Below, piece by piece: positions 1-63,388 of a stretch of DNA of 63,388 nucleotides (position 1 is its first letter; every line of letters begins with the position of its first letter). Origin of the DNA: an uncultured SAR86 cluster bacterium. GTDB lineage: Bacteria > Pseudomonadota > Gammaproteobacteria > Magnimaribacterales > D2472. The notes beneath the pieces were generated by a model. The model was not told where the DNA came from and did no database searches. It saw only the letters and a program-made list of their open reading frames with translations. The translations under genes were made by a program, and so were the position numbers. The stretch lies in NCBI GenBank assembly GCA_902528215.1, contig CABZRR010000005.1:1-63388 (forward strand). The letters are read 5' to 3'.

Positions 1-468
1 GCTTCGTGCACATCCACACCCTTTACAGAATTAAATAGCAGGGATGATTTCCAGTTAGACGAGGGAACAACCTTTAAAGTCCAACTAAATAAGGACTCAT
101 TGCCAGTGGAGATGGACCCAATTTTGATTGAAAATTTAGGAGATGCTGCAAAAAATTACTTGGAAGGCGTAGGGCATAAATTTTCAAATGATGCTTCTCT
201 TTCTATTGACGTAAGTGTCACAACCAAAGATAAAATTAGATATGATGATTTTCGTTTCTATGGTTATCCAATGTATAGAAGTTATCTTTATGAGCCAGAC
301 AGGATTAATTCTATTCCAGAATTTTTTCTTCGCATTTCTGTGATGGATGATGAGGTAGAAAAGACTTTATGGACCGGCCTAACAAAATGGCGCAAAGGTT
401 CAAGCTATGCTCCCACTGATATGCAGTCTGCTGAAATGCTAGTAGAGAATTTACTTGTTAATCTTTAA
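1..468 (+). CDS. Lipoprotein, 3' portion only (DUF4136-like)
   Basis: The reading frame is open from base 1, so the true start lies upstream of the window. The first codons read A-S-C-T-S, which looks like the end of a lipobox with the acylated cysteine at codon 3; the mature protein would be an outer- or inner-membrane-anchored periplasmic lipoprotein. About 155 residues are visible. The composition (beta-rich, with a terminal segment in which residues W, R and K precede SSYAPTD) recalls the DUF4136 lipoprotein family, but I hold that loosely. No catalytic motif is seen. Its last 11 bases overlap the end of mnmC on the other strand. Confidence 0.6.
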   Translation, partial: ASCTSTPFTELNSRDDFQLDEGTTFKVQLNKDSLPVEMDPILIENLGDAAKNYLEGVGHKFSNDASLSIDVSVTTKDKIRYDDFRFYGYPMYRSYLYEPDRINSIPEFFLRISVMDDEVEKTLWTGLTKWRKGSSYAPTDMQSAEMLVENLLVNL

Positions 469-2284
469 ATCTCAATGGCTCTATAGCTATAGCAATCCCT
501 GAGGATATAGGGCTAGGAGTGTTATTGATTAATGATGCAACATGTTCTCCTAATAATGGACCCAAACTAAATCCTCTAGAGCCAAGCGCGCCTATAGCAT
601 AAACATTTTCTTCAATTTTTCCTGCTAAAGGTAGTCTATCTTTGCTACCAGTCCTTAGGCGAGCCTCCATCAAGATGTCTGGTTCACCAATTAGATCAGT
701 TTTGAAGTTTTTATTTATTCTTTTGATGAGCTCTGCTCCAATCTCAAAAGAAACTTGAATATCTTCATATTCTTTTTCATGAGATGAACCAATCCAAGTG
801 ACATTTTCTAACTTTGGCAAAATATAGCCTGCTGAATTTACTGGAAGATCAAGATCAATTGACTGATCGCCTTTTAAACCAACTAGCTGTCCTTTTGAGA
901 TCTTCAGTCCAGATAAATATTTTTCTAGGCTTGGACCATTTGCAATAATCAAATCGTCATAAGCACTTTTTTTTTCTTGATTTAAAAATTCAATATCTAA
1001 TTTAGATCCATTCTTAGACCATTTATCAAAACAATGATTTAAGGTTATTTTTATCCCAGGATGAGCAGTCATTTCACGACAAATTAATTTTGGAAAAAGA
1101 TATCCGCCTTTTTTAACTAACAGACCATCAGCTTTAAATCCATATAACTTTTCCATTTCTTTTTTATCTAAAATCTTAAATAAGTCATCTCTTTTTAAAT
1201 TTTTGATGTCTTGAATCCATTCTTTCTGAAAATTATTAGAATGCGTAAACAAAAGACCAGTATTTTTATATGCATTCGGCATTTGTTTATACATTTTTTC
1301 TGCAAAAAAGTAACTTTGTGCAGTTAAAAAAGAATATGGCGAATTATTAACTGAAAATCTGGGATACATTGCAGCAACTGGATTACCTGATGCGCCAGCA
1401 GCAATAGATTCTGCAGACTCAAACATTTCTACATCCGATCCATTTTGTACAGCTGCATAGGCCACAGAACAAGCTGCTATACCGGTTCCAATAATACCTA
1501 TTTTCTTTTTCTTACTTCGTTGAGTGCTCGCATGAGAAGCGCCAAATGATTTACTTCCAATAAGCTTATGACGTTTTTTTCCAAAGCCTTTCACTTTGTT
1601 TACCTCAAACCCAAATTTTTCTAGTCCTCTTTTGACAAAACCAGCAGAAGTAAAGGTTCCAAAAGTTGCATTTTTTGAAGATAAAAAATTTACATATTGA
1701 AAAACAGAATTGCACCACATAGATTTATTTTTGTTAGGATCAAACCCATCAAGATACCAAGCATCAATTTGATTATTCTTTAGGCCAAGAAGATTTTTTA
1801 ATCCTGACTCAATGTCATTTTGAATAAGCGTCAGTCTAATTTTTAGCGATGGAAAATAAATTCTGTGAATATCATTATGTGAAAGATCATAGTTCTCTAA
1901 AAAAACATGACAGATCTCCTTGAGATCAGGAAAATTCTTTATGACTTTATGTAACTGTGCTTTAGTTGGGAACGCCTCATCAATTGCAAGATATTCTAGG
2001 TTATAAGAGTTAAGATCTTTATTATTATCAAACCAAAATTTAGCAGTGACGAAAAAATTTAGACCAAGTCCAAATCCTAGTTCTCCTATGCATATTTGAG
2101 AGGCATTTTTAATTCTTTCTAGCAGCTGATTAGGCTCTATAAAAATATTTGTAATTTCTGAAATTGCATCGTCTTGAAAGAATCTGTCTTGATACTTGTT
2201 GGAAAAAGGCAGGTCATTTTTCCATATAATATCTTGGAAATTCTCTTCAAATGGATTTTTGAAACAGCTATGGTGGACTGGCAT
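458..2284 (-). CDS. mnmC: MnmC, bifunctional tRNA wobble-uridine modification enzyme
   Basis: Completes 5-methylaminomethyl-2-thiouridine at the wobble base of tRNAs. The C-terminal FAD domain removes the carboxymethyl group from cmnm5U and the N-terminal methyltransferase adds the final methyl from SAM. At 608 residues it is slightly shorter than the E. coli enzyme. The SAM loop GELGFGLGLNF is at residues 67-77 and a DAWYLDGFDP motif typical of the DUF752 domain follows near residue 175. A Rossmann FAD motif (GIIGTGIAACS) begins near residue 262, and the DAAO-like domain ends with GSRGFSLGP. Both domains are present and uninterrupted. The gene stands alone on its strand and overlaps the upstream lipoprotein tail-to-tail. 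Confidence 0.93.
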   Translation of the reverse strand: MPVHHSCFKNPFEENFQDIIWKNDLPFSNKYQDRFFQDDAISEITNIFIEPNQLLERIKNASQICIGELGFGLGLNFFVTAKFWFDNNKDLNSYNLEYLAIDEAFPTKAQLHKVIKNFPDLKEICHVFLENYDLSHNDIHRIYFPSLKIRLTLIQNDIESGLKNLLGLKNNQIDAWYLDGFDPNKNKSMWCNSVFQYVNFLSSKNATFGTFTSAGFVKRGLEKFGFEVNKVKGFGKKRHKLIGSKSFGASHASTQRSKKKKIGIIGTGIAACSVAYAAVQNGSDVEMFESAESIAAGASGNPVAAMYPRFSVNNSPYSFLTAQSYFFAEKMYKQMPNAYKNTGLLFTHSNNFQKEWIQDIKNLKRDDLFKILDKKEMEKLYGFKADGLLVKKGGYLFPKLICREMTAHPGIKITLNHCFDKWSKNGSKLDIEFLNQEKKSAYDDLIIANGPSLEKYLSGLKISKGQLVGLKGDQSIDLDLPVNSAGYILPKLENVTWIGSSHEKEYEDIQVSFEIGAELIKRINKNFKTDLIGEPDILMEARLRTGSKDRLPLAGKIEENVYAIGALGSRGFSLGPLLGEHVASLINNTPSPISSGIAIAIEPLRFKD

Positions 2285-2387
2285 CTAAAAAATTTTAGTA
2301 GGTATTAAAAAAGTCAATTCTTGAAATCACAAAGCCGCAATCTAATTTTTGATAAAGATATGCATCTCCCTAATTTATTAAAAGCAT

Positions 2388-3620
2388 TTAAGCTTTTGTT
2401 GGGATATCTTTAAAGGCCAGACCTTTGTCAGCCCTTGGATCTTGAGGCAAGCCTAGGACTCGCTCTGCTATTATATTTCGTAAAATTTCATCGGTTCCAC
2501 CAGCAATTCTTAAACCAGGTGCTCCAAGCCATGCTCCTTGAAATGAGCTTATGCCATCATTTTCATCAATTAACATTCCAGCCATATCATCTGAATCGAT
2601 TCCAAAGTTGCCAATTTCTTGTAACTTATTCGCGCTAACAATTTTTGTAATTGAAGCTTCTGGCCCAGGAGACTCTCCTTTGGAGAGAGCAGAAATTGTT
2701 CTAAATTTTGTATATTTTAAACCATTAGCCTCACAAAACCAGTCAGCAAGCTTTTCTCTCACTGAGTCATTTTTTATCATTGCTTCACCAGCATCATCTT
2801 TGGTTTTAGATAAGATTAATGCCTCTTCAATGTCAGATCCTCTAGCATCACCAACAGCTAATCTTTCATTCATGAGAGTAGTTATAGCTACTTTCCATCC
2901 ATCTCCAATTTCTCCAAGACGTTGAGAATCAGGAATACGAACATCATCAAAGTAAACTTCATTAAACCCAGCACCAGTTCCTGCCTGACCAGTGATTTGT
3001 TTAATCGGTTTCACAGTTATTCCTGGAGATTTCATATCAACGAAAAAGAACGTAAGCCCTTTATGTTTGGCTAGATTCGGATCGTGACGAACAACCAAGA
3101 TACCAAAATCAGAATAATGTGCTCCAGAAGTCCAGACCTTTTGACCATTAATTATCCAATCATCACCATCTCTTTCAGCTTTGCTTCTAAGACCAGCGAC
3201 GTCAGAACCTGCTGCGGGCTCAGAAAATAGCTGACACCAAATTTCTTTTCCTTCAGCCATGGGCGCTAGATACCTATCTTTTTGATCTTCAGTTGCATAT
3301 TGCATCATTACAGGACCACACATACCAAGACCAATTTCAAAAATGCCACCTGGCACATTGAACTTAGCTTCTTCTTGTCCCCATATAATTCTTTCAATTG
3401 GGGAGGCTTCTATACCACCATATTCTTTTGGCCAATGAAGCATAGCCCAGCCTGCTTCATATTTTTTTTGTTGCCATGCTTTTGCAACTTTTAGATGATC
3501 TTCAAGCGTTGAATCGGTATGCCCACTGCTTTTATTTTCTTTAAGTTCTGCATTTGCTTCAAGCCACTCTCTGCATTTTGCCCTAAATTTTGCCTGTTCT
3601 GGTGTGTCGTTAAAATCCAT
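2388..3620 (-). CDS. Acyl-CoA dehydrogenase family protein (410 aa)
   Basis: FAD-dependent alpha,beta-desaturation of an acyl-CoA thioester, probably in the cytoplasm with electrons passed to ETF. The classical acyl-CoA dehydrogenase order is visible: helical N-terminal domain, middle beta domain with QLFSEPAAGSD and the VWTSGAHYSD signature, and a C-terminal helical domain ending in AGGTDEILRNIIAER. The residue before the GGT triplet is not the glutamate used by medium-chain enzymes. The gene is the second of a two-gene operon: the other ACAD ends 3 bases upstream. Adjacent unequal ACAD genes are typical of alpha2-beta2 enzymes for bulky (for example steroid side-chain) CoA esters. That substrate is inference. 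Confidence 0.88.
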   Translation of the reverse strand: MDFNDTPEQAKFRAKCREWLEANAELKENKSSGHTDSTLEDHLKVAKAWQQKKYEAGWAMLHWPKEYGGIEASPIERIIWGQEEAKFNVPGGIFEIGLGMCGPVMMQYATEDQKDRYLAPMAEGKEIWCQLFSEPAAGSDVAGLRSKAERDGDDWIINGQKVWTSGAHYSDFGILVVRHDPNLAKHKGLTFFFVDMKSPGITVKPIKQITGQAGTGAGFNEVYFDDVRIPDSQRLGEIGDGWKVAITTLMNERLAVGDARGSDIEEALILSKTKDDAGEAMIKNDSVREKLADWFCEANGLKYTKFRTISALSKGESPGPEASITKIVSANKLQEIGNFGIDSDDMAGMLIDENDGISSFQGAWLGAPGLRIAGGTDEILRNIIAERVLGLPQDPRADKGLAFKDIPTKA

Positions 3621-3623
3621 ATT

Positions 3624-4745
3624 TTATCCTTTTGCTAATGTGTTTGTTTTTTCTAAGTTAGAAACCAGCTTCTCTTTCCAAGTTGCCTCAGATCCAAGCA
3701 AAACGGAAAGAACTTTTGATCGTTTATAAAATAAATGACAATCATACTCCCATGTGAAGCCATTTCCACCATGAGTTTGAATATTCTCTTTTGAGCATAA
3801 TTGAAAAGCTTTTGTTGCACTCACTCTTGCAGTTGCAGCAGCAAGAGGCAGTTCAGCAGATTCTGAAGAAAGTGCCCACGCTCCATAATAACAATTTGAT
3901 TTAGCAAGTGTGACAGCAATATACATATCAGCAAGTTTATGTTTTATGGCTTGATAAGAACCAATTTGTCTGCCAAAAGCAAATCTTTCCATAGAATATG
4001 CTTTCGCCATATCTAGCGCTGCTTGAGACCCCCCAACTTGTTCGAATGCAAATAAAACAGCTGCTTGATCAAGCAAATGTTGAATGTAAGTCCAACCCTT
4101 ACCAGTTTCTCCAAGTAATCTTGATGGAGTATCTTTAAACTCAACTTTAAAAAAAGCTCGAGAGGTATCAAGATTTTTTTGAGGTGTGACTGTGACCGAA
4201 GTATCATTAAGATCTACAAGTCTTAAATCAGTGCCAGATTCAGACTTAACAACAAGAATCATATGGGAGGCAATCCCTGCATCCGGAACAGCAATTTTAA
4301 TTCCACTGATTTTTTCAGATGTTGAAGTTACGCTTAAATTTGATTCTGTTGCTTGATGAGTATCTTCAGCAATTCCATAGGTGCCAACTGTATCCCCAGA
4401 GACTAATTTTGGCAATAACTCAGATTTAATTTCCTCATTTGCAAATTTTATTATTGCTTCAGTAAAAAAATAAACAGAAGAAGAAAATGGAACTGGAGCA
4501 AGAGACCTGCCAAGCTCCTCGGCAATGACACAAAGTTCTAGATGACCTAAACCAAGACCATCATAGGCCTCAGGGATTCTGACTCCTGTCCAGCCTAATT
4601 CAATAATTTTCTGCCAAAGTTTTTCGTCACCTTCAAGTGAGTTATCCATCACTGCTCTTGCATTTGCAAGCCCGCCTTCTTTATCAAAGAACTTTTTTGC
4701 TTCATCTTGCAAAAACTTTTGATCATCCGAGAAATCTAAATTCAT
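3624..4745 (-). CDS. Acyl-CoA dehydrogenase family protein (373 aa)
   Basis: Partner of the downstream ACAD gene. The N-terminal helical domain starts MNLDFSDDQKFLQDEAKKFF, an RIPEAYDGLGLG segment lies near residue 57, and the C-terminal domain carries QTHGGNGFTWEYDCHLFYKR. The middle domain is more degenerate than in the partner: the usual MTEP/SEP-type flavin-contact stretch reads YGIAEDTH. This resembles the less conserved subunit of heteromeric ACADs such as the mycobacterial FadE pairs. It is first in a two-gene operon with a 3-base spacer and lies back to back with the coiled-coil protein gene at 4843. No transcription signal could be assigned with confidence in the 97-base gap. Confidence 0.85.
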   Translation of the reverse strand: MNLDFSDDQKFLQDEAKKFFDKEGGLANARAVMDNSLEGDEKLWQKIIELGWTGVRIPEAYDGLGLGHLELCVIAEELGRSLAPVPFSSSVYFFTEAIIKFANEEIKSELLPKLVSGDTVGTYGIAEDTHQATESNLSVTSTSEKISGIKIAVPDAGIASHMILVVKSESGTDLRLVDLNDTSVTVTPQKNLDTSRAFFKVEFKDTPSRLLGETGKGWTYIQHLLDQAAVLFAFEQVGGSQAALDMAKAYSMERFAFGRQIGSYQAIKHKLADMYIAVTLAKSNCYYGAWALSSESAELPLAAATARVSATKAFQLCSKENIQTHGGNGFTWEYDCHLFYKRSKVLSVLLGSEATWKEKLVSNLEKTNTLAKG

Positions 4746-4842
4746 TATATTGTTATAAAGTTTTAAGTTAGAGCTTATAATTTAAAGGAAGATATTAGAA
4801 CATATTATTTAATACAATTTAAGACAATATCTCTTATTACTT

Positions 4843-5475
4843 ATGGTCAAGAAAATTTCAGCAACTAAAGAAGAGGACTTATACATAAATAAAAATAAAA
4901 GTGGTCTATTTTTAGGTGTGGTTTTCGTTTTGTTGCTTTTTGCAATTTTAGGTCTATCTATTTGGATTTCTCAGCTTTCAAAAACATCGCAAGATGTAAA
5001 TTCTAAGTTTGAATCAAGGCTTACAATTTTGGAGGAACAACTTCAATTAGCTGATTCAACTTCTACTGAATATTTATCAGATATAAATACGCAACTTCAA
5101 TTTCTTGATAAAGAAATAAGAAAATTATGGGATTTAAGCAACAAGCGAAATAAAGTTAATATAGACAAATTAACAATAGAAATTGATAAACACTCTACTG
5201 CACTAAAACAAATAGCATTAACTCAAACAAATGATCAAAAAAATATTATAAATATTAAAAACCAATCTCAAAAATTGTCTGATTCTGTAGTTGAATTATC
5301 TCAGTTGTCTCAGAACAGCCTAGAAGTTCAAAATAAAATTGATGAATTGAGTAAGAGTTTTTTGTTACTGGAAGAAACAGTTCAAGCATTTGACTCATAC
5401 AGAATGCAAAATAACGAAATGCTTCAAGAGATGCAGTTACAAATCTCTAGCATAAATATAAGCAATACTCCCTAA
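4843..5475 (+). CDS. Inner-membrane protein with long periplasmic coiled coil, function unknown
   Basis: A 210-residue protein I do not recognise. A basic cytoplasmic segment of about 20 residues is followed by one hydrophobic helix (about residues 22-44). The rest is a Gln/Ser/Asp-rich region dominated by heptad-like patterns of L/I, with repeats of the type KQIALTQTNDQKNI and QKLSDSVVELSQLSQNS. This topology (single-pass, coiled coil outward) is seen in many divisome or envelope scaffolding proteins, but no family motif is visible. It stands between divergent ACAD genes and the TonB-dependent receptor, 92 bases upstream of the latter. Confidence 0.65.
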   Translation: MVKKISATKEEDLYINKNKSGLFLGVVFVLLLFAILGLSIWISQLSKTSQDVNSKFESRLTILEEQLQLADSTSTEYLSDINTQLQFLDKEIRKLWDLSNKRNKVNIDKLTIEIDKHSTALKQIALTQTNDQKNIINIKNQSQKLSDSVVELSQLSQNSLEVQNKIDELSKSFLLLEETVQAFDSYRMQNNEMLQEMQLQISSINISNTP

Positions 5476-5553
5476 AATTCATTTTACTTTTTAGTAAAAA
5501 GTTTGGGATTTTGTGAAAAAAAAGGTATATTTTTAGTTAAACATCTTCAAATT

Positions 5554-5561
5554 GGAGGGGG
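5554..5561 (+). promoter_or_regulatory. Strong Shine-Dalgarno of the TonB-dependent receptor
   Basis: GGAGGGGG lies 6 bases before the ATG at 5568. It is the purine-richest ribosome binding site I noticed in a window where many genes have none, which fits high production of an outer-membrane receptor. Confidence 0.7.
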
Positions 5562-5567
5562 AAGACC

Positions 5568-8057
5568 ATGAAGAGACTATTAAGTGTATTAAGTATTATT
5601 GCTTTTTCAACAATTCCAAACGTGACTTTTGCTCAAGATGATGCATTAGTTCTTGAGGAAGTTGTCGTTACAGCAACAAAGAAAGAAGAAAACGTTCAAG
5701 ATATTGCACAAACTGTTAACGCTGTAACTGGAACAACTTTAGATGACTATCAAATAAGAGATTTAAGTGAGCTATCTCAAATTGTATCTGGAGTTGAGTT
5801 TACTCAAATAGATCCAAGAAGGGCAAAAATTATGATTCGTGGTCAAACCTTAGACCCCGATGGTGGTAATGATCAGCCTGTCCAAGGTTATCTTGATGAA
5901 GTCCCCCTAAGAACTGGTGAAATCTTCCTTCAAATGTATGATACAGAAAGAGTTGAAATTCTTAAAGGTGCTCAAGGTACATTGCAAGGTGTAGTTAGTT
6001 CTGGCGGTGCATTGCACATTTATACAAGATCTGCTCAAGTTGGAAGTGGCGAGAGAAATGGCTATGTAAAAACAACATGGGCCGATAATATGACTTCCAT
6101 CGTTGAGGCCGCAAGTGACTTTCATTTTTCAGATACACTTTCAATGAGATTTGCTGCAGTTACAAATAGCAATGATGGAACTGAGGTTACAAACACCAGG
6201 ACTGGAGTTAATGAAAGTCACCAATATGACTCAGGTAGAATCAGCCTTTCATGGGAGCCATCCGATAACCTTTCTGTAAAATATAAATATCAGAATATGG
6301 AAGTCGACTCTATATATCCTCAACCTGTTGCAGGTTCTAACGGCACTCCCTCATTTGCGCAAGTTGTTGATGCATACGTTGCTAATGTTGCTCTAGCAGA
6401 ACAATTTGGCCTAGCTCCCGCAGGTTCAGCAGCCCAGCTAGTGTTTCTTGATAGACCAAACTATTCAGATATACCAGCCAATGGTTTAAGCCCAGAGGAT
6501 AGAGTGGCATTACATTTTCAAAATCCAAGACAAAACACAAGTGCATTTGTCCATAATTTAATGATTGACTATGATGCAGGCTCGCATTTGGTAGCAATGA
6601 GATATTCTAAAGCAGAAAGTGATGCCATGGGAATGATTGATAGAGATTTTGCTGGTGCATTTACTTATGGATATCCCCAAGAAGTTAGAACCAACACTGG
6701 TATTGAAACCATGGAGTTTAGATTGTCTAATCAAGATAATGATACTCTCGAATATACTGTTGGATTTTTTTCAAGGGATTCTCAAACCTATACAGATGCT
6801 GATCTAGACAGAACTTTTTCAGCTTATCAAGCAGCACCGCAAATGCTAAAACCACTTGTTGGTCCTGGCATGACTTATAAAACTCCGAATCAAGCTTGTG
6901 AGGCTGCAAGAGAAGACCCAAATATTTTTGCAAGTCAGATGGTCATTATAACTTGCATGGGCATTCCGGTTGATGCAAAAACAGAAGCCGTGTTTGCAAA
7001 CTTCAAATATAATTTAAGCGAGCGAACGTTTGTTCAAGTTGGTGTTCGTGATCAAGAGACTGAGACTTACAATGCTCAAAATTTATATTTACCTCTTTCT
7101 GCTGCTGTCGGTGCTGCATCAGGCGGTGGAATGACAATTCCTAGGACTCCTGTTGAATTGCAAAGAACAACTCCTGAATCCACAACAGGCAGCTTAAAAG
7201 TAGGGCATTACATTGATGATGACGTATTAATTTATGTCAGTAGTGAAACTGGATATAGAAGACCATCATCCACAATCGCTCCTACACCAATTCTTCCTTC
7301 ATTAACTATATTTGATGAGGAAGAAAGTACCATGTTTGAAATTGGTATGAAGGGTACTTTTTTGGATGGAAGATTAAGGCTGAATGCCGCATATTTTGAT
7401 TTTGATATAGAAGGCTTTCAATCCAAATGGGACAACGTAACAGCAAGAACCTACACTGCTACTGGCCCTGGACCCACATCTCAAGTTATGGGCGGAATTT
7501 TTACTAACAATGATGCCACAATCACTGGATTAGACATTGATTATGCATATGTTGTAAATTCAAATTTAACACTTGGAGGAAGCTACACAGCCAATGATTC
7601 TGAATACGCTGCTGGTTCCATGGGTTATGCAAATGATCCATCATACACAGGTATGGCAGCTGCAATGAGAGATGTTAGTGGCACTCCCGTGAACGATGCT
7701 GCAGAATCATCTCTTTCATTTTATCTTGATCATGTAGTTCCTGCTGCATGGGGTGGCGAAAGATATACAAGGTATAACTTAAGTTGGAGAGATGAGCGCA
7801 CCAGCGCCATTAACCCTGACTTAAAAATTAAAGCTATGTATCTAGCGAATATTATTGTCGGCTGGAGATCATCCGATGGTATTTGGGATGCAAGCCTCTT
7901 CGTTAAAAATCTTATTGACGATGTTGATCTAACTAATATTCAGGGCTACTACTCAGATTATTCTATTCTCGGTGGAGACGGACTATCTTCTAAGTTTTAT
8001 GCTGGTAATGCGAATATGGGCAGACAGATAGGAGCTCAGATCGTTTATAATTTCTGA
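5568..8057 (+). CDS. TonB-dependent outer-membrane receptor
   Basis: Energy-dependent uptake across the outer membrane, driven through TonB-ExbBD. A signal peptide occupies residues 1-22 (cleavage after TFA). It is followed by a TonB-box-like LEEVVVTATKK, then a plug domain (IRGQTLDPDGGNDQP, VEILKGAQGTLQG). A long barrel ends in the aromatic terminal residues QIVYNF required for BAM recognition. At 829 residues it is of the usual size for this family. The plug style (VVTATKKEENVQDI) is the broad 'iron complex/unknown organic substrate' class common in SAR86. No heme, cobalamin or siderophore signature is seen. A hairpin terminator follows directly, then a DUF3604 gene, suggesting a shared substrate. 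Confidence 0.92.
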   Translation: MKRLLSVLSIIAFSTIPNVTFAQDDALVLEEVVVTATKKEENVQDIAQTVNAVTGTTLDDYQIRDLSELSQIVSGVEFTQIDPRRAKIMIRGQTLDPDGGNDQPVQGYLDEVPLRTGEIFLQMYDTERVEILKGAQGTLQGVVSSGGALHIYTRSAQVGSGERNGYVKTTWADNMTSIVEAASDFHFSDTLSMRFAAVTNSNDGTEVTNTRTGVNESHQYDSGRISLSWEPSDNLSVKYKYQNMEVDSIYPQPVAGSNGTPSFAQVVDAYVANVALAEQFGLAPAGSAAQLVFLDRPNYSDIPANGLSPEDRVALHFQNPRQNTSAFVHNLMIDYDAGSHLVAMRYSKAESDAMGMIDRDFAGAFTYGYPQEVRTNTGIETMEFRLSNQDNDTLEYTVGFFSRDSQTYTDADLDRTFSAYQAAPQMLKPLVGPGMTYKTPNQACEAAREDPNIFASQMVIITCMGIPVDAKTEAVFANFKYNLSERTFVQVGVRDQETETYNAQNLYLPLSAAVGAASGGGMTIPRTPVELQRTTPESTTGSLKVGHYIDDDVLIYVSSETGYRRPSSTIAPTPILPSLTIFDEEESTMFEIGMKGTFLDGRLRLNAAYFDFDIEGFQSKWDNVTARTYTATGPGPTSQVMGGIFTNNDATITGLDIDYAYVVNSNLTLGGSYTANDSEYAAGSMGYANDPSYTGMAAAMRDVSGTPVNDAAESSLSFYLDHVVPAAWGGERYTRYNLSWRDERTSAINPDLKIKAMYLANIIVGWRSSDGIWDASLFVKNLIDDVDLTNIQGYYSDYSILGGDGLSSKFYAGNANMGRQIGAQIVYNF

Positions 8058-8080
8058 TAACTATTAGTACAAAACTTCAA

Positions 8081-8107
8081 GCGGCAACTTAGGTTGCCGT
8101 TTTTTTT
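8081..8107 (+). terminator. Rho-independent terminator after the TonB-dependent receptor
   Basis: A 7-bp stem (CGGCAAC at 8082-8088 with GTTGCCG at 8093-8099), a TTAG loop and eight T residues. It ends 13 bases before the ATG of the next gene. Confidence 0.88.
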
Positions 8108-8120
8108 AAACTTAAATTAA

Positions 8121-9929
8121 ATGAAAATTAATATTTTATTATTCCTATTCATTCTATCCGCTTTCATATCTTCAAACGATAAACAAGCATATCATTTAGA
8201 GGATCGGAAACCATGCAATGTATACGTAGAAAATAAAATGCCATTATTTGGAGATTTGCATGTTCATACTGCATTATCATTGGATGCAAATACCCAAGGC
8301 ACCATATTGACACCTGAAGATGCATATTTATATGCAAAAGGACAACCTTTATACCTACAGCCATACAATCCTGATGGAACCAGTTCTAGAGTATCAAAAT
8401 TAAACAAGCCATTAGATTTTGCTGCAGTCACCGATCACGCAGAACTCTTAGGCGAGGTTAGGATGTGTACAGATCCAGACAGTCAATATTTTAATCATCT
8501 TTCTTGTAGGTTATATAGAGATTTTCCAAGGCTTTCATATTTCTACATTAATGCCAAAGCAAGTTTAGGTAAGTCTCTTGGAATGTGCGGTAATGACAGA
8601 GAGTTATGTCTTGCTGAAGCACAAGTTCCTTGGTTAAAGACAATTGAGGCAGCTGAAAAGCACTATGACAGATCAGAGGATTGCAAATTTACCTCTTTTA
8701 TAGGATATGAGTGGACAGGAGCAGTCTATTCAGGAAGTAACCTTCATAGAAATATTATCTTCAATAATTCAAATGTTCCTTTTTCGCCGGTGAGTTTCTT
8801 TGACGCGCCCACGCGGCTAGAGCTTTGGAGCAAGCTTGATCAAGACTGTTCAGTGGACTGTGATTATGTTGTTATTCCTCATAATTCTAATTTAAGCAAT
8901 GGATTCATGTTTGAGGAGCCAAATCAGGACGAGTTATTTATCCAAAATATAAAAGAACCTCTTATTGAAATATTTCAACATAAGGGAAGCTCAGAATGCG
9001 CAATAGATTCAAACGATCCCTTATGTTCTTTTGAGCAATTACCATACAAAGATTTTAGGGCCAAATTTAGTAATGATTTATCTCTGGCACCTAATACAAG
9101 TTATGTTCGAGATGCCTTAAATAAGGGCCTTGAACTAAAAGAAAGTAGAAATATAAATCCCTTTAAATACGGATTTATTGGAAGTACAGACACGCATTTA
9201 GCTATACCTGGTGCAACTGATGAGGAATATTTTCAAGGTCATGGAGGTGCTGGAAAATCATATAGGGATTCCATTCCTCAGGGGTTACCTGATGATATTG
9301 AGTTTAATCCAGGTGGACTTGCGGTTGTATGGGCTGAGGAAAATAGCAGAAGTTCTATTTTTAAAGCTTTGCAAAGAAAAGAGGTTTATGGAACTTCAGG
9401 ACCTAGATTTTTAGTGAGATTTTTTGTTGGAAATGACCTAGATAAGAATTTATGCGATTCCCCAAATGCAATTTCTGAAGCTTACCAAGGGGGTGTCCCG
9501 ATGGGAGCAACACTTGATCTATCTAGCTTATCTAATCTGAGTGTTTTTATAAGCGCACAGGCAGATACTTCTCAAGAAGATCAATATCTTGAGAAAGTGC
9601 AAATTATTAAAGGAGTGTTAAAAGGTGGAAAGGTTAATACAACGGTAATTGACATTGTAAATTTTCAAGATACAAATTTAGATGATTCTACTTGTAAGGT
9701 GATTGGAAAGGGTAAGAAGTCAGTATGCGCTGTCTGGCAGGACCCCAATTTTGATAACCAAGAAAATGCTTACTATTATGCAAGAGTGGTAGCTAATAAG
9801 TCGTGCCGATGGTCTCATCAATTATGCATAACTAATCCTGATTATTGTTTAGATGAACCAGATTTTGAGACTCCAAAATTTATTCAAGAAAGAGCTTGGA
9901 CTTCTCCAGTGTGGTTAGAAAATTTGTAA
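8121..9929 (+). CDS. DUF3604 family protein, secreted PHP-like metal hydrolase candidate
   Basis: A 602-residue protein with a hydrophobic leader (about residues 1-17), so probably periplasmic or membrane-anchored. The diagnostic DUF3604 start PLFGDLHVHTALSLDA is at residues 41-56, with metal-type residues D45, H47 and H49. AAVTDHAELLGE follows near residue 103, HRNIIF and VIPHNSNLS in the centre, and GSTDTH near residue 357; this is the PHP-phosphoesterase style of metal ligands. Many cysteines suggest disulfides. The family's reaction is not established; calling it a hydrolase is inference from the metal motifs. It follows the TonB-dependent receptor, separated by a terminator, and has no clear Shine-Dalgarno. 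Confidence 0.82.
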   Translation: MKINILLFLFILSAFISSNDKQAYHLEDRKPCNVYVENKMPLFGDLHVHTALSLDANTQGTILTPEDAYLYAKGQPLYLQPYNPDGTSSRVSKLNKPLDFAAVTDHAELLGEVRMCTDPDSQYFNHLSCRLYRDFPRLSYFYINAKASLGKSLGMCGNDRELCLAEAQVPWLKTIEAAEKHYDRSEDCKFTSFIGYEWTGAVYSGSNLHRNIIFNNSNVPFSPVSFFDAPTRLELWSKLDQDCSVDCDYVVIPHNSNLSNGFMFEEPNQDELFIQNIKEPLIEIFQHKGSSECAIDSNDPLCSFEQLPYKDFRAKFSNDLSLAPNTSYVRDALNKGLELKESRNINPFKYGFIGSTDTHLAIPGATDEEYFQGHGGAGKSYRDSIPQGLPDDIEFNPGGLAVVWAEENSRSSIFKALQRKEVYGTSGPRFLVRFFVGNDLDKNLCDSPNAISEAYQGGVPMGATLDLSSLSNLSVFISAQADTSQEDQYLEKVQIIKGVLKGGKVNTTVIDIVNFQDTNLDDSTCKVIGKGKKSVCAVWQDPNFDNQENAYYYARVVANKSCRWSHQLCITNPDYCLDEPDFETPKFIQERAWTSPVWLENL

Positions 9930-9969
9930 GATATTTGACAGCTACTGAAAAAGAATGTTCCATTAGGTT

Positions 9970-10182
9970 ATGAATAAATTATTACTTCAATTATTTTTAG
10001 TTCTAGCGTTTATTCCTATTGCTATCTTAATAAGCTCTATCATCATTACACTGGCACCATTGTATTGTTGGGGGCTTGCAATAAATTCATACCGTTACGG
10101 TAATTCAAAAGAGTTGTATTTTTGGTTGGCCATGGGTGTTGTTGCTTTTTTCTTAGCATTATTTGTTCTTGGAGTTTTGTAG
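9970..10182 (+). CDS. Small two-helix membrane protein, function unknown
   Basis: A 70-residue, almost entirely hydrophobic protein: one helix around residues 5-32, a short polar turn (INSYRYGNSKELYF) and a second helix to the C-terminus. No family recognised. Its stop codon abuts the ATG of the next membrane protein gene with no spacer, so the two are probably translated together. It follows the DUF3604 gene by 40 bases. Confidence 0.6.
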   Translation: MNKLLLQLFLVLAFIPIAILISSIIITLAPLYCWGLAINSYRYGNSKELYFWLAMGVVAFFLALFVLGVL

Positions 10183-10569
10183 ATGTTGAAGGTTTGCATT
10201 ATTTTTTCAGCTATATGTCTGTTAATCATTGGTTGTTATGTAATGTTTAAGCCTGATCTAAGCGAACTTGGTATAATCCCTGTTGTTGCAACTAATCCAG
10301 AGACTGCGTCAGAGTTCAGATCATTATTTGCCGGATCATTTATAGCGTATGCTTATTTACTAATTCGCTTTGCGTATTCATATAAACCCATTTCTATTGG
10401 ACTTTCTATTGCTTACATCATGAGTTTTATCGCCTTTGGACGTCTGGTGAGTTTTTTATATGAGGGGTTTAATTTATTTGGACTCTTAGTTTTTCTTGGA
10501 GAGATTTTTTTAGTCATAGTTCTTATATTGGCTCATCGAAAAAGAAAAAATGAAATCTCCTACTACTAG
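10183..10569 (+). CDS. Four-helix membrane protein, DUF4345-like
   Basis: 128 residues with four predicted membrane helices. The pattern FKPDLSELG, then SEFRSLFAGSFIAYAYLLI, is characteristic of small DUF4345-type proteins, whose function is unknown. The C-terminus is a short basic tail (HRKRKNEISYY). A nearly identical KRKNEI tail ends the unrelated-looking membrane protein at 13944-14339. Start is fixed by the abutting upstream gene. Confidence 0.65.
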   Translation: MLKVCIIFSAICLLIIGCYVMFKPDLSELGIIPVVATNPETASEFRSLFAGSFIAYAYLLIRFAYSYKPISIGLSIAYIMSFIAFGRLVSFLYEGFNLFGLLVFLGEIFLVIVLILAHRKRKNEISYY

Positions 10570-10634
10570 TCTTTAGTGTTTTCGTTAAACTTCTTAATAT
10601 TTCTCCATTTTATAATATAATTCTTTTTCTTTCT

Positions 10635-10719
10635 GGGGATGTGGTGGAACTGGTAGACACGCTTGGCTTAGAACCAAGTGCCGAAAGGTGTGGGGGTTCG
10701 ACTCCCTCCATCCCTACCA
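10635..10719 (+). tRNA. tRNA-Leu (anticodon TAG)
   Basis: 85 bases with CCA encoded. Acceptor GGGGATG pairs with CATCCCT (first pair G-T). The anticodon stem CTTGG/CCAAG holds the loop CTTAGAA, giving anticodon TAG. A long variable arm (TGCCGAAAGGTGT), as expected for a leucine tRNA, is followed by the T-loop GTTCGACTC. A perfect TATAAT lies at 10611-10616, 18 bases upstream. The next protein gene starts 13 bases after the CCA end, with no terminator. Confidence 0.95.
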
Positions 10720-10732
10720 ATATAATGTATTG

Positions 10733-12040
10733 ATGAAAAAATTTATTCTTGGATTTTTAATATTTATCGGCTCATTTTCCATTATTTTTTCAATTTTATA
10801 TTTAAATCCTGGAGTGACCCTACCGAACATTCCTTCCGCAAATGCTGAAATTAGTAAGGAAAAAAATCTCTCATGGCTTTCTCGTGCTGCTCTTGATTTT
10901 TATTTTGATTTAAACATTCTGCGCAAAGCTGATGCAGGCTATGTTGCTATTATTGCAAAGAACGGACAAATCATACATGCAACTGCAAAAGGCATGGCTG
11001 ATATTGAAAATCATATTCCCATGAATACTAAAACGAGATTCAGAATTGCATCCATGACTAAGCCAATAACCGCTGTTGCAACACTCATTCTAATTGAAGA
11101 AGGTAAATTGAGACTTGATGATCCCATTGAGAAATATTTACCTCAGGCCAGTCAAATATCTGTGGCTCTTCCCAACAATCAAATTACAGATAACACATTT
11201 GCTACAGAACCTTTAAAAAGACCTATCACGATTTTAAATTTACTAACATTTAGCTCTGGAGCAGGATACAACGATTCTGTGGATCACAAGGGCCAATCAA
11301 AATTAGCTAATCTGTGGTCAGAAAATGACATCTATGATGGCTTTGGATCACTAGAGGAAAGAGTTAATAAAATAATGAAACTACCTTTTTTTGAGCAACC
11401 TGGAGAGAGATGGCGCTATGGTTGGTCAACAGATATTTTAGCAAGAGTAATAGAGGTGGCATCTCAAAAATCATTCAGCGAATTTCTTGAAGAGAAAATT
11501 TTTGTACCATTGGGCATGGACGAAACTAATTTTTTGAGTCAAGAAAATAAGGATGATGAAATTGCTGAAGTGTACTCTCGAAATGGTGCCTTCAATTTAA
11601 CACTTGTTGAGAATCCAAGAAGCAATCCATTAGATTGGACACCAGGAAGCAGTGGTTTGGTCTCAAATGCTGAGGACTATATTAAATTTGGTCTCATGCT
11701 CTGGAATGATGGTGAATACAATGGACAAAAAATTCTATCATCTGAATCAATCGCATTAATGTCATATCCCCATATCAAGACTGGAGTTCTTTCCACGCAA
11801 GTTGAAGGCATGGGTTTTGGTTTAGGAGTTGGCGTTGTGATGGATGCAGAAAAAACTATTCTCATAGACAAAGAAAATGATTTTTTTTGGAGTGGTTTTT
11901 ATGGTACTAACTTTTTTGTGAGTCCTCAAACAGGTCTAGTTGGAGTAATTATGTCTCAAAATCAACCTCCTCCTGCATCTCCATGGCCAGGATCATTTGG
12001 AGTGTTTATAGCACCAGCTTTTGCTTTTTTGGGAGCTTAA
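10733..12040 (+). CDS. Serine beta-lactamase/esterase-family hydrolase (class C-like fold)
   Basis: A penicillin-binding-protein-like serine hydrolase, 435 residues from the ATG at 10733. A GTG at 10688 would lie inside the tRNA and is rejected. The N-terminal helix (residues 3-24) suggests membrane anchoring or secretion. The nucleophile motif S107-M-T-K110 follows RIA, and Y229-G-W takes the place of the second catalytic Tyr motif. A GLVSNAEDYIKFGLMLWNDG stretch is typical of the beta-lactamase/esterase VIII family. A classical KTG triad is not obvious, which favours an esterase, transesterase or D-aminopeptidase role over drug resistance. It probably shares a transcript with tRNA-Leu upstream. 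Confidence 0.85.
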   Translation: MKKFILGFLIFIGSFSIIFSILYLNPGVTLPNIPSANAEISKEKNLSWLSRAALDFYFDLNILRKADAGYVAIIAKNGQIIHATAKGMADIENHIPMNTKTRFRIASMTKPITAVATLILIEEGKLRLDDPIEKYLPQASQISVALPNNQITDNTFATEPLKRPITILNLLTFSSGAGYNDSVDHKGQSKLANLWSENDIYDGFGSLEERVNKIMKLPFFEQPGERWRYGWSTDILARVIEVASQKSFSEFLEEKIFVPLGMDETNFLSQENKDDEIAEVYSRNGAFNLTLVENPRSNPLDWTPGSSGLVSNAEDYIKFGLMLWNDGEYNGQKILSSESIALMSYPHIKTGVLSTQVEGMGFGLGVGVVMDAEKTILIDKENDFFWSGFYGTNFFVSPQTGLVGVIMSQNQPPPASPWPGSFGVFIAPAFAFLGA

Positions 12041-12104
12041 TACGCAAATTAAGGTTTACCAAAATAACACTATTATTTTTTTTTAATTCCAATATCATTA
12101 AATA

Positions 12105-13790
12105 ATGAAAAATTACGATTTTGTTATTTTAGGTGCAGGCTCTGCAGGATGTGTACTAGCAAATAGGCTAAGTAAAGACCCTAATACCTCAGTTTGTTTA
12201 ATTGAGGCAGGTTCAAAAGATAAAGACCCCAGAATACACGTGCCTATTGGTTTTGCTTTTGGAATGACAAAAAGTAAGTACAGTTGGTCATTTGATACAG
12301 TTCCGCAGAAAGAATTTGAAAAAGTAACAGTCAGAGAGCCTGAGTCAGTGGTGGTGGATTCTGCTGGTGGAACTCATAAAATGACTAGTGAAACTCAAGA
12401 ACACAGAAAAGGTTTTCAACCTAGAGGAAAAACATTGGGTGGCTCAAGCTCAATCAATGCTATGTTATATGTGAGAGGCCATCGTTGGGACTATGATCAC
12501 TGGTCAGAGCTTGGTAATCAAGGTTGGTCATATGACGAAATATTACCTTACTTTAAAAAAGCAGAGCACAACGAAGTTCATAATGATGAATATCATGGTC
12601 AAAATGGTCCGTTAAACGTTTGCAATATTCCTCATCAGCCCGAGTCTTGCAAATCTTTTGTTGAGGCCGGATCAAAGCTATTTAATTACAACGATGATTT
12701 TAACGGAGCAGAGCAAGAAGGTTTTGGTTATTACCAAACGACACAAATAAATGGCAAAAGATGCAGTGCTGCTAAAGCCTATTTAGTTCCGGTACTTGAT
12801 AGAGATAATCTAACGGTATTGACTGATACTCAAGTAAATAAAATTCTGATCGATAATAATCATGCTAAAGGTGTTGAGTGCATTGGAAGTGAAAATAATT
12901 CTTTCACAATCAATGCTTCAAAAGAAGTGATTCTCTCATCTGGAGCATTTGGATCTCCTCAAATACTTTTACGATCAGGAGTAGGGCCAGCCAATGAGAT
13001 TACCAGGCATGGCATTGATCACCTAGTAGATTTACCTGGAGTGGGAAAAAACCTCCAAGATCACATTGATTACATTACAGTTCACAAGTACAACTCAATG
13101 AAATTGATAGGGTTTAGTTTAAAAAATATATTTTTAAAATACCCGTATGAAGTCTTAAAATATCTTTTTACGAAAACAGGTCTTTTTACTTCCACAGTTG
13201 CAGAAGCCGGCGCTTTTATAAAGACAAAAGACGAGTTAGAAATTCCTAATATTCAGTTTCATTATGCACCTGCAATGATTGTTGATCATGGAAGAACTCC
13301 ATTATGGGGGACAGGTATGAGTTGTCATTCATGCTTATTAAGACCTAAATCTCGTGGAGAGGTAACTCTTTCTTCTGCAGATCCATTTGCAGATCCATTA
13401 ATTGATCCAAAATTTTTAAGTCATCCAGATGATATGAAGGACATGGTGGAAGGTTACAAGATTATGATGAAAGTCCTTGGCACTGATCCATTTAGTAAAT
13501 ATATATCCGATCATACTAAAAGACCAATAAATATTAACGATGATGCTGATATTGAACAAGCAATGCGCGAAGAAGCAGACACAGTCTATCATCCTGTAGG
13601 AACTTGCAAGATGGGAGATGATGATATGTCAGTAGTTGATAGTAGATTGAAAGTGCATTCAATGAATGGTCTTAGAGTAGTTGATGCATCAATTATGCCT
13701 ACATTAGTTGGGGGCAATACAAATGCTCCTACGATTATGATCGGAGAAAAAGCCTCTGATATGATTCTTCAGGATTGGAATCTCAATTAA
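12105..13790 (+). CDS. GMC-family FAD-dependent oxidoreductase (choline/alcohol dehydrogenase-like)
   Basis: Oxidises a primary alcohol to the aldehyde using FAD. The 561 residues show the N-terminal dinucleotide fold (GAGSAGCVLANRLS, residues 9-22) with IEAG closing the beta-alpha-beta unit. GGSSSINAMLYVRGHRWDYD is the first GMC signature, SSGAFGSPQILLRSGVGP the second. The C-terminal active site YHPVGTCKMG carries the catalytic His and GGNTNAPTIMIGEKA the catalytic Asn. Compared with choline dehydrogenases, there is an insertion of about 25 residues after residue 68 (VTVREPESVVVDSAGG), which may shape the substrate pocket. Substrate unknown. It follows the beta-lactamase-like gene by 64 bases. 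Confidence 0.92.
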   Translation: MKNYDFVILGAGSAGCVLANRLSKDPNTSVCLIEAGSKDKDPRIHVPIGFAFGMTKSKYSWSFDTVPQKEFEKVTVREPESVVVDSAGGTHKMTSETQEHRKGFQPRGKTLGGSSSINAMLYVRGHRWDYDHWSELGNQGWSYDEILPYFKKAEHNEVHNDEYHGQNGPLNVCNIPHQPESCKSFVEAGSKLFNYNDDFNGAEQEGFGYYQTTQINGKRCSAAKAYLVPVLDRDNLTVLTDTQVNKILIDNNHAKGVECIGSENNSFTINASKEVILSSGAFGSPQILLRSGVGPANEITRHGIDHLVDLPGVGKNLQDHIDYITVHKYNSMKLIGFSLKNIFLKYPYEVLKYLFTKTGLFTSTVAEAGAFIKTKDELEIPNIQFHYAPAMIVDHGRTPLWGTGMSCHSCLLRPKSRGEVTLSSADPFADPLIDPKFLSHPDDMKDMVEGYKIMMKVLGTDPFSKYISDHTKRPININDDADIEQAMREEADTVYHPVGTCKMGDDDMSVVDSRLKVHSMNGLRVVDASIMPTLVGGNTNAPTIMIGEKASDMILQDWNLN

Positions 13791-13943
13791 TCTTTTCATT
13801 ATTGATAAAATCTTTTAACCCACTCAGGGTAACTCTTGGTAGGGAGTATTAGGATACTCGTTTGGATTAATTCTTATGCTCATCTTTTATAAATTTTGAA
13901 AATATTTAATATTTATATGAATTAAGTGTATCCTAAATAATTG

Positions 13944-14339
13944 ATGGACAGGCTGATAAAATATTCATTAATAATCATTGGTTTGCATACCGCAATGAGA
14001 ACCATAATCGCTTTATTTTTTTATGATCAATATCCTATAGCATTTCTTGCAGGGGATTTTAATCAAGATCAAATGGATGAGTATAGGGCTAGAATTTTAC
14101 TTCCTTCATTTTTTCTAACGACAATCTATTTTATTTTTAGATATTTTTCAGGTAAAAACCCTACCTCCCCATTATGGCCTATATATGTAATAGCTGTTTC
14201 GCTTGTAATTTCTCAAATTATTGGCTTTATAACCTTTCTTCCTTTTACTCAAGCTACCATTCAATTTTTTATTATTACTTTATTTATAGGCTTTATAGCT
14301 AGACAGGGCCATAATAAAAGAAAAAACGAAATCATTTAA
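13944..14339 (+). CDS. Four-helix membrane protein, function unknown
   Basis: 131 residues from the ATG at 13944, with four hydrophobic helices and a basic C-terminus (HNKRKNEII). Family not recognised. The polar loop after the first helix contains FNQDQMDEYRARILLPS. No strong Shine-Dalgarno is visible. It lies 8 bases before another small membrane protein gene and probably forms a pair with it, mirroring the pair at 9970-10569 on the other side of the hydrolase and GMC genes. Confidence 0.6.
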   Translation: MDRLIKYSLIIIGLHTAMRTIIALFFYDQYPIAFLAGDFNQDQMDEYRARILLPSFFLTTIYFIFRYFSGKNPTSPLWPIYVIAVSLVISQIIGFITFLPFTQATIQFFIITLFIGFIARQGHNKRKNEII

Positions 14340-14347
14340 AATTTATT

Positions 14348-14806
14348 ATGATTTGGATAATTAGAATATTTTTACTAGCTTATGCTGTCTTGTATTTTGG
14401 TATAGGCGCATGGGCAATGATAGACCATGTCAGAGATGCGTTAGAACTCGGCGATGTTCCATCATTTATGAAAGCAGTGGGCCTGCAAGTTACGGATGAA
14501 ATAGGATACTCAGAAGTTGCTGGTTTGTATGGTGGGATTAACATGGTCATTGGTCTTTTATGCTTTCTTGCTCTTTTTAGCAGAGGTATTACATTATATG
14601 TATTATCGCTCCTTGCATTTTTGACTTTTAGTATTGCGCTTGGCAGATATTTATTCTCATTAATTCCTAGTACACCAACTTTTTACAATGCTTTCTTTGT
14701 TTTTGAAGTTGCAACATTTGCAATATCACTAACTTTTTTCTTGTATATGAAATACTTATATAATCCCAGCAAGAGTGGCGATATAGAAAAAGTAACTGAA
14801 GATTAA
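14348..14806 (+). CDS. Four-helix membrane protein, DUF4345-like
   Basis: 152 residues with four predicted helices. The middle segment SEVAGLYGGINMVIGLLCF resembles the glycine-containing second helix of DUF4345-type proteins. The acidic tail (SKSGDIEKVTED) lies wholly in a 51-base stretch shared, on the opposite strand, with the end of the Ca2+/Na+ exchanger. Function unknown. Confidence 0.62.
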   Translation: MIWIIRIFLLAYAVLYFGIGAWAMIDHVRDALELGDVPSFMKAVGLQVTDEIGYSEVAGLYGGINMVIGLLCFLALFSRGITLYVLSLLAFLTFSIALGRYLFSLIPSTPTFYNAFFVFEVATFAISLTFFLYMKYLYNPSKSGDIEKVTED

Positions 14807-15697
14807 TAATATTCCAGAAATTATATATAGACTCTTAATAAATCTTATCTTTGTCAATGCAATAGCTAGCAAAATAAAAACTATGCTTAAAATTAGTAAA
14901 ATATAAAAGTCTCTTTGTAAAACTGTTTGACTGATTTGCATGGTTCCAAAAAATCCAATTATCGGTAATACAAACACTAGATTTAAAACATTCGATCCAA
15001 TAATATTTCCTACAACCATTTGATGTTTACCTTTTCTTAAAGCAGCAACAGTCGCTGCTAATTCAGGCAAACTAGTTCCAAGAGCCATAATAGTTAAACC
15101 AATTATTAATTCTGAAATACCTAAAACAAGAGCTGTATTTTCGGCAAAAATAATTGATATATTAGCCCCTGCAATTAGTCCTACAAGGCCTACTGTTGAT
15201 AAAAAAAGGCTTTTTGATATTGCACTGGGCTCAGATTTTTCTTCTTCTGGTATCCCCTCAGTTTTTAATAAAATATACATAAATAACACAAACAGACCCA
15301 CTAAACTCAAACTCTCATTGAATGAAATTTTTCCATCAACAATGATTAAACCTAACAATAGTATCGATAAGCCAAATGGTAATAAGTTTGATAAATGAGT
15401 TTTAGAGCCAGCATTTAGGTATAAACATGAGACGCCAAAAATCAGGGCAATGTTTGAAATATTTGAGCCTATTGCTGTTCCAAAAGCTATATCTTCATTT
15501 CCATTAATCACTGCAGATATCGCAACGAATATCTCAGGTGCAGAAGTTCCGGCAGCAATTAGGGTTAACCCTACAACTAGATCATTAATGCCTAAATGTT
15601 TTGCAATAACTGAAGAATGATCAACAAATTTATTTGCACCCCATACAAGTATCATAATCCCCAAAAAGAGTTGGATTAAATTTATGGCTAGCTCCAT
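14756..15697 (-). CDS. Calcium/sodium antiporter (CaCA family, YrbG-like)
   Basis: Exports Ca2+ in exchange for Na+ (or H+) across the inner membrane. 313 residues with ten or so helices in two inverted halves. The duplicated alpha repeats are plain: GLTLIAAGTSAPE near residue 45 with AFGTAIGSNISNI, and GLTIMALGTSLPE near residue 200 with VVGNIIGSNVLNL. Both acidic residues of the ion site (SAPE, SLPE) are kept. Length and architecture match E. coli YrbG. The last 51 bases overlap a membrane protein gene on the other strand. Confidence 0.93.
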   Translation of the reverse strand: MELAINLIQLFLGIMILVWGANKFVDHSSVIAKHLGINDLVVGLTLIAAGTSAPEIFVAISAVINGNEDIAFGTAIGSNISNIALIFGVSCLYLNAGSKTHLSNLLPFGLSILLLGLIIVDGKISFNESLSLVGLFVLFMYILLKTEGIPEEEKSEPSAISKSLFLSTVGLVGLIAGANISIIFAENTALVLGISELIIGLTIMALGTSLPELAATVAALRKGKHQMVVGNIIGSNVLNLVFVLPIIGFFGTMQISQTVLQRDFYILLILSIVFILLAIALTKIRFIKSLYIISGILLIFSYFFYIATLAGII

Positions 15698-15780
15698 GAC
15701 AGTATTCTAAATGTAATGCTATTGAATTCATAATCATTTCAAGAGAACATAAGTAGATATTTAAATAAAGAGGGGTGATT

Positions 15781-16584
15781 ATGAAAATCTCAGAATTGTT
15801 CAATGTATCTGGAAAAGTTGCAATCGTTACCGGCGGCTCTAGAGGAATTGGTGAAATGATTGCAGCAGGGTTTTTAGCAAATGGAGTTAAGGTCTATATT
15901 ACCGCAAGAAAAGAAGCTGCTTTAATTGAAAAAGCAAAAGAACTATCTGCAAAGTATGAATGTGAATGTATTCCTGTCCCATGCGATTTAAGTAATATGG
16001 AGGGCATGACTAATTTTGTTGCTTTTATTGAATCTAATGAAGAACATATTGATTTTTTAATTAACAATGCCGGAGCTTCATGGGGAGAGCCTTATGCTGA
16101 ATATTCAGAAAAAGGTTGGGATAAGGTTATGGATCTAAACGTTAAGAGTATATTTTACTTAACTCAAAAACTAACTCCTATACTAAAAACTAAAGCTTCT
16201 ATTGATAATCCGTCTAGAGTGATCAATATTGGATCAATTGATGGCTTAAATGTTCCAGCTTTAGAAAGCTATGCATACGGAGCTTCAAAAGCTGCTGTTC
16301 ATCATTTGACACGTGTACAGGCCAAAAGATTGGTTGGAGAAAATATTCTTGTGAACGCAATTGCTCCTGGCCCTTATGAATCTATGATGCTTGGGGCTGC
16401 AGTTAATCACGATTATTCTTTAATAGAATCAAGAAATCCAAGAAAAAGAATTGGTTCTCCAGAGGATATTGCAGGACTGACAATTTTCTTGTGTTCAAGG
16501 GCTGGAGCCTATACAGTTGGAGCAGTAATTCCTTCTGATGGAGGTTTGGTTGGAACCGCTGGGCATGATTTGAGTCAAATATGA
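15781..16584 (+). CDS. Short-chain dehydrogenase/reductase, RhlG-like
   Basis: NAD(P)H-dependent ketone reduction or alcohol oxidation in the cytoplasm. The 267-residue Rossmann protein has cofactor loop TGGSRGIG near residue 17, NNAGASWGEP near residue 97, INIGS with the catalytic Ser, and the Y-x3-K pair in YGASKAAVHHL. The overall pattern (NNAGxSWG, VINIGSIDG, VIPSDGG) is strikingly like the Pseudomonas beta-ketoacyl reductase homologue RhlG, but substrate cannot be read from sequence. ATG 15781 is chosen over the GTG at 15775 because AGAGGGG sits 6-12 bases upstream. It overlaps the methyltransferase gene by ATGA. Confidence 0.88.
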   Translation: MKISELFNVSGKVAIVTGGSRGIGEMIAAGFLANGVKVYITARKEAALIEKAKELSAKYECECIPVPCDLSNMEGMTNFVAFIESNEEHIDFLINNAGASWGEPYAEYSEKGWDKVMDLNVKSIFYLTQKLTPILKTKASIDNPSRVINIGSIDGLNVPALESYAYGASKAAVHHLTRVQAKRLVGENILVNAIAPGPYESMMLGAAVNHDYSLIESRNPRKRIGSPEDIAGLTIFLCSRAGAYTVGAVIPSDGGLVGTAGHDLSQI

Positions 16585-17198
16585 GCTTTTATGATAAATA
16601 TGTACTTCCCAAATTGCTGGATTGTTGTTGTAGCATGGAAGGATTTCAAAAAAAAAGAAAACAAGTTGTACCCATGGCCTATGGTAGGGTTTTAGAAATA
16701 GGAATAGGATCAGGTCTTAATTTTGATTTTTATGATTTTGGCAAGGTAAACGAGATAGTTGGTGTTGATCCAGCAGTAAATTCAGTTGCTATAGCAAAAT
16801 CAAGAGCCTCAAAATGTCAATCAAAAATTTCTTTTGTTGAAACAACTGCTGAATCCATTGATCTTGAATCTTCTTCATTCGATAGTGTGGTAATTGGATA
16901 CAGTCTTTGTACCATCCCAGATCCAATAAAAGCCTTAAATGAGGCACATAGATTGCTAAAACCCAATGGATCACTATTTTTTATGGAGCATGGGTTAGCT
17001 CCAGAACCGAATATTCAAAAATGGCAACATCGTATTGCACCATTTTGGAAAAAAATTGGTGGAGGTTGCAATCTAAACAGAGATATTGAAGCGCTAATTC
17101 TTTCTGGTGGATTTAAATTCAAGCACTTAAATAAAAAATATATTAAAGGACCTAAGATAGCCTCATTTTTATATTATGGGGAAGCCCCTAAAGTTTGA
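16581..17198 (+). CDS. Class I SAM-dependent methyltransferase
   Basis: 205 residues. The SAM-binding motif I is VLEIGIGSGLNFDFY near residue 38, an acidic VGVDPA ends the second strand, and post-I SLCTIPDPIKALNEAHRLLKP is typical of the Methyltransf_11 group. The closing segment FMEHGLAPEPNIQKWQHRIAPFWKKIGGGC is what one sees in phospholipid- or thiol-methyltransferase-like proteins. The cluster of cysteines near the start (DCCCS, residues 13-17) is odd. Translationally coupled to the reductase upstream by a 4-base overlap; the substrate is unknown. Confidence 0.85.
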   Translation: MSFYDKYVLPKLLDCCCSMEGFQKKRKQVVPMAYGRVLEIGIGSGLNFDFYDFGKVNEIVGVDPAVNSVAIAKSRASKCQSKISFVETTAESIDLESSSFDSVVIGYSLCTIPDPIKALNEAHRLLKPNGSLFFMEHGLAPEPNIQKWQHRIAPFWKKIGGGCNLNRDIEALILSGGFKFKHLNKKYIKGPKIASFLYYGEAPKV

Positions 17199-18099
17199 TT
17201 GAGCTAACCTGCTCGAAAGACTCTGCGATAAGATTTCGCATCCAAATATGAGATCCATCATTATCGTCACTTCTATGCCAGATTAAATATTGCTCGAGAG
17301 GAGGAACATTTAATGGTATTTCAAGGTAACTTAAACCATGTTTTTTCGCAAAAGTCTCAGAGCAAAGCAAGCATAGGTCAGATGATCTTACTATCTCTGG
17401 TGTTACTAAGTAATGTTGTGCTCGCAAGGCAATTTCAGGTTGCAATTGCATTTTTTGCATTTCCATTTCAACAACAGAAGCTCCACGTTTTCTGTTTGAG
17501 ATATTAATGTATTTTAAATTTAACATTTCATCCAGAGTCATGTCTGATACTTTAGTCACAGGGTGATTAGCTCGATGAGCAATAACAAATTGATCGGTAA
17601 ACACTTTTAATGAATTTGTATCTTTAGAATTTGGAATAAAAGGATCAACAGCAAAGCTTAATTCATTCGTTGCCAATGCATGAGGAACCTGATCCCGAGC
17701 AGTGTAGTAACACTCAAGTTTTACATTTGGGGCTTGCTCCTCCATTTTGCCCATTAGGATTGCCAGTATTCGGCCTTCATTAATATCACCTAGGGAAATT
17801 CTAAAAGTTTTTTGACTGGTCTGTGGGTTAAATTCGTCAGGTTCGTTTACACTTTTTTGCATTAATTGCAGAGCATTTTGAATGTCCTTAATTATGTTTT
17901 CTGTTTTTTGAGTAGGGACCATGCCGCTGCCAGTTCTGACAAAGAGTTCATCATCAAATTTATCTCTTAACCGAGATAATGCATTGGATACGGCTGGTTG
18001 AGTGATACCAACCACCTCAGCTGCTTTAGTCAGGCTGCCTTCTGTGTATATGGAGTTCATTATAACAAAAAGGTTCAGATCAAAAGAACTAATTTTCAT
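17188..18099 (-). CDS. LysR-family transcriptional regulator
   Basis: 303 residues, the usual size for the family. The N-terminal winged helix-turn-helix (about residues 6-65) contains GSLTKAAEVVGITQPAVSNALSRLR, followed by a linker helix and a two-lobed effector domain. It is divergent from the acyl-CoA dehydrogenase at 18237 across a 137-base gap holding an inverted repeat, the standard LysR arrangement, so control of that gene and of itself is the natural inference. The effector is unknown. Its 3' end overlaps the methyltransferase gene by 11 bases. Confidence 0.92.
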   Translation of the reverse strand: MKISSFDLNLFVIMNSIYTEGSLTKAAEVVGITQPAVSNALSRLRDKFDDELFVRTGSGMVPTQKTENIIKDIQNALQLMQKSVNEPDEFNPQTSQKTFRISLGDINEGRILAILMGKMEEQAPNVKLECYYTARDQVPHALATNELSFAVDPFIPNSKDTNSLKVFTDQFVIAHRANHPVTKVSDMTLDEMLNLKYINISNRKRGASVVEMEMQKMQLQPEIALRAQHYLVTPEIVRSSDLCLLCSETFAKKHGLSYLEIPLNVPPLEQYLIWHRSDDNDGSHIWMRNLIAESFEQVSSIKL

Positions 18100-18174
18100 T
18101 TTTATTGAATCCTATAGCTTTGCATGTTGCTTACAGTTATTATGGTTAAGAATAATTTAAATACTTATGATAAA

Positions 18175-18187
18175 GTTATTTTATAAC
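18175..18187. promoter_or_regulatory. Candidate LysR operator in a divergent intergenic region
   Basis: GTTAT-TTT-ATAAC, a perfect 5-bp inverted repeat with a 3-base centre, lies between the LysR gene and the acyl-CoA dehydrogenase gene, 50 bases before the latter's ATG. The region is AT-rich, so chance is a real alternative. Confidence 0.3.
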
Positions 18188-18236
18188 ATTCACAATACTT
18201 ATATTATAAATAACATCTGTTAATAAGGGGAATAAA

Positions 18237-19493
18237 ATGCGAGATTTAAAACCAGAAGTTCAAGCTTTTCTCGAACGAGTATCTAATTTTATTGATACTG
18301 AAATAAGACCTAATGAAACAACTTACGCAAAGCAAGTTGAAGAGGGTGGTCGCTGGTGTGTTCCTCCAATTATGGAGGAAATGAAAGCCAAAGCCAAAGC
18401 AGAAGGCTTATGGAATTTTTTCTTGCCTGGTTATGAAGGTGAATTTGGAACAGGCTTAACTAATTTTGAATATTCTCATCTCGCAGAAAAGATGGGAGCT
18501 GTTGGCATTGCATCTGAGGTATTTAACTGCTCAGCACCTGATACTGGAAACATGGAAGTTTTAGAACGATATGGGACTGAAGAGCAGCAAGAAGAGTGGC
18601 TTAAGCCTTTGCTTGCAGGTGAGATAAGATCAGCGTTTGGTATGACAGAACCAGGCGTCGCCTCCTCTGATGCAACTAACATGGCAGCAACCGCTGTTTT
18701 GGATGGAGATGAATATGTAATTAATGGAGAAAAGTGGTGGACGTCTGGCGCGGGTGATCCTCGTTGTAAGATTATTATTTTTATGTGTGTTACTGATCAA
18801 GATCCAGATTCGCCAAGACACAAAAGACATTCTCAAATTCTTGTACCAATGGATTCTGAAGGCATAGAAGTTAGAAAAATGATGGAAGTCTTTGGCTGGG
18901 ATGATGCTCCACACGGACACGCACATCTTAAATTTACCAATGTAAGAGTTCCAAAAAGCAATATGATTCTAGGTGAGGGAAGAGGCTTTGAAATTGCTCA
19001 GGGACGATTAGGGCCAGGAAGAATTCATCATTGCATGAGAGCAGTAGGCTTGGGCGAAAGAGCACTGCAGATGATGTGTGAAAGATCCCAAAATAGAGTG
19101 GCTTTTGGGAAACCATTATCACAACTTGGTGGCAATATGGACATTATTGCTAATTCAAGAATTGAGCTTAATATGGCAAGGCTTTTAACACTTCAGGCTG
19201 CACACATGATGGATACAGTAGGAAATAAAGTTGCAGCAAGTGAGATTGCGCAAATCAAAGTTATTGTTCCTAACATAGTAAGTGATGTAATTGATAGAGC
19301 TATTCAGATGCATGGTGGAGCAGGAGTATCTCAAGTTTTCCCTTTGGCAAGAATGTATGCCGGAATGAGAACTTTGCGACTTGCAGATGGCCCTGATGAG
19401 GTGCATAGAAGATCAGTGGCTAGATATGAGCTAGGAAAGTATTCTGAATATGACAAATCCAAAGTAGAGTCGTCTAACGTCAGCAGATCCTAG
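18237..19493 (+). CDS. Acyl-CoA dehydrogenase, ACAD10/11-like
   Basis: 418 residues. Flavin-contact motif [16 protein letters not shown] is near residue 130, [14 protein letters not shown] in the middle domain, [16 protein letters not shown] in the third domain, and [19 protein letters not shown] then [19 protein letters not shown] at the end. The last string is a hallmark of the ACAD10/11 branch, which in animals acts on long or hydroxylated acyl-CoAs. Start supported by AAGGGG 8 bases upstream. It faces a LysR gene, suggesting induction by a substrate-derived effector, and is followed after 7 bases by sbcB. Confidence 0.9.
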
Positions 19494-19500
19494 TAAATAG

Positions 19501-20904
19501 TTGATAAATAATTTAATCTTTTACGATACAGAAACGACGGGCCTAATTAAAGATTTTGCTCAGATTCTTCAGTGTGGATCAATTCGGGCTAACCGTAATT
19601 TAGAAATTCAAGATGAGCAAAACCTAGGTTGTGCTCCCTTGCCATGGGCAATACCACACCCAATGGCTATGGTAACAAATAAGAAAACTCACCTCTTTAA
19701 GTCTAACGTTTCTCACTATGAAATGATGCGGGATCTTAATCGTCAATGGAGACAGTGGACCATAGATGAGCCTGCAGTTTTTATAACTTTTAACGGCATG
19801 TCTTATGATGAGGAGTTAGTTCGAAGACAATTTTATTGGAATTTATTTGAGTCCTATCTCACAAATACTAATGGAAATAGTCGTCTTGACATTTTGCTAA
19901 TGATTCATAATGTTGCAGCATTTTTCCCAAATATTTTAAACATACCACTCTTCGAAGGAGGTCCAGGAGTAAGTATTAAGCAAGCTGATATTGCTGCAGC
20001 AAATGGATTTGAGATTGGCGATGCTCATGATGCAATTGCAGACTGTAAGTTAATGATTTCTCTGCTAAAAAGAATGAATCAAGAGAAGCCTGAGTTAATA
20101 GATTTCTTTTTAAAAATTTCATCTAAAACAGGTGTGCAAGAAGCTGTTCAGCAGCAGGGATTTTTAGGATTAGGAGAGGTTTTTAAAAGAGAAATTTTTA
20201 GATATCCAGTTGTTCCATGCGGAAGCAAGGCCCCGAATGATTTAATGTTTTTTGATCTCAGTTTTGATCCTCAAGAAATATTCGATCTTGATACGCAAGA
20301 AATATATTCAATGGTTCAAAAGCCAGGTAAATCTGGTCCCTTTAAAAAATATGGAATTAATAAAACCATACCAATATGTCCAAGTGAAATGATAGATAAC
20401 AAAGATGCTTTTGATACCGATTTTGACCTTTTAGAAGACAGAGCCAAGCAGGTCAGAAACAATATTGATTTTCAATCTCTCGTCAGCCAAGCCATGGCAG
20501 ATAAAATAAATAATTGGAATAATGAATATGATCACATAGAGCAAATGATTTATTCAGGGGGATTTCCATCAAAGCAGGATAAGGATTTGATGGCTGATTT
20601 TCATCGCATTGATTCTGCTCAAGAACGAATAAAAATTTGTCGCAACATAGAAGATCAAAGGCACAGGCTCTTCGCAGAGAGATTAATTTGTCAGTTTTAC
20701 CCTCAAGAGGCACCCGAAGATATGATGAGTCGTTTTCAGTCCCTCATTACTCAACGTTTAAATGAAGATGGGCCATGGGGATCAATGAGTAAAATTATGA
20801 CGGATCTTGATAATCTTATAGATAAAGATAATCCTGTAGAGACTCAGCAAATTCTCAAAGAGACAAAAGAGTTTTTAATCGAGCGCTCAGAATCTTTGAG
20901 TTAA
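19501..20904 (+). CDS. sbcB: Exodeoxyribonuclease I
   Basis: Degrades single-stranded DNA 3' to 5' in mismatch repair and recombination. 467 residues against 475 in E. coli. The DEDD catalytic core starts with D9-T-E11-T-T-G, DEELVRRQFYWNL holds the next acidic pair, and AHDAIADCKLM the last. The conserved NLGCAPLPWAIPHPMAM stretch typical of SbcB is near residue 41. The start must be TTG at 19501: an in-frame stop lies immediately upstream, and the next ATG would remove the catalytic D9 and E11. It lies 7 bases after the ACAD gene, so it is probably co-transcribed with an unrelated gene. Confidence 0.93.
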   Translation: MINNLIFYDTETTGLIKDFAQILQCGSIRANRNLEIQDEQNLGCAPLPWAIPHPMAMVTNKKTHLFKSNVSHYEMMRDLNRQWRQWTIDEPAVFITFNGMSYDEELVRRQFYWNLFESYLTNTNGNSRLDILLMIHNVAAFFPNILNIPLFEGGPGVSIKQADIAAANGFEIGDAHDAIADCKLMISLLKRMNQEKPELIDFFLKISSKTGVQEAVQQQGFLGLGEVFKREIFRYPVVPCGSKAPNDLMFFDLSFDPQEIFDLDTQEIYSMVQKPGKSGPFKKYGINKTIPICPSEMIDNKDAFDTDFDLLEDRAKQVRNNIDFQSLVSQAMADKINNWNNEYDHIEQMIYSGGFPSKQDKDLMADFHRIDSAQERIKICRNIEDQRHRLFAERLICQFYPQEAPEDMMSRFQSLITQRLNEDGPWGSMSKIMTDLDNLIDKDNPVETQQILKETKEFLIERSESLS

Positions 20905-20931
20905 AGCTGTATAATGCTCAAATATTTTTTT

Positions 20932-21010
20932 AGACCCGTAGCTCAGTTTTGGTTAGAGCGTCGCATTGACATTGCGAAGGTCGATGGTTCGAGTCCATTC
21001 GGGTCTACCA
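20932..21010 (+). tRNA. tRNA-Val (anticodon GAC)
   Basis: Acceptor AGACCCG pairs with CGGGTCT, the discriminator A is followed by encoded CCA, the anticodon loop TTGACAT sits on a CGCA/TGCG stem, and the T-loop is GTTCGAGTC. The D-loop is slightly long. A perfect TATAAT at 20910-20915 lies just after the sbcB stop. The next protein gene starts 16 bases after the CCA with no terminator. Confidence 0.93.
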
Positions 21011-21026
21011 ATTTTGAGCATAAGCA

Positions 21027-21755
21027 TTGAAAAATTCAGAAACATATTTTCGAAATTTTGAATCAATTGATTATGATAAAAAATCAATCCTTTTTATTGC
21101 TGGTGCCGGCATGGATCATAGATTGGTCAGATCACTAAAGCTGCCTGATTCTGAGTTCAATAAACCTTTAATTATTGATTTACCTGGACATGGAGACTCA
21201 AAAGGCTCTTCCAGCAATAGCATAGAATTTTACAGCAAGTTCTTAATTGATTGTTTAGACAGCTATGATCTAAACAACCTTAGCCTTTGTGGTCATAGCA
21301 TGGGTGGATTGGTTGCTCTTGAAATGGCAAGGCAAAAAGTTTTTTCTATACAATCTATAGTTTTAGTTAACAGTATTTATCCAACAAGAGTTGCTGAGCC
21401 ACTTCTTGCTAAAGCAAAAGCCAGCAACGGTGGTGCAGCTGATTTTATTATTAAATATGGACTTTACAAAAGGCTCTTAGGAATAAAAAATGCATTTTCG
21501 GAGGAAGATGATCTAGTAATGCTAGATGATTTAGAGGCATGTAATAGCTACCAATTGGATTTAAATGTTATTAAAGATCTAGAAATTCCAATATCTATAA
21601 TCCTAGGAAGCAAGGATAAGTTGGTTGATTTAAAGGCCGTTGAATCATTTTCAAATATAGTGCCATGTAAAACTCACACTGTTGAAGAAGCAGGGCATTT
21701 CCTATTTTTTGAGCAACCCAATGAGCTTAGTAAACTAATTTCTCAACTTGCTTAA
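21027..21755 (+). CDS. Alpha/beta hydrolase
   Basis: 242 residues. The oxyanion strand LFIAGAGMDHR is near residue 23, DLPGHGDS follows, the nucleophile elbow GHS91MGG is well formed, and the catalytic Asp and His are likely in GSKDKLVD and EEAGHFLFFEQP. No lid domain of note. The family includes esterases, haloperoxidase-like enzymes and acyl-thioesterases, and I cannot choose between them. The start is TTG at 21027, 16 bases after tRNA-Val; no Shine-Dalgarno and no earlier start is available outside the tRNA. Confidence 0.85.
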   Translation: MKNSETYFRNFESIDYDKKSILFIAGAGMDHRLVRSLKLPDSEFNKPLIIDLPGHGDSKGSSSNSIEFYSKFLIDCLDSYDLNNLSLCGHSMGGLVALEMARQKVFSIQSIVLVNSIYPTRVAEPLLAKAKASNGGAADFIIKYGLYKRLLGIKNAFSEEDDLVMLDDLEACNSYQLDLNVIKDLEIPISIILGSKDKLVDLKAVESFSNIVPCKTHTVEEAGHFLFFEQPNELSKLISQLA

Positions 21756-21763
21756 TAATTAGC

Positions 21764-23530
21764 CTAAGTCCAAACAAATAAAATCATGGGTATCGAGATA
21801 GCTACAATTACGCATTCTAGGGGTAACCCAAGACGCCAGTAATCACCAAATTTATAGTTTCCAGGCGCCATCACTAAAGTATTACATTGATGTCCGATAG
21901 GTGATAAGAATGCGCAGCTGGCTCCTACTGCCACAGCCATTAAGAAAGGCTCAACAGGCTGTCCAACTTGCAATGCAAGATTAGCTGCAATTGGTGCCAT
22001 AATCACCGCTGTTGCCGCATTATTTACAATATCTGATACAAACATTGTGATCACTAAGATCATTAAAATTAGCCATGGCATAGCCATGCCATCAGTAGTT
22101 GTATATATGAAATTGGCCATGTTTGATGAGATTCCAGAAGTCTCGAGCGCCTGCCCAACAGGAATCATAGCTGCAAGCATAACAACAACAGGCCATTCAA
22201 TGTTTCTATAAAGATTGCCGTTTAGAACTCTTATTGATATAAAAGCTATGACACATAGCAAGAAGGCTACAACAATATCAACGACATTAAACGCAGTTAG
22301 GCCTATTGCTAAACCAAAGAAGACCAAGCTTTTTAAAAGCCGACTCCTGCTTGGAATGGTTTGAAGATCTCTTTCCATTAGAGGCATTAATCCTAAATGT
22401 TTAATCCGTTCTTTGACACCCTCATCATCAATTGTTCTGACTCCTAACAACAAGACATCTCCAACTTTAAATGCCTCCCTAGCCAGCCTGGTTCTAAATT
22501 TTGCACCTTGTCTCCATAAGCCAAGTAAGGCTAAATCTTCTGATGCAAGTCTTTTAAGAAATTCATGCTTTCGTCCAATTAGTCTTGAGCCAGCTGTTAC
22601 CATGACTTCAATTTCAGCTAAATCAGATTCTTTGACAGTTATTAAATCATCTGCAATTTCGAATCCGAGGGCTTCTTGGATTTTAGAAATATCATCAGGA
22701 GACGTTTTTATTACTAAAGTTTGCCCAGGTTGAATTTTTCGACCCATCGAAACTCTTGATACGCTTCCACTTTCATTGACCAAGCCCATAACTTCAGTCT
22801 CTTGGCCTGAAATCTTTTTAATTTCGGACAGTCTCATTCCAATTGCTTTACTGTCTTCTTTGACCCTAACTTCAAAAAGATAGTTTTTTAGATCAATGAG
22901 TCTTGTTGTATCGTTGGTGTTTTCTCTGACCTTAACCAGTTTAAATCCAATAATTGCAATAAATATAACGCCCAGTATGCTAACCGCTAGGCCAACGAAT
23001 GAATAGTCAAAGAAATTAAACGCCACACCTGTGTAATCTTGTCTATACTGCGCAATGATAATGTTAGGAGGGGTACCAATAACAGTATTCATTCCTCCAA
23101 GGATGCTGGCAAAAGCTAATGGCATAAGAAATTTTGAAGGATTCCACTCCATTTTTTGACACAGTGAAAGAGTGATTGGCAATAACAATGCCATGGCGCC
23201 AATGTTGTTCATAAACGAAGACAAAAACGCTGCAACTATCATGATTAATATCAGATATTGATTTTCGCTTAAAGTAAGTCGAGAGATAAAATTTCCAGCT
23301 AAACTAACCATTCCAGCCTCTTGCAAGCCTCTGCTAATTAAAAGGACCAAGGCGACCGTAATGACGGCTGGATGTCCAAAGCCGGAAAAGGCATTTTCTG
23401 CAGGCACGACACCATATAAGACAAGTGCAGCTAAACAAACTAATGTTACTGCGTCATAACGCCATTTTCCCCAAATTAGTAAGCCTATAAGAATAGCTAA
23501 TGTAACAATTAAGAATTCTTGCTCAGACAT
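21764..23530 (-). CDS. SLC13/DASS-type anion permease with TrkA-C domains
   Basis: 588 residues. N-terminal helices include SSFMNNIGAMALLLPI and GMNTVIGTPPNIIIA (first SNT-type signature). A cytoplasmic insert of about 190 residues (roughly 205-390) contains two RCK_C/TrkA-C modules (ELAEIEVMVTAGSRLIGRK). The C-terminal half repeats the motif as FVSDIVNNAATAVIMAPIA and SPIGHQCNTLVMAPGNY. This layout matches sulfate or dicarboxylate permeases of the SLC13-plus-RCK type found in marine bacteria. Substrate not readable. It is separated from the MscS gene upstream by 28 bases, likely one operon. Confidence 0.9.
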   Translation of the reverse strand: MSEQEFLIVTLAILIGLLIWGKWRYDAVTLVCLAALVLYGVVPAENAFSGFGHPAVITVALVLLISRGLQEAGMVSLAGNFISRLTLSENQYLILIMIVAAFLSSFMNNIGAMALLLPITLSLCQKMEWNPSKFLMPLAFASILGGMNTVIGTPPNIIIAQYRQDYTGVAFNFFDYSFVGLAVSILGVIFIAIIGFKLVKVRENTNDTTRLIDLKNYLFEVRVKEDSKAIGMRLSEIKKISGQETEVMGLVNESGSVSRVSMGRKIQPGQTLVIKTSPDDISKIQEALGFEIADDLITVKESDLAEIEVMVTAGSRLIGRKHEFLKRLASEDLALLGLWRQGAKFRTRLAREAFKVGDVLLLGVRTIDDEGVKERIKHLGLMPLMERDLQTIPSRSRLLKSLVFFGLAIGLTAFNVVDIVVAFLLCVIAFISIRVLNGNLYRNIEWPVVVMLAAMIPVGQALETSGISSNMANFIYTTTDGMAMPWLILMILVITMFVSDIVNNAATAVIMAPIAANLALQVGQPVEPFLMAVAVGASCAFLSPIGHQCNTLVMAPGNYKFGDYWRLGLPLECVIVAISIPMILFVWT

Positions 23531-23558
23531 AGTAATTTTAAAAATTTTTTACGAACTT

Positions 23559-24722
23559 TCAGTCCTCGCCTTGTTGAGGGTTTGAGCTTGCGTTGATCTT
23601 TTCAGCAAGATCATCAGTTAAATACATTTCTGGATCTAGAGCGTCAGCATTTTCTATATAAATTGACCTGGACGGATAAGCAAATTCGGATCCATTATTT
23701 CTAACAATTTTAATTATTTCAAAAATAAGATTTTGTTTTATTTTAGAGAAATCAGTAAAACCAACAGGATTTGAGTAACATAAAATCCTAAGATCAATTG
23801 AACTAGCGCCAAGCTCTTCGGTTCTTGCGAATGACTCCTGATTGGGATTTTCAATAAATTGATCACTAGATTCAATGAAATTTGTAATATCATTGCAAAT
23901 TTTTAAAAGTTGCTCTTGAGTCGTTGAGTAAGTTAAGTTTACTGTCCAGCTGATTCTTCTATAAATCATGTTGCCATGGTTGATAACACTAACATCTGAA
24001 AGATCTTTATTTGGAACAAGCATAGGAGCTGTATCAAACATTCTTATTAAAGTTGATCTAAAACCTATGTCCTCAACAATTCCATGAAGGTGACCTGGAA
24101 CTTCGATTCTGTCACCTGGTTGGAATCTATTTTCTCCGATAATGAGCAATCCTGAAATTAAATTTTTAAAGAAATCTTGAGCACCCAATGCAACTGCAAC
24201 TGAAAACAAACCAAGACCTGCCACCAGAGGACCAATTTGAATACCGAAAATATCAAATATAATTCCTATTCCAACAATCCAAATTATTACCCTAGCAGCT
24301 CTTTCTAGCCACTTTGTCATAGATTCAGTTAATACAGTTGAAGATGTTAATGCTTGAAAAATTGGAGGAACACTATTAGCTAACGCAGTAAAAATAGTAA
24401 ACGCTATCATTGCTTTTATTAGGTTAGTGGCAAAAATTTCTGCAATTCCAGAAAGAGGTAGGTATACAGCAATCAAATAGATCGCAATTGTTATAGGAAT
24501 ATACCCTAAAGGTCTTCTAAGTGACTCGAGTAAAACATCATCAATTTCAGACTCTGTATTTGAAGTTAATTTCTCCAATCTTTTCATTACTCTTCCAACA
24601 AACAATGCTCTTGCTATCGCTCCAGCTATAAAAATTAGAAGAGAGATAATAATTTCAGTTATTCCTATTCCAAAGAGCCCTTGCTCCCAAACATTTGAAA
24701 TAATTTCAGACAATCCACTCAT
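23559..24722 (-). CDS. Mechanosensitive channel, MscS family
   Basis: 387 residues. Several N-terminal helices lead to the pore helix TM3 with small residues (GPLVAGLGLFSVAVALGAQDFFKNLISG), then the beta domain (NRFQPGDRIEVPGHLHGIVEDIGFRST) and an alpha-beta cage that ends near PSRSIYIEN. The loop PNKDLSDVSVINH is canonical. It opens under membrane tension to release solutes on hypo-osmotic shock. The extra N-terminal helices make it a mid-size member (MscS of E. coli has 286 residues). It faces the voltage-gated channel gene across 111 bases. Confidence 0.92.
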   Translation of the reverse strand: MSGLSEIISNVWEQGLFGIGITEIIISLLIFIAGAIARALFVGRVMKRLEKLTSNTESEIDDVLLESLRRPLGYIPITIAIYLIAVYLPLSGIAEIFATNLIKAMIAFTIFTALANSVPPIFQALTSSTVLTESMTKWLERAARVIIWIVGIGIIFDIFGIQIGPLVAGLGLFSVAVALGAQDFFKNLISGLLIIGENRFQPGDRIEVPGHLHGIVEDIGFRSTLIRMFDTAPMLVPNKDLSDVSVINHGNMIYRRISWTVNLTYSTTQEQLLKICNDITNFIESSDQFIENPNQESFARTEELGASSIDLRILCYSNPVGFTDFSKIKQNLIFEIIKIVRNNGSEFAYPSRSIYIENADALDPEMYLTDDLAEKINASSNPQQGED

Positions 24723-24833
24723 ATTTATATTGTAAAAATTTTAATTATGCAATTGTATTATAGAGTAGGTTAATTATCTTGTAGATTTGTATAGAGTTGA
24801 AAAAAACACACTTCTCTTTATGATTGGAAATCT

Positions 24834-25568
24834 ATGAATGCTTTTGTAGAATTTTTCCTTTCTATTCGAAATAGTAAAATCTTTAGCACTATTGTTATTG
24901 CAGTGATTTTAGCATCGGCAGTTTATGCTGGCATTAGTTCATATAATATACCTCCTGCTTATAATGTTTACTTGGATCTATTCGATTACGCAATCACTCT
25001 GTTTTTTTTAGCTGAGATAATTATTCGCATAATCTCTGAGAGCTCATTAAAAAAATTTTTTAGCGATGGCTGGAATATTTTTGATTTTTTAATTGTTACT
25101 ATTTCATTAGTTCCAATCAATAATGTTGAAAGCGTCTTTGTGGCAAGGTTGCTGAGAATTATTAGAGTTTTGAGAATTATCACAGTAGTCCCAGCTTTTC
25201 GTCATATTATCGATTCTTTGGTCAAGACCATACCTAGAGTGGGTTTTATTGCACTGCTTATGTTTATCTTTATGTATGTTTGGGGAGCTATTGGGACTAT
25301 GTTTTTTAGTGCAGTTGACCCAGATAACTGGGGCAACATAGGTCTGGCTTTGATAACTCTTGTCCAAATAGCAACTTATGATGATTGGGCTGCAATCATG
25401 GGGCAAGTCACAGAAGTGTATCCATTTGCCTGGATTTTCTTTGTGTCTTTTATCATTATTAACGCAGTTATTCTTTTAAATATGGTCATAGGTGTAATCG
25501 TTGATGTTATGACAGGTGGCAGTGGAATTGATGATTTAATTAAAGCAGAAGAAAATTCTAAGGATTAG
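24834..25568 (+). CDS. Voltage-gated cation channel (BacNav type) with an acidic TYDDW filter
   Basis: One six-helix subunit of 244 residues that would assemble as a tetramer. S1-S3 span about residues 15-95. S4 carries four gating arginines every third residue (R105, R108, R111, R114). The S5-pore-S6 module ends in NMVIGVIVDVM. The filter reads T181-Y-D183-D184-W185-A, where sodium-selective NavAb-type channels have TLESW. Two adjacent aspartates at the filter ring are what converts NavAb into the calcium-selective CavAb, so divalent permeation is possible. The C-terminal tail after S6 is short. Divergent from MscS; overlaps the next gene tail-to-tail by 11 bases. Confidence 0.9.
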   Translation: MNAFVEFFLSIRNSKIFSTIVIAVILASAVYAGISSYNIPPAYNVYLDLFDYAITLFFLAEIIIRIISESSLKKFFSDGWNIFDFLIVTISLVPINNVESVFVARLLRIIRVLRIITVVPAFRHIIDSLVKTIPRVGFIALLMFIFMYVWGAIGTMFFSAVDPDNWGNIGLALITLVQIATYDDWAAIMGQVTEVYPFAWIFFVSFIIINAVILLNMVIGVIVDVMTGGSGIDDLIKAEENSKD

Positions 25569-26547
25569 CTTTAGCCAAGCACTCAGAAAAAGTTTTTTGG
25601 TCAACGTTGCCCCCAGAGAGCATGACTAGGGTTCTAGAACCCTTAAATTTTTCTTTGTTTTGTAACAAACAAGCCAAAGCCACAGCGCCGCTGGGCTCAA
25701 GCTTTAAGTTGAGTTGATTGAAGGCAAAGCGCATGGCCTCACACACTGCCTGATCAGATGCGGCTAAACCTTTAACACCAAAGTGTGTGTTAATGGCAAA
25801 AGGTATTTCACCTGGCATTGGGGTTAGCAAACCATCACAGAGTCCGCCTCGATTAGTATCCATGGCAACCCTCTGATTTTTTTCAAAAGATAATTGATGA
25901 TCATTCCAATCCTCTGGCTCTGCAGTAAAGACACTGCATTCAGGATTAATATGCTTAATTGAAATGCATGAGCCAGCTGTAAGACCACCACCACCAGCGC
26001 AAATAATGGCATTATCAAGTTTGGGATTATTGGCATCATTGATAACTTCATAGGCCGCTGTGCCCTGACCATAAATGGTTGCAAGGGCATCGTAGGGATT
26101 AATGATGACCAAATCTCTTTCTTTAGCAATTTGTACACTCATTTCTTCTCTACTTTCGGTGCGTCGATCATAAAATATTACTTCTGCACCCAGAGCTTGA
26201 GCGTTAGCAATCTTTCTTGCCGGAGCATCTTTAGGCATAACCACAGTTGCAGGGGTATTAAAAACTTTGGCTGCGTGAGCGACGCCTTGAGCATGATTGC
26301 CAGACGAATAAGCTATCACTCCGCGTTTGAGTTCTTTTTTAGTGAGTCTTGATATAGCTGAAAGGGCGCCTCTGACTTTAAAAGAACCCGTGATTTGTAA
26401 AGATTCAGGTTTGAAAAGATACATGCCATCCAATTCCTCATTTAAATCAGGACAAGTAACCAGTTGAGTGTGGTGGATATGTGGTGAAATGAGGTGATAA
26501 GTTTTTACGACCTCATCAAACCAAACATTTGGCTCGAGTTTCATCAT
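25558..26547 (-). CDS. PLP fold-type II threonine/serine dehydratase-like enzyme
   Basis: 329 residues. The Schiff-base lysine is K57 in GSFKVRGA, the phosphate-gripping glycine loop is AGGGGLTAG near residue 186, and SSGNHAQGVAHAAK follows the lysine in the usual place. There is no C-terminal ACT regulatory domain, so this is of the catabolic threonine ammonia-lyase or serine racemase size class and would not be feedback-regulated by isoleucine. It converts Thr to 2-oxobutanoate or Ser to pyruvate, or racemises Ser. Codon use looks slightly richer in G and C than neighbours. It is two bases downstream of the membrane protein at 26550 on the same strand. Confidence 0.88.
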   Translation of the reverse strand: MMKLEPNVWFDEVVKTYHLISPHIHHTQLVTCPDLNEELDGMYLFKPESLQITGSFKVRGALSAISRLTKKELKRGVIAYSSGNHAQGVAHAAKVFNTPATVVMPKDAPARKIANAQALGAEVIFYDRRTESREEMSVQIAKERDLVIINPYDALATIYGQGTAAYEVINDANNPKLDNAIICAGGGGLTAGSCISIKHINPECSVFTAEPEDWNDHQLSFEKNQRVAMDTNRGGLCDGLLTPMPGEIPFAINTHFGVKGLAASDQAVCEAMRFAFNQLNLKLEPSGAVALACLLQNKEKFKGSRTLVMLSGGNVDQKTFSECLAKANP

Positions 26548-26549
26548 GC

Positions 26550-27257
26550 TTATTTTTTATTTAATTTATCTTTAATTTGAAATGGTAAATAGGCAATATA
26601 AAACAGAATGACAGCCAATGGAATCACTGCTATTAAATGCAGCGGAGGATCTGGGAAGTAATCCATTAAAGTGCCATCAACTGGTCTGTCAACAAGGTAC
26701 CAGTAATTGGCAGGAGAGCCTATTAAAAGGTTGGCAATGTAAACCAAAATTAATAAACCCAAAGTTACTCCAATTACTTTAAGGATATCTAAAAGATAGG
26801 GCCTTTCTTTGAACACCATCACAACATACAAAACAGCTAAAAGAATAAAGCTGTGACCCCAAAAAAAAGGAGAGTATTCGCCATGAGGAAATCCGTATTC
26901 AAGATCTGGGGTTGCCAAAGCCATGGACGCACCACAAATTCCCCAAAAATAAGCACAGTTAAAAAGAATTTTTGGAGCGTTATCTTTAAGTAAATAAATA
27001 ATCATGGCAATCATTGAAAAATCACACATGTGCAAAGGAAACTCACCTTGCCAAGGCAAATCAAACAACATAACATCATAAATCGGCTGGGTTAGCATGT
27101 GGATGATGATAATGCCAGCAACTATTTTTCCACCCCAGATTTGTTTAGATACAGTTTGAATTTGGAAGTATTTGATAAAGCTATAGATTAAACCAGCGCA
27201 TATCGATAGAGTAATAAGATGCTGGGTTCCAAATACTTCAAATGCTGGATAATTCAT
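26550..27257 (-). CDS. TIGR02206/YwaF-family integral membrane protein
   Basis: 235 residues and about seven helices. The start MNYPAFEVFGTQHLITLS, the HMCDFSMIAM motif in the middle and WYLVDRPVDGTLMDYFPDPP near the C-terminus are the signature of the YwaF group, whose function is unknown. The histidines and acidic residues near helix ends suggest a transport or binding site, but that is inference. It is first in a two-gene unit with the dehydratase (2-base gap) and divergent from the HNH gene across 145 bases, in which ACAAATTTGT (27327-27336) is a short perfect palindrome. Confidence 0.85.
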   Translation of the reverse strand: MNYPAFEVFGTQHLITLSICAGLIYSFIKYFQIQTVSKQIWGGKIVAGIIIIHMLTQPIYDVMLFDLPWQGEFPLHMCDFSMIAMIIYLLKDNAPKILFNCAYFWGICGASMALATPDLEYGFPHGEYSPFFWGHSFILLAVLYVVMVFKERPYLLDILKVIGVTLGLLILVYIANLLIGSPANYWYLVDRPVDGTLMDYFPDPPLHLIAVIPLAVILFYIAYLPFQIKDKLNKK

Positions 27258-27402
27258 TTTATTAAATAAATTTACAACTATGTTATATCAGAGTCCCAAA
27301 AAAATACATGGCAAGCAATTAATGTCACAAATTTGTCATCTTAGTAGGGTTTTTATTTATACAAATTAATGTAATATTTTATACAATAATTAATAAAAAC
27401 TT

Positions 27403-27921
27403 ATGTCTCAAGATTGTTTACTCTTAAATGGAAATGGCCGCCCGGTTAGTTACCTTCCATTGTCAGTTTTAAATTGGAAAACAGCTATCAAACTCAGTAT
27501 TACAAGAGATGTAATAGTTATTAAAGAACATGCTGATTGGGTGGTGAGATCGCCTTCAGTAGAGATGAAGGTCCCAAGTATTTTGATGCTGCAAAGCTAT
27601 CATCCTTTTCACAGTTACGTTAAATTTTCTCGAACCAATGTTTTTTTGAGAGATCTTTATACTTGTCAGTATTGCTTTGATATCTTTGAAAAGAAAGATT
27701 TAACCATGGACCACGTTGTACCCAAGTGCAGAAATGGGGGCTCCAATTGGGAGAACGTTGTCACAGCATGTAAACGATGTAATTTGCAAAAAAGTGATAA
27801 AGATATTCGGCCAAAAGTTGAACCCATTAAACCCACATTAAGACATTTAATTCGTGGCCATCAAATTGATAAGAGTAATTTTCCAGACAGGGAATGGAAT
27901 AAATATATCTTTCAGTCGTAG
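27403..27921 (+). CDS. HNH endonuclease-domain protein
   Basis: 172 residues. The HNH core is CQYCFD near residue 94, LTMDHVVPKCRNGG, then NVVTACKRCNLQKSD, so two CxxC pairs hold a structural zinc and the DH plus N supply the active site. The N-terminal part (LLLNGNGRPVSYLPLSVLNWKTA) is the usual extension of a widespread chromosomal HNH family that occurs outside mobile elements. Its cellular role is not known; no restriction partner lies nearby. It overlaps the redoxin gene on the other strand by 10 bases. Confidence 0.88.
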   Translation: MSQDCLLLNGNGRPVSYLPLSVLNWKTAIKLSITRDVIVIKEHADWVVRSPSVEMKVPSILMLQSYHPFHSYVKFSRTNVFLRDLYTCQYCFDIFEKKDLTMDHVVPKCRNGGSNWENVVTACKRCNLQKSDKDIRPKVEPIKPTLRHLIRGHQIDKSNFPDREWNKYIFQS

Positions 27922-28544
27922 TTATATTTAACGCTGCAGCCATAGGCAACTGTTGTGCTTATTTTTAATTGGCGGTTATCTTTGACATCATTTAGTTGAT
28001 TTGAAACGTAATTGATAGCATCTTTTAGCGAGGCTGAGAAAAACTGCATCCCCTTGCCAACATCATCAATTGCGCCCTTATATCTGAGAATCCCCTCGCT
28101 ATCAATCATGTACATATGAGGGGTAGTTTTGGCTCCGTATTTCATCCCAATGTCTCCTGATTCATCGAGTAAAACATGAGACGGATAAGCACTTCTTGAT
28201 TCAGTTAATTCATTAGCTTTGCTTGGCTTTACATGGCCTTGATCTCCTGGAGTGGAAGAAATAATACTTAGCCAAATAAAATCTTCTTTTTTAGCCTGTT
28301 CTTGGACCGCTTGCATGTTATTTTCATCATAATGTTTAGCCACATATGGACATTCATGATTGGTCCACTCAAGAATCACCGGTTGTCCTATAAAATCTGA
28401 TAAGTTGATTATTTTGCCATATGAATCAATTCCAGAAAAAGCAGGAGCTTGTTCATTGATCTTAGGATTTTGTAAAACGATTTCGGCAGCAGTTAAATTT
28501 GAACCAAGGATTAAAAAAGTTAAAAAATTGAGAATTAATTTCAT
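27912..28544 (-). CDS. Periplasmic redoxin (AhpC/TSA-like thioredoxin fold)
   Basis: 210 residues with a signal peptide (residues 1-19, cleaved after LTA). The thioredoxin-fold motif is EWTNHECPYVAKHYDENNM near residue 55: a single Cys followed by PYV rather than a CxxC pair. A second cysteine occurs only near the C-terminus (YGCSVKY). The pattern belongs to a redoxin group common in marine bacteria. It overlaps the end of the DsbD-like gene by 4 bases, so the transmembrane reductant carrier is very probably its electron donor. Confidence 0.85.
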   Translation of the reverse strand: MKLILNFLTFLILGSNLTAAEIVLQNPKINEQAPAFSGIDSYGKIINLSDFIGQPVILEWTNHECPYVAKHYDENNMQAVQEQAKKEDFIWLSIISSTPGDQGHVKPSKANELTESRSAYPSHVLLDESGDIGMKYGAKTTPHMYMIDSEGILRYKGAIDDVGKGMQFFSASLKDAINYVSNQLNDVKDNRQLKISTTVAYGCSVKYNYD

Positions 28545-30481
28545 TTTAGATACCTTATCAAAATATCGTCGGTTAAAACAGCAGGCAAAATTTTAGACTT
28601 ACTCATGCCGGGTTTCCAGAAAATATAAAGGGGGATGCCGGTTCGATTGTACTGAGCCAAGCCTTCAGCAATGTCTTCATTTCTATTGGTCCAATCAGCT
28701 TTAATGTATTGAATGTCTTCTTTCATGAGATATGCTTGTATCTCATCTCTACCCAAGGCAGCTTTTTCATTGGTTTGACATGTAATGCACCAGGCAGCAG
28801 TAAAGTTGATTAGATATGCTTGATTGTTGGATTGCAACTCTGCTTCAATTGAAGGAGTCCAGCTGGTTGAATTAGCGCCTGCTTGCATGACTGAAGGGGT
28901 GGGCAGGTTATTAAAAATTTGAATTGAAAGCATGATTGTTGTCAGCAAACCAAACCACCTCCATTTTTTCTCAAAGGTAGCTATCAGCCATATAGCTAGT
29001 CCTAAGCAAAGACCTAAAATTAAAAGTTGGATTAATGCATCTCCTGAAGTTTGTACCATGAATACCCACATTAACCACAAAGCGGTTGCAATCATTGGGA
29101 ATGCAAAGAACTGCTTCAATGTTTCCATCCATGCTCCTGGTTTAGGAAGGGCGCTTATCCATTCAGGTTTGATTGCAAGAATTAAGTATGGACCTGCAAA
29201 TCCAAGCCCTAAAGATAAAAATATTGGCAAAGTTGCAAACGAGGGTTGGAGAAGCGCATAGCCAACAGCCGCACCCATGAAAGGAGCTGTGCATGGTGAA
29301 GCTACAACAACGGCTAATACCCCAGTAAAAAAAGAGCCTGAGTAATCATTTCTTGATTGAATGTTTGTGCCCAGGCTCGTTAAACCTGAGGCAATATTGA
29401 TATTTGTGAGCAGGATTAAACCAATGCCTAACATAATCAAAGTTAAAATACCCACCACCACAGGGGATTGAAGCTGATAACCCCAACCAATCATGGAGCC
29501 AGTTGATCTAATAATCATCAGGGCCGTTGCAATTGAAAGAAAAGTAGACATTACTCCTCCGACAAAGGCCAATGCATGATTGCGAATTTTTGTATGATCA
29601 TCACCGCCCATCGAAACAAAGCTTAAGACTTTTAATGATATGACTGGAAAAACGCAGGGCATGAGATTTAGAATTAGACCTCCGAGTAAAGCAAACAATA
29701 TAGCCTGCCATAATGACATGCCACCTGTTGCGGATTGAAGTTCTTCTTTAACTAAAAAACCTTCACCATCTAAACTTAGAATTCCTGAGAAGGATTCTAA
29801 ATTTGAGCTCACTATAGGAATTGAAATTTCATAGGTCTTATCAGCAACATTTTCTAGCTGTTGAGTTTCGGGATATGAAAAATAGTTATCCTCCCGAGGA
29901 AACAAGTATGCATTTAAAAAGGGTGCATCGCTTTGAAAACGAACCACTAGATTGTCGCCCTTAATTGAACTTTCTGTAGAGATTAGTTTTGTTGGCAGAG
30001 ATCTTATCTGCTTGTCTAAAACTTCACTAGGAGCAATGACTGATAAGTCCAAAGATAGTGATGCTGATTCAGGAATACAAATATCAGCGCAAATTAAAAA
30101 ATTAAAATCTACCTTTATTTCCTTGAGGTTTGTTTCTTGGGAACGAAAAATTTGAAAGGGAAATACAATATCTCCCTCATAACCGTAAGTCATCAAAGGA
30201 GGATAGGGAATGGTTATTGGCGTTGGCCATTGAACATTTTCAACTATAATGCCCTCGTCAGTTGCCCACTCAGCATCAAAGGGACTGCCAGAATCTCCGG
30301 GATTTTCCCAATAAGTATGCCAACCTTCTTGCATTTGAAGTCGGATGCCAACGTAAAATGATTCTTGGTTTGAGTTTTGAAGGTTGCTAATTAAGCTGGC
30401 CTTTGCATGCCCAGTTTCAACAGGATTGGCAACAAGCAATGAGCTTAAAAATATAGCGCAACTCAATAAGATATTTTTCAT
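28541..30481 (-). CDS. Thiol:disulfide interchange protein, DsbD/ScsB-like
   Basis: Carries electrons from cytoplasmic thioredoxin across the inner membrane to periplasmic acceptors. 646 residues from ATG 30481. A signal peptide precedes an N-terminal immunoglobulin-like domain with CADICIP. An eight-helix core has the redox cysteines in NLMPCVFPV and ASPCTAPFMGA, and the C-terminal thioredoxin domain has WCITC. An earlier ATG at 30523 is rejected because the hsp20 terminator lies between it and 30481; ATG 30490 is an alternative. Overlaps the redoxin gene downstream by 4 bases, forming a two-gene redox operon. Confidence 0.92.
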   Translation of the reverse strand: MKNILLSCAIFLSSLLVANPVETGHAKASLISNLQNSNQESFYVGIRLQMQEGWHTYWENPGDSGSPFDAEWATDEGIIVENVQWPTPITIPYPPLMTYGYEGDIVFPFQIFRSQETNLKEIKVDFNFLICADICIPESASLSLDLSVIAPSEVLDKQIRSLPTKLISTESSIKGDNLVVRFQSDAPFLNAYLFPREDNYFSYPETQQLENVADKTYEISIPIVSSNLESFSGILSLDGEGFLVKEELQSATGGMSLWQAILFALLGGLILNLMPCVFPVISLKVLSFVSMGGDDHTKIRNHALAFVGGVMSTFLSIATALMIIRSTGSMIGWGYQLQSPVVVGILTLIMLGIGLILLTNINIASGLTSLGTNIQSRNDYSGSFFTGVLAVVVASPCTAPFMGAAVGYALLQPSFATLPIFLSLGLGFAGPYLILAIKPEWISALPKPGAWMETLKQFFAFPMIATALWLMWVFMVQTSGDALIQLLILGLCLGLAIWLIATFEKKWRWFGLLTTIMLSIQIFNNLPTPSVMQAGANSTSWTPSIEAELQSNNQAYLINFTAAWCITCQTNEKAALGRDEIQAYLMKEDIQYIKADWTNRNEDIAEGLAQYNRTGIPLYIFWKPGMSKSKILPAVLTDDILIRYLK

Positions 30482-30506
30482 GAAGCTCATGTTAAACCAT
30501 TGTAAT

Positions 30507-30531
30507 AAAAAAAGGGGAGCCAAGGCTCCCC
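30507..30531 (-). terminator. Rho-independent terminator of hsp20
   Basis: Perfect 8-bp stem (GGGGAGCC/GGCTCCCC, positions 30514-30521 and 30524-30531) with a 2-base loop. Read on the minus strand it is followed by seven T residues. It lies 18 bases after the hsp20 stop and upstream of the dsbD start. Confidence 0.92.
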
Positions 30532-30549
30532 GATCACATTAAGAATGAG

Positions 30550-31002
30550 TTATTTGCTACCTAAAACCTTAGGTGTCTTAATATCAATCATGCGTGGCTT
30601 TTGAGCATCTGGAATGATCTTTTCTAACTCTAAAGTTAACATTCCATTAGTTAAATCAGCACCATGAACTTCAACATTTTCTGCTAAAGTAAATTGTTGC
30701 TTGAATGCTCGCTGAGCTATACCTTGATAGACAACTTCATTCTCACCATTTAACAACTCAGCTTTTGGGCCTTTGTGCTCAATGGTCAATACACCTTCTG
30801 CCAATTCTATGTTGAGATCTTCTTTTGCAAGACCAGCAACTGCAACATCGATGAAGATCTTATTTTGATCTCTTCTAATGTTATATGGCGGATAGCTTGA
30901 AGATCTTTCTGTAGATTCAGAAAATCTTTGCAATCTATCAAACAGGCTTTCAAACCCTAACACGCGAGTTGTTAGGAACGGATCGGTAAAATTAAGTACC
31001 AT
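30550..31002 (-). CDS. Small heat-shock protein (Hsp20/IbpA family)
   Basis: ATP-independent holdase that binds unfolding proteins as an oligomer. 150 residues: N-terminal arm ending with ERSSSYPPYNIRR, alpha-crystallin domain with DVAVAGLAKEDLNIELAEGVLTIEHKG and FKQQFTLAENVEV, and a GMLTLELEKIIP closing segment. Length matches IbpA/B (about 140). It is a single-gene transcript: a sigma-32-like promoter lies upstream, an 84-base structured leader that looks like a ROSE thermometer follows, and a strong terminator ends it. Ribosome site GGAGG is 8 bases before ATG. Confidence 0.94.
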   Translation of the reverse strand: MVLNFTDPFLTTRVLGFESLFDRLQRFSESTERSSSYPPYNIRRDQNKIFIDVAVAGLAKEDLNIELAEGVLTIEHKGPKAELLNGENEVVYQGIAQRAFKQQFTLAENVEVHGADLTNGMLTLELEKIIPDAQKPRMIDIKTPKVLGSK

Positions 31003-31086
31003 AATATAGTCCTCCTTAGTAGCGACTAAATGTGCATACCCAAGTGGCGTATGCGGTTAATATATGTAGACCCTAATGGCATCTAC
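31003..31086 (-). promoter_or_regulatory. ROSE-type RNA thermometer in the hsp20 leader
   Basis: Three successive hairpins fill the leader: GTAGA/TCTAC (31066-31086), GCATAC/GTATGC (31034-31054) and a start-proximal hairpin at 31007-31028. In the last, TAGTC-G-CT pairs with AGGACTA leaving one G unpaired. This is the U(U/C)GCU anti-Shine-Dalgarno motif with bulged or G-G paired guanine that defines ROSE elements. It would cover half of the AAGGAGGA ribosome site at low temperature and melt on heating. The sequence pattern is seen; the thermosensing is inferred from the family. Confidence 0.78.
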
Positions 31087-31092
31087 AACTCT

Positions 31093-31121
31093 TATATATG
31101 TACCTTTAAAAGAATTTCAAG
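31093..31121 (-). promoter_or_regulatory. Sigma-32-like promoter of hsp20
   Basis: On the minus strand CTTGAA (31116-31121) is followed after 12 bases by GTACATATA, which keeps the CATnTA part of the heat-shock -10 element. The predicted start falls just at the first leader hairpin. The spacer is a base or so shorter than in E. coli. Confidence 0.5.
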
Positions 31122-31136
31122 CAAGGAATTAAAGAA

Positions 31137-31724
31137 TTATTCGTTCCAGTGAGTCACAAATTTATCTAGATTAAGCTCGGGTATCTTCTTTGTAGTTCCT
31201 GATGGAGTTCCTACATATAAATAGCCAATCACTTCATGATCAGAACTTAAATTAAAGTATTGAGCTAATTTTTCATTAAACGCAAATTTTCCAGTTCTCC
31301 ACATTCCTGCAAACTTCTTCGCATGCAACGCAAGTAGGATATTTTCAGCAGCAGTAGCTGTTGAGAGCATTTGTTCAACTTTTGGTACTTTTGGATGTTC
31401 TGTCACTTTGGTGGTTAAGATAATAATCATGGGCGCCCTAAATGGAGCTGCTCGATATTTTTCCAGTTGCTCTGGTGTCACATCTTCAAATTCGCTTTTA
31501 GCAAACTCAACAAAAATCTTTGATAGTTTTTCCAAACCTTTGCCAGTAACTTCTATAAAGCGTGAGGGCCTGAGCCACGCGTGATCAGGAGCTCTTAGGG
31601 CAGCTTGATAGATTTCCTGCATTTCTGCACTCGAAGGAATTGGATTAGTTAATTCTCTTGGAGAATTTCTAGTTAGAATATTTTGCATTGCTTCCATATA
31701 GGGTATCTTAGTTGAAAAAACCAT
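31137..31724 (-). CDS. Nitroreductase-family flavoprotein, YdjA-like
   Basis: FMN-dependent NAD(P)H oxidoreductase, 195 residues, close to the 183 of E. coli YdjA. The N-terminal phosphate-binding stretch NILTRNSPRELTNP and AALRAPDHAWLRPSRF match the YdjA branch; TAAENILLALHAKKFAGMWRTGKFAF and LYVGTPSG lie in the expected places. Physiological substrate unknown. An internal ATG at 31697 (MEAMQN) is a plausible alternative start because family members begin near there. It lies upstream of hsp20 on the same strand, but hsp20 has its own promoter. Confidence 0.87.
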   Translation of the reverse strand: MVFSTKIPYMEAMQNILTRNSPRELTNPIPSSAEMQEIYQAALRAPDHAWLRPSRFIEVTGKGLEKLSKIFVEFAKSEFEDVTPEQLEKYRAAPFRAPMIIILTTKVTEHPKVPKVEQMLSTATAAENILLALHAKKFAGMWRTGKFAFNEKLAQYFNLSSDHEVIGYLYVGTPSGTTKKIPELNLDKFVTHWNE

Positions 31725-31790
31725 TATTTGAGAAAAAATAAAATATTTTGCATGATAAGATTAATTTAACTTTATTAAAATTTATTAATT

Positions 31791-32174
31791 ATGCAAGTTA
31801 CACTTTTATATACATCTTTGCTAACAATTCTTGCTATTTTTTTAGCAATAAAAGTGGGAATGAACAGAACTGAAACAAATACGATGCTAGGTGAGGGAGA
31901 GTCCTCAGCGCTTCTTCAGTCAATTCGCGCTCATGGCAATCTTATTGAATATGCGCCTTTAGCTTTGATTTTATTGGCATTACTTGAAATGCAAAATACT
32001 TCAAATTGGGTACTTCATCTTTGTGGGTCATTATTTTTTCTTGGAAGAATATTACATGCATATGGAGTTTTCATTTCTCGTGAAAGCACTCCTTATCGAC
32101 TCATTGGTGCTTTGATAACTTGGCTAATTATGATGATAATGAGTGTGATGGGAATATATATCTATGTTTTATAA
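31791..32174 (+). CDS. MAPEG-family membrane protein
   Basis: 127 residues with four membrane helices. The family signature RAHGNLIEYAPLALILLALLEM (residues about 42-63) carries the Arg, Asn and Glu-Tyr-x-Pro residues that bind glutathione in microsomal GST-like proteins. A GRILHAYGV segment follows. Bacterial members are mostly uncharacterised; glutathione-dependent detoxification is inference. Its last 11 bases run into a possible earlier start of the next gene, but the preferred start of that gene is 50 bases downstream. Confidence 0.86.
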   Translation: MQVTLLYTSLLTILAIFLAIKVGMNRTETNTMLGEGESSALLQSIRAHGNLIEYAPLALILLALLEMQNTSNWVLHLCGSLFFLGRILHAYGVFISRESTPYRLIGALITWLIMMIMSVMGIYIYVL

Positions 32175-32223
32175 AATTAAAAGATTGCATGAACTAATTA
32201 GCTTCAAAAATGTCAAAGATTAC

Positions 32224-32640
32224 ATGTTTAAAATAATATTTTTATTAGGATTGTCTTCAATCATTCCTTTTGCTCTGGGATTAGAGAAGGATGAATCAGA
32301 GTATCCTCAAACCGGGAGTATTTGGCACTTAGTAAAAAATGGATCTCCTAATTTATCCTCAGGGCCTGGACAAGTAGTCTATTTTTTCTCAAGTGATGCA
32401 TATCAAACATACAGAAGCAGGAAATTTCAAATGTGGGATCAATTTTCGTCTGTGGATAGTAGGAATTTAGTCAGATTGCAGAAGAAGGATGCTGTAAAAA
32501 TACTTGATTATAAATTTGAAGGAGCTATATATAAAGTAGAGCTGTTAGATGGTTTCCATAAAGGCAAAAAATATTATCTTATTGGTGAAGAATTAAAAAA
32601 GAATTTTGAAGAGGAGAATAATCAAGATGAGAATGTCTAA
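32224..32640 (+). CDS. Secreted protein of unknown function (possible SH3-like fold)
   Basis: 138 residues from the ATG at 32224, chosen because it puts a signal peptide (FKIIFLLGLSSIIPFALG) at the N-terminus; ATG 32164 would add 20 residues with no leader character. Family not recognised. The C-terminal part VELLDGFHKGKKYYLIGEEL resembles the closing strands of SH3-like domains. The acidic end overlaps the glycine-zipper lipoprotein start by 14 bases, so the two are probably translated in sequence. Confidence 0.6.
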   Translation: MFKIIFLLGLSSIIPFALGLEKDESEYPQTGSIWHLVKNGSPNLSSGPGQVVYFFSSDAYQTYRSRKFQMWDQFSSVDSRNLVRLQKKDAVKILDYKFEGAIYKVELLDGFHKGKKYYLIGEELKKNFEEENNQDENV

Positions 32641-33091
32641 AAATATCATAGCAATTACTTTTGCATTGTTAATGGTAAGTTGCTCATATAGTTCATTGAG
32701 ACCTGAAGTTGTTGATCGAACAGATGCACAAAGAATGCAAACTGTTATCTTTGCAACTATTGTTTCTATTGATAGAGTTATCTTATCTGGTGATGGTGAC
32801 ACTGGAGCTGTTGCGGGTGCAATTATTGGCGGCGTTGCAGGATCTTCTGTTACTGATTCTGAAAAAGAGTCTGATATTGCAGGCGTTTTGGGAGCTCTAG
32901 TGGGCTCAGCTGTTGGCTCAAAAGTTGGCGACGCTGCTACCAGGAAACCTGCAATTGAGCTTTTATTAGATTTAGATTCTGGAAAAACAATTTCTATCAT
33001 TCAAGAGGAGGGTGACTATAGTTTTGCTGTTGGACAAAGAGTTAAAATTATAAAAAATAGAGGCAAGTCTAGGGTGCTGCCTTTGCAATGA
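32627..33091 (+). CDS. Glycine-zipper lipoprotein, SlyB/Rick17kDa-like
   Basis: 154 residues. A lipoprotein signal peptide ends in LLMVSC, so the protein is lipid-anchored, probably at the outer membrane. The centre is a glycine-zipper pair, GAVAGAIIGGVAGSSV and GVLGALVGSAVGSKVGDAATR, as in the 17-kDa antigen and SlyB. A C-terminal domain (SFAVGQRVKIIKNRGKSRV) is OB/SH3-like, as in SlyB. GAGGAG at 32611-32616 supports ATG 32627. It overlaps recX by ATGA, an odd coupling of an envelope lipoprotein with a recombination regulator. Confidence 0.82.
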   Translation: MRMSKNIIAITFALLMVSCSYSSLRPEVVDRTDAQRMQTVIFATIVSIDRVILSGDGDTGAVAGAIIGGVAGSSVTDSEKESDIAGVLGALVGSAVGSKVGDAATRKPAIELLLDLDSGKTISIIQEEGDYSFAVGQRVKIIKNRGKSRVLPLQ

Positions 33092-33528
33092 CCTCAGAAG
33101 CCTTCACTGTAATATACAACAAAGCTCTTGATTTAGTTTCTAGGCGAGAGCACTCTCAATACGAGCTTAATCAAAAACTAAATAGGCGTTTTCCTGAAAC
33201 AATACCTATTATTGAAGAGGTAGTTAAAAAACTAGCTGTAAATAATATTTTAAATGATGAGCGTTTCGCAGAGATGTATCTTAATTCAAGAGCTAGAAAG
33301 GGATTTGGACCCAAAAAAATTGAGATGGAATTAAATTCAAGAAAAGTAGAGTCCTCACTCATTTCAAATGCCATAGCAGAATATGAAAGCTGGACTGAAA
33401 ACGCACAAAATGAATTATTGAAGAAATTTAAAGGGATCAAACCAACCGATTACAATTCAAAAATGAAGCAGAAACAATTTCTATTTAATAGGGGCTTCAG
33501 CTCGCAAATTATTGAACGGATTTTATAA
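33088..33528 (+). CDS. recX: RecX, regulator of RecA
   Basis: 146 residues, the normal size. RecX caps RecA filaments and limits their extension. Three-helix repeats are visible: ALDLVSRREHSQYELNQKL, VVKKLAVNNILNDERFAEMY and SRARKGFGPKKIEMELNSR, the first and last being the standard motifs. recA is not adjacent, unlike in most relatives, and lies outside the window if present. Starts inside the stop of the lipoprotein gene and is 24 bases upstream of dnaX. Confidence 0.87.
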   Translation: MTSEAFTVIYNKALDLVSRREHSQYELNQKLNRRFPETIPIIEEVVKKLAVNNILNDERFAEMYLNSRARKGFGPKKIEMELNSRKVESSLISNAIAEYESWTENAQNELLKKFKGIKPTDYNSKMKQKQFLFNRGFSSQIIERIL

Positions 33529-33552
33529 TTTGACATGGTATGATTTACTACT

Positions 33553-35190
33553 ATGTCCTTTCAGGTTCTTGCTAGAAAATATCGACCTGCTACCTTCTCT
33601 GAAGTAGTTGGACAAGAACACATCTTAAAAGCTCTGGAAAATAGTATTCAGCATAATAAGCTGCATCAAGCATATATTTTTAGCGGTACTAGGGGAGTTG
33701 GGAAAACAACCATTGCTAGAATTTTTGCTAAATCCCTTAATTGTCAAAAGGGAGAAGCGCCGCAACCAGAGCCATGCAACGAATGCACCGCTTGCTTAGA
33801 AATTAAAGCAGGGCGTCACGTTGAATTTTTAGAAGTTGATGCAGCATCAAGAACCGGCGTCGACGATATGAGAGAGTTACTTGAATCTGTTCAATACAAG
33901 CCTGTAAGTGCAAGGTATAAAATTTATCTCATTGATGAAGTGCACATGCTATCTAAAAGTAGTTTTAATGCTTTATTAAAAACTTTAGAAGAACCTCCGG
34001 CACATGTATTTTTTTTAATGGCAACTACTGAGATAGAGAAAGTTCCTAAGACAATTTTATCTCGTTGTTTGCAGTTAAATCTAAAGATTATTCCACAAAA
34101 TCAAATTAGAGATCACATTGTGTTTTTACTTGATCTTGAGGGTATAAAATATGATGAGGAATCACTTAATCTCATTGCAAGCTCAGCTCAAGGATCCATT
34201 CGCGATGGATTAACGCTTTTAGATCAAGCTATAGCTCATGGCAACGGAATGCTTCAATCAGATCAGGTAAAAGCATTATTAGGAACGATTGATCAATCTT
34301 ACATTATTGAGCTTATAAATCATGTGGCTAGCTCAGATGGAGATGGAGCTTATTTGGCATTAAATAAAATTACTGAGCTAAACGTCGAGTATGAACAAGT
34401 ACTAAAAATTATTATTTCTGTTTTGCATAAAATTTCATTACATCAGCAACTCCAGCATAGTGAGGATGCAGATGTAAAGCGATTGGCAGAAATAATTGAT
34501 CCTCAAATTATTCAGTTGCACTATGAGATTTCTCTCAATGCTTTGAGTAAATTCCATGTTCATCCTCATCCAAAGCAAGCTCTTGAATTATGCATTTTAC
34601 GTATGCTTGCTTTTCAACCTCTTTCAGAGAGCGCAGTTCCTAAAATAGAAAAAAAAAATCCTAAATTAGTATCTGAGTCTAAATCATCAAAAACGAATGT
34701 TGTAAAAACTAAGAAGCTTCGAAAAGAAGAACCAAAACCAAAAGACGCAACTAATATTGGATCTGTCCCGAAGGAGTTAAGCGGCAAAAATTCTTCCATG
34801 CTTGCAGATCTTGATTTGCATAGCTGGAACTCGATATTTAATTCACTTAATTTATCCATGTTTGTCAGCCAAGTGTTCTCAGAGTTTGAGTTTGTAGGTT
34901 TTACCGATAATACATTGACTCTAAAAAAATCTGATGATCTGATTAATCCAACTGAAGGATTAAAAACCGAATTTTTAGAGGCTATCGCTGTTCAATTGGG
35001 CCAAAGGATTTCACTAGTCATAAAAAGCGGGGAAGTAATAGCAACGCCTGCAACTTTTAAGAAGGAAATAGCTCAAACTCAACTTAATGATCGTAAAGAT
35101 GCACTTTTGAAGAATGCAGTTGTCAAAGACATCGTGGAAACATTTGGTGGAAAAATTATTGATGAATCTATCAAAAAGGTTAGTTCATGA
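33553..35190 (+). CDS. dnaX: DNA polymerase III subunits tau/gamma
   Basis: Clamp-loader ATPase of the replicative polymerase; full-length tau also bridges polymerase and helicase. 545 residues. P-loop GTRGVGKT at 45-52, zinc site C64, C75, C78, C81, Walker B LIDEVHM, sensor ATTEIEKVPKTILSRC. The clamp-loader core ends near residue 365 and is followed by a lysine-rich linker. At codons 366-369 an A10 run lies in the linker; slippage there would give a 370-residue gamma form. recR follows, overlapping by ATGA. Confidence 0.96.
   Translation: MSFQVLARKYRPATFSEVVGQEHILKALENSIQHNKLHQAYIFSGTRGVGKTTIARIFAKSLNCQKGEAPQPEPCNECTACLEIKAGRHVEFLEVDAASRTGVDDMRELLESVQYKPVSARYKIYLIDEVHMLSKSSFNALLKTLEEPPAHVFFLMATTEIEKVPKTILSRCLQLNLKIIPQNQIRDHIVFLLDLEGIKYDEESLNLIASSAQGSIRDGLTLLDQAIAHGNGMLQSDQVKALLGTIDQSYIIELINHVASSDGDGAYLALNKITELNVEYEQVLKIIISVLHKISLHQQLQHSEDADVKRLAEIIDPQIIQLHYEISLNALSKFHVHPHPKQALELCILRMLAFQPLSESAVPKIEKKNPKLVSESKSSKTNVVKTKKLRKEEPKPKDATNIGSVPKELSGKNSSMLADLDLHSWNSIFNSLNLSMFVSQVFSEFEFVGFTDNTLTLKKSDDLINPTEGLKTEFLEAIAVQLGQRISLVIKSGEVIATPATFKKEIAQTQLNDRKDALLKNAVVKDIVETFGGKIIDESIKKVSS
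34648..34664 (+). other. Candidate programmed frameshift or slippage site in dnaX
   Basis: G followed by ten A and then TCCTAA. In frame 0 it reads GAA AAA AAA AAT. A -1 shift gives AAA TCC TAA, stopping at once, so the product would be 370 residues holding only the clamp-loader domains. E. coli dnaX uses -1 frameshifting on A-AAA-AAG, and Thermus dnaX uses transcriptional slippage on a long A run; the run here could support either. The +1 frame also stops soon after (ATC CTA AAT TAG). No convincing downstream hairpin or internal Shine-Dalgarno is seen. Confidence 0.7.
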
Positions 35191-35774
35191 GCAAAGATTT
35201 GTTGTACGAGTTGATTGAAGCCCTAACTATTTTGCCTGGAGTTGGTAAGAAATCTGCTCAACGTATGGCTTTATTTTTACTAGATAAAAATAAAGATGGT
35301 GCTTCGCATTTAGCTCAGACTCTAGAAGAGTGTCTTGAATCCATTCAACGCTGTGAAGTATGTAGACAATTAACGTCAGAACCCATTTGTAGAATTTGTA
35401 GTGATGAATCGCGCGATGCATACAGCTTGTGTGTTGTTGAAAGTCCATCAGATGTATTGGCCATAGAATCTACTGGAGGTTTCAAAGGTAAATATTTTGT
35501 CTTGATGGGGCGTCTTTCACCAATTGATGGAGTATCACCTGATGATCTTGGTATCCCAGATTTATTACGTCATATCAAAGGTGCAAAAATTGAGGAAGTT
35601 ATTCTCGCAACCAGCTCAACCGTTGAGGGAGATGCTACAGCAACTTTTATCAATGATCATCTTGAGAGTGTCAAAGTTTCAAGAATATCCTATGGTATTC
35701 CTATTGGAGGAGAGTTAGAGTATGTTGACGGCAACACTATTGCCCGAGCCATTCAAGGGAGGATTGAAATTTAA
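35187..35774 (+). CDS. recR: Recombination protein RecR
   Basis: Works with RecO/RecF to load RecA on gapped DNA. 195 residues, the normal size. Helix-hairpin-helix [13 protein letters not shown] near residue 17, C4 zinc finger ([16 protein letters not shown]) at about 57-72, and a TOPRIM domain beginning [14 protein letters not shown] and ending in a [13 protein letters not shown] Walker-like loop. Overlaps dnaX by ATGA and abuts dcd by one base. The small ybaB gene that normally sits between dnaX and recR is missing from this locus. Confidence 0.95.
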
Positions 35775-36343
35775 TGTCTATTAAACCAGATGTATGGATT
35801 AAACGAATGGCAGAATCAGAGGGAATGATTAAGCCTTTTTCTGAAAATCAGGTGCGAATTGATGAAAATGGTGAAAAACTCATTTCTTATGGCGTCTCAA
35901 GCTTTGGCTATGATGTTCGTTGTGCTAATGAGTTTAAAGTTTTTACAAACATCCATTCAGCAACAGTTGATCCGAAAGTATTTGATGATGATAGTTTTGT
36001 CGATATAACTTCAGATGTATGTATTATTCCACCAAATTCATTTGCGCTTGCACGAACAGTTGAATATTTTAGAATTCCTAGAAATGTTTTAACCATATGC
36101 TTGGGCAAGTCAACATACGCAAGATGTGGTATTATCGTCAACGTCACACCACTAGAGCCTGAATGGGAGGGGCATGTAACCCTTGAGTTTTCCAATACTA
36201 CTAATCTACCTGCAAAAATATATGCTGGAGAAGGAGTTGCTCAAATGATTTTCTTTGAATCCAATGAAGAATGTGAAGTTAGTTACAAGGACAGGGGTGG
36301 AAAGTATCAAGGACAAACAGGCGTCACTCTCCCAAAAACCTAA
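35774..36343 (+). CDS. dcd: dCTP deaminase
   Basis: Makes dUTP from dCTP for thymidylate synthesis. 189 residues, near the E. coli length of 193. [11 protein letters not shown] near residue 41, [10 protein letters not shown] carrying the catalytic-site Arg, [19 protein letters not shown] with the catalytic Glu, and a C-terminal tail [12 protein letters not shown] that closes over the nucleotide. The ATG overlaps the recR stop by one base (TAATG). Its stop overlaps the DUF3108 gene by 4 bases (CTAA). Confidence 0.95.
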
Positions 36344-37020
36344 TATAATTTCTTGAGTTCAAGCGAAGTATCACCATCTTGGTCTTCGTCCTCAACCTTT
36401 ATGATTAAGTAGTCTAGATCAGGTGCTAAATAGTAGCGGGTTGTTCTATCATCCTGAAGTCTGATGCGCTCCACAATGATGCATGGAAAATTTGTGCCTT
36501 CTACTTCAAATTCTCCATTCTCAACAACCTTATAATTATTTGCTTCAATTGCTCCTGTTTTTAAATCTGGAAGCATTAATGAAAATTCTTTCATGCCAGC
36601 AATAATATTTTTTCTTATTTGAATCTGAACATTTAAAGGATCGAATACATTTTCATTTGCTGGCAAATCTTTTCTCCATTCAAACTTTCCTGTTGAAGTT
36701 AACAGCCCTGAAACTCGATCAAAATTTATAGTTCTTTTATCAGTAATTAAAGTCCACTTAACATCAACAAAATATTTAATAGAACTTATAAGATTATTTT
36801 TTTCAGAGAAATCTGAAATTATTTTAATTTTTCCAAGCGGAAATTTTGCATTAAATTGAATTGTTCTTTTGCCAGCCCCTTTATGAGTAATTAGCTCTCT
36901 AATTCCTTTCATGGAAACTCGTGAGTTAGTAAAAACATATTCACCTTTGTAGTCAGGAATCTCTTGAGCTGCTAGATCATAAGAAATCAAAACAAACAAA
37001 ATTCCAAGATATTTATACAT
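36340..37020 (-). CDS. DUF3108 periplasmic protein
   Basis: 226 residues from ATG 37020, chosen because it exposes a signal peptide ([17 protein letters not shown]). The body is predicted to be beta-rich, with the DUF3108 pattern [34 protein letters not shown] near the end. Function unknown; the gene commonly follows purM-purN in Gammaproteobacteria, as it does here. The start lies within the last codons of purN (8-base overlap). Confidence 0.85.
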
Positions 37021-37660
37021 TAAAAAACTCCATATGATTTGGACTAAAATAACTTTCAGTTTCAAATTTGACTTGATCTCCTTGAAGTGAGATGTATCCT
37101 TTTGCTATATCTGCAATGACTTTTGGATAAACCGCGTGCTCAATTTTATGAATTCGGTTAATTAGTTTTGTCTCAGATTGTGAGGGATCTATTTTTAAAG
37201 CACCCTGTGTAATTATTGGCCCACCATCAAGATCATTATTTACATAATGTACTGATATACCATGCATTAAGTCTCCATTCTGAATGGCTTTTTTGTGGGT
37301 ATTTAACCCTGGATAATTAGGCAACAAAGAAGGATGAATATTGATTAATTTTCCACTCAAAGCTTTTGTAAAATCCGTTGAAAGAATTCGCATAAATCCA
37401 GCAAGTACAACTAAGTCTGGCTCTATAGGTAATATTTGTTTTAACAAAACCTGATCAAATTCTTCTCTTGAATTGTATTGTTGATGTTCAATTACCTTGC
37501 TCATCAAATTTAACTTTTTAGCTCGATCTAAGCCTTTTACATTAGGCTGATTTGAAATGACCAACTCAATAGTAGCCGGTATATTTCCCGTTTGACAGGC
37601 CTTTGCAATGGCCTCTAGATTTGAACCACCTCCTGAAATGAGGACAACTATTTTTTTCAT
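37013..37660 (-). CDS. purN: Phosphoribosylglycinamide formyltransferase
   Basis: Third step of purine synthesis: formyl transfer from 10-formyl-THF to GAR. 215 residues. The N-terminal nucleotide loop VLISGGGSNLEAI, catalytic triad region LINIHPSLLPNYPGLNTHKKAI with the Asn and His, and DLDGGPIITQGAL with the Asp are intact. Two bases separate it from purM upstream on the same strand, and it overlaps the DUF3108 start. Confidence 0.95.
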   Translation of the reverse strand: MKKIVVLISGGGSNLEAIAKACQTGNIPATIELVISNQPNVKGLDRAKKLNLMSKVIEHQQYNSREEFDQVLLKQILPIEPDLVVLAGFMRILSTDFTKALSGKLINIHPSLLPNYPGLNTHKKAIQNGDLMHGISVHYVNNDLDGGPIITQGALKIDPSQSETKLINRIHKIEHAVYPKVIADIAKGYISLQGDQVKFETESYFSPNHMEFFNV

Positions 37661-37662
37661 AA

Positions 37663-38682
37663 CTAGCAGTATTGAATTTGTTCTTTAAAATTACCTTTAA
37701 TAATTGAGCCAATTTCAAAGGTACGTAACTTATGATTCGATAAGACTTTTTGCGCTTTTACTAGATCTGCTTGATCTATTATGCACACCATTCCAATACC
37801 ACAATTAAATATCTTAAGCATCTCTGCTTGAGAAATTCTCCCTTTTTCTTGAAGCCATTTGAAAGCCTTAGGAAGTTGCCATGATGATAAACTTACTTTT
37901 GCCACTAATTCACCTCTAAGAATACGAGGAATATTCTCTGTCAATCCGCCCCCAGTAATATGCGCCATACCTTTGACATTAATTTTTTTTATTAGTTCTA
38001 AAATAGGCAAAGTATATAAATGGGTTGGCTTGAGCAATGCCTGCAATATTGAGTCTGGGGGTTGATGTTTTTTAATAATCGAGCGAATCAACGAATAACC
38101 ATTTGAGTGAGGACCACTTGATTCAATGCCAAGTAAAATATTCCCTGACTTTATACTTTTACCATCAATTAGCCTAGATTTCTCTACAACTCCAACTGAA
38201 AATCCTGCTAAATCAAAGTTATTTTTTGCATAATGACCTGGCATTTCAGCCGTTTCTCCTCCTAGAAGTGCACAATTACTTTTTTTACAAGCTGTGGCAA
38301 TGCCCTTTACAATTTTTGCAGTTGATTTTGGTTCGAGTTTTGAGGCAGCGAAGTAATCTAAGAAGAATAAGGGTTCTGCGCCACATGTGATCATATCATT
38401 TACACACATAGCAACTAAGTCTTGACCAGTTAGATGTATTTTATTATGTGTTTGACTCAGAGCCACTTTAGTTCCAACGCCATCGGCGCAACCTACCAAA
38501 ACAGGATTTTTATATTTAGATCCAAGCTGAAAAAGACCCGCAAAACCTCCAATCCCACCGAGGACTCTTTTATCATGAGTTGCATTGACGCTAGCTTTAA
38601 TAGACTTAACTAGTTCATTACCCATTTCAATATTTACGCCAGCCTTTGCATAAGGATCTGTAGGTTTTGTTTTACTAGTCAT
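37663..38682 (-). CDS. purM: Phosphoribosylformylglycinamidine cyclo-ligase
   Basis: Fifth step of purine synthesis: ATP-dependent ring closure of FGAM to AIR. 339 residues, near the E. coli length. The start YAKAGVNIEMGNELV, GGIGGFAGLFQLG, LVGCADGVGTKV and AMCVNDMITCGAEPLFFLDYFA are diagnostic, as is LLGGETAEMPGHY. First gene of purM-purN-DUF3108. It diverges from the DUF2066 gene with only 13 bases between the two ATGs, so at least one promoter must lie inside the facing gene. Confidence 0.96.
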   Translation of the reverse strand: MTSKTKPTDPYAKAGVNIEMGNELVKSIKASVNATHDKRVLGGIGGFAGLFQLGSKYKNPVLVGCADGVGTKVALSQTHNKIHLTGQDLVAMCVNDMITCGAEPLFFLDYFAASKLEPKSTAKIVKGIATACKKSNCALLGGETAEMPGHYAKNNFDLAGFSVGVVEKSRLIDGKSIKSGNILLGIESSGPHSNGYSLIRSIIKKHQPPDSILQALLKPTHLYTLPILELIKKINVKGMAHITGGGLTENIPRILRGELVAKVSLSSWQLPKAFKWLQEKGRISQAEMLKIFNCGIGMVCIIDQADLVKAQKVLSNHKLRTFEIGSIIKGNFKEQIQYC

Positions 38683-38695
38683 TTACAATAAAAAT

Positions 38696-39715
38696 ATGAA
38701 TAAAAAATTTAAAATCTTATTTTTGCTGAACTTCCTTATAATTAATTTAGTATCTAGCAAAGAGTTACCAACATTGTTTGAAATAACGATTTCCTCTGAT
38801 CAGTATACCAATACTAACGATGGATTGAATAAAGCTTTCAATAGATTGATTCAAAAATTGTCTGGATCAAGAAGTAAAAAATTTTTATGGAGAATTGGTG
38901 ATGCTGATCTCAAAAAGATTGATTTTGTATCTTCTTATTCTACTCAAATGATAAAAGACAAAGAATATTTATCAGTTTCGTTTAACAGTGATTTACTTAT
39001 TCCACAATTACGTCAATTAGACATACCGCTTATAGGTTACAACCGGCCAGTTATTCTTTTTTTAATTAAGCTTGATTCTGGTGAGTCATCGCCAGTTTAT
39101 TTAAACGGAAGTGAATTTGCCAATCCATTTGCTGCTGAGATAAAACAAATGTTTGAAAATATATCTCGAGACAGGGGAGTTTATCTTGAGTTGCCTGAAT
39201 TTGACTTGGTGGATCAAAATTTACTTAAGCAAACAAATGTACTTTTCTCTCCATCAGCCTATATACAAAAAAAATTTTATAACGATGCTTTTTTATCCAT
39301 TGAGATTATAAGAATTGGTATTAATCAATGGACCATTAGTGGGGACTTGAAAACTCTTTCAACTATTCAAGAGAAAGAGGTAATGAATTATCTCCAAAAT
39401 GACGTTCAGAACTTTTTAGATAATTTTCTTGAAGTTCAGCAGGTAGAATCTGGAAAATCAGGAGAAAAGATTATCATTTCTGTTGCTGGTTTAAATAATT
39501 TTAAGGATTTTAAATCAGTTGAATCTGAGCTGGATAAAATTTTTGCAATTGAATCTAGAACTTTTCGCTCATTTGAGCCAAAGAGGATTGATTACATCGC
39601 TCAATTATTCCAAACAAAAGAATCATTAATTAGGGAACTTCGAGGCAGCACTAATTTCTTAATCAAAAAATATAAAGAAGAGAATAATCAATTAGAACTA
39701 GAATACGTAAATTAG
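38696..39715 (+). CDS. DUF2066 domain-containing protein
   Basis: 339 residues with a signal peptide (residues 1-21). The N-terminal half TISSDQYTNTNDGLNKAFNRLIQKLSGS is the DUF2066 start, and LIPQLRQLDIPLIGYNRPVILFLI is the strand that precedes its core. Probably periplasmic; function unknown. The gene regularly stands divergent from purMN and upstream of hda in Gammaproteobacteria. No Shine-Dalgarno in the 13-base leader. Two bases separate it from the phosphatidyltransferase gene. Confidence 0.85.
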   Translation: MNKKFKILFLLNFLIINLVSSKELPTLFEITISSDQYTNTNDGLNKAFNRLIQKLSGSRSKKFLWRIGDADLKKIDFVSSYSTQMIKDKEYLSVSFNSDLLIPQLRQLDIPLIGYNRPVILFLIKLDSGESSPVYLNGSEFANPFAAEIKQMFENISRDRGVYLELPEFDLVDQNLLKQTNVLFSPSAYIQKKFYNDAFLSIEIIRIGINQWTISGDLKTLSTIQEKEVMNYLQNDVQNFLDNFLEVQQVESGKSGEKIIISVAGLNNFKDFKSVESELDKIFAIESRTFRSFEPKRIDYIAQLFQTKESLIRELRGSTNFLIKKYKEENNQLELEYVN

Positions 39716-39717
39716 TA

Positions 39718-40269
39718 ATGAGTAAATATTTTATATTTATACCCAATTTACTCTCCATAATTAGAATTTATCTGATGTATCCATTGCTTACTTTTATTTC
39801 AGAAGAAAATTATATTTTAGCTTTATATATATTCATTGTTGCTGCGGCTACTGATGGACTCGATGGTTATCTAGCAAGAGTAATGAATTGGCAAACAGAT
39901 CTGGGCAAGATCCTTGATCCAGTTGCTGACAAGGTCATGTTAATTGGCACTATATTAATCTTATGGATGAATAATCACATCCCGATATACGTACTGATAG
40001 TTTTTGTGCTTCGAGATTTCATCATTATTATGGGGGCAGCGTTTCATATGACCGTGTATGAGACTGCAGCACCAAACCCCAATATTTTTGGAAAAATTAC
40101 TACCTTTGTTCATATCGGTTATTTAGCAGGTGTTTTTATAGATATTATATTTATGCTTAACATTATTAACTTTTTTATTGATGTGTTCGTAGCCTTGATC
40201 ACTATAACTAGCTTACTGTTATATGGTGTCAACTGGCTCAAACTCACTGCTGAACTGAATCGTGGATAA
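39718..40269 (+). CDS. CDP-alcohol phosphatidyltransferase family membrane enzyme
   Basis: Displaces CMP from CDP-diacylglycerol by an alcohol in the inner membrane. 183 residues and about five helices. The whole family signature is present: D46-x2-D49-G50-x2-A53-R54-x8-G63-x3-D67-x3-D71. Size matches PgsA (phosphatidylglycerophosphate synthase), and PNLLSIIRIYLMYPL resembles its start, but the gene's position before hda is one where a paralogue of PgsA also occurs. I leave the symbol open. Overlaps hda by 8 bases. Confidence 0.88.
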   Translation: MSKYFIFIPNLLSIIRIYLMYPLLTFISEENYILALYIFIVAAATDGLDGYLARVMNWQTDLGKILDPVADKVMLIGTILILWMNNHIPIYVLIVFVLRDFIIIMGAAFHMTVYETAAPNPNIFGKITTFVHIGYLAGVFIDIIFMLNIINFFIDVFVALITITSLLLYGVNWLKLTAELNRG

Positions 40270-40966
40270 TCCAAAGCAACTAATTTTTCCATTTCAGGTT
40301 AATCAAAAGGCATCTTTTAAGAACTTTTTTTGCTCGTCAGGTAATAGCAACCTTATAAATAGACTTAATGACTTTGTTTCAAGCAATGATACGTGTGAAT
40401 TAATAATTGGTGGAGAGAAGGGCGTAGGAAAATCTTTTTTGCTACAAGCCATTTGTAATGAGCTTAGCTTGAAGGATAAAAAATTTGCTTTTATTCCGAT
40501 GAATAAAGCCATAAAAATGGATATTGAAATTTTTCAAGATTTAGCATCTTTCGATTTGGTCTGTATCGATGATCTTCAACATATATTGGCAAGTAGAGAC
40601 TGGGAAAAAGCTCTATTTAATTTAATAAATGAGTGCCAACAATCTTGCTGCAGTCTAATTCTCTCTATTGGAGATACTCTACCATTAGAGGAAGTCACGA
40701 AATTGCCTGATTTGCTATCAAGAATTAAGCGCATGGAATTTATGATTTTGCGAGCAATACAAAATGATGAACTAAAGCAAGCCTTAGATTTTGTGTCTGA
40801 AAAATTGGAAATCAAAATAGAAAAAGCTGAATTAGATTTTCTATTAAAACATCAGACTAGGAAGTTCTCTCTATTATTTGAAAACCTACTTTTGTTGGAT
40901 CACCAAGCAGCCTCTCTAAAAAGAAGGATAACGATTCCCCTGATTAAAGAGACTCTGAAACTTTAA
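40262..40966 (+). CDS. hda: DnaA regulatory inactivator Hda
   Basis: Binds the sliding clamp and stimulates ATP hydrolysis by DnaA, preventing re-initiation. 234 residues, like E. coli Hda. The clamp-binding peptide QLIFPF is at residues 6-11, the P-loop GGEKGVGKS at 50-58, Walker B CIDDLQ near residue 102, and the arginine finger region LLSRIKRMEF. Overlaps the phosphatidyltransferase gene and, tail-to-tail, sppA by 4 bases (TTAA). Confidence 0.92.
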   Translation: MDNPKQLIFPFQVNQKASFKNFFCSSGNSNLINRLNDFVSSNDTCELIIGGEKGVGKSFLLQAICNELSLKDKKFAFIPMNKAIKMDIEIFQDLASFDLVCIDDLQHILASRDWEKALFNLINECQQSCCSLILSIGDTLPLEEVTKLPDLLSRIKRMEFMILRAIQNDELKQALDFVSEKLEIKIEKAELDFLLKHQTRKFSLLFENLLLLDHQAASLKRRITIPLIKETLKL

Positions 40967-42792
40967 TCAAGATCAATCATGCAATCTTGACAGGTAAATA
41001 GTGCTTTAGGCTGTTGGATTTCTACGAGTGTTTCATATAGATTTGCTATACCATCAAGGACAGACAAAACTTTTGTTTCTCTGATAGAAATATCAAAATT
41101 TTCAAGAAGTTCTTTGATAATTAGCTCTTCTGGAGAGAGTTTCTGGCCATAATATTCAACCTGATAATCATCCAATTCAGCCATGCTAGCAGCATAAGCA
41201 ATTGCATTCTCAATCCCTCCAATCTCATCTATCAAACCTATCTCTTTTGCACTTGTGGCGATCCAGACTCTGCCACCAGCAATTTTATTTATGTCTTCGT
41301 ATGATTGAGATCTTGAATCAGCTACAAAGTTAACAAATCGATCATATGCATCAGCTCCCCATGCAGCAAAAATTTTATCTAGGTCATCATCGATAGCCTG
41401 AGTTGGATCCCAACCACCATGTTTAGAAGTAACCACACCATCATAATTAACTCCAATGTAATCCATTGCGTCTTCTAATGTTGGTATTGCTATTGCTACA
41501 CCTATAGATCCAGTGATTGTTGTTGGTTCAGCAAAAATATAATCTGCTGGGGTCGAGATATAAACTCCTCCTGATGCTGCATAATCACCCATAGAGACCA
41601 CTATATTAATGCCTTTTTTCTTAGCTGCAGATAATTCATCTCTCATCATTTCACTGGCAATGATAGAGCCACCTGGGCTATTAACTCTAAATACAATAGC
41701 TTTTGTATTTTCGTTTTCGTGAGCAGATCTAATTTGTTTTACAACCCCATTTGCACCAGCAACACCTGGAGCTATGTCACCCGGCATGATTGCACCTTCT
41801 GCTGTAATTACAGCAATTTGGTTATCGCTATCAGACATGTCCTTATCTAGCTGCTTAAAATATTCTTTGAAAGATATAGTTTTATAAGTTTCTGAATCAG
41901 CTCCCTCATCTAAACCAAATTCTTCAATCATGTATTGGCGAAATTCAGGAAATGATTTTGTGCCATCAATAATATTATTTGCTTCAGCATAGGCGATATT
42001 TCCCATTGCCGCTTCACCAAAAAAACCTACATAGTTGTCAGCAAATGCTTGAATATCATTAGATTTAATTCCACGTCCCTCAGCCATAAGAGATTTCATT
42101 TCACTCCAAATTGGATTGAGAAGAGCTTCTCTTTGCAACCTATCATTTTCTGACATTTCAGTTCTTGTATTTCCCTCTACCGCAGATTTAAAGTCCCCTT
42201 GAGAATAATTATGAAAATTAATTTTTAAATTTTCGAATAACTCTTTTTGATACGGACGTACACCACCGAGACCTTGAATGCTTACGCTGCCTACAGGATG
42301 AACCCATACTTCGGAGGCTTGAGATGCCATTAGATATGAACTTGTCGTCATGAGATCGCTATATGCTATTACTCTTTTACCGGATTCTCGAAGTGCTTTT
42401 AATTCTTTTGCTATGCTAATTGCCGTTGTTGGACCTGCAAATCCTGCAGATGAGAAATCAATAAATACAGCAGGAATGGATTCATGATCAGCCACTGCTC
42501 TGATTAATTTTACTAGATCTCTTGCTTGAATTTGATCTGATGATGGGCCAGCGGTTAGGCTAGTGAGAAAATCCGATCCAAAAACTTCTTGATCAACCAC
42601 AATCCCTTGTGGATCAATGAAAAGAACTCTGCCACTTGGATCTACAGCTTTTGGTCCAGATGATGTAAGGGCACCAATTATCAAGACTGTAAAGAATATT
42701 AAAACAATTGCTGTTCCAAGATTAAGCATTATTGTCCTAGCTTTATCTAAAAATCTTCCTAACCAAGCAAAAATCGATCTAAGTACATTCAT
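40963..42792 (-). CDS. sppA: Signal peptide peptidase SppA, long form
   Basis: Membrane serine protease that clears cleaved signal peptides on the periplasmic side. 609 residues, the duplicated gammaproteobacterial form. One N-terminal helix (about 24-42). General base K202 in GDFKSAVEG and nucleophile S407 in GDYAASGGVYIS match E. coli K209 and S409. RVNSPGGSIIASEMM is the second-half ClpP-like motif. The C-terminal tail (IQQPKALFTCQDCMIDLD) has a CxxC absent from most relatives. Downstream of the HTH cassette on the same strand, with a spacer of 17 bases. Confidence 0.94.
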   Translation of the reverse strand: MNVLRSIFAWLGRFLDKARTIMLNLGTAIVLIFFTVLIIGALTSSGPKAVDPSGRVLFIDPQGIVVDQEVFGSDFLTSLTAGPSSDQIQARDLVKLIRAVADHESIPAVFIDFSSAGFAGPTTAISIAKELKALRESGKRVIAYSDLMTTSSYLMASQASEVWVHPVGSVSIQGLGGVRPYQKELFENLKINFHNYSQGDFKSAVEGNTRTEMSENDRLQREALLNPIWSEMKSLMAEGRGIKSNDIQAFADNYVGFFGEAAMGNIAYAEANNIIDGTKSFPEFRQYMIEEFGLDEGADSETYKTISFKEYFKQLDKDMSDSDNQIAVITAEGAIMPGDIAPGVAGANGVVKQIRSAHENENTKAIVFRVNSPGGSIIASEMMRDELSAAKKKGINIVVSMGDYAASGGVYISTPADYIFAEPTTITGSIGVAIAIPTLEDAMDYIGVNYDGVVTSKHGGWDPTQAIDDDLDKIFAAWGADAYDRFVNFVADSRSQSYEDINKIAGGRVWIATSAKEIGLIDEIGGIENAIAYAASMAELDDYQVEYYGQKLSPEELIIKELLENFDISIRETKVLSVLDGIANLYETLVEIQQPKALFTCQDCMIDLD

Positions 42793-42809
42793 AAATTATC
42801 TCCTGTAAG

Positions 42810-43022
42810 TTAAAAAATTAAAAAAAGAAACATTGAGGCGAGAGTTTTTAGCAACATCAACAATACAGTTATCAAAAGAGCTGAAAATGTCATGATAATT
42901 AAAACTAGGGACAATAAAAAAGTAATTAAAGCTAGAATGATTGAAATTATGTCTGAAAGAAAAAAACTCATAAATATTGCTACTCCTGTAATTACGATTA
43001 TCAATATTGCAAGTGCTATCAT
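42810..43022 (-). CDS. Small two-helix membrane protein of the HTH cassette
   Basis: 70 residues from ATG 43022, which lies just past the HTH gene's stop; in-frame ATGs at 43031 and 43046 inside that gene are alternatives. The protein is almost wholly hydrophobic (I, L, M, F rich) with two helices and no polar domain. Function unknown. It is third in the membrane protein / HTH / membrane protein cassette and precedes sppA by 17 bases, so sppA may be on the same transcript. Confidence 0.55.
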   Translation of the reverse strand: MIALAILIIVITGVAIFMSFFLSDIISIILALITFLLSLVLIIMTFSALLITVLLMLLKTLASMFLFLIF

Positions 43023-43023
43023 C

Positions 43024-43224
43024 TTAATCATCATCCTGAAAAACAAAAATTTTTTCTAAATCTACTTTAAAATATCTCGTCATCTTCATAACCAATTTTA
43101 ATGATGGATCAAATTTACCTGTTTCAATAGAGTTAATTGTTTGTCTGCTAACTTTTAAAATTGATGCAAGCTGATCTTGACTAATATTATTCTTATTTCT
43201 TAGACTTTTCAGGTGATTTTCCAT
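43024..43224 (-). CDS. Cro/CI-type helix-turn-helix regulator (66 aa)
   Basis: A minimal XRE-family DNA-binding protein: LKSLRNKNNISQDQLASILKVSRQTINSIETGK is the five-helix HTH, followed by PSLKLVMKMTRYFKVDLEKIF. No effector domain. This length and sequence style match regulators that are encoded beside small membrane proteins in many bacteria. The ATG overlaps the stop of the upstream membrane protein gene by one base, so their synthesis is coupled. A nested inverted repeat over the cassette promoter is its likely operator. Confidence 0.9.
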   Translation of the reverse strand: MENHLKSLRNKNNISQDQLASILKVSRQTINSIETGKFDPSLKLVMKMTRYFKVDLEKIFVFQDDD

Positions 43225-43682
43225 TAATCAGCTATATACTTTTTATAAAATAAATACCCACCAATGCAAGCGCCAGCTGTAAATGCTAAAAAAAATTCAT
43301 AAAAAGTGGGCTGAAAATTAAAGTATGGTGAAAATACACTGACCAAAGTGCCAAAAACCACAAAACCATAAGCCCCACCTGCAAATGCTGAATTGTGATA
43401 GCTTTTAAAAAAGTCATCTTGTGTTTGATAGAACATTTTGTAATAGATTGATGCAGTAATAAAACAGGCTATTACCAATAATCTAATTATCAATATAAAT
43501 GGCTTTGCGGAGTCACGAACCTCTATAGGCTCGCCACCTACAAATCCTGTAAATGCTAAGTGAATGCCTAGAAAAAAACCCCCAAGCGCAAAGAAAATAA
43601 TCGATCTAATGTAATTTTTTTTGTCTTGTGGATTCAAGGAGGAAACTTCTATCCAGAGACCCTTATAAGTAATTTTTGCCAT
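43224..43682 (-). CDS. Membrane protein of the HTH cassette
   Basis: 152 residues with four helices. A short cytoplasmic start (YKGLWIEVSSLNPQDKKNY) is followed by helices at about 28-48, 60-78, 98-120 and 130-147. A polar loop QTQDDFFKSYHN lies between the second and third. Family not recognised. It is first in the cassette; an almost perfect sigma-70 promoter and operator-like palindrome stand 29-69 bases upstream. A role as sensor or partner of the HTH protein is inference from coupling. Confidence 0.68.
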   Translation of the reverse strand: MAKITYKGLWIEVSSLNPQDKKNYIRSIIFFALGGFFLGIHLAFTGFVGGEPIEVRDSAKPFILIIRLLVIACFITASIYYKMFYQTQDDFFKSYHNSAFAGGAYGFVVFGTLVSVFSPYFNFQPTFYEFFLAFTAGACIGGYLFYKKYIAD

Positions 43683-43710
43683 TTTAATATTCGAAATTTA
43701 GTTTTAAGAA

Positions 43711-43751
43711 ATCATATGTAAAGTTTACTTGACTGTCAAGTTTACTTTACA
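43711..43751 (-). promoter_or_regulatory. Sigma-70 promoter with overlapping 35-base operator palindrome
   Basis: Read on the minus strand: TTGACA (43734-43739), exactly 17 bases, TATGAT (43711-43716). Positions 43717-43751 form a nested inverted repeat: TGTAAAGT, two T, ACTTGAC, a central T, then GTCAAGT, two T, ACTTTACA. The -35 hexamer and the whole spacer lie inside it, so a bound dimer would block RNA polymerase. Predicted start of transcription is about 20 bases before the first ATG. Confidence 0.72.
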
Positions 43752-44068
43752 TTTAGTTTTTCCCTCGCAGCGTAGACTCCGACAAAAAATAAAGAAATTA
43801 TTAATAGTAGCTCTAACCAGTTCATAAGACCGGGATTGGGTAGACCAAAAACAACAAGACATGAACTCATAAAATAAATTAGAATAATGAAACCAAAGAC
43901 TTGATAAACCTTTGCGGTTGGATTTTTATATGCTTTGTATTCAAAAATCATTAAAGGTAGTGACCAAATCAATAATCCTATCCAAGGAGTTCCAATTAGC
44001 ACACCTTTTATTAGGTGATTAAAAATAAGCAATCCATTAAGTATGAGAAAACTTTTTCTAAGATTCAT
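43742..44068 (-). CDS. DUF2069 membrane protein
   Basis: 108 residues from ATG 44068, the start that matches family length; the first in-frame ATG (44122) lies deep inside wrbA. Four helices, with a KNPTAKVYQVFGF loop between the second and third. The family is uncharacterised and regularly follows wrbA in Gammaproteobacteria, as here (11-base overlap). Its stop codon region is part of the downstream cassette's operator palindrome. Confidence 0.82.
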   Translation of the reverse strand: MNLRKSFLILNGLLIFNHLIKGVLIGTPWIGLLIWSLPLMIFEYKAYKNPTAKVYQVFGFIILIYFMSSCLVVFGLPNPGLMNWLELLLIISLFFVGVYAAREKLNVK

Positions 44069-44663
44069 CACTATTAAATTTAAAAATGAGCTCAGCCATT
44101 CGCATACCAGTTGCTTCAGCAATTTCTTTTTCGGAGGTTGTTATGCCTCCGGATTGATTAGTGTTTGCAACATGCGATGGGCCATAAGGCGTTCCACCAC
44201 TTTTTGTACTGGAAAGATCAGAAATTGAGTATGGAGATCCAACAAAGATAACTCCTTGGTGCAATAGATAGGTCATAAGGTTAAACAAAGTAATTTCTTG
44301 CCCACCATGCATTGATCCAGTTGATGTAAATACACAACCAAGTTTATTTTCTAATTCATGATTTGACCAAATATCTCCAGTAGAATCTAAAAAATATTTC
44401 AAAGGCGCTGCCATAGATCCAAATCTAGTTGGAGATCCAAGCGCTATTCCAGCACAATTGATTAAGTCTTCCTTAGTGCAATATATAGGTCCTTCATCGG
44501 GAATGTTTGGCTCAACCGCCTCAGCTACCGAGGAAACCTTCGGCACAGTTCTAATTCTAACCTCAAGACCTTTTTTTTCAGCTCCATCGGCAATAGCATG
44601 AGCAAGATTCTTTACAGCCCCGGATGCAGAATAAAATAAGATTAGAAGATATTTTTGATGCAT
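44058..44663 (-). CDS. wrbA: NAD(P)H:quinone oxidoreductase, WrbA-like flavodoxin
   Basis: Two-electron reduction of quinones with FMN. 201 residues from ATG 44663, chosen because AAGGAAA lies 7 bases before it; ATG 44681 would add six residues without a ribosome site. FMN phosphate loop YSASGAVKNLA, GSPTRFGSMAAPLKYFLD and TSTGSMHGGQEITLFNL are diagnostic; the C-terminal GGTPYGPSHVA follows. Divergent from the TlpA-like lipoprotein gene. Confidence 0.92.
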   Translation of the reverse strand: MHQKYLLILFYSASGAVKNLAHAIADGAEKKGLEVRIRTVPKVSSVAEAVEPNIPDEGPIYCTKEDLINCAGIALGSPTRFGSMAAPLKYFLDSTGDIWSNHELENKLGCVFTSTGSMHGGQEITLFNLMTYLLHQGVIFVGSPYSISDLSSTKSGGTPYGPSHVANTNQSGGITTSEKEIAEATGMRMAELIFKFNSDES

Positions 44664-44692
44664 AATAGTTTCCTTTTGCATTACTATAAAAC

Positions 44693-45145
44693 ATGAAAAT
44701 TAAATTGCCATTAACTTTATTTTGTCTTTTGCTTATATCTTGTGAAAAGGGTGACATAGAGATTTTTGATTCTAAGCCTATTTTTAGCTCAAGCCTTTAC
44801 GGAAAATGGGTTTTGGTAAATTACTGGGCTGATTGGTGCCCGCCATGCATTAAGGAAATACCCGAAATTGTTTCTTTTTCAAAAAAAAATCCAGAAGTAA
44901 AAGTTTTTGCATTTAATTTTGATCGACTTGATGCAGAGGACTTAAGACCGCAGATTAAAAAGTTTGGGATTAGCTATCCTTCAATGATCACTCATCCTAA
45001 AACATTATGGGGTATCGAAACACCAAAAACTCTACCTGCGACTTATTTTATTTCGCCGACTGGAGAGATTGTATTTGCAAGTTTACAACCTCAAGATGAA
45101 GCAAGCCTGTCATTAATCTATAGAGATTTACAAAATGGATTTTAA
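44693..45145 (+). CDS. TlpA-like thioredoxin-fold lipoprotein
   Basis: 150 residues. Lipoprotein signal peptide ending in LLISC17, so membrane-anchored in the periplasm. Thioredoxin active site W48-C49-P-P-C52 in NYWADWCPPCIKE, cis-proline region LPATYFISP. Likely a disulfide reductase for envelope proteins or cytochrome c maturation; electrons could come from the DsbD-like protein encoded 15 kb away (inference). The gene overlaps the M23 peptidase gene tail-to-tail by 18 bases. Confidence 0.9.
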   Translation: MKIKLPLTLFCLLLISCEKGDIEIFDSKPIFSSSLYGKWVLVNYWADWCPPCIKEIPEIVSFSKKNPEVKVFAFNFDRLDAEDLRPQIKKFGISYPSMITHPKTLWGIETPKTLPATYFISPTGEIVFASLQPQDEASLSLIYRDLQNGF

Positions 45146-45922
45146 ATAATCTTTTTGGATTAAAGATTCAGGATTAACTTTATTACCATCAAAGTATACG
45201 GTCCAATGAAGGTGAGGCCCTGTTACTCTTCCTGTTGATCCAACCTTTCCAATTGGATCAGATTGCTCTAAAAGATCACCAAATTTAGTTTGTATTTCAC
45301 TCATGTGGGCATAAGAGGAAAACAGCCCATAACCATGATCAAGAATTACAGTTAGACCTGTATAAAAGTAATCACCTACAAGAACCACTTTTCCTTTTAA
45401 TGGAGCGATAATTGGAGTTCCAATTGCACCACTCAGATCTAATGCTAGATGGGCTGATCTTGGCAAATCATTTATAAATCTCTGTTTACCAAATGGAGAT
45501 GTTACTCGTCCGGGGACAGGCGGTATAAAGTTAAAGGAGGGCGTAATTTCAGTTGTTGATGATTTTAAGGCTTCTTTAATTTCTAATGCTTCTCTGTTCG
45601 CCCTTGCCTGATCGTTATCACTAAGGATTACTTTGCTAGTATCTGTAATTGTAATTCTTGATTCACCGAAGTTAACCCAATTAACTTTTATATCTATATG
45701 ATGTCTTGTTATCAATAAATCTTGCCTGACAAATGGCAAGCTAACTAACTGTTTTACACCGGAGGGAGTTTTAAAAGTAAGCTGATCTACTGATAATTTT
45801 TGTGGAGCTGGGATAGAAATAATTTCACCGCTTTGGCCTTCAATTAAATCTAATGCGCAGACTTGAAGACTTGTAAATCCAATAAGCAGAATATTTAAAA
45901 AATTAATTTTTTTTTGATACAT
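45128..45922 (-). CDS. M23-family zinc metallopeptidase (LytM domain)
   Basis: Likely peptidoglycan endopeptidase in the periplasm. 264 residues: signal peptide (about 1-23), a beta domain, then the LytM domain from about residue 140. Zinc ligands are H and D in SAHLALDLSG and the H-x-H of GPHLHWTVYF; GLTVILDHGYGLFSSYAHM is the conserved core strand. All ligands are intact, so it should be active, unlike NlpD/EnvC-type activators. Start overlaps the last 20 bases of xseA. Confidence 0.92.
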   Translation of the reverse strand: MYQKKINFLNILLIGFTSLQVCALDLIEGQSGEIISIPAPQKLSVDQLTFKTPSGVKQLVSLPFVRQDLLITRHHIDIKVNWVNFGESRITITDTSKVILSDNDQARANREALEIKEALKSSTTEITPSFNFIPPVPGRVTSPFGKQRFINDLPRSAHLALDLSGAIGTPIIAPLKGKVVLVGDYFYTGLTVILDHGYGLFSSYAHMSEIQTKFGDLLEQSDPIGKVGSTGRVTGPHLHWTVYFDGNKVNPESLIQKDYLKSIL

Positions 45923-47261
45923 TTGAAATTAATTCTCCGTTTGCAAGACGTGTTTTTAACATATCTCCAACTTTTACTTCTTTTGAAGATTTCAGGGCCT
46001 GACCTTTGATATTCATGACTATTGCATAACCTCTATCAAGAACTGCCAAAGGGCTTACTGCTTTTAGATTAGAAGACATACTTTGAAGTGTTAATTTTCT
46101 TTTTTCAATCAAGTTTGCCTGCTGAACTTTTAAGGATTTCATATTATTATTTAGTAGGTCTTTATAAATACGAAACTTTTGTAAAGCGCTAGATTGATAC
46201 ATTTGGCTAGTCAATATATGAAAATTTTGTTTAGCATGCGTTGCTATGCTTTGAATTGCTCCTGATAGACGAAGTTCAAAATTATCCAGGGATTGTGATT
46301 GCTCCTTAAGTAAAGTTAATGGACTTTTTAGGCTTTGAGCTAATAGAAGAATTTTTTGACTATTTTCAGCTAAAATTCCTTGAATAAGATTACTAAGATT
46401 TATTCTAACTTCTTGAAGTTTATCTGTGAGTTGAAAATAATTCTCAGTAACTAACTCTGCAGCTGCAGTGGGAGTTGGAGCTCTCAAATCAGACACAAAA
46501 TCTGTAATCGTAAAATCTATTTCATGACCTACACCGGAGATAATTGGCAAAGGGAAGTCAAATATTTCTCTGGCTAAGCCTTCATTATTAAATGCCCACA
46601 AATCTTCAATAGATCCACCACCTCTGCATATAATAATTACGTCAAAAGGATTACGGTGGGAATCATTAAATCCTAGAACGCTCCTTAATGCAGCAATAAG
46701 AGCCCTTGGCGCAGTATCTCCTTGAACTATGGCTGGAATGAGAGTGACTTGAGCTATTGGAGCACGCCTTTCTATGGTGGTCAAAACGTCTTGAAATGCT
46801 GCAGTTGATTGTGAGGTAATGATGCCAATATGCTTCGGCTGTTTTGGGAGATTTTTTTTGATTGCTTGGTCAAACAGTCCTTCTGCATCAAGCTTCTTTT
46901 TAAGTTCTTCAAATTGGTGCATTAAATTGCCAGCACCAGCTGGTTGCATTGAACTAACAATTAGCTGATAGTCACCTCGGGGAGCATATAGACTTACTTG
47001 TCCTTTCAAAACACACTGATCCCCATTTTGTGGCTCAAAATTTAATCTCACATTTTGACTTCTAAACATGGCGCATCGTATAGCTGCATCTTCATCTTTA
47101 AGTGTAAAGTAGATATGCCCAGAGGAGGGGCGAGCAATATTGGATATTTCACCTAAAACAGAAACTCCGTTAAATTGATTTTCAAGGAGTTTTTTTGCTT
47201 GTTGGTTTAGTTGTCCAACAGAGATAATTTCATCTCCATGTTCTACAATGTCAGCACACAT
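45903..47261 (-). CDS. xseA: Exodeoxyribonuclease VII large subunit
   Basis: Processive single-strand DNA exonuclease subunit. 452 residues, near the E. coli 456. N-terminal OB fold (VLGEISNIARPSSGHIYFTLKDEDAAIRCAMF), catalytic domain with GIITSQSTAAFQDVL and IIICRGGGSIEDLWAFN and GVGHEIDFTITDFVSDLRAPTPTAAAE, then a long coiled coil and the C-terminal VLDRGYAIV. The small subunit xseB is not in this window. Its ATG is 17 bases from the divergent DMT transporter start. Confidence 0.95.
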   Translation of the reverse strand: MCADIVEHGDEIISVGQLNQQAKKLLENQFNGVSVLGEISNIARPSSGHIYFTLKDEDAAIRCAMFRSQNVRLNFEPQNGDQCVLKGQVSLYAPRGDYQLIVSSMQPAGAGNLMHQFEELKKKLDAEGLFDQAIKKNLPKQPKHIGIITSQSTAAFQDVLTTIERRAPIAQVTLIPAIVQGDTAPRALIAALRSVLGFNDSHRNPFDVIIICRGGGSIEDLWAFNNEGLAREIFDFPLPIISGVGHEIDFTITDFVSDLRAPTPTAAAELVTENYFQLTDKLQEVRINLSNLIQGILAENSQKILLLAQSLKSPLTLLKEQSQSLDNFELRLSGAIQSIATHAKQNFHILTSQMYQSSALQKFRIYKDLLNNNMKSLKVQQANLIEKRKLTLQSMSSNLKAVSPLAVLDRGYAIVMNIKGQALKSSKEVKVGDMLKTRLANGELISNVSKKN

Positions 47262-47278
47262 AAAAGAAGTATATAACT

Positions 47279-48181
47279 ATGTCAACACAATTAAAGTCAG
47301 CACAGAATTTTTTTATTCTATGTCTTGGAGCTGGACTAATTGGACTGGCACCATTATTTGTTAGATGGAGTGAATTATCTCCTTCATGGAACCTTGTCTA
47401 CAGAATGTTTCTGGCCTTACCTTTTTTGGCTCTTATCAATATTTATTTTAACCGAGCTGATGCATTTAAATTAAAAAGTAAAAAAAATTTAATTCTGGTT
47501 TTTGTTGCATCATTTGCATTCGCTGCTGATATGAGTCTCTGGCATTGGAGCATAGAATTTACTTCAATAGCTAACGCCACAATATTTGTTAACACAGCCT
47601 CGATATATTTGGTTCTCTTTGGCGTTTTAATCTTTAAAGAAACTATTTCTAAAAATTTCATATTATCTTTTATCCTTACTTACATTGGTGTAGTTGGGCT
47701 TGTTTATTTTTCAAATTCAAAAACTGAGGGTGCTTTAATTGGAGATGCAATGGCATTATTTGCAGCACTCTTATATGCAACCTATCTATTAATAATTTCT
47801 CGTTTAGGCAAAGAAAGTGCAATTAATATTATTTTTTTTACGACCTTATTTACATGTTTTTTTGGATTAATTTTTGCTGTATTTGAATCAAGATTATTCC
47901 TGCCAAGTTCATCTGCTCAATTTTACAATCTATTAGCTATGGCAATTTTGTGTCAAGCTGGAGGACAATTTTTTATAACCTTTAGTTTGCCAAAAATAAA
48001 AGCTTCTTTTGGCTCTATTGGTTTATTAATGCAGCCAATTATTGCAACAATTTTTGGTGCACTGGTTTTTTATGAGTATTTAAATTTTATCCAATTAAGT
48101 TTTGTCATCATTGCTCTGATTGGTATATATTTTGCTAGATTAGAAATAAAACCAACCAAGGAGATTGAAGATGAAACCTAA
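47279..48181 (+). CDS. EamA/DMT-family transporter
   Basis: 300 residues and ten helices in two EamA repeats of about 140. The first repeat starts near LGAGLIGLAPLFVRWSEL; the typical end of repeat one is FKETISKNFILSFILTYIGVVGL, and the second ends PIIATIFGALVFYEYLNFIQ. Most members export amino acids or related metabolites; substrate cannot be inferred. It overlaps the next gene by 17 bases. Confidence 0.9.
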   Translation: MSTQLKSAQNFFILCLGAGLIGLAPLFVRWSELSPSWNLVYRMFLALPFLALINIYFNRADAFKLKSKKNLILVFVASFAFAADMSLWHWSIEFTSIANATIFVNTASIYLVLFGVLIFKETISKNFILSFILTYIGVVGLVYFSNSKTEGALIGDAMALFAALLYATYLLIISRLGKESAINIIFFTTLFTCFFGLIFAVFESRLFLPSSSAQFYNLLAMAILCQAGGQFFITFSLPKIKASFGSIGLLMQPIIATIFGALVFYEYLNFIQLSFVIIALIGIYFARLEIKPTKEIEDET

Positions 48182-48581
48182 AACTAAAGCTCAAGAACTA
48201 GGATTTCTTTCCAGAGATTTCGCAGTAGCAAAAGATAAACAAAACTGGTTAGATTTGTTTGCTGAAGAAGCCATAGTTCAGGATCCAATAGGGAAGAGCC
48301 CATTGGATCCTATTGGAGATGGCCACAAAGGCAAAGAGGCAATTGAAAAATTTTATGATACGGTAATTGCAAATGGAAACATTGAGTTCAATATTTTGGA
48401 ATCAATTCCATGCGCAGATGAGTGCGCTAATTTTGCACAGATCGTAAACGTTGTTGGTGATGTAAAAATTGAAACACAAATGATAGTTATTTATCGTGTA
48501 AATTCTAATGATAAAATAGTATCATTACGGGCCTTTTGGGATTATCAAAAAATGGAAGATCAGCTTAAGGCAATATCCTGA
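48165..48581 (+). CDS. NTF2-like (SnoaL/ketosteroid-isomerase fold) protein
   Basis: 138 residues. The start KAQELGFLSRDFAVAKDKQNWLDLFAEEAIVQDPIG and the GHKGKEAIEKFYD segment are characteristic of the SnoaL/steroid delta-isomerase branch. Strands NIEFNILESIPC and CANFAQIV follow. An acidic or Tyr catalytic pair cannot be assigned by eye. Given the several acyl-CoA dehydrogenases nearby, an isomerase or lyase in lipid or sterol breakdown is possible but speculative. tRNA-Val follows 5 bases after the stop. Confidence 0.82.
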   Translation: MKMKPKTKAQELGFLSRDFAVAKDKQNWLDLFAEEAIVQDPIGKSPLDPIGDGHKGKEAIEKFYDTVIANGNIEFNILESIPCADECANFAQIVNVVGDVKIETQMIVIYRVNSNDKIVSLRAFWDYQKMEDQLKAIS

Positions 48582-48586
48582 ATATT

Positions 48587-48662
48587 GGGTGATTAGCTCA
48601 GTTGGGAGAGCATCTCGTTTACACCGAGAGGGTCGGCAGTTCGAGCCTGTCATCACCCACCA
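48587..48662 (+). tRNA. tRNA-Val (anticodon TAC)
   Basis: 76 bases. Acceptor GGGTGAT/ATCACCC, discriminator A, encoded CCA. Anticodon stem TCTCG/CGAGA with loop TTTACAC. T-loop GTTCGAGCC. It begins 5 bases after the NTF2-like gene, so it probably rides on that transcript, and ends just before a terminator hairpin. Confidence 0.95.
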
Positions 48663-48668
48663 AACAGA

Positions 48669-48702
48669 TAAAAAAAAGCCCAGAATACTCCGGGCTTTTT
48701 TT
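48669..48702. terminator. Bidirectional terminator between tRNA-Val and proteorhodopsin
   Basis: A-run, GCCC, a 10-base loop, GGGC, then a T-run; A and T runs flank the stem on both sides so it can end transcription in either direction. It serves tRNA-Val on the plus strand and proteorhodopsin on the minus strand. Confidence 0.8.
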
Positions 48703-48716
48703 GATTAGAATAATAA

Positions 48717-49454
48717 TTATTCTGAGTCGCTTACTGCAGCAGCCCAAATAGCTAAACCAAATGCAATTTTATTGATAAAATCTGCAAGGTTATAGATAAG
48801 GTTTGCTCCAGCAAGATCAGCTCCAGTTCCCATTGTTAGGAAATATCCTATCGGATAAATTGCCCAACCAACAGTTACAATCAGTCTGATTGTGCTAAAG
48901 GCTTGTTGTGCAGCCACATTACCACTTGAGGCATTTAATTTACCTGCTTCACCAGTAAATACTTCGTAGATGATATATAACCATCCCGCCATTCCAATGA
49001 CAAAGCAAATCACTTCATTATATCCAGTTTCACCCATGAATCCTGCGATAAGCATCACAAGTGATGCTGCCAACAGTCTCCAGAAAAGACCGGACGAAAC
49101 ATTAGTACACACTCTAAGAATTAAGTAAAACTCAATTATTTGAAGAGGCACAGTGATTAACCAGTCAATATATCTGTATACTGTTGGTGATTCACCAGTC
49201 TCAATCCAAACACCTCTCATGTAGAGATAGTGCCAGAATGCAACACCAGTAACTAAACCAGCTACAGATAAAGATGTCTTCCATTTGCCTTTAACTTGAT
49301 CTCTTTCAGCGAAAAAGAACACAGTAGCTGCAAGCATAGCTGCTGTTACAAGCCAAAAGGAAATCCCTGTCAAATCATCAGTTTGAAGATCACCTGCTGA
49401 TGCAGCAAATGAGGGCATGCTTATCAAACCAATGAGAGTCAATAGATATTTCAT
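48717..49454 (-). CDS. Proteorhodopsin, blue-absorbing proton pump
   Basis: Light-driven outward H+ pump with a retinal Schiff base at K229 (NKIAFGL; K231 in the reference). 245 residues, seven helices after a signal-like N-terminus (1-18). Numbering matches the reference up to helix C: H75, D97 (Schiff-base counterion), T101, Q105, E108 (proton donor). The D-T-E triplet marks a proton pump and Q105, rather than Leu, marks blue tuning as in open-ocean variants. The C-terminus is SDSE. No retinal synthesis genes (blh, crt) are in the window. It is a single-gene transcript with a terminator and good ribosome site (AAGGAGCG). Confidence 0.97.
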   Translation of the reverse strand: MKYLLTLIGLISMPSFAASAGDLQTDDLTGISFWLVTAAMLAATVFFFAERDQVKGKWKTSLSVAGLVTGVAFWHYLYMRGVWIETGESPTVYRYIDWLITVPLQIIEFYLILRVCTNVSSGLFWRLLAASLVMLIAGFMGETGYNEVICFVIGMAGWLYIIYEVFTGEAGKLNASSGNVAAQQAFSTIRLIVTVGWAIYPIGYFLTMGTGADLAGANLIYNLADFINKIAFGLAIWAAAVSDSE

Positions 49455-49508
49455 TTAACGCTCCTTGTTATTAATATATTAATACTCTCCCCCATGGAAA
49501 GTTCTAAT

Positions 49509-49538
49509 AGCATATCAAAATTTAAAGACTTGGGTAAA
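49509..49538 (-). promoter_or_regulatory. Candidate promoter of proteorhodopsin
   Basis: On the minus strand TTTACC (49533-49538), 18 bases, TATGCT (49509-49514), leaving a leader of about 50 bases. Between it and the ribosome site lies a 16-base perfect palindrome, TATTAATATATTAATA (49469-49484). Match to consensus is only moderate. Confidence 0.35.
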
Positions 49539-49604
49539 ATAATTACCTATATTTTTTTCATCAAATTTGACAAAATTATTCGCAAAAGGTAGCAGAAAAA
49601 AAAG

Positions 49605-49632
49605 TTGCAGAAATATCAAAAAAAGATATCAT
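49605..49632 (+). promoter_or_regulatory. Candidate promoter of tRNA-Asp
   Basis: TTGCAG (49605-49610), 16 bases, TATCAT (49627-49632), ending 14 bases before the tRNA. Likely also drives the DUF4149 and possibly DUF2256 genes downstream. Confidence 0.42.
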
Positions 49633-49646
49633 TCAAAAGCGTTCGT

Positions 49647-49724
49647 GGTCCGGTAGTTCAATTTGGTTAGAACGCCGCCCTGTCACGGCGGAGGTTGCGA
49701 GTTCGAGCCTCGTCCGGATCGCCA
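49647..49724 (+). tRNA. tRNA-Asp (anticodon GTC)
   Basis: Acceptor GGTCCGG/CCGGATC (one G-T pair), discriminator G, encoded CCA. Anticodon stem CCGCC/GGCGG with loop CTGTCAC. T-loop GTTCGAGCC. A protein gene starts 12 bases after the CCA with no terminator between. Confidence 0.95.
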
Positions 49725-49736
49725 TTTTTTTTAAAT

Positions 49737-50135
49737 ATGAGTAGTCAGATCACACTTTTAATACTTAATCTCGCAATGGGAGGCATTATATTTTGCCACC
49801 TTATTTTGACTACACCAATAATTTTTAAAACACTTGATGAAGATTCAGCATCAAGATTTCTGCGAGCAATATTTCCTCGTTATTATGCGCTCCTTTTTTT
49901 ACTATCGTTACCAGCCACTTTAATTTTATATTTTCAGGATTCTCAATTAAGTTGGTGGATCGGTTTTAATATTTCTGCTCATGCCTTGCTTGGTCTTATA
50001 GGTATACCGATCACTAATGCTGCAAAGGACAGAGGATGGGAAACCATATTTTCATTCTCACACGGTTTTAGTGTTTATTGCACCATAGTGATTTTTGTCT
50101 TAAGCATTATCCAATTTTTTATTAATTTTGATTAA
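49737..50135 (+). CDS. DUF4149-like membrane protein
   Basis: 132 residues from ATG 49737; the earlier in-frame ATG-like start at 49695 lies inside tRNA-Asp. Four helices. The motif FKTLDEDSASRFLRAIFPRYYALLF after the first helix is the DUF4149/TMEM205-type signature. Function unknown. The 12-base leader (ATTTTTTTTAAAT-type) has no Shine-Dalgarno. Confidence 0.82.
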   Translation: MSSQITLLILNLAMGGIIFCHLILTTPIIFKTLDEDSASRFLRAIFPRYYALLFLLSLPATLILYFQDSQLSWWIGFNISAHALLGLIGIPITNAAKDRGWETIFSFSHGFSVYCTIVIFVLSIIQFFINFD

Positions 50136-50143
50136 TTCTTGCC

Positions 50144-50284
50144 TTGCATAAAAAACTAAATCTACAAACCAAATCATGCCAGTGGTGTGGAAAATCATTT
50201 ACTTGGAGAAAAAAATGGGAACGCTCCTGGGACGAAGTAAAATTTTGCAGCAAAAGATGCAAAGCTGAATCAAAAAAAAATTAA
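50144..50284 (+). CDS. DUF2256 zinc-finger-like small protein (46 aa)
   Basis: Short gene between DUF4149 and htpG. From TTG 50144 the product begins MHKKLNLQTKS and then has CQWCGKSFTWRKKWERSWDE and VKFCSKRCKAESKKN. The C-x2-C, FTWRKKWE, W and FCSxRC features are the complete DUF2256 signature, so the frame is real. An in-frame stop at 50129 leaves TTG 50144 (or a rarer ATT at 50135) as start. The four cysteines suggest a zinc knuckle; function unknown. It starts 8 bases after the membrane protein gene. Confidence 0.85.
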   Translation: MHKKLNLQTKSCQWCGKSFTWRKKWERSWDEVKFCSKRCKAESKKN

Positions 50285-50290
50285 TCAATG

Positions 50291-50319
50291 CTTGAAGTTA
50301 AAACTTTCAACACCATATT
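50291..50319 (+). promoter_or_regulatory. Sigma-32 promoter of htpG
   Basis: CTTGAA (50291-50296), 14 bases, CACCATATT (50311-50319), compared with the heat-shock consensus CTTGAA-N13-15-CCCCATnTA. It sits in the short gap between the DUF2256 stop and the htpG ribosome site AGGGGA. Confidence 0.75.
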
Positions 50320-50339
50320 GTTTTCATAGGGGATAAATT

Positions 50340-52166
50340 ATGGCTAAAGCTAAAACTAAATCTTTTCAAACTGAGACTAAACAACTCTTACAATTAATGA
50401 TCCATTCCTTGTATTCAAACAAGGAAATTTTTTTAAGGGAGCTAGTCTCTAACTCTTCTGATGCTCTAGATAAATTAAGATTCAATGCAATCGAAGACTC
50501 AAAGTTACTCGATGGAGATACAGAGTTAAGCATTAATATCAGTCTTAATGCTAAAAACAATACTGTTACTATTTCTGATAATGGAATTGGCATGAGCGAG
50601 GAAGAAATTATTGAAAATATTGGAACAATTGCTAAATCTGGTACAGCACAATTTTTATCAGAAATGACTGGCGACAAAAAAAAAGACTCAAATCTTATAG
50701 GTCAATTTGGTGTAGGTTTTTACTCTGTCTTCATGGTTGCTGAGAAAGTATCGGTTCACTCTAGAGCAGCGAATTTAAAACCTGAGGATGCTGTAATGTG
50801 GGAAAGTACAGGCGAAGACACATATCAATTATCAAATATTCCGAAAGAGAATAGAGGAACAACTATTACTATCTACCTTAATGAGGATAACAAAGAGTTC
50901 TCTGAATTAACAAGAGTAAAATTTTTGCTACAAAAATATTCTCAATATATCAACTTTCCATTGAAATTAAATCCTGAAGAAGGTGAGTCCGAGACTATCA
51001 ACGATTCCGAAGCTATCTGGTTGAAGTCCAAAAGATCAGTGAAACCAGAAGAATACAAAGAGTTTTATAAGTTCATTTCATATGACACAAATGATCCCCT
51101 AACATGGATGCATAATAAAGTTGAAGGTAAGCAAGAGTATTCAAGTTTATTATTTATTCCAGAAAAATCTCCATACGATATTTGGAACAGAGATACTCCG
51201 AGGGGAATAAAGCTTTTTATTCAAAGAGTATTCATCATGGACGATGCTGCTCATTTCCTTCCTTTGTATCTTCGATTTGTAAAGGGTGTCGTTGATTCAA
51301 GCGACCTACCTCTCAATGTTTCTCGTGAGATATTACAAGATCATCCATTAGTTGACTCGATAAAAAAAGGCTTAAGTAAGAGGGTTCTTGATACTTTGAA
51401 AAAAATGCAAAAGGATCAGCCTGAAGAATATAAAAAATTCTGGAAAGAATTTGGCTTGGTTATTAAGGAGGGCCCAGCAGAAGATTATGAAAATTCTGAA
51501 TCAATAGCTGAGCTATTTTTATTTGCAAGTACAGCCTCAGTTGAGAACATTCCAAATACTACTTTTGACCAATATATTAAAAGAATGAATGATGATTCAG
51601 ATAAGATTTATTTTTCGATAGCAGATACATTTGAAGCTGCAGCAAACTCACCTCATATCGAAAATCTAAAAGCAAATGGAACAGAGGTTCTATTGCTAAC
51701 AGACAGAATCGATGAATGGCTCATGTCCACAATAATGCAATTTAAGGGAAAAGAGTTAATTAACGTTGCCAAAGAGGAGCTAAAGGAAGGTGCAAAAAAA
51801 CCACGCGTTACTAAAGAAAAGCAAGAAATTATAAATAAAATGAAGAGATCTTTAGAGCACAGAGTTATTGATGTTATAGCCAGCTCTCGTTTGGTTAACT
51901 CTGCGGCATGTTTAGTGCTTTCCAAAAATGAACCAGGCGCACAACTCAAAAGAATATTAGAGGCTTCAGGACAGAAATTTGAAGACTCTAAACCTATTTT
52001 TGAAGTTAATTTAAAGCATAAGTTAATCAAAAAATTGGGAACAATGTCAGGTAAAGAGTTTAATAATTTCGCTGAATTTTTGTTTGATTATGCCGTGATT
52101 GCTGAAGGTGGTTCTCCCAAGGATCCTTCCAAATATCTCAGACAGTTAGATAAATATTTAGGATAA
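50340..52166 (+). CDS. htpG: Chaperone protein HtpG (Hsp90)
   Basis: ATP-driven dimeric chaperone. 608 residues. GHKL ATPase domain: LYSNKEIFLRELVSNSSDALDKLR, ISDNGIGM, IGTIAKSGT and GQFGVGFYSVFMV (the last two forming the lid and glycine loop). Middle domain with RGIKLFIQRVFI and the catalytic-loop Arg in LPLNVSREILQ. A C-terminal dimerisation domain completes it. A sigma-32-like promoter and AGGGGA ribosome site (7 bases before ATG) precede it. gpsA begins directly after its stop. Confidence 0.97.
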   Translation: MAKAKTKSFQTETKQLLQLMIHSLYSNKEIFLRELVSNSSDALDKLRFNAIEDSKLLDGDTELSINISLNAKNNTVTISDNGIGMSEEEIIENIGTIAKSGTAQFLSEMTGDKKKDSNLIGQFGVGFYSVFMVAEKVSVHSRAANLKPEDAVMWESTGEDTYQLSNIPKENRGTTITIYLNEDNKEFSELTRVKFLLQKYSQYINFPLKLNPEEGESETINDSEAIWLKSKRSVKPEEYKEFYKFISYDTNDPLTWMHNKVEGKQEYSSLLFIPEKSPYDIWNRDTPRGIKLFIQRVFIMDDAAHFLPLYLRFVKGVVDSSDLPLNVSREILQDHPLVDSIKKGLSKRVLDTLKKMQKDQPEEYKKFWKEFGLVIKEGPAEDYENSESIAELFLFASTASVENIPNTTFDQYIKRMNDDSDKIYFSIADTFEAAANSPHIENLKANGTEVLLLTDRIDEWLMSTIMQFKGKELINVAKEELKEGAKKPRVTKEKQEIINKMKRSLEHRVIDVIASSRLVNSAACLVLSKNEPGAQLKRILEASGQKFEDSKPIFEVNLKHKLIKKLGTMSGKEFNNFAEFLFDYAVIAEGGSPKDPSKYLRQLDKYLG

Positions 52167-53201
52167 ATGTCAACCAATAAACGTGTTTCAGTTCTTGGTG
52201 GAGGGAGCTTTGGAACAGTTTTAGCTAATATTGCAGCTTTTAATGGTTATGAAGTATGTTTATGGGTGCGTGATGCTGAACAAGCTTTGAGAATCAATTC
52301 AGAAGGTGCTAATTCAACTTATCATCCTGAATTAAAATTATCTGAAAATATAACAGCATCTGAGGATTTGACCTCTGCAGTTAAAAATTCTGACTACATT
52401 TTAGTGGCGACTCCCAGTATTATATTTGAGGAAGTGATTTCTCGTTTGGAGCCATTAATTAGCTCTTCTGTTGCTGTAATCTCGTGTACTAAAGGCATTA
52501 AATCTGATCCTTTTCGGACTATGACAGATATTATTAATCAACATTTAGGTCATTTAATTGGCAAAAAATTTGGCGTACTTAGTGGTCCAAATCTTGCCAA
52601 AGAAATTGCCGAAAACAAGATTGCTGGAACTGTGATTGCTTCAGAATTTGACGAAGTGAACTTAGAAATTAAATCTATGTTGTCATCTGATACATTTAAA
52701 GTTTTTTCAAGCCAAGATCTTCAAGGAGTTGAATTAGCAGGAGCCCTAAAAAATATATATGCAATTTGCTGTGGAATTGCACACGAAAAATCTGTTGGTG
52801 AAAATGCCTTGGGATTAATTGTTACAAGGAGTATGGCGGAAATGAGTAGATTTGCTGTTGCTAAAGGTGCTAATCCAATTACTTTTCTAGGCTTAGCAGG
52901 GATGGGAGACTTGATGGCAACATGCACCTCTAAGCTTTCAAGAAACTTTCAGTTAGGTGAATTACTTGCTCGAGATTATTCATTTACAGATGCAAAAAAT
53001 AAAGTTGGACAAGTTGCAGAAGGAGCTCGTACTCTTGAGGTTGTTTGTCATGAAGCAAAAAAAATGAACGTCAGCATGCCATTGGTTAATTCCCTATACA
53101 AAATTTTATATGCAAATGCTTCATCGGATGAATTAATTCAAGATTTACTCGAACACCCTAATGAAGTTGATGTAGAATTTACATATCAGGATAAATTATG
53201 A
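52167..53201 (+). CDS. gpsA: Glycerol-3-phosphate dehydrogenase [NAD(P)+]
   Basis: Makes sn-glycerol 3-phosphate for phospholipids from DHAP. 344 residues. NAD loop LGGGSFGTVLANIAAFNG, substrate lysine in ELAGALKNIYAICCGI, GLAGMGDLMATCTSKLSRNF and EGARTLEVV are all present. ATG follows the htpG stop with no gap, so it is probably heat-induced by read-through as well as expressed constitutively (inference). Overlaps the DUF4389 gene by 4 bases. Confidence 0.96.
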   Translation: MSTNKRVSVLGGGSFGTVLANIAAFNGYEVCLWVRDAEQALRINSEGANSTYHPELKLSENITASEDLTSAVKNSDYILVATPSIIFEEVISRLEPLISSSVAVISCTKGIKSDPFRTMTDIINQHLGHLIGKKFGVLSGPNLAKEIAENKIAGTVIASEFDEVNLEIKSMLSSDTFKVFSSQDLQGVELAGALKNIYAICCGIAHEKSVGENALGLIVTRSMAEMSRFAVAKGANPITFLGLAGMGDLMATCTSKLSRNFQLGELLARDYSFTDAKNKVGQVAEGARTLEVVCHEAKKMNVSMPLVNSLYKILYANASSDELIQDLLEHPNEVDVEFTYQDKL

Positions 53202-53569
53202 ATGAAATTAACAAAGATGAATTATTAGATATTAAAAAATGGCAAAGGCTATTTTTTATGGTTATATACGGCGCGGCTATAAATTTTGTCGTTAGTATTT
53301 TAATTTTTCTTGTTGCAATCCAGTTTATTTTTTACTTGTTTACTTCGAAAACAAATAATCAATTGCAATCTGCAAATAACTGGCTTCAAGGCTTTTTTAA
53401 TGACTCATTAAATTTTTTAAGCTTTAATACAGATTCTAAACCCTGGCCTTTTAGCGATAAGCAAGAAGTATCAGTCTCAAATGATGATGGTGAACATACT
53501 GAAGTTGTAGATGGCGAGCCAGAGGAGATTGAATTAGGCGATGATCAAACAGAGCAAACTACATCTTAA
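53198..53569 (+). CDS. DUF4389-like membrane protein
   Basis: 123 residues: KKWQRLFFMVIYGAAINFVVSILIFLVAIQFIF is one long hydrophobic stretch, followed by an amphipathic region ending in KPWPF, then an acidic tail of about 35 residues (for example DGEPEEIELGDDQTEQ). The pattern RLFFM..Y and KPWPF is that of DUF4389 proteins of unknown role. Coupled to gpsA by ATGA overlap; overlaps folE tail-to-tail by 11 bases. Confidence 0.8.
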   Translation: MNEINKDELLDIKKWQRLFFMVIYGAAINFVVSILIFLVAIQFIFYLFTSKTNNQLQSANNWLQGFFNDSLNFLSFNTDSKPWPFSDKQEVSVSNDDGEHTEVVDGEPEEIELGDDQTEQTTS

Positions 53570-54230
53570 GTAAAGCTAAAAATTCTGCTCTGACTTCAGG
53601 ATGTTGCTTAAAATTCCCGCCTAATCTACTTGTAACTGTTGAACATTCAGTATCTTCGACACCTCTAGACTTCACACAGAAATGTTTTGCATCAATTGTT
53701 AATGCAACATTTTCCGTTTCTAAGATAAAAGAAAGTGCGTGATATATTTGTTCGGTCAGGCGTTCTTGTATTTGCGGTCTTCTAGAAAAATATTCAACAA
53801 CACGATTCATTTTTGACAATCCTAGTACCTTATTGTTTGGAATATATCCAACTGTTGCCAGTCCATCAATGTTAACAAGATGATGCTCACAATAAGATTG
53901 AACAGAAATGCCTTTTTCTACGACCATTTCATTATATTCCATTTTGTTATCTACTACTGTTACCTTTGGAAAAGCTGCATAATCGAGCCCCCAAAAAATT
54001 TCATTAACATACATTTTTGCTACACGTTTTGGTGTATCTGTAAGACTATCATCCTCTAAATCAAGTCCCAATGTTGTAACGATCTCTTTAAAGTTGTTCT
54101 CGATCGTATCAATTTTTTCTTTACGTGATAGACCATTATCAATTACTGGGGTCTCGACACCAACTGACATTAAATATTCGTGTACTTTTTTTCCCAGAAC
54201 AGGATCCGTTTTTGTTTTGTCAAACGCCAT
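53559..54230 (-). CDS. folE: GTP cyclohydrolase I
   Basis: First step of tetrahydrofolate (and queuosine precursor) synthesis: GTP to dihydroneopterin triphosphate. 223 residues, like E. coli. DTPKRVAKMYVNEIFWGLDY, zinc ligands in YCEHHLVN and HFCVKSRGVED, and ECSTVTSRLGG at the end. Strong ribosome site GGAAGGAG upstream. It lies downstream of the FabY-like gene with a 100-base gap, so it may have its own promoter. Confidence 0.96.
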   Translation of the reverse strand: MAFDKTKTDPVLGKKVHEYLMSVGVETPVIDNGLSRKEKIDTIENNFKEIVTTLGLDLEDDSLTDTPKRVAKMYVNEIFWGLDYAAFPKVTVVDNKMEYNEMVVEKGISVQSYCEHHLVNIDGLATVGYIPNNKVLGLSKMNRVVEYFSRRPQIQERLTEQIYHALSFILETENVALTIDAKHFCVKSRGVEDTECSTVTSRLGGNFKQHPEVRAEFLALLKM

Positions 54231-54330
54231 ATAATTTTTCTCCTTCCTTACACGGAAAATATTATTAATATTTTAGATTTTAGTTTATATCTTTGTAATT
54301 TTGCGTTGATTTCTTTAGCACTATTTTAAC

Positions 54331-56013
54331 TTATAAGTAATCTTTGTAGGGCAAAGTTGAGCTTAAATCAAATATTTCTTTATTTAATTTATTTGTGATT
54401 TTATCTGCCTCAATATCAAAATCATTCATACCATCAATTACACTCTCTCCAAAAATATATCTAGATTGTATATCACCTTGAAGGATTTTCTGTTTGCTAT
54501 CGTTAAGCTGATCGTCAATTTTGCTCTTCTTTGAAAGATATTTTTGAATGTCATTTTTTGAATATTTAGATAAAAGCATTTTCATAGTCTTAGAGGGAGA
54601 GGCGACAAGAGAAGTTCCATTATTACCACCAAAACCCTTTGCATTAAGAACAGCAAAATCAAACTCATCATGCTCAATTCTTTTATTTTTTAAAAGAAAT
54701 TGAACATTTTCTTTATGAACATTTTCTGCAAGCTCCGGTGTGGTTGTAATCCCAGGGATTAAATTATTTTTCCAGCTTCCTAAAGCACTTATCATTTGAT
54801 CGCCTCCTGCTGCTGCCAATGAGTGACCTAAATAAGACTTAATTGCAGTGACAGGCAATGCATCAACTCCAAAGGCCTTTGAGATACTTGAAATTATGTG
54901 GGATTCACTCTCTCTGTTTTGAGGTGTACTAGTTCCATGAGCATGAAAAAAAGTTTTATTTAAGCCGTTAGATGAAAAATGTTTCTTAATTTCATTGAAC
55001 GTTTTGCCAACAGTTAAATAATTACCAGCTCCTGGACCAGAAATAGATTTTTTATAACCATCTGAGTGAATATGGCTAGACAATGCAGCACCATGTATGT
55101 TTAATCCTAACTCAAGAGCAAGACTATCTTGCATCAAAACTACAAATTGAGCAGATTCGCCTAATATCATTCCAATATTTTCACCAAAGGGTCTACAAAT
55201 TTTTCGATGATTTGGTATTTTAGAATCTTCACCGAATTTTTCTTGAAGCTTAACAAGATTTTTATCCTCTGCTAGGCCTCGGGTTGCAGCAAATGCTTCA
55301 TAAATTTCAGGAACAATCCCTGATTCTGCAGCTCCAACAAAGCTTATTAACGATTCACCGGATTGAATCATTGAAATTCCTAGTTTTAAGTTATATTGAA
55401 AGGTCGCACATGCACCTGTGTAGCTCCCTGTTGAACCCATACTTCCTAGGACATATGAATGACCAAAGTCTGCGCTTCCCTCGCCAAGGGACATCGCCAT
55501 ATGCTTGCTAGTAATCCTTGATTCAGCCAAGGGAGCTTGAAACATCCCACCCATCCCAAATTTATCAGCTTGTGCAACAGCACAACCTGAGACACAAGAA
55601 ATTTTTTGTCGGGGAATTTTTTGTAAGATTTTTTCCCAAGATAATCCGAGACTTTTTATGGCATCAGACAAACCAAACACTGTCATTGCCAAACCTCGGG
55701 GATGCTGTCTTGAATTATAAGTTGATGCAGGATCAAATCCAGAGGGTAGCTGTCCCCCAGCTAATGTTGGTAACACTGGAGATCTAAAGTTATGCACTTT
55801 GAAAAAATCGCTGTCTATAGTCCTAATAAGACTTTTATTTAAAATCGTATCTACATCATTAGTATCCATGAGGTGGCCAAGGCTCAGCAGAACCTCTTTT
55901 TGTTGATTTGAATCAATATCATCGAATACCATTCTCTGATGAGAAAAATCAAAGATTGATCTTCCGCCTGCATTAATCCCGCCGTAACCAACAATCAATG
56001 GAAGGTTAGTCAT
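54331..56013 (-). CDS. fabY: Beta-ketoacyl-ACP synthase, FabY-like
   Basis: Claisen condensation in fatty acid synthesis. 560 residues, longer than FabB/FabF (about 410) but like the Pseudomonas FabY group, whose N-terminus (LPVIVGFGGINAAGR type) it shares as LPLIVGYGGINAGGR. FabY condenses acetyl-CoA with malonyl-ACP and can replace FabH. The Cys-His-His triad is complete: C202 in GSYTGACATF, His in HAHGTSTP, His in KSYLGHSLAAAGG. A C-terminal extension of about 60 charged residues ends at PYKDYL. One base separates it from folD upstream. The family name is recalled, not searched. Confidence 0.82.
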   Translation of the reverse strand: MTNLPLIVGYGGINAGGRSIFDFSHQRMVFDDIDSNQQKEVLLSLGHLMDTNDVDTILNKSLIRTIDSDFFKVHNFRSPVLPTLAGGQLPSGFDPASTYNSRQHPRGLAMTVFGLSDAIKSLGLSWEKILQKIPRQKISCVSGCAVAQADKFGMGGMFQAPLAESRITSKHMAMSLGEGSADFGHSYVLGSMGSTGSYTGACATFQYNLKLGISMIQSGESLISFVGAAESGIVPEIYEAFAATRGLAEDKNLVKLQEKFGEDSKIPNHRKICRPFGENIGMILGESAQFVVLMQDSLALELGLNIHGAALSSHIHSDGYKKSISGPGAGNYLTVGKTFNEIKKHFSSNGLNKTFFHAHGTSTPQNRESESHIISSISKAFGVDALPVTAIKSYLGHSLAAAGGDQMISALGSWKNNLIPGITTTPELAENVHKENVQFLLKNKRIEHDEFDFAVLNAKGFGGNNGTSLVASPSKTMKMLLSKYSKNDIQKYLSKKSKIDDQLNDSKQKILQGDIQSRYIFGESVIDGMNDFDIEADKITNKLNKEIFDLSSTLPYKDYL

Positions 56014-56014
56014 A

Positions 56015-56854
56015 TTAGTTTTCTTTTTGAGCAGCCATGAGAGTGTTAAGAATTAAAGTATTAATTGTCATTGGACCAACTCCTCCTGGAACAGGTGTAT
56101 GCGCAGAGGCGATGTTATCGATTCCATCTAAGTCAATATCTCCACATTTTTCTGCCGGATGGTAGCCAGCATCAATTACCACCGCACCTTCTTTAATCCA
56201 TTCCTTTTTGATAAGACGAGGCACTCCTACAGCGCCTACAACAATATCTGCATTTTTAATTTGATCTTCTAGGTTTTTAGTCTTCGAGTGACAGATAGTT
56301 ACAGTAGCATTTTTATTAAGAAGCATCATAGCCATTGGCTTTCCAAGAATGGGGCTTCTGCCAACAACGACAGCAGTTTTGCCTGAAATTTCAATCTGAT
56401 AATGCTCGATAATTCTCATAATCCCAGCTGGCGTACATGAACCAAATGCTTCCTCTCCCATTGTCATTTGGCCAAAACCAAGACAAGTTACTCCATCAAC
56501 ATCTTTTTGAACATTTATTGCATCAAAGCATTCACGCTCATTTATTTGCGGAGGAACTGGGTGCTGCAACAAGATTCCATGAACATTTTCATTGTTATTA
56601 AGACTATTGATAGACTCTAGCAATTCTTCTGTAGTTGTATCTTTACTAAGTTCAACTGCAATTGATTCCATGCCAAGTCTAGCGCAGACATTCTGCTTCA
56701 TTTTCACATACGTTGCTGATGCAGGATCCAAACCAACAAGAATAGTTGCCAGAGTAGGGGTGATACCCTTTCTCTTAAGTTTAGAGACGTTAGTTTGAAT
56801 TTCTTCTTCAGCTAACTTTGCTAGGGCTTTACCGTCCAAGATTTTTGATGACAT
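56015..56854 (-). CDS. folD: Methylenetetrahydrofolate dehydrogenase/cyclohydrolase
   Basis: Interconverts methylene- and formyl-tetrahydrofolate. 279 residues, near E. coli's 288. Catalytic segment [14 protein letters not shown] with the lysine, [27 protein letters not shown] loop [17 protein letters not shown], and closing [14 protein letters not shown]. Co-directional with fabY and folE, so two folate genes flank the fatty acid gene. Confidence 0.96.
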
Positions 56855-56894
56855 TGAAGCATTTTCTCATCATTAAATTTTTATGCAATGGACA

Positions 56895-56923
56895 TTGATT
56901 ATTTAAGTTTAAAACTTTAATAT
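56895..56923 (+). promoter_or_regulatory. Candidate promoter of the tRNA-Pro/tRNA-Arg unit
   Basis: TTGATT (56895-56900), exactly 17 bases, TAATAT (56918-56923), ending 9 bases before tRNA-Pro. Confidence 0.45.
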
Positions 56924-56932
56924 CATTCGTCT

Positions 56933-57009
56933 CGGGGTATGGCGCAGTCTGGTAGCGCACTCGCTTTGGGAGCGAGTGGTCGTAAGTTCGAATCTTACTA
57001 CCCCGACCA
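56933..57009 (+). tRNA. tRNA-Pro (anticodon TGG)
   Basis: 77 bases. Acceptor CGGGGTA/TACCCCG, discriminator A, encoded CCA. Anticodon stem CTCGC/GCGAG with loop TTTGGGA. T-loop GTTCGAATC. Only two bases separate it from tRNA-Arg, so the two are processed from one precursor. Confidence 0.96.
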
Positions 57010-57011
57010 GT

Positions 57012-57088
57012 GCGCCTGTAGCTCAGCTGGATAGAGCAACGGTTTTCTAAACCGTGGGTCAGGAGTTCGAATCTCTTCAGGCGCGCCA
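57012..57088 (+). tRNA. tRNA-Arg (anticodon TCT)
   Basis: 77 bases. Acceptor GCGCCTG/CAGGCGC, discriminator G, encoded CCA. Anticodon stem ACGGT/ACCGT with loop TTTCTAA. T-loop GTTCGAATC. Followed by 157 AT-rich bases without a recognisable terminator before trhO. Confidence 0.96.
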
Positions 57089-57245
57089 TCTTACTAACTT
57101 TTCTTGCATTGATATTTGCTAAAAGTTTTACCTAAACATATAGAAAAATATGAAAAAAGCTATAATTAATGACTAAATTCTAGTTTTTGTTCTCCTTGTT
57201 GTAGATAAAGAGAATATAAAAACTTAATGTATATGCAACTAAACA

Positions 57246-58187
57246 ATGAAAATAGATCTTTTTAAAGTAGCAGCTTTTTATTCTTTCATAGGTTTATCAG
57301 ATCTCCTGCAATTGAAAAGGGAATTTACTGAATTTTTAAAAAATCAAGATATTAGAGGCACAGTGCTTATAGCATCTGAGGGGATAAATGGAACTTTAGC
57401 GGGAAATGAATCGAGTATTAATGAATTTAAGATTTTTCTTAAATCTAAAAATTTATATGAAGCTAAAAACTTTAAAACATCTCATTGTGAATGTGATCCA
57501 TTTCCTCGTCTAAAGATTAAATTAAAAGACGAAATTGTCACTATTGGAAATAAACTGGTCGATCCAAAAAAAATTGTTGGTAAATATATTCCACCTGAAG
57601 ACTGGAATCAATTTGTTGCTGATGAAGAGGTAATGGTTTTAGATACCAGAAATACTTATGAATATTCAATAGGCTCATTTAAAAATGCTATTCAGCCAGG
57701 TACCACTAATTTTAGAGAATTTCCTGAATGGCTTGACCGAGTTAAAGCATCAGGTTTAGACAAGAATAAAAAAGTTGCAATGTTTTGCACAGGTGGCATT
57801 AGGTGCGAAAAGGCATCTTCATTAATGAGAACTGAAGGTTTTGAAAATATCTATCATTTGCAAGGTGGAATTTTAAATTACCTAGAAAAAATAAATGAAG
57901 AGGATTCACTTTGGGAGGGAGAATGTTTTGTGTTTGATGATAGAGTAGCTATTAATCATAAACTGCAAGTTGGCTCTTATGACATTTGCCATGGTTGCAG
58001 GATGCCGATAACTGAATCAGATAAAAATTCAGAACATTATGAAAGAGGGATCAGTTGTCCAAATTGTTTTAATAAGAAAACTCTTGATCAAAAAAAACGA
58101 TACGCTGAAAGGCAAAAACAAGTTGATTTAGCAAAATTAAGAAATGAAAAACACATTGGTTCAAATTTTGCATCAAATAAAAGATGA
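57246..58187 (+). CDS. trhO: tRNA uridine(34) hydroxylase, rhodanese-type
   Basis: Makes 5-hydroxyuridine at the wobble position of certain tRNAs with O2. 313 residues (E. coli YceA is 350). N-terminal UPF0176 domain with GTVLIASEGINGTLAG, then rhodanese domain with DTRNTYEYSIGSFKNA and active-site loop C181-TGGIRC. A C-terminal cysteine cluster (CHGCRMPITE, SCPNC) follows. It is the second wobble-uridine modifying enzyme in the window after mnmC and sits beside tRNA-Pro (TGG), whose U34 is a possible substrate. Overlaps the next gene by ATGA. Confidence 0.93.
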   Translation: MKIDLFKVAAFYSFIGLSDLLQLKREFTEFLKNQDIRGTVLIASEGINGTLAGNESSINEFKIFLKSKNLYEAKNFKTSHCECDPFPRLKIKLKDEIVTIGNKLVDPKKIVGKYIPPEDWNQFVADEEVMVLDTRNTYEYSIGSFKNAIQPGTTNFREFPEWLDRVKASGLDKNKKVAMFCTGGIRCEKASSLMRTEGFENIYHLQGGILNYLEKINEEDSLWEGECFVFDDRVAINHKLQVGSYDICHGCRMPITESDKNSEHYERGISCPNCFNKKTLDQKKRYAERQKQVDLAKLRNEKHIGSNFASNKR

Positions 58188-58822
58188 ATTTACCAATACT
58201 ATATAGTTTCAGAAGATGTCCCTATGCCATGCGAGCACGTATGGCACTTATTTTAGCTTCTAAAGATTGTGAACTCAGAGAGATTTCTCTTAAAAATAAG
58301 CCGGATGAAATGTTACAGATTTCTGCAAAGGGTACTGTTCCAGTATTAGAACTTCCTAGTAAAGTTTTAGAGGAAAGCCTAGATATTATTTCGTGGGCCA
58401 TGGAACCTCATCCTAAAAGTATTTACATTTTATCCACTGAGGAGAAGTTTTTGAGCGAGATCCTGATTCAATTGTTTGATTCAAAGTTTAAATATCATCT
58501 AGATAGATATAAATATGCATCAAGATATGAGACTAATTCTTCCGAGCATCAAGAGGAATGTAAAAATATTCTAGAAAAATTAGATAGTAAAATTAAGTCA
58601 AGTCCATGGATTTTTGGTGAAAAAGTAAGTTTGTTAGATATCTCAATCCTGCCATTTATTCGACAATGCAAAATTGCAAATCCTGAATGGTTTTTTGAAC
58701 AGAATTTTAAAAAAGTAATTGCTTTGCTAAATTTTTTTGAAGCTTCTAATCTATTTATTCATGCCATGAAAAAGTTTGATTTGTGGGACCCTCAAAATCC
58801 TAATGGGTCATTTTTTCCATAG
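58184..58822 (+). CDS. Glutathione S-transferase-like protein
   Basis: 212 residues. N-terminal thioredoxin-like domain LPILYSFRRCPYAMRARMAL with a Cys in the position used by omega/beta-type GSTs and glutaredoxin 2, the cis-Pro stretch GTVPVLEL, and ESLDIISWA for the glutathione gamma-Glu. The C-terminal helical domain contains WIFGEKVSLLDISILPFIRQ. Substrate unknown; cysteine rather than Tyr or Ser suggests thiol transferase or reductase activity. Coupled to trhO by 4-base overlap. Confidence 0.88.
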   Translation: MNLPILYSFRRCPYAMRARMALILASKDCELREISLKNKPDEMLQISAKGTVPVLELPSKVLEESLDIISWAMEPHPKSIYILSTEEKFLSEILIQLFDSKFKYHLDRYKYASRYETNSSEHQEECKNILEKLDSKIKSSPWIFGEKVSLLDISILPFIRQCKIANPEWFFEQNFKKVIALLNFFEASNLFIHAMKKFDLWDPQNPNGSFFP

Positions 58823-58881
58823 TTTTCTATTAGTCAAAAATATTATTCTGTGCTTTTTACATCTATAATGTTTCGATTCGC

Positions 58882-58959
58882 GGCGGGCGTAGCTCAGTTG
58901 GTTAGAGCGCTGGATTGTGGCTCCGGAGGCCGTGGGTTCGAACCCCATCGCTCGCCCCA
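58882..58959 (+). tRNA. tRNA-His (anticodon GTG)
   Basis: Encodes the extra G(-1) facing C73, the histidine identity element. Acceptor GCGGGCG/CGCTCGC, encoded CCA, anticodon stem CTGGA/TCCGG with loop TTGTGGC, T-loop GTTCGAACC. TATAAT at 58864-58869 is its likely -10. The trigger factor gene starts 18 bases after the CCA, without terminator. Confidence 0.95.
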
Positions 58960-58977
58960 TTTAAATAGATATATAAA

Positions 58978-60279
58978 ATGACTAGTAAATTAAAAAAACT
59001 TAAAGATTTAGAACGTAAGCTAACTGTTTCTGTGCCAGTTGTTGATTATGAAAAAAAATATACTGGCAAGCTTACAAAGATTAAATCCACTGCAAAACTT
59101 GACGGTTTCAGGAAAGGAAATGTTCCTGATGATGTCTTAAAGCAGCGTTATGGAGATTCCATTCATTATGAGGTGCTTAATGAATTAATCCAAGAAAGTT
59201 ACCCCAAGGAACTCAAGGAAAATAATATTAAACCAGCATCATCCCCATCAATAAGCATTGAAAGCGAGGAACCAACAAAGCCAATTTCATATTCGGCTAT
59301 ATTTGAAGTTTTTCCAGAGATAAAGCCAAAAATTTCTCGTTGGAAGAGTTTTGAAAAATCTGAAATTACTCTCGATGAATCTGACATAGATTTTGCTATT
59401 AATGATATCTTGGAAAGATATTGCACATGGGAGAAAGTTGATAGAACAGCCAAAGAGAACGATCAAGTTATTATTGATTTTGAGGGCAAGATTGATGGTG
59501 AGGCTTTTGAGGGTAACGAATCAAAAGATTTTAAACTTACCATTGGATCTAAAGCCATGATTCCAGGATTTGAGGACAATTTGGTCGGAAAAAAATCCGG
59601 CGATAACTTTTCGTTCATGGCTAAATTTCCAGATGATTATTTTAAAAAAGATTTATCCGGCAAAGAAACTGAATTCTTTATTACTCTTCATGAAGTGCAG
59701 GAAATGTCGAAGGCAAAAATTGACAAAGAGTTATTTGAGAAACTTGCCATGGAGGATGTAAAAGATGAGCAGAGTTTTCGTTCAGAAATTAATAAGCGAA
59801 TGGAGGGAGAAATAGCTCAACAAGAAAAGTCTCTTACTAAAGAATCAATTTACGAAACACTTTTACTAAGCAATGACTTCAAGGTGCCTAACGCGACTGT
59901 TAATGAGCAGGCTGACCTTATGAGAAAGGATTCTTTGATGAGAATGGGGCAAACAGTTGAAAATGCAGCTAAGGACTTTTTTCCAGTTGAAGATTTTCTG
60001 GAAAATGCTGAAAAAAGGGTACGATTGGATCTTTTGTTCTCAGCCTTAATTCAAAAATATGAACTTGAAGTTCAGGAAGTAGATTTAAACAAATTTATAG
60101 AAGATGAGGCTCAAAAATACAAAGATGCAGAGCAGTTTAAAACATGGATAAAAACTCAACCCGAGCAATTGAATAAATATAAGATGGTTATATTAGAAAA
60201 TTTGCTCATTGAAAAATTAGATTCCGCCCTTAAATCCAAGGTAAAGGTGATAAAATTTTCTGACTTAGCTAAAAAATAA
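58978..60279 (+). CDS. tig: Trigger factor
   Basis: Ribosome-bound chaperone and prolyl isomerase. 433 residues, as in E. coli (432). Ribosome-binding domain with the GFRKGNVP tail-loop signature near residue 41, FKBP domain (NDQVIIDFEGKIDGEAFEGNESKDF, ...GFEDNLVGKKSGD), and a helical C-terminal cradle. It opens the tig-clpP-clpX-lon cluster and probably shares a transcript with tRNA-His. The leader has no Shine-Dalgarno. Confidence 0.96.
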   Translation: MTSKLKKLKDLERKLTVSVPVVDYEKKYTGKLTKIKSTAKLDGFRKGNVPDDVLKQRYGDSIHYEVLNELIQESYPKELKENNIKPASSPSISIESEEPTKPISYSAIFEVFPEIKPKISRWKSFEKSEITLDESDIDFAINDILERYCTWEKVDRTAKENDQVIIDFEGKIDGEAFEGNESKDFKLTIGSKAMIPGFEDNLVGKKSGDNFSFMAKFPDDYFKKDLSGKETEFFITLHEVQEMSKAKIDKELFEKLAMEDVKDEQSFRSEINKRMEGEIAQQEKSLTKESIYETLLLSNDFKVPNATVNEQADLMRKDSLMRMGQTVENAAKDFFPVEDFLENAEKRVRLDLLFSALIQKYELEVQEVDLNKFIEDEAQKYKDAEQFKTWIKTQPEQLNKYKMVILENLLIEKLDSALKSKVKVIKFSDLAKK

Positions 60280-60282
60280 ATT

Positions 60283-60897
60283 ATGGATAAAATTAATTCA
60301 GGTTTAGTGCCAATGGTAGTAGAGCAAACTCCAAGAGGTGAGCGAGCTTTTGATATTTATTCTCGTTTATTGAAAGAAAGAATTATTTTTTTATCTGGCC
60401 CTATCGACGACTATATTTCAAATCTCGTGGTTGCCCAACTGCTTTTTCTAGAGTCAGAAAATCCTGAAAAGGATATCAGTATCTACATTAACTCCCCAGG
60501 AGGAGTTATCTCATCTGGCCTTGCTATATACGATACTATGCAATTTGTGACCCCCGAAGTTTCAACTCTCTGCATAGGCCAGGCTGCAAGTATGGGATCG
60601 TTATTGCTTGCCGGCGGTCAAAAAGGAAAAAGATTTGCACTAACTAACTCACGAATTATGATTCATCAGCCTTTAGGTGGATATCAAGGACAAGCTTCTG
60701 ACTTTGAAATTCATGCAAAAGAGATGCTTTTAGTTAAAAAGAAGGTAAATGAAATACTGTCTAAGCATACAGGTAAAACTTTCAAAAAAGTCGAGCAAGA
60801 TACCGATAGAGATAACTTTTTAAATGCTAAGGAAGCAAAGAGCTATGGATTAATTGATGAAATTTTAGAAACAAGACCAAATACAAATGGAAAGTAA
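60283..60897 (+). CDS. clpP: ATP-dependent Clp protease proteolytic subunit
   Basis: Tetradecameric serine protease chamber. 204 residues. Catalytic S103 in GQAASMGS, H128 in MIHQPLGG and an Asp in [10 protein letters not shown] near residue 175. N-terminal propeptide-like [20 protein letters not shown]. Three bases after tig and overlapping clpX by 11 bases, so ClpP and ClpX are made in step. Confidence 0.97.
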
Positions 60898-62134
60898 AGA
60901 TAACAACAAGCTATCTTGTACCTTTTGCGGTAAAGGCCAAGAAGATGTTCGCAAACTTATTGCTGGACCAAGTGTATATATATGCGATGAGTGTGTAGAT
61001 CTTTGTAACGACATAATTGAAGAAGAAGTTAAAGCTGAAGATGAGGAAGTCCTAGATGTTTTGCCATCTCCATTAGAAATGTTCCAACAGCTGGATGATT
61101 ATGTAATTGGGCAAGAAAAAGCTAAGAAGACCCTCTCAGTTGCTGTTTATAACCATTATAAACGTCTAAAATCTAATGCTAAAAAAGATGAAGTTGAGTT
61201 ACAAAAAAGCAATGTCTTGCTGCTTGGTCCAACCGGAAGTGGTAAAACTCTTTTAGCTCAAACATTAGCCAGAGTGTTAAACGTTCCATTCACTATTGCT
61301 GACGCAACCACTCTAACTGAAGCAGGGTATGTTGGCGAGGATGTGGAAAATATTATTCAAAAGCTGCTTCAAAAATGTGATTATGATCCCGAAAAAGCTG
61401 CTCTAGGAATTGTTTACATCGATGAAATAGACAAAATTGCGCGAAAATCTGATAATCCCTCAATAACTAGGGATGTTTCGGGTGAAGGAGTCCAACAGGC
61501 ATTACTTAAACTAATTGAGGGAACAGTCGCCTCAATACCTCCACAGGGTGGCAGAAAACATCCCCAACAAGAATTTATTCAAATAGATACCTCAAACATA
61601 CTCTTTATATGTGGTGGAGCATTTTCTGGTATTGATGAAGTAATTAAACATCGAACTGACAAGTCTGGCATAGGGTTTGGGGCAGCAGTTAAAGATACTC
61701 AATCGTCTCTTGCCTCGATTCTAGATACACTTGAGCCTGAGGATTTAGTCAAGTTTGGTCTAATTCCAGAATTTGTTGGCAGACTTCCTGTAATCTCAAC
61801 ACTGCATGAACTTGATGAGGATGCATTGGTAAGAATTCTCCAGGAGCCAAAAAATGCCTTGGTAAACCAATATAAATATTTATTTGATATAGATAATGTT
61901 GAGTTGGATTTCAGAATCGAAGCATTGCTTGAGATTGCAAAAAAGGCACTGCAGCGTAAAACAGGCGCAAGAGGTCTAAGATCAATATTGGAAGAGCTAC
62001 TGATGGATACAATGTTTGAGTTGCCAAATATCGATCTAGAGAAAGTTATAGTCGATGAAAACTCTGTTTTACATTCAACTGATCCGATTAAGGTATATAA
62101 ATCTTCTAAGAAAAAAACATCTTCTGCTGGTTGA
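60887..62134 (+). CDS. clpX: ATP-dependent Clp protease ATPase subunit ClpX
   Basis: Hexameric AAA+ unfoldase that feeds ClpP. 415 residues (E. coli 424). N-terminal zinc domain with C11-x2-C14 and C33-x2-C36, Walker A GPTGSGKT, Walker [10 protein letters not shown], pore loop [11 protein letters not shown], sensor and arginine-finger segments ([10 protein letters not shown]), and [19 protein letters not shown]. The IGF-type loop for ClpP docking reads GIGFGA. No heat-shock promoter is seen before it. Confidence 0.97.
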
Positions 62135-62164
62135 TTTTAATTAATTCCCCCTCATTATATTTAT

Positions 62165-63388
62165 ATGGCTAACATTAAATATGATCTACCTCTTATTCCT
62201 TTGAGAGATGTTGTTGTTTTCCCTGGCGTTGTAACAACCCTTTTCGTTGGCAGAAATAAATCGATTAATGCACTCAATGCTGCTATGGCAGGTCAGAAAA
62301 AAATCATTCTAGCCGCACAAAAGGATGGTTCGCTAGATGCCCCCCTGTTTGACGACTTATATAAAGTAGCAACCATCGCAAATATTCTTCAATTGATTAA
62401 GTTGCCAGATGGAACTGTAAAAGTTCTAGTTGAAGGTTCACATAGAGCTCAAATGGAGTCACTTGAATCTGATAATAAATATTCTAAAGTTAGAGCTAGC
62501 CTTATGACTGAATCACTTATTGATGAAAAGGATGGCAAAAACTTAGCGATATTTGTTAAAGCCAAATTTCACGACTATATAAAAATTACAAAGAAAATTG
62601 CTCCTGAGGTTTTAGCTTCCATTGATGCTTTAGATGATCTTTCGCGAATCATAGATTCAATTGCTGGACAGCTTCCAATTGAAATCAAGCAAAAACAAGA
62701 AATATTAGAAGCTGCTGATTTTCAACTTAGAGCAGAAATTCTAATTGCTTTTATTGAGTCACAGTTAGATGTGATGGACGTTGATAAGAGAATCCGGAAT
62801 AGGGTCAAAGGTCAAATGGAGAAGTCTCAACGAGAGTATTACCTTAATGAACAAATTAAAGCTGCTCAAAAAGAATTGGGAGACATCAGTGAAGAGGGAG
62901 ACGAAATATCTCAATTAGAGAAAGATATTGCGAAGGCAGGTATGTCTAAAGAAGCTCTTAAAAAAGCTAACACTGAATTTTCTAAATTTAAGCAGATGTC
63001 ACCAATGTCTGCAGAAGCTTCTGTTGTTCGGTCATATTTAGATTGGCTTACTACAATTCCATGGAAGAAAAAAAGCAAAGTAAAATCAAATTTAAAATCA
63101 GCCACCGACACATTGAATGAAGACCATTTTGGTTTAGATGAGGTTAAAGAAAGAATTCTTGAGTACTTAGCAGTTCAACAAAGAGTTAAAAAGTTAAAAG
63201 CTCCTGTGCTTTGTTTGGTCGGCCCCCCTGGAGTTGGCAAAACCTCTTTGGGCAAATCAATAGCAAGGGCTACTAATAGAAAATTTACCAGAATGTCTCT
63301 TGGTGGTGTCAGGGATGAGGCTGAAATTAGAGGCCACAGAAGAACTTATATTGGTTCGATGCCTGGCAAGATAATTCAAAAACTCTCT
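62165..63388 (+). CDS. lon: Lon protease, 5' part only
   Basis: ATP-dependent serine protease of the cytoplasm. The first 408 codons are present; the frame is open to the window end. The start [20 protein letters not shown] and the long coiled substrate-binding domain ([18 protein letters not shown]) are typical. The Walker A motif [13 protein letters not shown] is near residue 353 and [20 protein letters not shown] follows. The proteolytic domain with Ser-Lys lies beyond the edge. It starts 30 bases after clpX; the gap holds CCCCC-rich bases but no obvious ribosome site. Confidence 0.96.

Follow-up and report, generated by a model that had tools for sequence, protein, structure and literature searches.

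The dnaX gene of an uncultured SAR86 bacterium carries ten consecutive adenines at the point where the clamp-loader part of its product passes into the part specific to tau, and both alternative reading frames end shortly behind them. The locus raises the question of whether one gene yields two subunits there, tau and a shorter gamma-like protein, and, if so, whether RNA polymerase or the ribosome slips. The window, i.e., the whole stretch of DNA analyzed, was 63,388 nucleotides in length. Its genome belongs to SAR86, with AG-313-N18 and AG-313-D11 as the nearest named relatives found (80% DnaX identity).

The dnaX Gene and Its Product

The gene was found with recX on one side and recR on the other (Table 1). 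Direct reading of the sequence confirmed the A10 run, which is flanked by G at 34648 and T at 34659. The zero frame crosses it with the codons GAA AAA AAA AAT CCT AAA TTA GTA (residues 366–373). In agreement with the preliminary description, the −1 frame (AAA TCC TAA) closes two codons on, at residue 370, with a product ending in IEKKKS, and the +1 frame (AAA ATC CTA AAT TAG) closes within five codons; read from the A10 gene sequence, the latter gives a product of 371 aa ending in EKKILN.

The run had also been placed at the boundary between the clamp-loader domains and the tau tail, and this position was borne out by alignment, domain and structure data. The E. coli gamma chain 1jr3_A (its residues 1–370) aligned to DnaX residues 1–365, and the Pfam domain III match ended at residue 354. 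The AlphaFold2 model of DnaX (mean pLDDT 81.7) was folded up to about residue 359, had pLDDT below 50 at residues 360–413, and was folded again from residue 414; the structures that it matched best in Foldseek were clamp-loader chains of E. coli, aligned along about 362 columns. The match to tau domain V (PF12170, residues 423–540) scored 27.6 bits, slightly under the cut-off of 28.8. Taken together, the 1jr3_A alignment and the disorder boundary of the model indicate that truncation at the A run would leave a complete module of domains I–III.

The start codon of recR overlaps the dnaX stop in the window (ATGA, 35187–35190). Ribosomes making the short product would terminate about 520 nt before recR, and the coupling of recR may depend on tau synthesis. 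A total of 299 phage records matched dnaX, none of them across more than 80% of the query.

Table 1. Features of the dnaX locus in the window.
Feature	Position	Strand	Basis
dnaX, full-length product tau, 545 aa	33553..35190	+	TIGR02397 dnaX_nterm, E 2e-126; E. coli gamma/tau structures
Clamp-loader domains I–III, residues 1–365, common to tau and the predicted gamma	33553..34647	+	1jr3_A alignment
Weak SD-like purine stretch AGAGAGCG, 5' of the run; possible minor ribosomal stimulator	34626..34633	+
Tau linker, predicted disordered, residues 360–413, with the run near its start	34630..34791	+	pLDDT <50
A10 run, putative slippage site, read in the zero frame as gAA AAA AAA AAt	34649..34658	+	A9–A11 in 159/162 SAR86 dnaX
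TAA, −1-frame stop (via A11 mRNA or −1 ribosomal shift), predicted product 370 aa	34662..34664	+
TAG, +1-frame stop (via A9 or A12 mRNA), predicted product 371–372 aa	34667..34669	+
Tau-specific folded tail, residues 414–545, lost in the predicted gamma	34792..35187	+	AlphaFold2 model, PF12170
recR, ATG overlapping dnaX TGA	35187..35774	+	TIGR00615

The Run in Relation to Genome Composition

Homopolymer runs were counted in 461 kb of the window genome, in 434 ORFs that are each 100 aa or longer (420 kb of coding sequence). The dnaX run was the only run of at least ten A or T inside these ORFs. Synonymous codon shuffling within genes gave an expectation of 8.5 A runs and 5.9 T runs of this length, 14.4 in total versus the 1 observed. 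Runs of A9 were not depleted in the same ORFs (28 observed versus 26.9 expected). The whole 1.175-Mb assembly contained 8 runs of at least ten A, of which 5 lay within ORFs in the sense orientation. A control A10 run in an aldolase-like gene of the same genome, followed through 26 genomes of the genus, was retained in 2 of 12 genes, including itself.

In two further genomes, A9 was slightly depleted in the ORFs: 12 observed versus 15.4 expected in G176, and 20 versus 22.9 in G195. The run had the length A9 in 21 of the 23 dnaX genes of family f3 and in 7 of the 13 of family f4. The idea that the length of the dnaX run tracks the avoidance threshold of each genome found no support, since A9 was hardly depleted in the sampled genomes of these two families; A9 may slip little there.

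Conservation across the SAR86 Order

A search of 203 genomes of the order gave 171 with dnaX at E ≤ 1e-60, and 162 of these genes were examined; the dnaX of G096 was left out because it is cut at a contig end. Interruption of the run by synonymous AAG codons in relatives had been named beforehand as evidence against recoding. The 162 genes, which come from four families (f1–f4) and 21 genera, showed instead an A9–A11 run in 159 cases, at most 40 codons beyond the domain III anchor. All 162 genes together contained only six other runs of at least nine A. From amino acids and codon use, runs of at least nine A would be expected in 9.2 of the 21 genera, and they were observed in 20, the genera in these counts not being independent samples. 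The run starts 25–76 nt downstream of the anchor, and its codon phase differs between families (mostly 1 in f1, 0 in f3, 2 in f4, and 1 or 2 in f2). The variable start and phase show that the run is not maintained merely by conservation of an aligned peptide.

Three genes did not conform: G162 (f3) was without the run, G056 had A8 and a frame break, and G043 came from a broken assembly, in which A10 was nevertheless present. The dnaX of G162 (L194; 1.8-Mb genome) was the single one seen in SAR86 whose open linker lacks an A run. In G032, G056, and G187, the run differs from that of relatives by one A; the zero frame ends just after it, and the tau tail remains open in another frame, which corresponds to a two-ORF layout. 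These one-base differences may also be assembly errors; they would be tolerable if slippage yields both forms anyway. In G025 (L239, G025:C1:1017500-1019200), the A10 run was intact, and a frame break was found about ten codons beyond it, with the tail open in another frame. Slippage was rejected as a means of bridging this break, because the break is situated downstream of the run and would persist in slipped mRNA; it represents a mutation or a sequence or assembly error.

A lysine column encoded only by AAA throughout the order (151/151) was considered as separate evidence and set aside, as G162 and the frame-broken genes had been dropped from it and a run of at least nine A implies AAA. Within the genus of the window (g1), 3 of the 27 other conserved lysine columns were also AAA throughout.

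Closure of the Alternative Frames

A −1-frame stop was present within nine codons in all 159 run-bearing genes, and a +1-frame stop within nine codons in 150 of them, lying farther in the other nine. The first frame to close was −1 in 84 genes and +1 in 75, a count that includes the frame-broken G025, G032, and G187. Because transcriptional slippage can add bases as well as remove them, a functional site must have stops in both alternative frames; in −1 ribosomal frameshifting, only the −1 frame need close. The closure of each frame was therefore compared with synonymous resampling of the downstream codons in 152 genes of 20 genera, ten of the 162 genes having been dropped (broken frames, absent run, N).

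At the run, the mean mid-percentiles were 0.395 for the −1 stop, 0.310 for the +1 stop, and 0.206 for both; a rerun with the code used for the controls reproduced these values (0.394, 0.310, and 0.205). The genera with values below 0.5 numbered 14, 17, and 20 of 20, respectively. Other AAA codons of the genes gave 0.493, 0.466, and 0.467, and AAA codons in the 200 nt that follow the run gave 0.488, 0.411, and 0.409. In a paired comparison with these nearby codons, the value for both frames was lower at the run in 19 of the 20 genera. Since the nearby codons were also below 0.5 for the +1 frame and for both, part of the +1 excess reflects local composition. In other gammaproteobacteria, the 14 A_AAA_AAG sites of the E. 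coli type gave 0.146, 0.456, and 0.376. Thus, the E. coli-type genes favour a −1 stop, and the SAR86 genes favour closure of both frames. Calibrated on these 14 genes, closed-frame resampling provides a sequence-only test able to separate transcriptional from ribosomal slippage.

Stimulators of Ribosomal Frameshifting

Folding of the 60 nt downstream of the run gave no hairpin signal in the order (genus-mean z of −0.17, with at most six genes per genus), although the test is weak, the 11 E. coli-type controls averaging only −0.79. In the same test, z was −0.32 for the window and −0.43 on average for g1. A search of Rfam gave no match in the window; this result was uninformative, as six control loci likewise gave no dnaX element.

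Upstream pairing with the anti-SD sequence was at background in the order as a whole (−2.7 versus −2.6) and reached −7.8 in the E. coli-type controls. In g1, an SD-like stretch was found, and in 18 of 22 genes its best match begins 19–23 nt ahead of the run; its strength was −5 kcal/mol or better in 14 of the 22, that of the window itself being weak (−2.9). The SD-like stretch of E. coli dnaX lies closer, about 10 nt upstream of its shift site. The run of the window reads as A_AAA_AAA and A_AAA_AAT and contains no in-frame A_AAA_AAG, a heptamer that was present inside the run in some genes of genus g3 and of f4.

Comparison with Known dnaX Systems

In Thermus thermophilus, slippage is reported at an A9 run of dnaX followed by stops in both frames, with about half of the product being short (PMC1088944, PMC5009743). 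The SAR86 gene shares with it the homopolymer A run, tau encoded in one ORF, and near stops in both non-zero frames. It differs in that its run is mostly A10 and follows domain III directly, and in that the host is a marine gammaproteobacterium of low GC content, where slippage is predicted from sequence. For E. coli and its relatives, the signal described is a slippery AAAAAAG preceded by an SD-like stretch and followed by a hairpin (PMC3711429). The gene, the clamp-loader module as the predicted short product, and the near −1 stop are common to both; in contrast, the window has no A_AAA_AAG in its run and no hairpin signal, its SD-like stretch is weak and distant, and a near stop closes the +1 frame too.

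The GeneTack survey describes two-ORF dnaX genes, in which tau arises by recoding, with poly-A of 7–10 bases in 12 of 17 genes (PMC3711429). Poly-A is shared with SAR86, where the two-ORF layout occurs in 3 of the 162 genes (G032, G056, and G187, see above); unlike in the two-ORF genes, tau is the zero-frame product in the window and in nearly all the SAR86 genes examined. According to a rule given in the same survey, orthologues that vary in the direction of the frame change indicate transcriptional realignment (PMC3711429), with which the variable first-closing frame in SAR86 agrees. In Blochmannia, dnaX frameshifts in poly-A are reported downstream of the gamma site (PMC3017870).

Among 73 gammaproteobacterial dnaX loci from outside SAR86, many of them from GC-rich genomes and therefore not a matched control, A_AAA_AAG was followed by a −1 stop within three codons in 13 and by no near stop in 5, A9 or A10 runs were present in 5, and the other 50 had neither heptamer nor run. 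Loci that combine the heptamer with an A run were counted under the runs, hence the 14 E. coli-type genes in the resampling. SAR86 keeps one form almost uniformly; the class sample is mixed. Three loci, L052, L053, and L115 (Methylococcaceae, Cycloclasticus, Thiotrichaceae), have an A9–A10 run in the linker of dnaX, followed in both the −1 and the +1 frame by a stop within five codons, and are candidates for the same mechanism.

The open-licence literature searched contained nothing on SAR86 dnaX and no relevant papers on recoding in SAR86 or on transcriptional slippage in Pelagibacter. The SAR86 dnaX is a new, order-wide case of an already known kind of recoding. If the proposed mechanism is true, a whole order of ocean bacteria produces two subunits in the manner of Thermus, which is directly testable in metatranscriptomes.

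Proposed Mechanism and Alternatives

The A10 run is probably a maintained transcriptional slippage site from which tau and a gamma-like subunit would be produced. The preliminary description had proposed tau/gamma recoding closer to the Thermus than to the E. coli form, and the comparative data favour this proposal, supporting it short of proof: the run is retained throughout the order, both frames are closed by synonymous choice, the run occurs in three codon phases, and no consistent hairpin or SD-like stretch accompanies it. A candidate second slippage locus in the order, described below, also counts in favour of slippage. At the run, RNA polymerase would produce dnaX mRNAs of mixed length, some with 10 A's and others with 9, 11, 12, or other numbers. 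Those with 10 or 13 A's would encode tau (545 aa, or one extra lysine), and other run lengths would lead into a frame that soon reaches a stop, so that a clamp-loader subunit resembling gamma and about 370 aa long would result. This short product would comprise domains I–III and lack most of the linker and the tail. Slipping of the polymerase in SAR86, the tau:gamma ratio, and a short protein that is stable and used are what we infer.

Programmed −1 ribosomal frameshifting at A_AAA_AAA, with accurate transcription, would make gamma by the logic of E. coli at another shift site. The universal near −1 stop, the somewhat favoured −1 closure (0.395), the SD-like stretch of g1, and the A_AAA_AAG within some g3 and f4 runs are consistent with it. 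It is nevertheless unlikely, because closure of the +1 frame is favoured at least equally (0.310) and hardly so in the E. coli-type genes (0.456), neither an SD-like stretch nor a hairpin signal was found order-wide, and the runs are longer than the seven bases that such a shift needs. That both mechanisms act, with transcriptional slippage giving most of the gamma and ribosomal slippage on the lysine AAA codons adding some, is less probable still. One run is a possible substrate for either, and the mechanisms are called interchangeable at some locations (PMC3711429), but the ribosomal stimulators were not seen order-wide; given the SD-like stretch of g1, some ribosomal −1 shifting is possible.

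We regard as very improbable a chance or neutral origin of the run, without recoding, from AT-rich sequence in a disordered, lysine-rich linker. For any single genus other than g20, the probability of a run of at least nine A, given amino acids and codon use, is 0.26–0.67. Chance was rejected on the order-wide retention, in more than twice the number of genera expected, together with the avoidance of longer runs in the genome, the decay of the control A10, and the preference for stops in both frames. Proteolysis of tau, reported as the source of gamma in Caulobacter (PMC5009743), with the run kept for another reason, would leave both the A run and the stops unexplained and is scarcely credible here.

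A Second Candidate Locus at the iscA–fdx Junction

One of the five in-ORF runs of at least ten A in the window assembly is an A11 outside the window, lying between an IscA-type domain and an ISC ferredoxin (Fdx) within one ORF (locus G000:C20:3686-4402). Five congeners from g1 have A10 at this place. Immediately past the run, their IscA frame terminates with VKKK and a stop; their fdx is in the −1 frame and has none of the starts ATG, GTG, or TTG upstream of its conserved core. Each of the seven run-bearing g1 genomes contained one fdx at E ≤ 1e-3, their assemblies being incomplete. The strict junction pattern was present in 11 of 202 SAR86 genomes from two families; the run-bearing sets comprise the seven g1 genomes, three of genus g6, and most of the f4 loci read. 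A single iscA–fdx ORF was found in G000, G012, and G048, the run being A11 in the first two and A10 in the last of these (g6).

In f4, 13 of the 15 loci read (16 fetched) carried A9–A10 at the junction. In 11 of the 15, the IscA frame ended right after the run and fdx was encoded in the −1 frame; these 11 had no fdx start except for a TTG inside the conserved core in four. In G183 and G196, the run stood in other frame relations, the fdx of G196 having an ATG; in G191 and G193, fdx had an ATG and there was no run. All 19 loci read (20 fetched) from other SAR86 genera and f1 relatives had an fdx ATG and no A run longer than five at the junction.

Judging from the sequence, the iscA–fdx run is a candidate second slippage locus in the order, with a fusion product predicted; for the fdx genes lacking a start, the rare starts ATA or ATT are possible. 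Polymerase slippage on A9–A11 might then be a standing device of SAR86 at two or more loci, a view that we find evenly balanced: it would act at dnaX order-wide and at iscA–fdx in several lineages, where A9–A10 ends IscA and the start-less Fdx would be made only as a slipped IscA–Fdx fusion, or as an unslipped fusion where the run keeps the frame. If so, the run length may drift by one base at little cost. Recoding of iscA–fdx was not found in the open-licence literature searched, and the main text of the GeneTack survey does not contain the words ferredoxin or iscA; if true, this would be a recoded gene pair not found in print.

In the f2 genera g11, g12, and g14 (L414–L423: G112, G107, G108, G118, G115, G121, G146, G143, G140, and G134), the ISC ferredoxin is greatly extended at its C terminus, in an open frame of 243–245 aa. 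This frame was rejected as an IscA–Fdx fusion, since it begins with Fdx and extends C-terminally (the stretches read end before the end of the frame). The junction DNA of G024 (g1, L334) is nearly identical to that of G050 and G051 (g6, L380/L381), and transfer of the iscA–fdx locus between genera is possible in view of this similarity. Two other g6 genomes, G047 and G049, have separate iscA and fdx genes without the run.
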